The notes beneath the pieces are model-generated. The model saw only the letters and a list, made by a program, of their open reading frames with translations. It made no database searches and was not told the origin of the DNA. Below, piece by piece: positions 1-38,089 of a DNA stretch of 38,089 nucleotides. A program made the translations under genes and the position numbers. This DNA comes from Bacteroidia bacterium (lineage in GTDB: Bacteria > Bacteroidota > Bacteroidia > SpSt-205), in the NCBI GenBank assembly GCA_026413325.1, contig JANZYW010000014.1:1-38089 (forward strand), in the 5' to 3' direction. The stretch's first letter is position 1. Every line of letters starts with the position of its first letter.

Positions 1-401
1 CTCAGACATATAGCAACATCGGCACGAACGCTGATGGCGACATCATCCGAGTAAATCCCACCCATGGCTATCTTTTCACCGTAGTCCAACCCTGTGATTT
101 TACAGTAGAAGGAACGATACGAGCTCAGATCACAGGAGGCACTCTCACCATTGACTGCTACAATGAAGGAGGCGGATTCCAGAAACGTTGTTATACCTTA
201 AGTGGAGTGGCAAACGCTCGGATCGTTTTGCTCATCACAAACGATGATACAGGAAACTGCGGGGGGACGGCACGAATGAGTGGCGTGAGAGAACTTACCG
301 TTACCAATGGGGGTGGTACCGTTTCCGTGGGGACCGACCTGGGCTGTAATGGTAGCGATGGCAACAACTGGACTCTTTTCGTACACTATAACCCCCTATA
401 A
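1..401 (+). CDS. C-terminal part of a putative secreted/extracellular protein (5' truncated by window)
   Basis: Frame 3 is open from the window edge (QTYSNIGTNADGDIIRVNPTHGYLF...WTLFVHYNPL*) through the listed ORF 207..401; Gly/Thr/Asn-rich with several Cys, typical of exported proteins. No family recognised. Confidence 0.6.
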   Translation, partial: QTYSNIGTNADGDIIRVNPTHGYLFTVVQPCDFTVEGTIRAQITGGTLTIDCYNEGGGFQKRCYTLSGVANARIVLLITNDDTGNCGGTARMSGVRELTVTNGGGTVSVGTDLGCNGSDGNNWTLFVHYNPL

Positions 402-407
402 AAGCGT

Positions 408-1394
408 TCACCAGATGAGCGCAACACTTCCCCAGGTAAAGCCAGAACCGAAAGCCGCCAATATCACCTTGCTTCCTGGCTGAAGCCGCCCCTCCTCCCA
501 CGCCTCCGTCAAGCATATGGGTATACTGGCAGCCGTTGTATTTCCATATTTATGGATATTGTTGTAAAACTTATCCATGGGGAGACCAAAAAACTCGGCC
601 ACTGCCTGGACGATACGGATATTTGCCTGATGTAGAACAAATAGATCTACCTCTTCCGCCTGCCAACCTTGAGCCGATAGCGCCTCCTGTACAGCTTCCC
701 CCATTCGCTGGACTGCATGACGAAAGACCTCTTTTCCGTTCATGTAGGCCCGCATCCCATAGCTACCGGGAAGGATATGCTGTCGGGTCGCAGACGAAGG
801 TTCCGCCACACACAGTTCTCTCGCATATGCCCCTTGACTGTAGAGATGGGTGGAAAGAATACCTCTATGAGCATTCTCCGCTGCTTCTATGACTACCGCA
901 CCCGCTCCATCTCCAAAAAGAACCCCAACTGTACGTCCTTCCGGACTGTAATCTATCCATGTGGATTGAATCTCAGCCCCCACCAGTAGTATCGTACGAT
1001 ACATGCCTGTGCGAATAAATTGATCCGCAACGGCAAGCCCGTATACGAAACCTGAACACTGCTGACGGATATCAAGAGCTGGAGTGGTATCCAGCCCCAG
1101 CTTGTGCTGCAGGAGAACTCCAGATCCCGGAAAATACATATCTGGACTCAGTGTAGCGAAGACAATCAGATCAAGCTCTTGCGGCCTTTTTCCAGAGCGC
1201 TCCAGTGCTTGTTGAGCAGCGTAGTACCCGAGTTCAGCTGTACTGGCAGGCTCCTCGACCCACCTTCTTTCCTTTATCCCCGAACGGCTATATATCCACT
1301 CATCACTCGTGTCAAAATATGCTCTTAAGTCATCATTACGAACTACTTTTGGCGGAACATACATTCCCACTCCCGTAATAAGTGACCTGGGCAT
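408..1394 (-). CDS. fabH: 3-oxoacyl-[acyl-carrier-protein] synthase III (KAS III)
   Basis: 328 aa; catalytic Cys context IRQQCSGFVYG, His in LHQANIRI, Asn in KYGNTTAAS; N-terminal GVGMYVPPKVVRNDDL. Confidence 0.92.
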   Translation of the reverse strand: MPRSLITGVGMYVPPKVVRNDDLRAYFDTSDEWIYSRSGIKERRWVEEPASTAELGYYAAQQALERSGKRPQELDLIVFATLSPDMYFPGSGVLLQHKLGLDTTPALDIRQQCSGFVYGLAVADQFIRTGMYRTILLVGAEIQSTWIDYSPEGRTVGVLFGDGAGAVVIEAAENAHRGILSTHLYSQGAYARELCVAEPSSATRQHILPGSYGMRAYMNGKEVFRHAVQRMGEAVQEALSAQGWQAEEVDLFVLHQANIRIVQAVAEFFGLPMDKFYNNIHKYGNTTAASIPICLTEAWEEGRLQPGSKVILAAFGSGFTWGSVALIW

Positions 1395-1398
1395 GAGG

Positions 1399-1406
1399 CA
1401 AAGATA
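1399..1406 (-). promoter_or_regulatory. Bacteroidota -7 box TATCTTTG, 4 nt before fabH ATG
   Basis: Minus strand TATCTTTG-CCTC-ATG. Confidence 0.6.
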
Positions 1407-1732
1407 CCCAGATGTATTTGGGAAAATTGAGGGGGACAGTACGCTTTCAACCTCCCCTTCTTTGCCCCACGAAGGTATTCCCGGCTCAGTTCAAGTAAGC
1501 TGGCCTGCAGGCCATGTCGAGGAAACCCTCGTTATACGCAGATTACCCACTCATCTCCTATATCTCTTCCCGACTCTCTGGGGTATGCCCTACGAAGAGG
1601 TCTTCTCAACGAATGAAACAGATAAGAAGCTGGGAGGGTAAGAACGCTCCCTATCGCTCCCTGAGTAAAGCATACAGGGTGATGAGCTAAGAAGCCCTAA
1701 ATGAGCGAGATAAAATAACGACATTTGGTAGC

Positions 1733-2164
1733 ATGCATTTGTGGATCGCGAGTGATCATGCGGGCTTTCGACTGAAAGCCCATCTACGAGAGTGGCTGGG
1801 GTCCAGAAGCCATACGGTAGAAGATATAGGCACTCATTCAGAGGAAAGCACGGATTACCCTCTTTGGGTACATAAGTTGGCCAGACATTTCCCTCCGGAA
1901 GGACGAGCAATCCTCATCTGCGGCTCTGGTAATGGCGTATGCATGACAGCCAATCGATACCCCCACATTCGGGCCGCTGTAGCGTGGAATCGAGAAATCG
2001 CCCGGCTGGCCCGAGCTCACAATGATGCAAATATCCTTTGCTTACCTGCTCGTTTTATTTCATTAGAAGAAGCGGAAGCTGCTGTAGAAGCGTTCCTCTC
2101 CACTCCTTTTGAGGGAGGAAGGCATCTACAGCGAATCAACGCTATCAATCCTTCAAACATATGA
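1733..2164 (+). CDS. rpiB: Ribose-5-phosphate isomerase B (RpiB/LacAB family)
   Basis: MHLWIASDHAGFRLK...ICGSGNGVCMTANRYPHIRAA...HNDANILCLPAR, characteristic RpiB motifs. Confidence 0.92.
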   Translation: MHLWIASDHAGFRLKAHLREWLGSRSHTVEDIGTHSEESTDYPLWVHKLARHFPPEGRAILICGSGNGVCMTANRYPHIRAAVAWNREIARLARAHNDANILCLPARFISLEEAEAAVEAFLSTPFEGGRHLQRINAINPSNI

Positions 2165-3225
2165 TCCGGACCATTCCACCATTTCTTCTCATAGCTCTCT
2201 ACGCACAAGGGAATCCACAACATCTACTTTTGGATCGGCTCTATTCTCCCTCCTTCCCCATAGACACGTCCACCCTCTTTTGGATAAATCAGCAGGCTTC
2301 CACTTCTGAGATCATGGCCCATGTAGGCTTCATCGCCAGCGATCCGCTTCAAGGCCGAGAAGCGGGAACCCCCTACGAAAAAATAACCGCCACCTACCTG
2401 GTCATGCAGCACAATCGCTTCCAGCACCTCCCTCTCTTACCTCAAGGTTACATCCATCGATTTCCCCTGCGACGGGAAAGATCGAATCCTTCTCCCCCAC
2501 CTTCCGACACAAAAAAACGAAATAGGAAGATGCCAACCACCCCTCCTGTCCTATTTGATACCGTCGAAGCTTGGAACGTCCTGGCTCAAAGAAGAGGGAG
2601 CGTTTTCCCCTCTCAGTATGTGATACTAAGCGCGCATTACGACCATATAGGCACCACATCAAAAGGTGAGGTATACAATGGAGCGGACGACAACGGTTCA
2701 GGTACAGCCGTGCTATTGGAGGTCGCTCGATTGCTCAGTCTCCTTCCTCCACCTAAACGCACCATCGTCTTCTTCCACACAGCCGCTGAAGAAAAAGGTC
2801 TGCTGGGCGCCTTTCGATTCGTTCGGGACTCTCTGCTGCCTTTGGATTCGATCATCGCAGTGGTGAATACGGATATGCTGGGACGCACTGATACCCTACA
2901 TCAAAAAGGAGAACCATACCTTTATGCGATTGGATCAGCCCGTGCTACTCCTCATCTCCGATCCATTCAAGAAGCAGTAAATACCCTATGCTGCAAATGG
3001 ATTTTTGACTACAGGTATGATGACCCGAAAGATCCCTTGCGTCTATTTTATCGAAGTGACCATTATGCCTTTGCTAAACACGGGGTACCTGCGGTATTTT
3101 ATTTTGGGGGGCTTCACGAAGACTACCACGGGACAGGAGATGACGTGGAAAAACTTGAGCCTGAAAGGCTCCGTCGCGCCGCTGTTTTCGTGGCTGCACT
3201 GGCATGGACCCTTGCCAACCTGTGA
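2161..3225 (+). CDS. M28-family zinc metallopeptidase (secreted)
   Basis: Signal-like N-terminus; SAHYDHIG, GADDNGSG, HTAAEEKGLLG, NTDMLGR, HYAFAKHGVPAVFYFGGLHEDYHGTGDD match M28 metal ligands. ATGA overlap with rpiB. Confidence 0.88.
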   Translation: MIRTIPPFLLIALYAQGNPQHLLLDRLYSPSFPIDTSTLFWINQQASTSEIMAHVGFIASDPLQGREAGTPYEKITATYLVMQHNRFQHLPLLPQGYIHRFPLRRERSNPSPPPSDTKKRNRKMPTTPPVLFDTVEAWNVLAQRRGSVFPSQYVILSAHYDHIGTTSKGEVYNGADDNGSGTAVLLEVARLLSLLPPPKRTIVFFHTAAEEKGLLGAFRFVRDSLLPLDSIIAVVNTDMLGRTDTLHQKGEPYLYAIGSARATPHLRSIQEAVNTLCCKWIFDYRYDDPKDPLRLFYRSDHYAFAKHGVPAVFYFGGLHEDYHGTGDDVEKLEPERLRRAAVFVAALAWTLANL

Positions 3226-3452
3226 CTTACTGAAGCTCTTCTCGGTTAAGTTTCTCCTGAGGAGAGTACCGCAGACACAGAGAAAAAAGAAGTATTTCCC
3301 CCTTTACTAGGAGGGGACTCTTTCTTTCGGCGGGTGTGTGGAAGGTAGTCCGAAAATACAGGATACGTGAGAATATTCGCCATTTCCCACCCACATACAA
3401 TCACTAAGCCATATGAACTATTGAAAAGAAACCCTATCCCTTTTTGCCCAAA

Positions 3453-3968
3453 CTACCCTTCTTTGTACCATTCCTTATACATGACGTAACGGGAGGCATA
3501 CTCTCCTAAACTTTGAAGCTGCTCTGGAGAGAGCGGCTTTACTGCACGAGCTGGGACCCCAGCATATAGATACCCCCGCTCCAGCTTCGCTCCTTGCGGA
3601 ACAAGAGCCCCAGCCGCAATAAGAACCTCATCTGGTATCTCCGCATGATCTAAGAGAATAGCGCCCATACCTACTAATACCCGATTCCCGATTGTACATC
3701 CATGTACAATAGCCCCGTGCCCTATAGTTACTTCATTCCCTATCTCCAGAGGCGCCCGCTGGTAGGTACAATGCAAAACCGCCCCATCCTGAATGTTGGT
3801 TCGGTCACCGATACGGATATAGTGAACATCTCCTCGAATGACCACATGATACCAAACGCTGCACTCCCGTCCCAGTATGACATCTCCGATGAGAACCGCT
3901 GTTTCTGCAAGGAAAGTACCTTCCCCGATCTGAGGAGTCTTACCCCCAAGCGAACGTACGATCGCCAT
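3453..3968 (-). CDS. Gamma carbonic anhydrase-like / hexapeptide-repeat acyltransferase-fold protein (YrdA/PaaY type)
   Basis: Hexapeptide repeats: ECSVWYHVVIRGDVHYIRIGDRTNIQDGAVLHCTY...IGHGAIVHGCTIGNRVLVGMGAILLDHAEI. Confidence 0.88.
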   Translation of the reverse strand: MAIVRSLGGKTPQIGEGTFLAETAVLIGDVILGRECSVWYHVVIRGDVHYIRIGDRTNIQDGAVLHCTYQRAPLEIGNEVTIGHGAIVHGCTIGNRVLVGMGAILLDHAEIPDEVLIAAGALVPQGAKLERGYLYAGVPARAVKPLSPEQLQSLGEYASRYVMYKEWYKEG

Positions 3969-3972
3969 AGAG

Positions 3973-3980
3973 CAAAAATA
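3973..3980 (-). promoter_or_regulatory. -7 box TATTTTTG, 4 nt before ATG of the gamma-CA-like gene
   Basis: Minus strand TATTTTTG-CTCT-ATG. Confidence 0.6.
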
Positions 3981-3982
3981 GC

Positions 3983-4651
3983 CTACTCAAAATTCAGATT
4001 AAATGTCAATGTCTGCATATGAAGAGATTTTATGACATACCCAAATCGAGTACCCGTCGGATCATAGATATTTCGCACCCCCAACGAATACACCAGTTCG
4101 GGGGAAAGCTTCACTTTATCCCCATAAATATCAATACCTACCCCTGCCAGCCACTGCCAATCAGTTCTTTCCGTCCGAATCAAATCCGGGTTATCTCGCA
4201 TCCGTTTATCGCTGGCAAGATTGATACCCAGCTGCCCACCTGCCAACACATACACTCGATACCCTTTGTAAAACTGCGACTTGTACTTCAAGAAGAGCGG
4301 TATATACAGATACGAAGACTCCAGGCGACGTTTAACTGTGGTATCACGAAGCACAAAGTAGATATTGCGCTGTTGGAGAGAGACAGACACGACACTTCGC
4401 AAATCGAAGTACTTATGCAGTTTCTTATTGAGAATAAGTCCCAGATTGATGCCGGGGACCCCTTCGATCTTGACCATAGAAGGAGCTGTCGATACAGGCG
4501 TATTGTACTGCAGTTGATTGTATTGTATTTTGACCTGGCTATAGTTCGCACCCATATTGAAACCTAAGTTGAACTCGCGCAGATCATAATACAAGTTGTA
4601 TTGGGCAAAGAGGCAGCCCAGACAGCCCAGGAAATGCAAGAGTTTAGGCAT
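3983..4651 (-). CDS. porT: PorT-like outer-membrane beta-barrel protein (type IX secretion system candidate)
   Basis: Start re-assigned to MPKLLHFLGCLGCLFAQYNLYYDLREFNLGFNMGANYSQ (ORF track starts at 4696). Signal peptide plus alternating beta-strand barrel; immediately downstream of ubiE, a gene order common for porT/sprT in Bacteroidota. Confidence 0.7.
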   Translation of the reverse strand: MPKLLHFLGCLGCLFAQYNLYYDLREFNLGFNMGANYSQVKIQYNQLQYNTPVSTAPSMVKIEGVPGINLGLILNKKLHKYFDLRSVVSVSLQQRNIYFVLRDTTVKRRLESSYLYIPLFLKYKSQFYKGYRVYVLAGGQLGINLASDKRMRDNPDLIRTERTDWQWLAGVGIDIYGDKVKLSPELVYSLGVRNIYDPTGTRFGYVIKSLHMQTLTFNLNFE

Positions 4652-5345
4652 CTTTCCGCAGTTTATAGAGAATAGAGGCTCCGCCCCAAAATGCATCGTA
4701 AGTTACCGAAGAGAAACCCGCCTCTTTGCAAAGGTACACAAATGACTCTCTATGAGGGAAAGCCGCAGTAGATTCCGGGAGATACACATATGCCTCTCTG
4801 TCTCGAGTGAGGACTCTCCCCAAGAAGGGAACATAAAATCGAAAATAAACCCAAAATATAGCTTTCCACAGTGGAGAGGTTGGTATACCTGTCTCTAATA
4901 TGAGGGCCATACCGTTGGGGCGAAGTACGCGATAGATTTCCCGCAGAGCTTGTGGACGGTCTGAAAAGTTGCGCATGCCATAGCCCACCGTCACAGCATC
5001 GAAAAAGTTTTCAGGAAAAGGGAGGGAATGTGCATCTGCAACCTCGATATGCCAGTGAAGACCCTCCCGGTGCGGCTTCTTAGAGGGGGCATAGGCCAGC
5101 ATCTCAGGAGTAATATCCACGAGGTACACCTCACGAAGAGAAGGAATAAGATGAGAGGCAATGCTCGCAAAATCACCCGTACCCGCCGCCAGGTCTAAGA
5201 GCCGTTCTGGCTGCTCAGTCAGGAGGAGACGCGAGGCTGCCCGTCGCCAACGAAGATCCTGCCCCCATGTCATCAACCGATTCATCAGGTCGTAACGAGG
5301 CGCAATCCGTCGGAAAAGAGCTGAGATAGCGGCGGTGTTTTCCAT
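4644..5345 (-). CDS. ubiE: Demethylmenaquinone/ubiquinone methyltransferase UbiE/MenG
   Basis: RIAPRYDLMNRLMTWGQDLRWRR, LDLAAGTGDFA (SAM motif), VTVGYGMRNFSDRPQALREIYRVLRPNG. Confidence 0.95.
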   Translation of the reverse strand: MENTAAISALFRRIAPRYDLMNRLMTWGQDLRWRRAASRLLLTEQPERLLDLAAGTGDFASIASHLIPSLREVYLVDITPEMLAYAPSKKPHREGLHWHIEVADAHSLPFPENFFDAVTVGYGMRNFSDRPQALREIYRVLRPNGMALILETGIPTSPLWKAIFWVYFRFYVPFLGRVLTRDREAYVYLPESTAAFPHRESFVYLCKEAGFSSVTYDAFWGGASILYKLRKDA

Positions 5346-5352
5346 ACATTTG
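5345..5352 (+). promoter_or_regulatory. -7 box TACATTTG, 4 nt before panB GTG
   Basis: TACATTTG-AAGG-GTG; the box overlaps the ubiE start codon on the opposite strand. Confidence 0.6.
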
Positions 5353-5356
5353 AAGG

Positions 5357-6169
5357 GTGGAAGGCAAAGTTAAGCGTATCACTACTCGGACCCTGGCCGA
5401 GATGAAAGCAAGACACGAGCCCATCACCATGCTTACCGCCTATGACTACACCTTCGCTCGATTGCTTGACGAGGCCGGTATAGAAGTTCTCCTGGTAGGT
5501 GACTCTGCCTCGAACGTCATTGCAGGCCATGAAACTACTCTTCCGATCACCTTAGAGCAAATGATCTACCACGGATCGGCTGTGGTACGGGCGGCCAAAA
5601 GGGCCATGGTGGTAGTAGACATGCCTTTCGGGTCCTATCAAGGTGACTCTAAGGCTGCCCTCCACGCCGCGATCCGTATTATGAAAGAAAGTGGAGCTCA
5701 CGCTGTAAAGCTGGAAGGAGGACAAGCAGTTCTTGATTCTGTACGTCGGATCGTCTCGGCTGGGATACCCGTAATGGGGCACCTCGGTCTTACCCCTCAG
5801 TCCATCTATCAGTTCGGTGGGTATAGGGTCCGGGCAAAAGATCCCGCAGAGGCAATCAAACTCCGAGAAGATGCCCGACTCCTGGCTGAAGCGGGCGCCT
5901 TTGCCCTCGTCCTGGAAAAGGTTCCTGCCCGTTTGGCAAAGGATCTTTCCGAACACCTGCCTATCCCAACAATAGGTATAGGAGCAGGGCCTTACTGTGA
6001 TGGACAAGTGCTGGTCTTACATGACATGCTCGGGCTCAATAAGGACTTTTCTCCCCGCTTTCTTCGGCGCTATGCAGACCTGGCCGAGACGGTAAAAGCA
6101 GCTTGCACCCGATATTTCCAAGATGTGAAGAATCGCGACTTTCCTTCTCTGGAGGAGAGCTATGAATGA
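5357..6169 (+). CDS. panB: 3-methyl-2-oxobutanoate hydroxymethyltransferase
   Basis: GTG start; [88 protein letters not shown]. Confidence 0.96.
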
Positions 6170-7236
6170 GTAGTGCGAGCTAAAAGAAGGAAATCCGCCA
6201 AAACCAGTGCAGTCATCGCCTCTACGATAGGGACTGCCCGAGGTACAGGACAGGGGTCATGTCTACCTCGAGCCTCTAATACCGTCGGTTCTCCCTGACG
6301 GGTGACTGTGAGTTGCGGCTGTCGAATAGTAGCTATCGGCTTAAAAGCCACTCGAAAACAAAGATCTTCGCCAGTAGAGATCCCTCCTAAGACACCCGCT
6401 GCTTTGTTTGTTGCCATACGAATTTGCCCTTCACTTGATCGAATCAGCTGGTCATTGTGTTCAGACCCCCTGAGCAGTGTATCTGCGAAGCCATTTCCCA
6501 TCTCAAATCCTTTGGCTGCGTTGATGCTTAGCATTGCGTAAGCCAAACGGGCTGAGAGTTTATCATAAATCGGCTCTCCTAAACCAGGGGGCAAGCCTCG
6601 GACCCGAGCAGCGATGATCCCCCCCGTCGTATCGCCCACCTCCTTTAGATGTAGAAGGTAGTTTTCCATGGAGAGACTCAGTTCAGGATCCGGGCAACGG
6701 ACAGGCGAGCGCTCCACCTCCTCCTGAGACACCGGTTCATAAGAAGTGCAATACGGTCCTATAGAAGCCGTCCAAGCCAGTATTGATAGCTGAGGAAGCT
6801 GAGCCCGTAAGAATTGCTCTGCTATGGCTCCCGCTGCTACTCGGGCAGCCGTTTCTCGAGCCGAACTTCGCCCACCCCCCCGTGGATCGGGATTGCGATA
6901 CTTATATTGATACGTGTAATCTGCATGAGAAGGCCTGTACAAACGCGCTAACTCTTCATACTCTCCGGGTCGAGGATCTCGATTGGCTATCCATAGTGTC
7001 AGAGGAGCCCCTGTCGTGCGCCCCCGATATAAACCACTGAGCACCTCCACAGTATCGTCTTCTTTCCGAGGAGAAGTGAACTCGGACTGTCCTGGCCTGC
7101 GCCGGCGAAGTGCCGCCGCCACTGCTTCTAAGTCTATCGGAATGTCGCCCGGCAGCCCATCGACGACTACCCCGATCCCCGGCCCATGCGACTCCCCGAA
7201 TGTAGTAATGCGAAAGAGCCTACCGAACGTATTCAT
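6160..7236 (-). CDS. aroC: Chorismate synthase
   Basis: [79 protein letters not shown]. Confidence 0.97.
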
Positions 7237-8719
7237 AGGCCCCTATATCCGGAAATGCATCTCGCCGCCTTCCCACTAAGTCTCGTTGAGGGGAGAGCCC
7301 CGCATCATACCGGCCCCTGTCTATGAGAGGGCTATTCTCTAATAGAGGATAGTCGTCTGAGGCAGAACCCACCCCAGGACTGGTAAGAGATAGATTTCCT
7401 ACTCCTGGCAGAGGATCTTTTTGCCGAAAAGCGCAGTGATCAAATAGCCATTGCACAGGAGTGCCCCCTCGTAAGTCAGCAGAAACGGCATCCTCTTTCG
7501 TCGTCCAAAATAAACTATTCAACGCCCAAAAATCTATCGGGTAAGTGCGGGTCTGATTCTGTACCTCAAGGTAATCTGAAACAGCCAGGCTGGTTACACC
7601 TCGCCTAAGGTCTCCCTGATCGTAAATAAAGGCACAGTGAACCAGCCGATAAGTCCCTCCACCCAGAAAAGCGGCACAGGCCTGCCCACATCGATACACG
7701 AGTGTATTGACCGCTTGTAGGATCGGTTGTGCAGGAAGGATAGGAGCGAATCCCTGTGTTAGAATACCGTAGTTGGCGGCATCTCGGATGAGACAGCCCT
7801 CCATGACGACTTTGGGGGTGCTCCCTTCCCCAGCAGAGTCTATTCGAACCGCAATACTGGACTGCGATATATGTGTGTAAAGTAAGCGATTCTGGCTACT
7901 GGAAGGGAAAAACCAAATCCCTTGCCATTGGCCAGGCGCGGAGCTATAGTAGGGTTCTAACCGCCATCCCTGCATAAAAATGGGAGATTGGGGAGTCCCC
8001 ATAGCTTCTAAGCGGCCCGCTATATACAAGCCCGAGGCCAACTCTCCCTGAAGGGGACCACTCTCCCATCTGCGGCCTGAAAAATACAAACGGGTACCAG
8101 GAAGTATCCGAAGGGTCGCTGAAGGACCTACATAAAAGTACCCATCTATAATCACCGGCTTGTCGGTAGGGAAGGACACAATCACACTATCGAATCCAAA
8201 ATCTCGGTACACATATGCGGCTATCAAGGCTACTCGAAGCAGCACTTCTTGTCGCCCTGCATCGGTATCGATGAGCAGCTTGTCTTCCTGGATCGTGTTC
8301 TTCTGCGTCGTATCCCTCACCTGCAAAAAGACCTGTAGGCTATCTCGGCTACCGATCGTGTACCGGACTCCTATCGGGCCAGCCTGCCCGTCGAAGACAA
8401 AGGAGAAAGGGCTTGCCTCCCCTCGCTCCAGTCGTACGGCACGGATATGGACAGGATAGGGGGGAGGGTTATCCACCCAAAGGCGCTGAGTCGGAGACAG
8501 TACCGTGGAGAAAAGCGAATCAAAATAGATCGTATCTCGAGAGAAACGCAGCAGGCCTGGACGAGGCTCGATAATCTCTCGGCGACATGCTCCTGTGCCG
8601 AGTAGCCCAACTGCGGCTACTCCGATCAGAACGGGCAGATTAGCTCGTCGCGTGCGCGAAAACTTTCCGAAGCAGCTCAGTAACTCGATAGCTGGCATCC
8701 CTGCGGATCTTGGTCTCAT
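7220..8719 (-). CDS. Putative lipoprotein with parallel beta-helix (right-handed repeat) domain
   Basis: Lipobox-like LLGTGAC; repeat-rich body (SGLYIAGRLEAMGTPQSPIFMQGWR..., CLIRDAANYGILTQG) and GAYEY C-terminus. Start uncertain (8719 or 8698); overlaps the upstream DUF4197 gene. Confidence 0.7.
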   Translation of the reverse strand: MRPRSAGMPAIELLSCFGKFSRTRRANLPVLIGVAAVGLLGTGACRREIIEPRPGLLRFSRDTIYFDSLFSTVLSPTQRLWVDNPPPYPVHIRAVRLERGEASPFSFVFDGQAGPIGVRYTIGSRDSLQVFLQVRDTTQKNTIQEDKLLIDTDAGRQEVLLRVALIAAYVYRDFGFDSVIVSFPTDKPVIIDGYFYVGPSATLRILPGTRLYFSGRRWESGPLQGELASGLYIAGRLEAMGTPQSPIFMQGWRLEPYYSSAPGQWQGIWFFPSSSQNRLLYTHISQSSIAVRIDSAGEGSTPKVVMEGCLIRDAANYGILTQGFAPILPAQPILQAVNTLVYRCGQACAAFLGGGTYRLVHCAFIYDQGDLRRGVTSLAVSDYLEVQNQTRTYPIDFWALNSLFWTTKEDAVSADLRGGTPVQWLFDHCAFRQKDPLPGVGNLSLTSPGVGSASDDYPLLENSPLIDRGRYDAGLSPQRDLVGRRRDAFPDIGAYEYVR

Positions 8720-9350
8720 GTTGGCCTACCTTCAAAAAGAGACCATATAAAGCACGATCCGTCACATAGGCCGCCAGGTCCCGATTTTGGAGAGGTTCGA
8801 GCGTGGTAGGGAGGCTATTATAGGTATCCACGATGTATTCCCAAGCTTGCTGAGCTCCTACGCTTTGCATGGCATCCTGGATCTTGGGCTTGTAACGGAT
8901 ATAAAGACTGTCTTGCGTATTCGCTTTGAGATAGGTAGTGGCAGCTACGCTGTCTCCCTTCAAGATACGCATCCCTTCTTGGATAGTGAGAGCAGTTATG
9001 GCATTCCAGAAGATGGGTTTTGCTTCAGCAGCCGCTTCTTCCGCCGCACGATTCATTTTGACGACCAAATCTTGGATGAGAGCTTGCCCCCCAGGAAGGG
9101 CTTCTATCGCCAGCTTTACCTTCCAGGCTTCTTCAGGAAAAAGGATCCGAATGAGTGCATCTCCGTAATAGCCATCTATTCGGTTCAAATACCGGACGGT
9201 GGTATCAGTGCCTACTCGAAGAGCCTCTTTAAGGCCCGCTACGATCTCCTCCTCAGTAAGAGGAGCTCCCTCGGGCAGCTTCAGTTTTTCACAACCCATC
9301 AAAATCAGGAGCAAGCCTGCTACACCTATCGTATATCGACCCATACCCAT
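8640..9350 (-). CDS. DUF4197-family lipoprotein
   Basis: Lipobox LLILMGC; LTEEEIVAGLKEALRVGTDTTVRYLNRIDGYYGDALIRILFPEE matches the DUF4197 pattern. Confidence 0.8.
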   Translation of the reverse strand: MGMGRYTIGVAGLLLILMGCEKLKLPEGAPLTEEEIVAGLKEALRVGTDTTVRYLNRIDGYYGDALIRILFPEEAWKVKLAIEALPGGQALIQDLVVKMNRAAEEAAAEAKPIFWNAITALTIQEGMRILKGDSVAATTYLKANTQDSLYIRYKPKIQDAMQSVGAQQAWEYIVDTYNSLPTTLEPLQNRDLAAYVTDRALYGLFLKVGQHETKIRRDASYRVTELLRKVFAHATS

Positions 9351-9590
9351 TTAGTCTTTGAGCACCTCTATCGCCTGCAAAGAAGGAAAATGCCGCTTCA
9401 GTGGCTCTAAAACCCCCAGCTGTATCGTAGTGGGACTCAGATCACACGTGCGGCAGCTCCCTAAGAGGCGGACGTATAAAGTACTCGCATCAGGACTCAA
9501 ACGCACAAGCTCAATATCTCCTCCATCCAGAGCCAGGTACTCCCGAATAGAGGAGATATGAGGAGCGATATCCTGTAAGGTAGTTTTCAT
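9351..9590 (-). CDS. NifU C-terminal-domain-like Fe-S scaffold protein
   Basis: 79 aa, IREYLALDGGDIELVRLSPD...GSCRTCDLSPTTIQLGVLEPL with CxxC. Confidence 0.88.
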   Translation of the reverse strand: MKTTLQDIAPHISSIREYLALDGGDIELVRLSPDASTLYVRLLGSCRTCDLSPTTIQLGVLEPLKRHFPSLQAIEVLKD

Positions 9591-10678
9591 GAGAGGGTGT
9601 TTGTATTCGCAAAAGCCAACCGAGCTACCTCGCGAGCGAGAGTCCCAGCGAGATGAGAAAAAACATCTGCCATGGGCGTCTCCGTAGACAGAGCTGCTGG
9701 TATCCCAGCATCACTTCGCTGAACCACCTCCTCCAATAAGGGGATTTCTCCGAGGAAGGGGATATCATATTTCTCGGCAAGCATACGACCACCGTTTTGG
9801 CCAAAGATATAAAATTTTCTTTCAGGAAGGTCTGCCGTCCAAAAATAGGCCATGTTTTCGATGATGCCGAGAACAGGTACCTGTACCAAAGGCATTTGAA
9901 ACATTACGAGGGCTTTCTCCGCATCGGCAAGTGCTACTTTCTGAGGAGTAGTGACAATGATCGCGCCTTGTGGCCTAAACTGTTGCGCAAGAGTGAGCTG
10001 TATATCTCCTGTGCCAGGAGGCATGTCTACGATGAGATAATCAAGCTCCGGCCAATCCGTTTCCGTGAGCAGCTGTCGCAGCGTATTGGAAGCCATGGGA
10101 CCCCGCCAGGGTGTAGCCTGATGAGGCGGCACCAAAAAGCCTAGAGACATGACCGAAAGTCCATATTTGGAAATGGGAATGAGGTAAGGGCGTCCATCTA
10201 TCTCTCGGACGGCTGGTTTCGCATGTTCTAGCCCCAGCAGGATAGGAACGCTGGGACCATATATGTCTGCATCAAGAAGCCCCACTCGTGCACCAGCCTG
10301 CGCAAGAGCTATAGCCAAATTAACAGCCACGGTGGACTTACCTACCCCCCCTTTACCGGAAGCAATCAACAGAAGGTTTTTTACCTGGGGCAAATGCGCA
10401 GCAGAGGCCCCTAAAGTGTGGGCTCTAAAATCAATCTTCACCTCCCAGCGCTCTCCCATCGCTCGGCGTACCGCCTCACCGATTTGCTGCTCAAAGTACC
10501 CTTTCAGAGGACAAGCGGGAGTGGTGAGCTGTAGCGTGAGAGAAAGTTGGCCATTCTCCTCATTCCACGCCACCCCTTTTACCATGCCCGCATCTACGAT
10601 ATTCTGCTGCAGGTCAGGGTCTATAACCGTGCGGAGCGCATCATATATAACCGCCTCTCTGGAAACCATCTCGAACAA
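9587..10678 (-). CDS. mrp: Mrp/NBP35-family P-loop ATPase, Fe-S carrier (N-terminal MIP18/DUF59-like domain)
   Basis: IASGKGGVGKSTVAVNLA, GLLDADIYGPSVP, YLIVDMPPGTGDIQLTL; ATGA-type overlap with nifU-like gene. Confidence 0.93.
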   Translation of the reverse strand: MFEMVSREAVIYDALRTVIDPDLQQNIVDAGMVKGVAWNEENGQLSLTLQLTTPACPLKGYFEQQIGEAVRRAMGERWEVKIDFRAHTLGASAAHLPQVKNLLLIASGKGGVGKSTVAVNLAIALAQAGARVGLLDADIYGPSVPILLGLEHAKPAVREIDGRPYLIPISKYGLSVMSLGFLVPPHQATPWRGPMASNTLRQLLTETDWPELDYLIVDMPPGTGDIQLTLAQQFRPQGAIIVTTPQKVALADAEKALVMFQMPLVQVPVLGIIENMAYFWTADLPERKFYIFGQNGGRMLAEKYDIPFLGEIPLLEEVVQRSDAGIPAALSTETPMADVFSHLAGTLAREVARLAFANTNTLS

Positions 10679-10699
10679 GAAACAAAATGAGAAAGAGAG

Positions 10700-11548
10700 T
10701 TACTCGTCGTCTTCTGCGGCCTTCTTTTTCTTGGGCTTCTCAGGAGCTGGACTGGGAGAGGGAGAAGTAGAAGGAGCTACCTCCGTCTTCTTGCGTCTTT
10801 CTTTTTCTGGTCGCTCCCCTGGCGCCGGCGGCAGGGGAGAAGACGTTTCAGAAACAGGTTTTACGTAGCCGAAACCTAAGGAAAACCGCAGGTATCCACC
10901 TCTGAGCTGAGGAGGATTTACCCCAGCAGGAGCAGGCCCTTGAGAAGCGCTCCAACTCCCCTTGGATGGAGACAAAACGCCTCCCAGATCCGCTCCCCAC
11001 AGCAAAGAAATTCCTTCCCCTCTTTTCCATCGACGAAGCCCTACCCCTACCTCCACTAATCCCAGATTACTGGAGAAGGTACGCTTCTCCAGCGGACGCA
11101 GTTCCTGATTGGAACCAAAGAAAATCGGCTCTGTGAAGTAGTTGGTATAACGAACCTCATATCTTCCTACTTGGTATCCCAGATAGGGGTAGAAGAGCCA
11201 AAGATTCTTATTGATGAGCGCAAATCCCAGCTGCCCCCCGTAATGCAAGGCATAGGGACGAGCCAGCCCCCGTTCCGTCTCAGAAGCATCGTAGTGCTGA
11301 AGCTGGAGGGTGCCCGATAACAGGATTTTCTTGGCAAATAAGAAGTCTATATTGGCTCCAGCGGTGGTAGCCCAGGGAATCAGCTGGAAATCTTTCCCCA
11401 GCGCCGTCGAAGCTTTCAAATCATCCTGAAGCTTCCCAAAGAAACCTATACCCAGGCCACTATGAGCCCGCAAAGCTATAGCCAGACTCACAGGAGCGTC
11501 CTGGGCCCACAAGAAGGATAACAAGAGAAGCGCGATTCCTATCCGCAT
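10700..11548 (-). CDS. Putative outer-membrane protein with low-complexity Pro/Ser/Lys/Glu C-terminal tail
   Basis: Signal peptide MRIGIALLLLSFLWAQ; beta-rich body with GYQVGRYEVRYTNYF; tail PPAPGERPEKERRKKTEVAPSTSPSPSPAPEKPKKKKAAEDDE. Confidence 0.6.
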   Translation of the reverse strand: MRIGIALLLLSFLWAQDAPVSLAIALRAHSGLGIGFFGKLQDDLKASTALGKDFQLIPWATTAGANIDFLFAKKILLSGTLQLQHYDASETERGLARPYALHYGGQLGFALINKNLWLFYPYLGYQVGRYEVRYTNYFTEPIFFGSNQELRPLEKRTFSSNLGLVEVGVGLRRWKRGEGISLLWGADLGGVLSPSKGSWSASQGPAPAGVNPPQLRGGYLRFSLGFGYVKPVSETSSPLPPAPGERPEKERRKKTEVAPSTSPSPSPAPEKPKKKKAAEDDE

Positions 11549-11552
11549 AAAA

Positions 11553-11560
11553 CAAAGGTA
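11553..11560 (-). promoter_or_regulatory. -7 box TACCTTTG, 4 nt before ATG (11548)
   Basis: Minus strand TACCTTTG-TTTT-ATG. Confidence 0.6.
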
Positions 11561-11570
11561 CTATGTTCCT

Positions 11571-12146
11571 TCATTTTTCGAGCAGGTGCCGAAACTTTTC
11601 TCGCGCTTTTTTAACCTTCGGGGCAATAACAAAAGCACAATAGGGCTGGGAGGGATTTTTCGCATAGTAATCCCAGTGATACTGCTCCGCAGGATAAAAA
11701 GAACGGAGCGGTTCGATAGCAGTCACGATCGGCGCAGAGAAAACCTTCTCCTTTTCTAATCGCTCCCGTACACGCTCAGCAACTATCCGCTGCGCCTCAG
11801 AATGATAAAAAATAACGGAGCGATATTGAGGACCCACGTCGTTTCCTTGTCGGTTGGGAGTGGTGGGATCATGGGTCAAAAAGAAATACTCGGTTAGCTC
11901 TTCGTAGCTTATGAGAGTCGGGTCGAAACGAACCCGAACCACTTCCGCATGGCCCGTGGTCTTGGAGCAGACCTGTTCGTACGTGGGGTGAGGTACATGC
12001 CCCCCTGCATACCCAGGGAAAACTTCAACTACCCCCTTCAGGGGCTTGAAGAGAGCCTCGGTACACCAGAAACAGCCTCCTCCGAAGGTAGCTTCCTCCA
12101 ACTGCGCTTGCATCATCCCAAATAACAAGAAAAATAGCCCTCGCAT
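11571..12146 (-). CDS. msrA: Peptide-methionine (S)-S-oxide reductase MsrA, probably exported
   Basis: EEATFGGGCFWCTEALFKPLKGVVEVFPGYAGG, QYRSVIFYHSEAQ, AEQYHWDYY. Start set to MRGLFFLLFGMMQAQ, giving a signal peptide and beginning just after the purE stop. Confidence 0.93.
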   Translation of the reverse strand: MRGLFFLLFGMMQAQLEEATFGGGCFWCTEALFKPLKGVVEVFPGYAGGHVPHPTYEQVCSKTTGHAEVVRVRFDPTLISYEELTEYFFLTHDPTTPNRQGNDVGPQYRSVIFYHSEAQRIVAERVRERLEKEKVFSAPIVTAIEPLRSFYPAEQYHWDYYAKNPSQPYCAFVIAPKVKKAREKFRHLLEK

Positions 12147-12150
12147 CCCC

Positions 12151-12660
12151 CTATAGCAAAATCGCATGGAATCGTTGGGGCTCTTCCTTAAGAGGGCGTA
12201 GCGCTTCTTCATGGAGAGTCTCCTGATAAGCCCTCAATCGAACTTGGAGCGCCTCATCAGAAATAGCTAATATCCGGACTGCCAGAAGCCCTGCATTCGC
12301 TGCGTTGTCTACCGCAACAGTAGCAACGGGGACTCCTTTCGGCATCTGCACGATCGAGAGAAGCGAATCTATACCGCCGGCAGATTGACTGGAGCGAATA
12401 GGCACCCCGATCACAGGCAGCACTGTAAGAGAAGCGAGCATGCCCGGTAGGTGAGCGGCGCCCCCAGCCCCAGCAATGATCACTTTGAGACCCCGAGCAG
12501 CGGCCTGTTTCCCATATGCCCATAACCGATCTGGAGTTCGATGAGCAGAGACGATAGTGTATTCATAGGAGACGCCAAACTGCTCCAGCATAGCTTTCGC
12601 CCCCTCCATGACCTGGGCATCGCTGGAACTACCCATTACGATACCGACCTGTGGTGCCAT
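12151..12660 (-). CDS. purE: N5-carboxyaminoimidazole ribonucleotide mutase
   Basis: [70 protein letters not shown]. Confidence 0.96.
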
Positions 12661-12812
12661 CTGGTAAAAGTACGGGAGCTGTAGGATTTTTTGGTCTTCA
12701 ACCTTCTATAGAAGAAATGCATCTCAAACCACAAATTCTGCTTTTCCCAGAGAGAATTGGCTCCCACAGAGAAGCTCGCAGTTGGACTTCGGTAGATAAA
12801 AGCTCCTCCTTT

Positions 12813-13091
12813 TTATCCTATCAGAAATTCTTTATCCCTACGGAGAGGCAATTCTTTCTCGACCTCTACCTTCTCTACTCGAGCAGCGGGAGAACCTCGA
12901 TGAGCCCACTGAAGAAAAAGCTCCAGCTGGGCCGGAGGACCTTCCACTTCTATCAGGACGGACCCATCTAATTCGTTGCGAGCAAAACCAACTACCCCGA
13001 GGGCATGGGCCGTCTTCTGAGCATACTTCCTAAAGAAGACCCCTTGCACTTTACCGAAGACCCGAATGCGCCAGCGGGCCTCCTGTATCAT
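12813..13091 (-). CDS. acyP: Acylphosphatase
   Basis: RIRVFGKVQGVFFRKYAQKTAHALGVVGFARNELDGSVLIEVEG; catalytic GxVQGVxFR and Asn. Confidence 0.92.
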   Translation of the reverse strand: MIQEARWRIRVFGKVQGVFFRKYAQKTAHALGVVGFARNELDGSVLIEVEGPPAQLELFLQWAHRGSPAARVEKVEVEKELPLRRDKEFLIG

Positions 13092-14269
13092 CAGTTTAGC
13101 CTTTCAAAAATTCCAGCGATGCCCTGCCCACCGCCTACACATGCTGTTACCAGCCCATACTTTTCTCCTCGCCTACGAAGCTCGTTGATAATCTGGACTG
13201 TGAGCTTGGCTCCCGTACAGCCCAGAGGATGACCCAGAGCGATTGCCCCTCCGTTGACATTTAATTTTTCCATGGGGAGGCCTGCTTCCTTCACCACTGC
13301 CAAAGATTGTGCCGCGAAAGCCTCATTTAGCTCTATCAAGTGGATGTCAGCCAAGGACAGACCTGCTCGACGGAGGGCTTTTGGGATAGCCTCGACAGGT
13401 CCGATACCCATAATGTGAGGCTCCACCCCAGCGACTGCATAGCCCCGCAAGACAGCGATAGGCGTCAGAGCATGTCTCTTGAGAAAAGCTTCACTCACCA
13501 CGAGCACAAACGCCGCCCCATCGGAAGTCTGAGAAGAGTTACCCGCTGTAACCTGCCCATTGGCTGCAAATACTGGCTTGAGCTTCGCTAAAGCTTCCAT
13601 ATTCGTATCCGCTCTGGGTCCTTCATCCGTATCATGTATGTACTCTCGGACCTGCTTTTTGCCTCCGACTACAGATACATCTACCACTCGAAGGGGGACA
13701 ATCTCTTCTCGAAACTTCCCGGATGCGATGGCTGATAGGGCATGCTGATGGGAGCGCAAAGCAAAGGCGTCGGACTCTTCTCGAGTGATACCATACTTTT
13801 TAGCCACCTCTTCGGCGGTCATTCCCATTCCATAGTACCATTCCGGAGCTTGTACAGCATACTCGTAGTTAGGGACGATCTTGTAGCCTCCCATCGGAAC
13901 GAGAGACATGGTTTCTGCCCCTCCTGCTATAATCGCATCCGCCTGCCCTGTGCGAATCTTAGCTACTGCCATGGCTATAGCCTCGAGCCCAGAAGCGCAA
14001 TAGCGATTAATAGTAGTAGCGGGAACCTCTCTGCCTAACGCTCGCAGCGCTATGTATCGAGCCATATTGAGTCCTTGCTCCGCCTCCGGGATCGCATTTC
14101 CGCAGATAAGATCATCTATCTCTCGAGCAAAATCTATCTGAGGGAAAAGACTCTTGATTTTCTCGATCACTGCAACTGACATATCATCGGGACGCACTGT
14201 ACGCAATCGGCCCCGAGGAGCCTTTCCGATCGCGGTGCGAAAACCAGCCACGAGGTAAGCCTCTTGCAT
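13091..14269 (-). CDS. Thiolase-family acetyl-CoA acyltransferase
   Basis: Start re-assigned to MQEAYLVAGFRTAIGKAPRG; NRYCASGLEAIAMA, LNEAFAAQS, NVNGGAIALGHPLGCTGAK, TACVGGGQG. Confidence 0.93.
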   Translation of the reverse strand: MQEAYLVAGFRTAIGKAPRGRLRTVRPDDMSVAVIEKIKSLFPQIDFAREIDDLICGNAIPEAEQGLNMARYIALRALGREVPATTINRYCASGLEAIAMAVAKIRTGQADAIIAGGAETMSLVPMGGYKIVPNYEYAVQAPEWYYGMGMTAEEVAKKYGITREESDAFALRSHQHALSAIASGKFREEIVPLRVVDVSVVGGKKQVREYIHDTDEGPRADTNMEALAKLKPVFAANGQVTAGNSSQTSDGAAFVLVVSEAFLKRHALTPIAVLRGYAVAGVEPHIMGIGPVEAIPKALRRAGLSLADIHLIELNEAFAAQSLAVVKEAGLPMEKLNVNGGAIALGHPLGCTGAKLTVQIINELRRRGEKYGLVTACVGGGQGIAGIFERLN

Positions 14270-14273
14270 GCGA

Positions 14274-14281
14274 CAAAGATA
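14274..14281 (-). promoter_or_regulatory. -7 box TATCTTTG, 4 nt before thiolase ATG
   Basis: Minus strand TATCTTTG-TCGC-ATG. Confidence 0.6.
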
Positions 14282-14514
14282 CAAGACACAGTGGGTGTCG
14301 AGCATACGTGTATTCACCCCTCCGTCGAAAGGGCGAAATAAAGCCCCCCCTACACCTTCCGCCTTGCAACTATTATAAAGGGAGATAGGTATGACCGATA
14401 TACTCTCCCCAGCTGCGGGCAAGGCTCCCCACTCGACCGCCACTTCTGAGTTCCAGGCCCAGCGAGCTATCCCTGAGCTCCACCTCTGCCCTAATCCATC
14501 AAAAGGTTGTCAGG

Positions 14515-15192
14515 CTACCTCTCTGAGACGAACCGGAGCCTTTCTACAGGAAGGTCTGTAGGATAAAAACGCTCGCCTTCTGGGCGCACTTCTAACCGAA
14601 GAAGTCCTATCAAAGTGTACTTGATAAGGATTTTACGAGCCTTCCATCCTTCTTTTGGACCTAAGATATGACGGAAGGTAGGCTCATCGATATAGGGGTT
14701 CGTACGCAGATAATCCATCAGAAGGGCCTCCGCACGACGAAAAAGAACTTGTTGAGGTTTCTTCTCTGCTCGCCAGAGAGCCTCCAATAAGGAGCCTGCC
14801 AGACGACTCTGATCCCCGACCCGTACATACGCCCGATGCGAGCCATCTTCCTCTCGAACCAAAAAAGGGCGTCGCTCAGGTTGAGGAGGAACGATCACTT
14901 CTAAAATGATTTTGTCTTCCCATCGGATGAGCTCAGCCGAAAAATCTACTGCGGGCGCTACATAGCGCTGCGCAGCTAACTCCACCATGTAGTATTCCTG
15001 GTCAGGGTCTACTCCACAGATGCGGCCATTGTCCTTTACGCCAATGAGCAAACTTCCCCCCTCTGTATTAGCGAAAGCAGACAAGGTACGGGCAATTTTA
15101 CGAGCGCTGTCGATGCGCTGCTTGAAGTCTAAATGTAATCCCTCTCCCGCGGCTATGCGAGCCAGCAGGGGGGAAAGGTCCCACCCCGCCAT
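14515..15192 (-). CDS. AlbA_2 (divergent AAA-4/Schlafen-like) domain protein with C-terminal winged-helix-like region
   Basis: GEGLHLDFKQRIDSARKIARTLSAFANTEGGSLLIGVKDNGRICGVDPDQ is the AlbA_2 signature. Confidence 0.8.
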   Translation of the reverse strand: MAGWDLSPLLARIAAGEGLHLDFKQRIDSARKIARTLSAFANTEGGSLLIGVKDNGRICGVDPDQEYYMVELAAQRYVAPAVDFSAELIRWEDKIILEVIVPPQPERRPFLVREEDGSHRAYVRVGDQSRLAGSLLEALWRAEKKPQQVLFRRAEALLMDYLRTNPYIDEPTFRHILGPKEGWKARKILIKYTLIGLLRLEVRPEGERFYPTDLPVERLRFVSER

Positions 15193-15236
15193 GATAAGCT
15201 AAGGTAAGAAGTTTACCAGAGCAGCCAGAAACCCCG

Positions 15237-15244
15237 TATGTTTG
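15237..15244 (+). promoter_or_regulatory. -7 box TATGTTTG, 4 nt before fabG ATG
   Basis: TATGTTTG-CGCC-ATG. Confidence 0.6.
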
Positions 15245-15248
15245 CGCC

Positions 15249-15974
15249 ATGCCCCTCCTTGTGGATAAAGTCATCCTCGTTACAGGCGGTACTCGGGGTA
15301 TCGGCCGAGCTATTGTGGAAAAACTCTTAGAAGAAGGTGCTCGCGTAGCCTTTACCTATCGGGGCTCCCGAGAGCTTGCAGAGAATCTCGTAGCGCACGC
15401 TCCAGACCGCTTACGCGCCTACCAAGCCGATGTCACCGACGGACCCCGAGCAGAGGCGATCGTAGGGGAGCTCATCCGAGAGTGGAAACGAATCGACGGA
15501 CTGGTCAACAACGCAGGAATCACACAGGATAATCTCCTGCTCCGCATGACAGAAGCCCAGTGGGATCTCGTCCTCGCAACGAACCTCAAAGGCCCTTTCC
15601 TGTATACCAAAGCGGTCCTCAAACCCATGCTCTCCCAACGCAAAGGGAGTATCCTGAACATCAGCTCCGTCGTAGGCCTCCAAGGCAACCCAGGCCAAGC
15701 TAACTACGCCGCAGCGAAAGCGGGTCTGATCACATTTTCAAAATCGATCGCAAAGGAAATCGGTTCTCGAAACATTCGAGTCAACGTCGTGGCGCCAGGA
15801 TTCATCCGCACAGATATGACAGCAGAGCTCCCCGCTGAAGAGTGGAAAAAAAATATCGCTCTCGGTCGGTTAGGAGAGCCAAAAGAAGTCGCTTCCCTTT
15901 GCGCTTTCCTCCTCTCAGATGAAGCCTCTTACATTACGGGACAGGTCTTCGTTGTAGACGGAGGGATGACCTAA
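15249..15974 (+). CDS. fabG: 3-oxoacyl-ACP reductase, SDR family
   Basis: [76 protein letters not shown]. Confidence 0.94.
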
Positions 15975-16066
15975 GGGCTTCTCTTAGAAACTCTCAGGCC
16001 GTACCTATGCGGGTTTTACTCAATGGATGACCGCCCTACTTACAGTTCCTCTTAGCTAAAAGAGAA

Positions 16067-17470
16067 TCACCTTCTTCGATAGAGGAGTAGCCCAAAGAGG
16101 CTCAAGAGTCCCACTAATCCTGCGATGGTTCCTACCCATCTACTTAGGTGAACGGCTGCTGCTAAGGCGACTCCGACGATCAGAATAGCTATACCAATAG
16201 GAAGGAGGGGAAAAGCTCCCGGTAGCATTCGTCTTCCTTTCCCCACCGAAAGGATAACCATAGCCCCATACGCCACAAGGGTCGTCCAAGCAGAAGCCAT
16301 GTATCCGTAGCGCGGGATGCCGTAAAGATTGCCTAACCAGGTGATGACACTCCCCAGCGCTGTTATCGCGATACCCGCTTCAGGCTTATGAGAAAGCTTG
16401 TACCAAATAGAGGCCTGGACCAAGGTCCCCATCAGGAGGTGAGCCCACAAAAGAAGGGGAACCACAGATAGAGCAGGATGATAAACAGTGGGAAAGAGCG
16501 GTTTCGGAAGCAGGCCTCCCCATGTGGTCGTCACCAGCGGTTCCACCCAAATCATAAGCAGAAGGACGCCCATCAGTCCTACGCCATGGTAGAGGAGCCA
16601 ACTTCTCCGATAAAAAGAACGATCTCCTCGATTTTCCCCCAGCAGAAGAGGTTCGCCCGCCTGCCGATATGCTTGTACGAAAAGGGCCAGCGCCATTGCG
16701 ACCTTATAGGCAGCACTGTACAAAGCCGTCTGCTTCAGATCATGTCGGGCGAGGAGAATGCGATCCAGTACATCATTAGTAGCCCCCAGGAGCCCGATCA
16801 AAGTCAGCGTCAGCCCATACCGCAAAAGGACAGGGTACCCTACCTCCTGGGCAGACGCCTCAGAAACCCGAGATGGCCCCCAACTCAAAGCCCATCCCAA
16901 CCGCAGAAGAGAGGCAAGAAGATTTACCCAGAGGATATACGCTAAGCCATATCCCCGCATGCCAACTCCCCACCAGTTTAGGGCCAAAATCGCACCTACG
17001 TGGGTGAGTTGAATAACCGCAAAACGAAAAGGGCGCCCGACTGCCCGCTGATAAGCCAAAGCGAAGCTACCCCATGCATCTACCGTCCAGATGGCGATGG
17101 CAAGCCCTATAAGGTCTTCCCTTCCTTCGTACCCTAAAGATGGAGCTGCCCAGTAGCCCAACAAAAACAAAACGACCGCAACTCCCCCTCCCACTCCTCC
17201 CATCAGCCTCAATATGTGCCAAAAAATCGTAGCAGAAGCTTGTCCTTCGACCCTTGCGCTTCGCCCGAAACGAAAATAAGCCGTTTCCATCCCCATACCC
17301 GCTACAATCAGTCCGAATACCATCCATGAATACAACTCAGAAAGCCTACCGAACTCCTCCATAGAAAGACGATGTACATACAAGGGCGTCAAAGCCCAGT
17401 TGAGGAAACGAGCCGTGGCCGTAGTGAATCCATAAATAGCACCGTGATAGAGCAGCCTTCGGAGTGACAT
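16067..17470 (-). CDS. Multi-TM polysaccharide/lipid flippase (Wzx/MATE-like)
   Basis: About 12 hydrophobic segments; N-terminus MSLRRLLYHGAIYGFTTATARFLNWALTPLYVHRLSMEEFGRLSELYSW typical of PST flippases. Start re-assigned from 17614 to 17470. Confidence 0.82.
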   Translation of the reverse strand: MSLRRLLYHGAIYGFTTATARFLNWALTPLYVHRLSMEEFGRLSELYSWMVFGLIVAGMGMETAYFRFGRSARVEGQASATIFWHILRLMGGVGGGVAVVLFLLGYWAAPSLGYEGREDLIGLAIAIWTVDAWGSFALAYQRAVGRPFRFAVIQLTHVGAILALNWWGVGMRGYGLAYILWVNLLASLLRLGWALSWGPSRVSEASAQEVGYPVLLRYGLTLTLIGLLGATNDVLDRILLARHDLKQTALYSAAYKVAMALALFVQAYRQAGEPLLLGENRGDRSFYRRSWLLYHGVGLMGVLLLMIWVEPLVTTTWGGLLPKPLFPTVYHPALSVVPLLLWAHLLMGTLVQASIWYKLSHKPEAGIAITALGSVITWLGNLYGIPRYGYMASAWTTLVAYGAMVILSVGKGRRMLPGAFPLLPIGIAILIVGVALAAAVHLSRWVGTIAGLVGLLSLFGLLLYRRR

Positions 17471-17474
17471 GCCC

Positions 17475-17482
17475 CAAAGGTA
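17475..17482 (-). promoter_or_regulatory. -7 box TACCTTTG, 4 nt before flippase ATG
   Basis: Minus strand TACCTTTG-GGGC-ATG. Confidence 0.6.
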
Positions 17483-17570
17483 GAAGCTGATGCCAGGCAA
17501 GGTTCTTTTTCCTACTCTATGAGGACATGCGCTCGCCAAGCAAAAAGCACTGCACCCTTCAAAATGAAAA

Positions 17571-17588
17571 GGCCCCCTTACGGGGGCC
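17571..17588 (-). terminator. Rho-independent terminator-like hairpin downstream of the 18101 gene
   Basis: GGCCCCC-TTAC-GGGGGCC, followed on the minus strand by TTTTCATTTT. Confidence 0.75.
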
Positions 17589-17630
17589 GAACCCAGAACT
17601 TCTGTAAAGAACACTCTATAGAAAAGTCGT

Positions 17631-18101
17631 TCAGATGCGCACTCGAAGCCCTCCTGCTACATCTAATCGAGGCTTAGCGGGAGAGAGAAGCGTGTACAGA
17701 TTGGCTTGAGCAAATAGCTCCATGAAACGTATCGGGAGCAGAATCCCTCCCCCAAGATGCGCAAGAGCTTGCGCAGGATCTCGGTCACCTCCCTGACGCA
17801 CTCGAAATCCTCCTTCTAAATAAGGGGAGAGCGCCATCCCTCTTCCACACACCCCTCCCTCACATACCGCTGTGTTGATATACTGCTGGAAGGCTACCCC
17901 TGCCGTGAGTCCCCACCCCCTATCATATCCGCCCACAAAAGCAAGATTGAGATAAGGGTTTCCACCCAGGGTAAACCGTCCGCTTAAGGCCAGCAGTCCA
18001 TCTTTGCTGAAAATAACCCCGACTGCTTTCTCTCCAGCAGATTGAGCGAAAGAGAAGCTCAATCCCAGAAGTAACCCGAAAGTGTTGAGTTTGTTTCGCA
18101 T
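17631..18101 (-). CDS. Small secreted/outer-membrane-like hypothetical protein
   Basis: Signal peptide MRNKLNTFGLLLGLSFSFAQ; Gly-rich amphipathic strands (GWGLTAGVAFQQYIN...MALSPYLEGGFRV). Confidence 0.6.
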   Translation of the reverse strand: MRNKLNTFGLLLGLSFSFAQSAGEKAVGVIFSKDGLLALSGRFTLGGNPYLNLAFVGGYDRGWGLTAGVAFQQYINTAVCEGGVCGRGMALSPYLEGGFRVRQGGDRDPAQALAHLGGGILLPIRFMELFAQANLYTLLSPAKPRLDVAGGLRVRI

Positions 18102-18188
18102 ACAATATGTATACGCACGCTCTCCTGAACCAGGTTGCAAGGGTGTATTTCTCCTTCTTTTTGGGGAAATAAGCCGGGGGAGGTACTA

Positions 18189-19535
18189 TTAGGACAAGAG
18201 GTCAGATGAAGTGATACCCCCGAATGTACCAGAAGAAAGCAAAGCCACTACTCTGGGGGGACGTTCCAAGGTAGCTCTCAGGGCACTCACTAAATGCTCT
18301 TTATCCGTGAACCACTCCACCCCTTTCTCTCCTACCGATTTTCGAAGGGCTGCAAGGTCTGCTCCTTTATCGGAGGCTATTTTCGGATCGACGTAGATCC
18401 AGCGCTGCTGCGCCAACCGAAGCGCCTGTCTATACTGGCTTGCATAGGTAGGTAAAAGGCTGCTATAGGTGTGTAACTCCACGACTGCGAGGAGCGGAAG
18501 TCGAGGAAAGGTTTCTCGAAGCGCTTGCAAGGTAGCCTCGACCTTACTTGGAGCATGGGCAAAATCTCGCACCAGAATAAGCTTCTCAGAACGATACCAT
18601 ACCTCCTGTCGTTTCTCCGGTAGCTCGAAAGCACTCAAAATATCAGCGAACTCACGATCATCCACATAAAACTCTTGCAGGAGGCGCCACACCGCCGCGA
18701 CATTCAGGATATTATGTCGACCCCAAAACCGCAAAGGCACCACTCGACGCCCAATCCGCACAAACCACGTAGACCCTCTGCGGAAATAGGGCAGCTCTTG
18801 ATAAGGTATCATATAATGCCATCCTGCCCTCAAGTGCCTTTCGACAAGAGACTTAACGAGGGAATCCGTCGAGTTATAAAAGCATATCCCTCCTTTTGGC
18901 AGGATCTGTAAGATATGTTCGAAGGTCTGCTGATACCGCTCTGGCGTCGGATAGACATTCGCATGATCCCACGCTACACCTGTAAAAATAAGCCAGTGCG
19001 GACGATACACTGCTGCTTTGGGCTGCGGGTTCCATGCAGAGGCAGGGTATTCATCTCCCTCCAAAATGCACGTAGGGGCGTCACTCAGAGATACCGAAGG
19101 AAGTCCTGTCCTGGGTGCTGCCCCCACCAACCAGTCTGTAGGTAAGCGCAACGAACGAAACGCCTGGACAAGAAGGGCAGTAGTAGTAGTCTTTCCATAA
19201 CTCCCTATCACTGCGATTCGATGCTTGTGTTGAGCTACTCGAGCGATATAGGTGGGCATATCCCAAAGAGGGATCCCTAAAGCTTGCGCTTTCAGCAGCT
19301 CCGGATTGTCAGGCCGAGCGTGCATGCCTACCAGGACAAATTCTTCCTCCCCTGTAAGCTTCTCTGGAAACCATCCCTCCTGAGGGGGAAGCACTCCCCC
19401 TTCTGCGAGATGCGTCCGAGCCGGATCTTCTATCCGATCATCCGAACCTGATACGAGATATCCCTCTCTCTTCAGATGAAGAGCAAGAGCATGCATAACA
19501 CTCCCGCCTATACCTATGACATGTATGCGCCGCAC
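18189..19535 (-). CDS. mpl: Mur-ligase family: UDP-N-acetylmuramate:L-Ala-gamma-D-Glu-meso-DAP ligase (Mpl)-like
   Basis: HVIGIGGSVMHALALHLKREGYLVSGSDD, GMHARPDNPELLKAQALGIPLW, VIGSYGKTTTTALLV. GTG start. Confidence 0.87.
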   Translation of the reverse strand: MRRIHVIGIGGSVMHALALHLKREGYLVSGSDDRIEDPARTHLAEGGVLPPQEGWFPEKLTGEEEFVLVGMHARPDNPELLKAQALGIPLWDMPTYIARVAQHKHRIAVIGSYGKTTTTALLVQAFRSLRLPTDWLVGAAPRTGLPSVSLSDAPTCILEGDEYPASAWNPQPKAAVYRPHWLIFTGVAWDHANVYPTPERYQQTFEHILQILPKGGICFYNSTDSLVKSLVERHLRAGWHYMIPYQELPYFRRGSTWFVRIGRRVVPLRFWGRHNILNVAAVWRLLQEFYVDDREFADILSAFELPEKRQEVWYRSEKLILVRDFAHAPSKVEATLQALRETFPRLPLLAVVELHTYSSLLPTYASQYRQALRLAQQRWIYVDPKIASDKGADLAALRKSVGEKGVEWFTDKEHLVSALRATLERPPRVVALLSSGTFGGITSSDLLS

Positions 19536-19560
19536 CGCCGCACAAAGTTACCCTTTGCCG

Positions 19561-19568
19561 TAAGTTTG
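19561..19568 (+). promoter_or_regulatory. -7 box TAAGTTTG, 4 nt before the rfbD-like ATG
   Basis: TAAGTTTG-TCCG-ATG. Confidence 0.6.
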
Positions 19569-19572
19569 TCCG

Positions 19573-20466
19573 ATGCGGATATTGATCACCGGCAGTCGGG
19601 GTCTCGTTGGCTATCACCTCTGGAAAGCCGCCCAGGATCGCCCTTGGAAAGTATTCCTTACCGGAAGGGGAGAGTCGCCCGATGAAAAAAGCTCCTACCA
19701 ACGGGCAGACCTAACCCAGCCAGCAGAGATTATCCAGCTCCTTTCTTGGGCTCAGCCCGATGTGGTGATCCATAGCGCTGCGATGACGCTCGTCGATTCC
19801 TGCCAGGAGAATCCTGCTCTTTGCTGGCAGCACAACGTGACTTCTACCCAGCTCTTACTGGAGGCTCTAAGGAACTACCGACCCCAGACCCATTTCATCT
19901 TCGTATCTACCGACTTTGTATATGATGGGTTTCCTAAAGAAAGGCGCCCTTATATAGAAGGAGACTACGAAGCTCCTCTCTCTGTCTACGGAGCCAGCAA
20001 ACTCGCAGCCGAAGCCTGGGTAAAAACGTATCCGGGGCCTTGGGCTATCGCTCGGACTGCCCTTGTATACGGATGGGCTCCCACCCTTCCCAGAGACAAT
20101 ATCCTGCTGCGAGTACTCAATCAGCTCCGGGAGGACCGTCCCATTTCTCTTTTCACCGATCAAGTTCGCACGCCAACCTGGGCCGCGGACGTAGCTACAG
20201 GACTGCTCCTTCTGGCAGAAAAAAAGGGGCAAGGTCTATACCACCTCGCAGGACCTGATATCGAAACCCCCTTCACCTTTGGAGAGAAAGTCGCCCGCAC
20301 CTGGAACCTTCCCCTCGATAAACTCCAACCTCTCACTGCAGAAGACTTTCAACCCATCGCTCCAAGGCCCCCTTACAGTCCACTTTCCATCGAAAAAGCG
20401 CGAGCCCTCGGCTATGCACCTCATCCGACCGAGGCTGCACTTGCCCTTCTTCGAAACCAGTTATGA
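19573..20466 (+). CDS. dTDP-4-dehydrorhamnose reductase-like / sugar-nucleotide SDR
   Basis: MRILITGSRGLVGYHLWKAA, HSAAMTLVDSCQENPALCW, STDFVYDG, YGASKLAAEAWV. Confidence 0.85.
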   Translation: MRILITGSRGLVGYHLWKAAQDRPWKVFLTGRGESPDEKSSYQRADLTQPAEIIQLLSWAQPDVVIHSAAMTLVDSCQENPALCWQHNVTSTQLLLEALRNYRPQTHFIFVSTDFVYDGFPKERRPYIEGDYEAPLSVYGASKLAAEAWVKTYPGPWAIARTALVYGWAPTLPRDNILLRVLNQLREDRPISLFTDQVRTPTWAADVATGLLLLAEKKGQGLYHLAGPDIETPFTFGEKVARTWNLPLDKLQPLTAEDFQPIAPRPPYSPLSIEKARALGYAPHPTEAALALLRNQL

Positions 20467-22640
20467 GCTTACGGGTGATCCTCGCCTCCGCTGGCGCAGG
20501 GAAAACCCAAGAACTGGCCTCCCTTAGTGTGAGAGCCCTGGATCAGCGGCTCTCCTCTTCAACTACAGAAGGAGGAGTACTGGCGATTACATTCACCCGC
20601 AACGCAGCAGCCGAACTCAAAGCGCGCATCCTATCTGTCGCCATAGAAACAGGACACAACCTACTGGCCCGTAAGCTCATCCTCAATCAAGCGCCTCTCT
20701 ACACCAGCACGATCGATGGGCTGATCCGAGAGCTATACTTTCACTTAGCCCCTCTTCTCGGACTCGCCGCTTACCAAGACCTTATCGTGGAGGAAGAAGA
20801 TCAAATAGAGGTGCGAGCCCTCCTCATCTCCGAACTTCTCCAAAAACTCAAGGGCTCCCCGTCTTTTCTCCGAACCCTTCGACAGGCCATCCGATTAGAA
20901 CTCGAAACTGCTGGGAAAAGGGTCAAACCAGAAGCTATCCTCCATCAAGAATGTCACCGTCAACTCACAGAAACCCCCCTCCAAAGCCACATCCGCCTCC
21001 TCCTACACAAGTGGCACACTTCGCTTATTCATCCTACAGAGGAAGAGAAAAGATGGTTGTCTATCTTGCCCACACAGAAGGGAGAATACCTCATTACCAG
21101 CATCTATCAAGCCCTCCACACCTATCGCTTGACCGCTCAACGTCTTTTTCTAAGCGATCTCACCACACTCGTCTGGCTCACAGCTCGCCACGTCCCCGAG
21201 CTCCTTACAGAACGAGCCTCTCTTTACACACACATCCTTATAGATGAAGCCCAAGATACCTCCCCCCTCCAATGGGAAATTTTATGGCCTTTGCTACAAG
21301 AAGTCCTGGCCCAAAATGGAAATGTAACCCTGATCGGCGATCCCAAGCAGTCGATCTATGCCTGGAGAGGAGCCGATTACAGCCAGGTGCTCCACGCATG
21401 GGACAAAGCAGATGAGCAAAAAACCCTTTCCGATAATTTTCGAAGTCATGCATCTATCGTCTGTTTCAATAATAATCTCTATTCTAAGCTCCCATCTCTC
21501 TTGGAGAAATACAAAAGTAGTGGCAAAAAAAGAAACTCATATTCCTACGCTACGAAAGCCATAGAAGAGCTAAAGCATCTCTACAACATCAGCAAAGTAT
21601 GTCAGACACCCAAATACATCTCCTCTTGTGAAGCCGGCGGGGTAGAAATAAAACGGCTAACGAGCCGAGGAAACGAAACAGAACGCGCAAAGGCTATTCG
21701 GGAAATAATAGATTTTCTCAATCAAAAAGGGGTCCCCGCTGAGGAGACTGCGTTTCTTGTCCGGAGGAATGAAGACGTAGCCAAACTGCGTTCCTTACTT
21801 CCTGACCTTCCCCTACAAGTTCAATCTTTACCCATCGGAAATGCCACTACCCTGACAGTCACCCTACGCTATTTCCATCAACCCGGCCCTGTAGAAAGCT
21901 GCTTCTTGCGCTGGGTAGCGGGCGAGGATGCACCCTATCTCGAGCAGGAGCTTGATATTCTGAAAAGCACAGTGGACGAAAGCGACTCTACCCCCCTACA
22001 GAAGTGGAAAGCTTTTTACAAAGTAGGGGAGCTCTGGTGGAGTAAGTACTTTCCATCCCAACGGGCTCATTGGATGCTCTTCCTCTCTCGTCTGTATACA
22101 TTGCTCCTCCGTCATCCTTTTTATGGGAGGGCAGAAATCCTCCGGTGGTGGGAAAATAAAGGGAAGTACATAGAGCTCCAGATACCTTCCTCGCCTGGCA
22201 TCTATCCTGTTACTACCATTCACAGAGCAAAAGGTCTGGCTTGGCGAGCCGTAATCCTCCCTTTCGTAGAATGGGATCTTCTCTCTACTCAGTGGCGCAG
22301 CCCTACGTGGCAAAAGGTACCTGCTTCGGCTCTCCCCCCCTCCCTCAGAAAAACGCTGAGCGCTCTTGATAAGTATCTCCCTACGAGCGACTTGACTTCC
22401 TACCTATTACCTCTCAAAATCAGCTCTGACACAAAAGAGGAGGTCTTTTCCGAGTTATACTTTGCCTATTTCAAGAGCCAAGTGATAGAAAATGTAAACC
22501 TTCATTATGTAGCCACGACCCGAGCTCGCGAATATCTTTTTTTGATTACCAGCCCTCCCCTTGCCTCTTACCAAAAAGGGGCTAACTCTTGGGGGGGATT
22601 TTGGACAGAAGAGAATCTGGGAAAACAGATCATTCCATGA
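20463..22640 (+). CDS. UvrD/RecB/AddA-like superfamily 1 DNA helicase lacking a C-terminal nuclease domain
   Basis: ASAGAGKTQELA (Walker A), AITFTRNAAAELKARI, LIDEAQDTSPLQWEI, IGDPKQSIYAWRGAD, LSDNFRSH, TIHRAKGLAWRAVILP, NLHYVATTRAREYLFLIT; ends about 40 aa after motif VI. Confidence 0.9.
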   Translation: MSLRVILASAGAGKTQELASLSVRALDQRLSSSTTEGGVLAITFTRNAAAELKARILSVAIETGHNLLARKLILNQAPLYTSTIDGLIRELYFHLAPLLGLAAYQDLIVEEEDQIEVRALLISELLQKLKGSPSFLRTLRQAIRLELETAGKRVKPEAILHQECHRQLTETPLQSHIRLLLHKWHTSLIHPTEEEKRWLSILPTQKGEYLITSIYQALHTYRLTAQRLFLSDLTTLVWLTARHVPELLTERASLYTHILIDEAQDTSPLQWEILWPLLQEVLAQNGNVTLIGDPKQSIYAWRGADYSQVLHAWDKADEQKTLSDNFRSHASIVCFNNNLYSKLPSLLEKYKSSGKKRNSYSYATKAIEELKHLYNISKVCQTPKYISSCEAGGVEIKRLTSRGNETERAKAIREIIDFLNQKGVPAEETAFLVRRNEDVAKLRSLLPDLPLQVQSLPIGNATTLTVTLRYFHQPGPVESCFLRWVAGEDAPYLEQELDILKSTVDESDSTPLQKWKAFYKVGELWWSKYFPSQRAHWMLFLSRLYTLLLRHPFYGRAEILRWWENKGKYIELQIPSSPGIYPVTTIHRAKGLAWRAVILPFVEWDLLSTQWRSPTWQKVPASALPPSLRKTLSALDKYLPTSDLTSYLLPLKISSDTKEEVFSELYFAYFKSQVIENVNLHYVATTRAREYLFLITSPPLASYQKGANSWGGFWTEENLGKQIIP

Positions 22641-24580
22641 GCACTCGTGCCTCTTCCAGTCGGTGGAAAGGAGCGCTGCTTGCCTTCGGGATCGTATTTG
22701 GTGACATAGGGACTTCTCCGCTCTATGCCTTGGATGCATTGGCGCGAGGCAAGCCTATCGAACCTTCTCTTGTATTCGGAGGGCTGTCCCTTATCTTCTG
22801 GAGCCTGACATTGATCGTATCGGTGAAGTATATCGTACTGGTGATGCGGGCAGACAATCATGGAGAAGGCGGAATCTTCGCTATGTACTCTCTTTTGCGC
22901 CGTTTCGCTCCCTGGATTATCCCGTTGGTCATTACAGGTGCAGCTATGGCGTTTTCGGATTCTATTTTTACCCCAGCGATCTCTGTTTCTTCAGCCATAG
23001 AAGGGCTCCAGCTTTACTTCCCTGCACTGAAGACAGTCCCCATCGTCGTCTGCATTTTGGTAGGGCTCTTTCTTATCCAGCAGTTTGGTACAGAGTGGGT
23101 GGGAGGCTTGTTTGGACCTATTATGCTTCTATGGTTCGTTTTCATCGGAGGGATAGGGGCCTGGAGACTGGTAGAAGCCCCTCAAGTCTTATCTGCGCTC
23201 AACCCTCTGTATGCTATAGAACTCCTGCGAACCCATCCGGAAGGATTCTTGCTATTAGGGGCGATTTTTCTCACCGTCACAGGGGTAGAGGCTTTATACG
23301 CTGATATGGGACATGTGAAAAGGGAATCTATCCGGATCGCCTGGCTGTTTGTAAAGCCCGCCCTTCTCCTTTCCTATTTCGGACAGGGAGCGTGGATGCT
23401 TACTCAGCGCGAGGGTCGGATCTTGGGAGAGGCAGAGAAGCCCTTCTTTGCCATGCTCCCAGAAGGATGGCTTTTCCTCGGAGTGGGAATTTCTACTATA
23501 GCCACCATCGTCGCCAGCCAAGCCCTCATTACGGGTGCTTATACCATCTTCAGCGAAGCGAGCCGATTGGGATTTTGGCCTCGATTACGGGTACTGTATC
23601 CGGCCACCACTCGAGCTCAGATGTATGTACCTTTCATCAATTGGACGCTTTTAGCTCTGGTTCTGCTCATCGTCCTCACCATGCAGCGCTCCAGTGCTAT
23701 GGAGGCTGCATATGGACTTTCTATCAATATTTCCCTGCTTATTACGAGCATCCTTCTCGCCACTTTTTTCTGGTGGCGCATGCGGCGCATACGCTGGGCA
23801 GCCGCCCTGATCTTGGGTTTATATCTCCCGATCGAGATCATTTTTCTCTACTCAAACCTTCATAAGGTACCTGAGGGAGGATGGATTGCGTTAGCGCTGG
23901 GTGGAGGTGCCGCCCTTATCATGGGGCTGTGGCTGTGGGGTGAGCGGGTGAAAAAACACTTTGGGGACCAGGTCGACTTCGCTCCTTACGCAGAGCGGCT
24001 TGTAGCCCTATCGGACGAGGAAAAGCTTCCTTACTTTGCCACACACCTGGTTAGTCTCTCTACCAGCCCGACCCCGGAGAAGATAGAGCATAGACTTATC
24101 TATGCCATCCTAAACCGGCAACCCAAAAGGGCTCGTACCTACTGGTTCATCCACGTAGCCGTAAGTGAAAAACCGTACGAAGCGACGTACCGACTCCACA
24201 CCTATGTGCCTGGGCGGTTGTATCGAGTAGATTTCTTTCTGGGATTCAAGTTACAGCCTCGGATCGGCCTCCTTCTTCGGCAGGTAGTCGAAAAATTAGC
24301 ACAGCAAAAAGAAATCGACTTGCTCAGCCCTTATCCCGCTCTCCGCCGTTATGGCCAAACAGGCGACTTTCGCTTTCTCTTTGTGCGGCGAGTCGTCAAC
24401 TTCGACGCTCGTTTTTCGGCTCGAGAACGTTTGGCTTTACAGATCTATCAGTTCTTGGATAGACTCTCCCTACCCGTCGAGAGCGCCTATGGCTTAGAAG
24501 TAGCGGCTCTCACCCAGGAGTATGTACCCCTCACGACCCCACAGATTCCCCCTGAAATGCTTCTACATCCTTGCGAGTAG
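22637..24580 (+). CDS. kup: KUP-family potassium transporter
   Basis: ALLAFGIVFGDIGTSPLYALDAL, RADNHGEGGIFAMYSLL, GVEALYADMGHVKRESIRIAW. Start at the ATGA overlap with the helicase. Confidence 0.94.
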   Translation: MSTRASSSRWKGALLAFGIVFGDIGTSPLYALDALARGKPIEPSLVFGGLSLIFWSLTLIVSVKYIVLVMRADNHGEGGIFAMYSLLRRFAPWIIPLVITGAAMAFSDSIFTPAISVSSAIEGLQLYFPALKTVPIVVCILVGLFLIQQFGTEWVGGLFGPIMLLWFVFIGGIGAWRLVEAPQVLSALNPLYAIELLRTHPEGFLLLGAIFLTVTGVEALYADMGHVKRESIRIAWLFVKPALLLSYFGQGAWMLTQREGRILGEAEKPFFAMLPEGWLFLGVGISTIATIVASQALITGAYTIFSEASRLGFWPRLRVLYPATTRAQMYVPFINWTLLALVLLIVLTMQRSSAMEAAYGLSINISLLITSILLATFFWWRMRRIRWAAALILGLYLPIEIIFLYSNLHKVPEGGWIALALGGGAALIMGLWLWGERVKKHFGDQVDFAPYAERLVALSDEEKLPYFATHLVSLSTSPTPEKIEHRLIYAILNRQPKRARTYWFIHVAVSEKPYEATYRLHTYVPGRLYRVDFFLGFKLQPRIGLLLRQVVEKLAQQKEIDLLSPYPALRRYGQTGDFRFLFVRRVVNFDARFSARERLALQIYQFLDRLSLPVESAYGLEVAALTQEYVPLTTPQIPPEMLLHPCE

Positions 24581-24617
24581 GAGATGAGTTATTTTTGCCT
24601 AACTACCTCCTCCTCCT

Positions 24618-26804
24618 ATGATGAGCAGAGCCTTCTTTTTTCTAAGCATGTTCTTGTACATAGGAGAAGGCTGGGCCCAGCCACGGCTGCGACACTTGGT
24701 CGGCACCTATCTACGCCCCACAGAGGGAGAGGTTCCAACTCCGCCACCGATAAGTTTCCCCCGACTTTCAGCCGAGAAACCCTATCGCAATCCCCGTCTT
24801 CTTCGCGCGCTGGCGCGAGCTGAAGAACAAGAGAACCTTCAGGCCATAGATAGTCTCCTCCGCCTATATGTAACGCAGTTTTCTATTTCAAACTTTCAGG
24901 ATACGGTTTCTCTTCAGCTTTTATGGCGATGGGCTCAGATACGGGAATACTTCGGTGACTCCCTTCTCAGTGCCTACTTGTATGGACTATGCCTACGGAA
25001 CATGCACCATGCCCCGTCAGAAATTCGACTTGCGTATCGTCGCTTACAAGAACGGTGGCGAAGCGAATGGGTCCCCTTAGAATATTACCGAAAAATCGCT
25101 CGACTGCGCCAAAAAATAGACACATTAGCCCCTCCCCGGGGGGTTTTACTTAGCCTCGGTCCTCATATTAACTCTCCCTATCCCGATTATGCTCCCTATA
25201 TGCACCCCTCCGGACAGGTTCTGCTTTTCACTTCTCGAAGGGAACAGATTCTTACCGCATTAGATCCAGACCAACTCCGAAATGAAGACCTCTACTACAG
25301 CCAACGGGATTTTGTACGGGGAGGATTCAAGCCGGCGGAGAAGTTTCGAGATGTCATCAACAGCCCCTATAACGAAGGCTCCGCCTGTCTCAATTCGGAC
25401 GGGACGATTTTGATTTTCGCCCGCTGTGATGCCCCGGATGGCTATGGATCGTGCGACCTGTACATCTCTCGCTATGAAAACGGACGATGGCAAAACCCTA
25501 AGAATCTGGGCCCCCGAGTAAACTCCTCTTTTTGGGATTCTCACCCCTTTCTGGCTGGAGATTCACTGCTGTTTTTCGCTTCCAATCGACCGACAGGCTT
25601 CGGTCAATCTGATCTTTACGTTAGCCGGTTGGGCCCCGATGGGGAATGGCTCCCTCCCGAGAACTTGGGTCCCCTAATCAACACATTGGGAGATGAAGTG
25701 ACCCCCTACTTTTATGAGCCCTACCAAACGCTGTATTTCAGCTCTACTGGGCAGCCTTTTGGATATGGTGGGTATGACATCTATAAGAGTCGCAGGCAGG
25801 ATTTCTTCTGGGAAGAGCCAAGAAATCTCGGCCCCCTGGTCAACACCGATGGAGACGAATACTACTTCTCCATAGACGGAAGAGGGAACAAAATCTACTA
25901 TGCTCGAGCCAGCCGGAAGTCCCTGCGTAACTTCGACTTGTACTCGTTTGAGCTGCCAATGGAGGCCCGACCCGATGCCACTACGAAACTCGCAGGATAC
26001 CTCATCGACTCCCTTTCCGGGCAACCCCTGGTAGGAATCGTGATCGCTGTAGATCTCACCGAAGGAACAGAAATCACTCCAGTTTTCGCAAACAAACAGG
26101 GCTATTTTGAGTTTCAACTCGTACAAAATCGACAGTACCAACTCATGGTGCTGGATACGCATCTTATCCGCATACCTGACACTGTCGCCCTCATAGACGA
26201 CCAGACCTACTCACTCTTTCTCAGCACAGCGGAACTTCAAAGACCCTATGTCCTGGAAAATCTCGAGTTTCCGACGAATAGTGCTGAAATCGGGCCCGAA
26301 GCCTATCCTCGTCTGGACTACATCGCAAGCTTCCTCCTCAAATATCCTTTCGTTACCCTTCGCATCGAGGGTCACACGGACGCCACAGGAGACCCTATGC
26401 ACAATCGCAAACTTTCCCAACAGCGAGCTGAAAATATCCGGAGATACCTGCTGCGCCTGACAGGGTTGCCTCCCGACCAGATACAGGCCAAAGGCTATGG
26501 TTCAGACCGCCCCCTACTCCCAAATACTACCCCAGAAAACCGTGCACGGAACCGCCGGGTAGAGTTTATCCTCGAGATTCCCCCCGAGAAGCTGACACTG
26601 ATGCGGTTAGATTTCCTCTTCGGAGAAGAGTGGGATATCCCTCTACAGGAAGAAGAGACAGAAGACCCAGAAGAGTTTCCTTTAGACCCAGAGTTTCAGA
26701 CTCCCGAACTGGAAGTACCTGATGTAGGGGATGAGTTCGAGGAGCCTGTGAGCCGTGATTTTGATCCCCCCCTCATCGAAGAAGACGAAGAAGAGGACCC
26801 TTGA
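24618..26804 (+). CDS. OmpA-family protein with PD40/WD40-like propeller repeats and regulatory-like domain (PorE-like architecture), acidic C-terminal tail
   Basis: Signal-like N-terminus; repeats LYISRYENGRWQNPKNLGPRVNS / LYVSRLGPDGEWLPPENLGPLINT / IYKSRRQDFFWEEPRNLGPLVNT; carboxypeptidase-regulatory-like LAGYLIDSLSGQPLVGIVIAV; OmpA motif IEGHTDATGDPMHNRKLSQQRAENIRRYL; tail rich in E/D. Confidence 0.87.
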   Translation: MMSRAFFFLSMFLYIGEGWAQPRLRHLVGTYLRPTEGEVPTPPPISFPRLSAEKPYRNPRLLRALARAEEQENLQAIDSLLRLYVTQFSISNFQDTVSLQLLWRWAQIREYFGDSLLSAYLYGLCLRNMHHAPSEIRLAYRRLQERWRSEWVPLEYYRKIARLRQKIDTLAPPRGVLLSLGPHINSPYPDYAPYMHPSGQVLLFTSRREQILTALDPDQLRNEDLYYSQRDFVRGGFKPAEKFRDVINSPYNEGSACLNSDGTILIFARCDAPDGYGSCDLYISRYENGRWQNPKNLGPRVNSSFWDSHPFLAGDSLLFFASNRPTGFGQSDLYVSRLGPDGEWLPPENLGPLINTLGDEVTPYFYEPYQTLYFSSTGQPFGYGGYDIYKSRRQDFFWEEPRNLGPLVNTDGDEYYFSIDGRGNKIYYARASRKSLRNFDLYSFELPMEARPDATTKLAGYLIDSLSGQPLVGIVIAVDLTEGTEITPVFANKQGYFEFQLVQNRQYQLMVLDTHLIRIPDTVALIDDQTYSLFLSTAELQRPYVLENLEFPTNSAEIGPEAYPRLDYIASFLLKYPFVTLRIEGHTDATGDPMHNRKLSQQRAENIRRYLLRLTGLPPDQIQAKGYGSDRPLLPNTTPENRARNRRVEFILEIPPEKLTLMRLDFLFGEEWDIPLQEEETEDPEEFPLDPEFQTPELEVPDVGDEFEEPVSRDFDPPLIEEDEEEDP

Positions 26805-26813
26805 CCTTCTTCC

Positions 26814-28277
26814 CTAAGCCAATACGCTGTAGGACCGTTGGTAGGCTGTAATCTGCCCTATCGCCTTCGCCAAACGAGTCATAAGCCCTTCCACATGGGG
26901 GACGTATTCCTCCTCTGGGAGAGGGAGAGCTTTTTCTATGTCCTGAAGAAGGGTGCTATCCACTCCCTCCACATCCCATAGCGTTCGCACTCGCTCCAGC
27001 AAGTTATATCGACGCAGTACTTCCCATCCATCTAAAAGGTGGCGATGTCGGGTACCTTCCCAGATATCTGTGACCAAAAGCTCACGAACGAACCGTTCTG
27101 GAGGAAACTCCGTAAGAATACCCAAGCCTCCCCACACTTCTACACACCACTGGGCAGCTTGAAGCGCCACTTTTGCGGTCCAGAACTTAGCTAAGTGCGT
27201 GAGAAGGCGGAATACGGCATATCGCTCAGAATAAGGGGGAGTCTCAAGCCATACTGTCTCCAGCCACTGCTCCGTAAGCCATGCGAGGGCACCCGCCCAT
27301 CGTAGCCGCTCATAGTGAAGGGCGGCTTCATGGCGGAAAAGTGGCTGTTCTGCTAAAGCACGCCCAAATAGCCGCCTCTGCTGAGCAAATCGAAAAGCCT
27401 GGGCTACGGCATGGAGCCCGTGCGCCACTACACCCACTGCATTCGCCACTCGAGAAAAATTCAACACCTCTAAGATGTAATAAATACCGTAACGCTCTTC
27501 CCCGATGAGATAGGCTTCCGCTGCACGCAATTCCACCTCTCCTGTTGGGACACTGCGAGTACCTATCTTATCCTTGAGACGACGAATCAGGTAGTTTCGC
27601 CCCTTTCCAACGAGCCGCTCTCTGGGTACTACAAATAGAGCTAAACCCTTCACCCCACCAGGAGCCCCTTCTGGCCGAGCCGCAACCACTGCTAAGTCCG
27701 CCCCCACATTGCTGGCAAAGTATTTCTCTCCCTCCAAATGCCACAGCTCCCCTTCTCGCCGATAAGCCGCAGTGCGAACATGACTACCCAAATCTGACCC
27801 TCCCCCGATCTCGGTCATCCACGTGGCTCCCTGCCCAAAAGGGGGCTCAGAACGGGCCAGGATACCTAAAAATTCCTCTCGTCTCGCACCCTGGAAATAC
27901 TTATATAAAGGCACCCATGTTGATAGGCTGACTGTATATGGACAGTACAAACCAGTATCATAGTAGCTGGTAACAAAACCTAACATATAGCTCAGGCGGA
28001 AATCATGCCGCGCAGCCACCTCCGATATGACCCCAGCGCTGTAACCAGCTCCCAACAAATAGGCATACGCAGGGGGGTACCCTATCTCATCGATCCGCTC
28101 CCCCCATTCATTAAACTGCTTCAGAGATGGAGTGCCTTGCCTGTCGACCGAAAGAGAGAGAGAGAATCCTTCTGTTTCCCACCAAGCCTGATAGGCCAGA
28201 AGCCGCTCAGAGGGGAGAAGCCCCAGCTCCTCGGCTAAGAAAGCAACAGGCCCTCCCAGAAGCACATCTTCTCGCAT
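26814..28277 (-). CDS. Acyl-CoA dehydrogenase family protein
   Basis: TEIGGGSDLGSHVRTAAYRREGELWHLEGEKYFASN, AFRFAQQRRLFGRALAEQP, VEVWGGLGILTEFPPERFVRELLVTDIWEGT. Start re-assigned from 28388 to MREDVLLGGPV (28277). Confidence 0.88.
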   Translation of the reverse strand: MREDVLLGGPVAFLAEELGLLPSERLLAYQAWWETEGFSLSLSVDRQGTPSLKQFNEWGERIDEIGYPPAYAYLLGAGYSAGVISEVAARHDFRLSYMLGFVTSYYDTGLYCPYTVSLSTWVPLYKYFQGARREEFLGILARSEPPFGQGATWMTEIGGGSDLGSHVRTAAYRREGELWHLEGEKYFASNVGADLAVVAARPEGAPGGVKGLALFVVPRERLVGKGRNYLIRRLKDKIGTRSVPTGEVELRAAEAYLIGEERYGIYYILEVLNFSRVANAVGVVAHGLHAVAQAFRFAQQRRLFGRALAEQPLFRHEAALHYERLRWAGALAWLTEQWLETVWLETPPYSERYAVFRLLTHLAKFWTAKVALQAAQWCVEVWGGLGILTEFPPERFVRELLVTDIWEGTRHRHLLDGWEVLRRYNLLERVRTLWDVEGVDSTLLQDIEKALPLPEEEYVPHVEGLMTRLAKAIGQITAYQRSYSVLA

Positions 28278-28364
28278 CGCCGAAAGATACGAAGCAAATG
28301 CTTCCAAAACGACACTGAAAGCCTCTTTTTTTCGGTTTGCTTCTTTATCCTCTCCATTAAAATC

Positions 28365-28388
28365 ATGGGGAGGCTTCAGCCTCCCCAT
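28365..28388 (-). terminator. Perfect hairpin, probable terminator of the DUF4397 gene
   Basis: ATGGGGAGGCT-TC-AGCCTCCCCAT (11-nt inverted arms), followed on minus by GATTTTAATGG; 25 nt past the stop at 28413. Confidence 0.65.
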
Positions 28389-28412
28389 AAGATGCCCTTA
28401 CAAACAAGAACG

Positions 28413-30179
28413 TCAGTAGCGGACGAGCCGCAGCGTCTTCCCTCCCACTTGAAGCAGGTAGACCCCTGAGGGCAACTGGCTTCCTTCGATGACATAGAAC
28501 CAGGTCCCTTGCCCTGGTACAAACCAGCTACCCTTCTCTAAAACTTGCCCGGTGACAGTGGATAGAACATAATCCAACTGCCCTCTATCAGCAGCTCCGA
28601 TACACACCCTCCAGCTGCCATTAAGAGTAGGATTCTCTTCCACTTGGATGAAAAGTGCCTGCGCAGGAAGCGCAATACCCGTGGAGGTGCTCAAAGGCTG
28701 AACTTCTCCATTCGGATAAACGATATACAATCCGAAGGCAGGGCCATTTTGATTGGCAGAGGGATTGAGAAAACCACTTGCGAAGATTACCGTCCCCTCT
28801 CCGCTGCGGGACTGGGCTGAAGAAAGGGGAAAGGTAGCCACTGGAGTGGACTGGCCAGCAGGTCGCACCTCCACTTGGGCGGCCGTGCCCGCAGGGAGGG
28901 TTACCATCCCTCCGAAATCTTTGTATTGTAAATTAGTAGCGAGAGGTGTGCTACCCGCATATAGATCTACCGCAGGTGCATCTGTTACCCCGTGGAAAGG
29001 CCGAAACTTGAAGCTACCAGAAGGCGCCCATCCCTCCACGGAAGCCCCCGTAAGGCCGAAAGTGGTTGGGATACCGTTAGGATTGGAAGCGAACGAGGCA
29101 GGATTAGAGACACCTTGCGCAAACAGGATATAGTTTGAGCCAGCAGGGGGAATCGCCAGAGGGACGGTGGCTAAAGTCTGAGAAGGCTGATTGCGAGGAG
29201 TAAAAAGGAGACTGATAGAAGCCCCCGTGGGAGCATTAGCAAACATGGTGGATGTAGCTTGGCGAAAATCCAACCGGGCGAGAAGATTGGCAGGAGTGAT
29301 TGAGCCTGCATACACATCTACTTGAGCTAAGGCTGGATCAGCTGCGTTATGTACAATCTGGAGTCGACGTACCTCATCCGCGGGGAGGGGAAGCACATTT
29401 CCACTCGAGAGGGCGACAAATAACCCAAAGGCCTTATTCGGATCGAGAGTATTCGCATAACCAGAAGCAAATACCACCCCTGTCTGCCCTATCAGTCCGA
29501 GCAAAGCAGGATCCGGAACATAGAATCCCACAGGTAAAATATCGTTCGGATTAGCGATGGAAGTGTCTAAGACGACAAAATTCTCAGAGCTCAAGCCAAG
29601 GTAAGAGGGGAAATACGCGTACTGCGCAAGTGTGAGGTCAGGCTGATACGCAGAAGCGGTAGCAGGTCGGTCGTATGCCAAATAAGCCCCAACCGTGCCG
29701 ACATCGGGCGAGCCATGAAAAAGGAGAAACTCAAACTGCGAGGAGTTTTGAGCAACTGCTCGGGCGGCATTGTAGTAGTATATATCGACATTCACCTGGA
29801 GACTGACAAAGTCAATCGTGCCTGCGATGACGGCGATATTGTAACTATTAGGGGCAAGAGCAGGTATAGGATAAGTAGTTATAATCTGTGCGGGACCTGT
29901 GGAGTTACCTGGTGCGATGCCCGCTAGGATGGATGTAGAATTGGCTGGCAGCTGTACATAGGGGGTGGCTTGCCTGAACTTAAAGTTAGAAGTGGCGGGA
30001 GGCAAAGTCCAGGTAGCCCCTCCATCTGTAGAGAGGTAGATATCAATACTATCTAACACAACTGGAGTACTAACTCCCACTACATCTGCTACATTGTGGA
30101 TGAGCTGGACATACGCATTCTGCGCCCAGGTTGCTGTAACCCATAAGGTTACAATCGCTATAATACGTAGGATACGCAT
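28413..30179 (-). CDS. Secreted DUF4397-repeat protein with T9SS type A-like C-terminal sorting domain
   Basis: Signal peptide; four repeats beginning QLIHNVAD / FLLFHGSPD / QIVHNAAD / RPFHGVTD with VDVYAGS-like strands; C-terminus GTWFYVIEGSQLPSGVYLLQVGGKTLRLVRY. Confidence 0.85.
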   Translation of the reverse strand: MRILRIIAIVTLWVTATWAQNAYVQLIHNVADVVGVSTPVVLDSIDIYLSTDGGATWTLPPATSNFKFRQATPYVQLPANSTSILAGIAPGNSTGPAQIITTYPIPALAPNSYNIAVIAGTIDFVSLQVNVDIYYYNAARAVAQNSSQFEFLLFHGSPDVGTVGAYLAYDRPATASAYQPDLTLAQYAYFPSYLGLSSENFVVLDTSIANPNDILPVGFYVPDPALLGLIGQTGVVFASGYANTLDPNKAFGLFVALSSGNVLPLPADEVRRLQIVHNAADPALAQVDVYAGSITPANLLARLDFRQATSTMFANAPTGASISLLFTPRNQPSQTLATVPLAIPPAGSNYILFAQGVSNPASFASNPNGIPTTFGLTGASVEGWAPSGSFKFRPFHGVTDAPAVDLYAGSTPLATNLQYKDFGGMVTLPAGTAAQVEVRPAGQSTPVATFPLSSAQSRSGEGTVIFASGFLNPSANQNGPAFGLYIVYPNGEVQPLSTSTGIALPAQALFIQVEENPTLNGSWRVCIGAADRGQLDYVLSTVTGQVLEKGSWFVPGQGTWFYVIEGSQLPSGVYLLQVGGKTLRLVRY

Positions 30180-30308
30180 ACTAATGGTCGAAACAAAAAA
30201 AGAGAGCCGAAGGGATTCCCCCTCATCTTAGGTAGCCAAAGGAAATTTTATGTAAAAGGATACCTAATATCCTCTATAAGACAGGTTAGAGTCTGTTACT
30301 TTGATGGC

Positions 30309-31298
30309 ATGTGGCATTGGCTGAGACCCTTTTTATTTGCTCTGCCGGCAGAGACAGCTCATCGTGTAACTTTCAAAGTCGCTCACTTACTGGATAAGAT
30401 AGGCATGTGGCACCGCCTCCCTCCGAAAGTAGCCCCCGTACACCTTTGGGGGCTTGAGTTTGCCCATCCAGTAGGTCTGGCAGCCGGTATGGACAAAAAT
30501 GCCGAACTGCTACGATTGTGGTCTCATCTGGGATTTGCATTCGTAGAAGTAGGAACGGTCACGCCCCGGCCACAAGAGGGAAATCCACGGCCACGCCTCT
30601 TTCGTATCCCGCAAGATCGGGCCCTTTTGAACAGGATGGGGTTCAACAACGAAGGAGCCGTATGCATCGCTCGACGGTTAGAGAAAAGGCCTCCGGGCCT
30701 GATCGTAGGAATAAACATCGGAAAAAATAGAGACACCCCCTTAGAAAAAGCGCATAAAGACTACAGGGCAGCTTTCGAAATACTGAAGGAACACGGGGAC
30801 TTTTTCGTAATAAATGTAAGCTCACCTAATACCCCCGGTCTGAGAGAACTTCAAAGTAAAAGCCACCTTATCCCGATCATCGAAAGCGTGCAAGCACACA
30901 ACTCGGAGAAAAAACCTCTCTTACTCAAGCTCTCCCCAGACCTGGATGATACAACCATCCAAGAGATCGGCCTTATCAGCCAGACGACAGGGATAGCAGG
31001 ATTCGTAGCTGGCAATACGACTACACAAGTTAGCTACCCCCAAATGGGACCAGGGGGAGTAAGCGGAAAACCCCTCTATCTCCTGCGAAAGAAACTGGTA
31101 GTCACTCTCCGACCCTTTGGCTTACCCATCATAGGAGTCGGTGGGATATTTAGCCCAAACGAGGCTCTTGAAGTTCTCGAAGAGGAAAAATGCTCCCTAA
31201 TCGAGCTTTATACAGGCCTTGTGTATGAGGGGCCTTCTTTGGTGAAGAACACAATAAGCGCTATCAAAGAGAAGAGAACCCACCTGCGTACCCCGTAG
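30309..31298 (+). CDS. pyrD: Dihydroorotate dehydrogenase (quinone), class 2
   Basis: HPVGLAAGMDKNAELL, VEVGTVTPRPQEGNPRPRLFR, LLNRMGFNNEG, NVSSPNTPGLRELQ, PGGVSGKPLY. Confidence 0.96.
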   Translation: MWHWLRPFLFALPAETAHRVTFKVAHLLDKIGMWHRLPPKVAPVHLWGLEFAHPVGLAAGMDKNAELLRLWSHLGFAFVEVGTVTPRPQEGNPRPRLFRIPQDRALLNRMGFNNEGAVCIARRLEKRPPGLIVGINIGKNRDTPLEKAHKDYRAAFEILKEHGDFFVINVSSPNTPGLRELQSKSHLIPIIESVQAHNSEKKPLLLKLSPDLDDTTIQEIGLISQTTGIAGFVAGNTTTQVSYPQMGPGGVSGKPLYLLRKKLVVTLRPFGLPIIGVGGIFSPNEALEVLEEEKCSLIELYTGLVYEGPSLVKNTISAIKEKRTHLRTP

Positions 31299-31363
31299 GG
31301 GATTCGAACCCCTGTTTCCTCCTTGAAAGAGAGGTGTCCTGGACCGGGCTAGACGAACGGGGC
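31289..31363 (-). tRNA. tRNA-Glu (anticodon UUC)
   Basis: Minus strand GCCCCGTTCGTCTAGCCCGGTCCAGGACACCTCTCTTTCAAGGAGGAAACAGGGGTTCGAATCCCCTACGGGGTA; cloverleaf with anticodon loop CTTTCAA, T-loop TTCGAAT. Confidence 0.93.
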
Positions 31364-31408
31364 GACTGAGCGGGGGCAAAGGTAAACTTTTTCTGCCAAA
31401 TAAACGGA

Positions 31409-31669
31409 CTACTTTTTCTTGACGGGGGGTTTTTTGGCTGGTGCTTTCGCTCCACTCTTCGCTCCACCTTTCCCAGCTGCCCCTTTACTCCCTTCAGCGG
31501 AACGCTGAGCGGAGATTTCTTTTCGAACTTCGTGCGCCCAATTCTTTAGCGCCAGGAGACCCTTCCGAGCTCGGGTACCAGCTGCCTTGTTTCCGTCGTC
31601 GTAAAACTTGCGAAGGTCCACCAGGACCTCTCCAACGAGCTTTTCAAGCTCTTCATACCGCTTAGCCAT
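31409..31669 (-). CDS. Histone H1-like (Hc1-type) DNA-binding protein with Lys/Ala/Pro tail
   Basis: MAKRYEELEKLVGEVLVDLRKFYDDGNKAAGTRARKGLLALKNWAHEVRKEISAQR... tail GAAGKGGAKSGAKAPAKKPPVKKK. Start re-assigned from 31768. Confidence 0.85.
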   Translation of the reverse strand: MAKRYEELEKLVGEVLVDLRKFYDDGNKAAGTRARKGLLALKNWAHEVRKEISAQRSAEGSKGAAGKGGAKSGAKAPAKKPPVKKK

Positions 31670-31894
31670 AGTCTTATAGTTTTGTGGTTTCCTCAAAGGT
31701 AAAGTTTTTTTGAACTCATGAAGAGCCTCTCGCAAGCCTTTTATTCCACGATTTGTCCACAGATACACGCATAGGAAAGGGTAACCCTAAGTAGAAAGTA
31801 TCCTATGCCCAGTTTCGCTTATACAGAATAAGACTCTATCCTATGCCGAGCAGACCCTCTCCACAACGTTTTTTCTCCCCCCAACCAAACCTCC

Positions 31895-31902
31895 TATCTT
31901 TG
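31895..31902 (+). promoter_or_regulatory. -7 box TATCTTTG, 4 nt before the thioredoxin-like ATG
   Basis: TATCTTTG-TCCC-ATG. Confidence 0.6.
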
Positions 31903-31906
31903 TCCC

Positions 31907-32848
31907 ATGCAATTCCTACTGTGGGGGCTCCTCGGGATAGCCGCAGCCCAGGGTGGAGGAGTGCAGTTTTTCACAGGAAGCTGGGAGACTCTCCTGCAAG
32001 AAGCACGTAAAAAGAACAAGCCCATATTCGTCGACTTCTATACAGTGTGGTGTGGACCTTGCAAGATGTTAGAAAGGCATACTTTTTCTAATCCAGAAGT
32101 AGGAGCCTATACAGAAAAAAATTACATCGCCTATCGAATCGATGCAGAGCGAGGAGAAGGTCCCCGTTTAGCCAATCGATTCAAGATACGAGCCTATCCC
32201 ACCCTTATCTTCTTAGATCCCGAGGGAAATGAACTGGGCAGGCAGGTCGGCTTCGTAGATGCTCCCACTTTCTTGGCACTCCTGAAAAGATATCAAGAAA
32301 AGTCTGGCGATAAACGGGAAGAAATACAACCCAGCTGGGAGAACTTCCAAAGAGAATATCGGGTTTTCTTCACTGACTTCACACAGAAGGCGTGGGGTAG
32401 CACTTTTGCAGAACGGTTTTCCGCTTGGAGAACTGCTATAGAGCAAAGTGACCTCGAACAAGGATCACAAATAGCCCAAACTCTTCCTGCTCCAGCTCCG
32501 GACGTTCTCGCTGCCTTGGCCCAGTGGCACAAAGGACAAAAGGAGTCTGCCCTTCATACTCTACATCACCGCCTCTACCAAAGTCAGAAACTGTCCCCCC
32601 TCCAGGCCCTCTGGCTGGGGGCTTATGCTATAGTGTACTGGGATTCTCCTCCACCAGAAACAATCCAGTGGGTATCATTCGGCGTGAAGAAAGAACCCTC
32701 TGGAGCAGCCTTTCTAACACAGGCTGCCCTGTATCAACGGTTAGGGCGCGTTTCAGAAGCAAAAGAGGCTCTCAAAGAAGCTCGCCGTGACTTACCTGCT
32801 GATCATCCCGCCTTGCATATCCTAACATCACTCAACGGCCAAAAGTAA
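31907..32848 (+). CDS. Exported thioredoxin-fold protein with C-terminal helical extension
   Basis: Signal peptide; KPIFVDFYTVWCGPCKMLERHTFSNPEV, FKIRAYPTLIFLDPEG; CGPC active site. Confidence 0.88.
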   Translation: MQFLLWGLLGIAAAQGGGVQFFTGSWETLLQEARKKNKPIFVDFYTVWCGPCKMLERHTFSNPEVGAYTEKNYIAYRIDAERGEGPRLANRFKIRAYPTLIFLDPEGNELGRQVGFVDAPTFLALLKRYQEKSGDKREEIQPSWENFQREYRVFFTDFTQKAWGSTFAERFSAWRTAIEQSDLEQGSQIAQTLPAPAPDVLAALAQWHKGQKESALHTLHHRLYQSQKLSPLQALWLGAYAIVYWDSPPPETIQWVSFGVKKEPSGAAFLTQAALYQRLGRVSEAKEALKEARRDLPADHPALHILTSLNGQK

Positions 32849-34483
32849 TCCCCTTTCGAATCCAAAGTCCCCTCCCTTCTACTGGCACAAATCGATCGCA
32901 TACCTGGAGGGCTTTTTCCCTACACCCAAACGGAAAGTACGCAGGATGCGTACAACAAGATGGTATAGATAGCCAAGTAGGTATTCGATGGGCACACGCA
33001 GGGGGAGGTTTTCCCTTCCCCTCACAAGGCAGCCTATCCGAAAAACCTAAGATGTCCAGGAGCGCATCCGCATTCAACGCTTTCTTCCAACCCCAACGGG
33101 TATGTCCAGGAAAATACAACAAATACGGCATTATCCCACAGTAGAGCAGGTCCCCTGTCTTGCGGACTTCTGCATCTGATTTTCCAAAAAAATCGACCCA
33201 GCGATATTGTCGGTAAAAAACGGATAGGTCCCTCCGAATCCCACAGCGACCTTCTGACCTGGAGAAAGGTATCGCTCTACGGGAAAAGGACGCACCCCCA
33301 AAATGGGGTATCTATTCTCTTCTGCCCATCGTCCTTTCCAGATATAGGCACCTACAGGCCCTAAAAGCGCTCGCCATCGCGCTCCCCATTCGAAGGGATA
33401 CAGAGGTACCCCATGTCCTATGAGCAGCACCCCCATCAGTCGGCATATTACCCCTCCTCGGTCTACAATCGATCCAGCCAACACAACCAGCGAGGTGCTG
33501 GACATAAATAAAAATCGGTTGCTACTGAAAGGCATTTCTTCTATATCACCTCCTACGTAAATGTTATAGAGCAGGCTCACACCCAAGATAGGACCCCCAA
33601 AAAGGAAGGCTCTCCTTCGCCACAGTCCCCCTATAGCCAATATCCATAGAGGAAGGTTGTATATGATATGAAAACAGGTACTCAGTATCCCGTTTACCCA
33701 GCGATGGAGGGAGGGGATATCCGTTACTTTCAAGCAATATGTGTTAGGCCACCAATCCCCGTAATAGCTTTTTCTGAAAAGCAGAATTCCCACTCCAAGC
33801 CCAATCCCTCCAAGAACAACCGGGAAAAGGGGTCTACAGGAGCGCGCTGAAAGGGCTTTCCCCGTCGCAGCCCCCAACGCCCAGATAAAAAAATCCATTC
33901 GTAGAAAGGTACCCAACCCCGAAAGGAGGCCCAGCACAAAAGGCCGAGGAACGGTTCGCTCCAGCTCCAATCCTATCCTCACAAGCAAAGTAGCGAGCGC
34001 TCCAGTCTCTAAACCCGCACTGTGCCACACCCAGACCGTGGGAAGGAGTGCCATAGCCCACACCGCCAGTCGTCCGACGGTCACACTGAAAAATCGCACC
34101 CCCAGCAAATAAATACCCCACAAATGCAAGCCCAACGTCAGAAGTCCCGTCAAAAGAATGGGAAAGGCGGCATACTCGGGTGCGATCTCCAGAGCCTGCC
34201 AAAGCGCCATATACAAGGTCCACCCCAGGTTAGTGATCCCCTCTACCCTTTCAGCCCCGCAATACCAGACCAACCCGCATCCCTCTACCAAGCTGCGAGC
34301 ATAGCTCATAGAAATCATCGCATCATCCATGAGGAGAAAACGCCGCAAAGCCCCCCCCTCCCATTCTGCGTGATAGGTAAAAAGAAAGGAAATCCCTATA
34401 AGCTCAGCCAAACCGATCGCTCCTACAGGGCCAAAGAATAACCTAATGGCCTTACGCACTGTTTCCCTCCCTTCTACGGTCAC
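32832..34483 (-). pseudogene. GT-C-like polytopic membrane glycosyltransferase split by a frameshift (ORF 34483..33131 plus tail ORF ending 32832)
   Basis: ORF1 (GTG start, MTVEGRETVRKAIRLFF..., DDAMISMSYARSLVEGCGLVWYCGAERVEGITNLGW) leaves frame at the T7 tract 33192-33186. The -1 frame reads FFGKSDAEVRKTGDLLYCGIMPYLLYFPGHTRWGWKKALNADALLDILGFSDRL with no stop. May be functional if recoded or if this is an assembly error. Confidence 0.7.
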
Positions 34484-35601
34484 CGCCGCCTGGGAGGTAC
34501 TATCAGCCTCCCCGTAACGGGAGCATGGTCAGAAAGAGAAAAGGTCGCCATCCCCCCTTTCGTATCATCCTGATGCACCAGTCCTTCTATCCATGTGGCA
34601 TTAGAGAAAAGATAATCCAGCCGACGATTCCACCAGCCTCCCCCATTTACGGTATGGGAGTAGAAGTCCTGTTCTCGGGCCTGGTATACCTCAAGGGGTA
34701 TGACTTCCCGATATTGATTGTATAGAGGGAGAAGCCAGTTTACCTCTCGCGTGTAGTCATCGGCAACGAATGTGGGATCTACCTCTTTACAAGCGTTGTC
34801 ATCGAAATCTTTGAGCTTCTTGGTCCCTGGAGGTACGGTATTGAGGTCGCCCCCTGCCACCCAGACTGCACCTGCTTGAGTGAGGCTATCCAGCAGGTGC
34901 TTGAAAATCTGTATCTGAAAGTAGCGTGTGCTATCTGGCTCAGGCACATACGCCTCTAAATGCGTGTTGAGAACCCAAAAATTGGGCTCTGTGGGCAAAG
35001 GAATATGAGCAACAAGGATATTCCGCCGCAGGTAAAAGAGTCGATACCACCACGGATAGGCCTCTACCAAAGGCAGAGGAATGCGATAAGCCGTATCGAT
35101 CGGCCAGCGCGAGAAAATCGCATTTCCCGAGTTAATCCGCCCTAAGCCTTTCTTTGGCACATATCGAATGTCCCACTGGCTCGCGTACACCGCATAGGGG
35201 AGCCCACTGCTATCGGCAATATACTTGAGCATATCAACATAAGCAGACCGCTTGGAGTCTCTGTCCAGCTCCTGTATCAAAAGGATGTCAGGCTGCACCT
35301 GCCGGATCTTTCGCAGAAGGGCCTTCAGATTATCCCCTACCTCCTCACTCGTCATCCAAACCCGATCGCCATAGCAATCAAAAAAGAAGTCGATCCTCCC
35401 CCCTCCAAACTTGATATTCCAAGTCATCACCGTAAGCGTCTCTTTGGGAGCAGGAGAGGAAACTAAGGGGGAAACATATCTAACAGCCGGGACGGCCCTC
35501 GTATAATGAACGACCCACCAGTCCGTCCCTTGCAGAATTCCAAGTAGGATAAGAAAAACTCCAAGTAGCCCGATCCCGAACCATATCAGCGTCCGCCGCA
35601 T
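34480..35601 (-). CDS. Endonuclease/exonuclease/phosphatase (EEP) family protein, membrane anchored
   Basis: N-terminal TM; TVMTWNIKFGGG, DILLIQELDRDSKR, WVLNTHLEAY, VAGGDLNTVPPGT, RRLDYLFSN, LSDHAPVTGRL. Confidence 0.9.
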   Translation of the reverse strand: MRRTLIWFGIGLLGVFLILLGILQGTDWWVVHYTRAVPAVRYVSPLVSSPAPKETLTVMTWNIKFGGGRIDFFFDCYGDRVWMTSEEVGDNLKALLRKIRQVQPDILLIQELDRDSKRSAYVDMLKYIADSSGLPYAVYASQWDIRYVPKKGLGRINSGNAIFSRWPIDTAYRIPLPLVEAYPWWYRLFYLRRNILVAHIPLPTEPNFWVLNTHLEAYVPEPDSTRYFQIQIFKHLLDSLTQAGAVWVAGGDLNTVPPGTKKLKDFDDNACKEVDPTFVADDYTREVNWLLPLYNQYREVIPLEVYQAREQDFYSHTVNGGGWWNRRLDYLFSNATWIEGLVHQDDTKGGMATFSLSDHAPVTGRLIVPPRRR

Positions 35602-36453
35602 AATCCAAAGTAGAGAGTTTTCGAGAAAAATTCTTCAAGGGACGTGCCCCCCTCTGATGGGAGAATAGAGATACACTCCCCCTATTTTTTACAGTATCGG
35701 GGGCTTGTGAGATAGCCTACCTTTTTTCTGCTGTCGGAAGAATATAGTACTACGCCTATGTGGAAAGCCAGAAATTGGTCAGATCTGTGTTTGCACAAGC
35801 CTTCATCTCGAGACGAGCACAGCACAGCTCGACATCGAATCCATATTCGGCTCTGGTCGTGCATAGGTATCCTCCTCTTCTCCTCCTCGGAGACGCACTG
35901 AGAGAACAGCATACCTTGCGCTTCAGAAGCTTGCTCAGGCACAGCCAGCTTGGCACTCACTCTCACCTCGTCCCTCAGGCGATAGCGGGCAGCAGAAAGG
36001 GATTGTACCTAGCGCTACCTTACCCACGATTGCCGAAAACACCTTAGAGCAGCGCGCACCAGGCAAAATATAGCTCAACTAAGTAGGTGCTCACGAGAAC
36101 ACGCTCCTTCTGTCGGAAATGCAGAGAATATCCCCCTCCAACCCATTAGGAAGCTGCTACTTTCCTAAGCTACACGGAATCCTCAATCTGAGTCATAGAC
36201 CCTGGCCCATGCGGGTATCCCCATATTGAAGAAAGACAATAAATAGGCGAGGCATTCCTTACTTACTGGCCCTCTTCTCGAAAGAGGCTCAGGTCACTAT
36301 AGGGGACCTTTTGATAAACCGCTTCATCGTACCTGCAGTATAGGGAATGCACCTGCTTTCATCTCGAGCCGAGAGGCTTTGGCCAGCCACGAGCAAGAAT
36401 CCCGAACGCTTTGATTGTGCACTCCGGCGTCGGCTCGATACCGGAGGAGAGCG

Positions 36454-36525
36454 TAGCCCCACCAGGACTCGAACCTGGATCTTGAGCTCCGGAGGCTCAC
36501 GTTCTATCCCTTGAACTATGGGGCC
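36454..36525 (-). tRNA. tRNA-Arg (anticodon CCG)
   Basis: Minus strand GGCCCCATAGTTCAAGGGATAGAACGTGAGCCTCCGGAGCTCAAGATCCAGGTTCGAGTCCTGGTGGGGCTA; anticodon stem TGAGC/GCTCA, loop CTCCGGA. Confidence 0.93.
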
Positions 36526-36583
36526 GCCCTACAAAGATAGGCAACCCTCCTTACTTTCACCTCGCGGGAGTGTGGGCTTTCTC

Positions 36584-36591
36584 TACCTTTG
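36584..36591 (+). promoter_or_regulatory. -7 box TACCTTTG, 4 nt before the ABC exporter GTG
   Basis: TACCTTTG-AGCG-GTG. Confidence 0.6.
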
Positions 36592-36595
36592 AGCG

Positions 36596-38089
36596 GTGCC
36601 TACAGCCCTTCGAATCGTAGCATTTGGAAAAACTGCACAGAATCGTCTTTTTCTGGCTCTTTTAGCCCTCTTCCTCTTTAATTTCTTCAATGTTTTTTCA
36701 CTCACTCTCCTCATACCTTTCTTAGAAATCCTTTTCTCTCAGGAAGCCCCTCCCGCTGCTTATCCGACGACCCTGTCGATCGAAAGCTGGAAAAAATACC
36801 TTTTTTACCGCTTATATCTCTTCCGAACCACGCAAGGAGCCCTTGAAGCTTTGTTTTATTTCAGTGTAGCTATCGCTGCTGCTATCTTGCTAAAGAACGC
36901 TTTTCGATACTGGGGGGCTTGGCATATGGCGGCTTATGAGAACACACTCATTCAAAATCTTCGGAATCGGCTTTTCAGTCATCTTACACAGCTGCCATTG
37001 GGGTTCTTCATTCGGACACGAAAGGGGCGGCTCCTCAATCTTGCCACTCAAGATGTGCAGATCGTCCAGGAAGCGACTATAGGTACCATTTACAACCTCC
37101 TCAACGATCCTCTTACCATGCTTTTCTATCTCAGCGCGATGCTGATCCTCTCCTGGAAACTCACCTTAGTTTCGCTTCTTGTTCTCCCCCTGACAGGATG
37201 GATGATCAGTCGATTGGCAAAGACACTTCGCAGGCGAGCCCATCAAGGCCAAAGACGAATGGATCAAGTCTTAGGTATCCTCGATGAGTTTTTATCTGGG
37301 GTTCGAACTGTAAAAGCATTTGGAGCCGAGGAGAAGGAGCGGGAGCGATTCCTGCGGGCAAATGCAGAATATACAAGCTTCATGATAGCCTTACGCCGAC
37401 GGATGGAGTTAGCCTCTCCCCTCACCGAGGTGCTCAGTGTGATCGTCGTACTGGGGCTGCTATACTACGGAACCTTTTCAGTGCTCCAACGGGAACTAAA
37501 AGCCTCAGAGTTTATCACATTCATCGCCATTTTTGGACAGTTTTTGAGTCCAATGAAAACCTTTAACCAGGCGGTCTCCCGTCTGCAAAAGGCTATCGTA
37601 TCTTTTCGACGTATAGAATCCCTTCTAAGACAGCCGATCTCGGAGGAATACCACCCCCTCTTACCTTCCATCTCTAAAATTCAAGAAAGTATTCGGGCGA
37701 TAAATGTGCACTTCCAATACGGCGAAAAGGAGGTACTAAAGGGAATCTCTCTTACTATTCCAGTCGGAGCTCGGATAGCCCTGGTAGGACCCTCCGGAAG
37801 TGGAAAAACCACTCTAACAGACCTATTGTGTGGCTTTTATCGTCCTACCGCTGGAGAAATCTGGATAGACGATCGCCGTCTTCAGGATATCAACCCCTTC
37901 AGCTATAGAAAACTCTTAGGAATCGTCCCTCAAGACGGTATGCTATTCCATGCTACTCTTCTGGAAAATATCATCTATGGCACAGAAGGCCCCCCAGATG
38001 AAGAAAGAGTGTGGTGGGCTTTAGAGATGGCACAAGCGAAAGCTTTCGTAAAGGAACTGCCAGAAGGGCTCCAAACCATCGTAGGAGCT
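36596..38089 (+). CDS. MsbA-like ABC transporter, fused permease/ATPase (3' truncated by window)
   Basis: GTG start after in-frame TGA at 36590-36592; translation MPTALRIVAFGKTAQNRLFLALLALFLFNFFNVFSLTLLIPFLEILF...INVHFQYGEKEVLKGISLTIPVGARIALVGPSGSGKTTLTDLLCGFYRP...VPQDGMLFHATLLENIIYG. Absent from the ORF track because it lacks an ATG near the start and a stop. Confidence 0.92.
   Translation, partial: MPTALRIVAFGKTAQNRLFLALLALFLFNFFNVFSLTLLIPFLEILFSQEAPPAAYPTTLSIESWKKYLFYRLYLFRTTQGALEALFYFSVAIAAAILLKNAFRYWGAWHMAAYENTLIQNLRNRLFSHLTQLPLGFFIRTRKGRLLNLATQDVQIVQEATIGTIYNLLNDPLTMLFYLSAMLILSWKLTLVSLLVLPLTGWMISRLAKTLRRRAHQGQRRMDQVLGILDEFLSGVRTVKAFGAEEKERERFLRANAEYTSFMIALRRRMELASPLTEVLSVIVVLGLLYYGTFSVLQRELKASEFITFIAIFGQFLSPMKTFNQAVSRLQKAIVSFRRIESLLRQPISEEYHPLLPSISKIQESIRAINVHFQYGEKEVLKGISLTIPVGARIALVGPSGSGKTTLTDLLCGFYRPTAGEIWIDDRRLQDINPFSYRKLLGIVPQDGMLFHATLLENIIYGTEGPPDEERVWWALEMAQAKAFVKELPEGLQTIVGA

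Follow-up and report, generated by a model that had tools for sequence, protein, structure and literature searches.

A glycosyltransferase gene of the GT-C kind split by a net one-base shift in a Bacteroidia genome assembly

The split gene and its neighbours

The window analysed here is the whole stretch of 38,089 nucleotides from contig JANZYW010000014.1 of a Bacteroidia bacterium (GenBank assembly GCA_026413325.1), corresponding to contig C41 of a genome (designated G000) of 2.19 Mb in 135 contigs with 99% completeness. An open reading frame on its minus strand (ORF1) encodes, in its N-terminal part, a GT-C core with multiple membrane spans and a DD motif (LLMDDAMISM); homology of ORF1 to its relatives reaches approximately residue 423, and the final 27 residues are out of frame. 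In the -1 frame there is no stop between a point well upstream of the junction and the stop ending at 32832; the part of this frame homologous to the C-terminal ends of intact relatives is referred to as the tail. Two T tracts (designated T6 and T7) were found inside the overlap of both open frames. Judged by sequence comparison, ORF1 and the open frame downstream of it belong to a single gene that a net one-base shift has split. The coordinates of all features are given in Table 1. Beside pyrD, the minus strand of the window (31409-31768) encodes a small protein rich in Lys and Ala that resembles histone H1 and is conserved in the genus.

Table 1. Features of the split gene and the genes on either side (window coordinates)
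Feature	Position	Strand	Details
Endonuclease/exonuclease/phosphatase-family gene	34480..35601	minus	PF03372, E 3.1e-15; upstream, overlaps the GT-C start
ORF1, GT-C core	33131..34483	minus	GTG start, 450 aa, ends ...FFTDNIAGSIFLENQMQKSARQGTCSTVG*
T6 tract	33215..33220	minus	CCG TTTTTT ACC; homology switches frame here (join scan)
C-terminal tail, same gene, -1 frame	32832..33214	minus	YRQYRWVDFFGKSDAEV...FGR, 127 codons + stop
T7 tract, T_TTT_TTG heptamer	33186..33192	minus	ORF1 frame ATT TTT TTG GAA; true frame GAT TTT TTT GGA (D-F-F-G)
TAATG	33129..33133	minus	ORF1 stop overlaps the ATG of ORF 32832..33131
Thioredoxin-like gene	31907..32848	plus	convergent; overlaps the very end of the tail

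Intact homologues and the position of the frame change

The closest orthologue, in genome G007 (contig C116, approximately 24.8-26.4 kb; L003/L020), is a single open frame of 593 residues with 51% identity to ORF1. The order of the endonuclease and thioredoxin-like neighbours is kept in this orthologous locus, where the genes are arranged as in the window (pyrD, histone-like, thioredoxin, GT-C, endonuclease). When the tail was used alone as the query, the G007 orthologue was matched far above chance (E 9.8e-27). In the same genus, homologues have one uninterrupted frame of 530-593 residues wherever the C-terminal region is present (one, L008, ends at a contig edge, so that this region is not readable there), and the genome of the window itself carries a second, 41% identical homologue on contig C96 with an intact frame of 503 residues. 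The tail is also part of one ORF in relatives on WOR-3 and Sumerlaeota contigs, which belong to two other phyla, and three of its residues (D and G in DxxG, G in a PGH stretch) are invariant among 11 aligned homologues. A scan of genome contigs for copies from the same species found no more than one copy in the genus and four loci in three MAGs of other phyla. The WOR-3 and Sumerlaeota relatives (L016, L017, L018 and L019) are approximately 31-41% identical and reach no Pfam cut-off; horizontal spread is possibly behind the presence of the GT-C family in these MAGs.

The first-pass annotation had proposed one GT-C-like gene split by a net one-base shift, with a restored tail resembling a conserved C-terminus, and had named homologues lacking the tail as the finding that would speak against it. 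The homologues turned out to be single intact ORFs, and the tail, present in full-length homologues including those from other phyla, is the conserved C-terminus of the family. The frame is disrupted in the window gene only and is intact in its orthologues, as in a pseudogene or an indel singleton.

The site of the frame change was mapped by a join-point scan, in which the join was moved codon by codon and each joined protein was aligned to nine homologues. The highest summed score, 6828, was obtained for a join at T6, while a join at the T7 heptamer (6490) was rejected as clearly worse: it leaves approximately nine residues out of frame (TDNIAGSI... for YRQYRWVD) and puts Ile where 11 of 11 aligned homologues have Asp. 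The orthologue sequence is GTHPYFNRDYRWIDFFGKND, for which the window has GTYPFF and then YRQYRWVDFFGKSD in the other frame. Because homology switches frame already at T6, the D-F-F-G codons at T7 are read correctly only after the frame change. The intact G007 orthologue has the same D-F-F-G codons in frame (GAC TTT TTT GGA), but differs from the window in its continuous frame and in having TAC TTC where the window has T6; a T tract at this site was absent from all eight homologues whose DNA was inspected. On the basis of these alignments, the one-base lesion probably lies in the T6 tract or beside it. The in-frame T_TTT_TTG of the first-pass annotation and the stop-free -1 frame beside it were thus both found in the sequence, but the break that it had placed at T7 was not upheld, as homology switches approximately 30 nucleotides upstream. 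A frequent heptamer close to a frame break can mislead in this way, as homology puts the break at another tract.

Origin of the frame change

It is very probable that a private single-base lesion explains the split, whether it arose as an error of assembly or sequencing or as a recent loss-of-function mutation. In this reading, the gene of a GT-C glycosyltransferase with a distant relation to AftB is interrupted at T6 or beside it by a net change of one base. Identity to the closest orthologue is 53% for the tail and 50% for the body, and the proportions of differences at the three codon positions follow the same pattern (0.41/0.28/0.61 for the tail and 0.41/0.31/0.69 for the body); as the tail matches the body in conservation and shows no decay, the lesion would be recent or not real. 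Error at a homopolymer and recent mutation are about evenly balanced; six T's make a short tract for an assembly error from short reads, and this slightly favours a real mutation.

The background of such lesions was surveyed by comparing approximately 1.06 Mb of G000 with approximately 1.22 Mb of a second genome, G006 (543 genes, 630 kb aligned). The survey covered the ORFs of these stretches of G000 other than those of small contigs such as C18, C21, C23-C32 and C34-C39 (L100, L103, L105-L114, L116-L121), whose ORFs were no valid BLAST queries, probably because these contigs are runs of N (masked or withheld), and its count is a lower bound, as short tails would escape detection. There were five candidate frame changes in G000, of which two look like genuine one-base lesions; of the other three, one is a stretch of N's, one an artefact at the N-terminus and one probably a fusion in the reference. 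One of the two (L147, contig C60, approximately 13140-13155, minus strand) is a private frame change at a C5 tract in a gene that is intact in G006, and the other (L122, contig C40, approximately 14326-14354, minus strand) is a private one-base frame change in a methyltransferase-type-looking gene, also intact in G006. With a background rate as low as approximately two comparable lesions per 630 kb aligned, one lesion in the 38 kb window is unremarkable, and because the G000 assembly is not generally error-ridden, error cannot be assumed. The single contig of G006 (C1; for example L055, L036, L068, L078 and L066) itself showed 16 candidate frame changes of the same sign in approximately 604 kb aligned, a pattern suggestive of a systematic indel bias in that assembly.

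Recoding and phase variation, also put forward in the first-pass annotation, are not supported, because neither the split frame nor the tract was found in any homologue. Programmed -1 ribosomal frameshifting at T_TTT_TTG, yielding two isoforms as in dnaX, is extremely unlikely. The window gene has in common with dnaX-type frameshifting an in-frame X_XXY_YYZ heptamer within the overlap of two open frames, and a modest hairpin is predicted downstream of it (best z -1.83). Unlike the dnaX type, however, the heptamer lies off the homology switch, and a join there would destroy the invariant Asp; RNA folding 3' of the heptamer is within the range of shuffled sequences (z -0.99 to -1.83) and provides no significant stimulatory structure; and the homologues are unsplit, the orthologue with the same D-F-F-G codons being in frame throughout. 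T_TTT_TTG is moreover common in G000, and with 71 in-frame copies in 850 ORFs (which hold 142 tracts of T7 or longer) the presence of the heptamer alone means nothing. Published comparative criteria for programmed frameshifting look for a cluster of at least five genes with a conserved frame transition and motif (PMC3711429). The window gene falls outside this pattern: all homologues readable through the site are single ORFs, and no slippery heptamer is conserved at the transition, where homology switches at T6 and the tract is not conserved.

Slippage at T6 itself, transcriptional or as -1 ribosomal slippage on G_TTT_TTT, would restore a share of full-length protein; the position of the tract coincides exactly with the homology switch, and the intact tail would fit a gene that is still functional. 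Sites of programmed transcriptional slippage typically have at least 8 identical bases or paired shorter tracts (PMC3711429). The in-frame heptamer departs from the canonical X_XXY_YYZ pattern, homologues lack the tract, and a recent lesion or error accounts for the intact tail equally well, so slippage at T6 is considered very improbable. Lineage-specific slippage at the T6/T7 pair, which would produce some full-length enzyme alongside a truncated isoform, is very improbable as well.

Phase switches usually consist of net one-base changes at homopolymers, for example in envelope glycosyltransferase genes, and the window gene, with a change of this kind in a gene of this type, has their usual form; on-off switching of the enzyme within the population by a phase-variable homopolymer is nevertheless highly unlikely, as T6 is short for a slipped-strand mechanism and is conserved in no homologue inspected. 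That the two frames are separate, translationally coupled genes, the second starting where its ATG overlaps the ORF1 stop in TAATG, can be given almost no credence: both parts are fused in all full-length homologues, and homology in the tail frame continues upstream of the ATG (FFGKSDAEVRKTGDLLYCGI). The Met in question is internal in the orthologue (YCGAMPYM), and the apparent start was rejected as coincidental.

The enzyme and its relation to known GT-C systems

With the private lesion as the preferred reading, the window gene is an ordinary split gene. Its normal product would have approximately 550 aa, comprising a polytopic core and a C-terminal extracytoplasmic domain as a cap; the core would bind a polyprenyl-phosphate sugar donor and act through the aspartate of the DD motif. 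As assembled, translation would stop approximately 27 residues past the shift, with loss of the conserved cap, and the product would probably be inactive. The intact homologue on C96 could make loss of the window copy tolerable. For annotation, the consequence is that automatic procedures would list a truncated enzyme and a hypothetical protein in place of the single intact glycosyltransferase of the genus.

The window protein had no match above cut-off in Pfam or NCBIfam. Its polytopic membrane core, together with an acidic motif in the first extracytoplasmic loop, is the combination by which GT-C (GT-CA) enzymes are recognised, and the DD motif is invariant or nearly so in homologues of three phyla. 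The homologues share with the PMT_2/ArnT/PglB/ALG12 superfamily weak PMT_2 matches (best E 4.7e-5), all of them below the Pfam gathering score. For a low-confidence AlphaFold model of homologue L015 (mean pLDDT 50), Foldseek placed the GT-C enzymes ALG12, PglB and ArnT first, with E > 0.001 for all matches. The fold comparison is weakly consistent with a GT-C assignment.

A closer point of comparison is AftB, a terminal beta-(1->2)-arabinofuranosyltransferase in which the DD motif holds the catalytic aspartate (PMC12041299). ORF1 was rejected as an AftB equivalog (16.7 bits versus a cut-off of 1050; NCBIfam NF041481), and the two families differ in that the sequence match is limited to the core and there is no evidence of arabinan substrates for the window family. 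A profile built from 11 homologues, with the window excluded, matched AftB (PDB structures 9dlf/9dlh) over the N-terminal core (E 3.6e-9), a match which establishes homology to GT-C enzymes at the level of sequence and points to a distant relation to AftB. The N-terminal core, the DD motif and a C-terminal domain following the membrane core are shared between AftB and the homologue profile, and the position of the tail matches that of the C-terminal extracytoplasmic domain in GT-C enzymes such as AftB. LLMDDAMISM in the window fits the DD motif of AftB, and loss of the tail would remove the corresponding cap.
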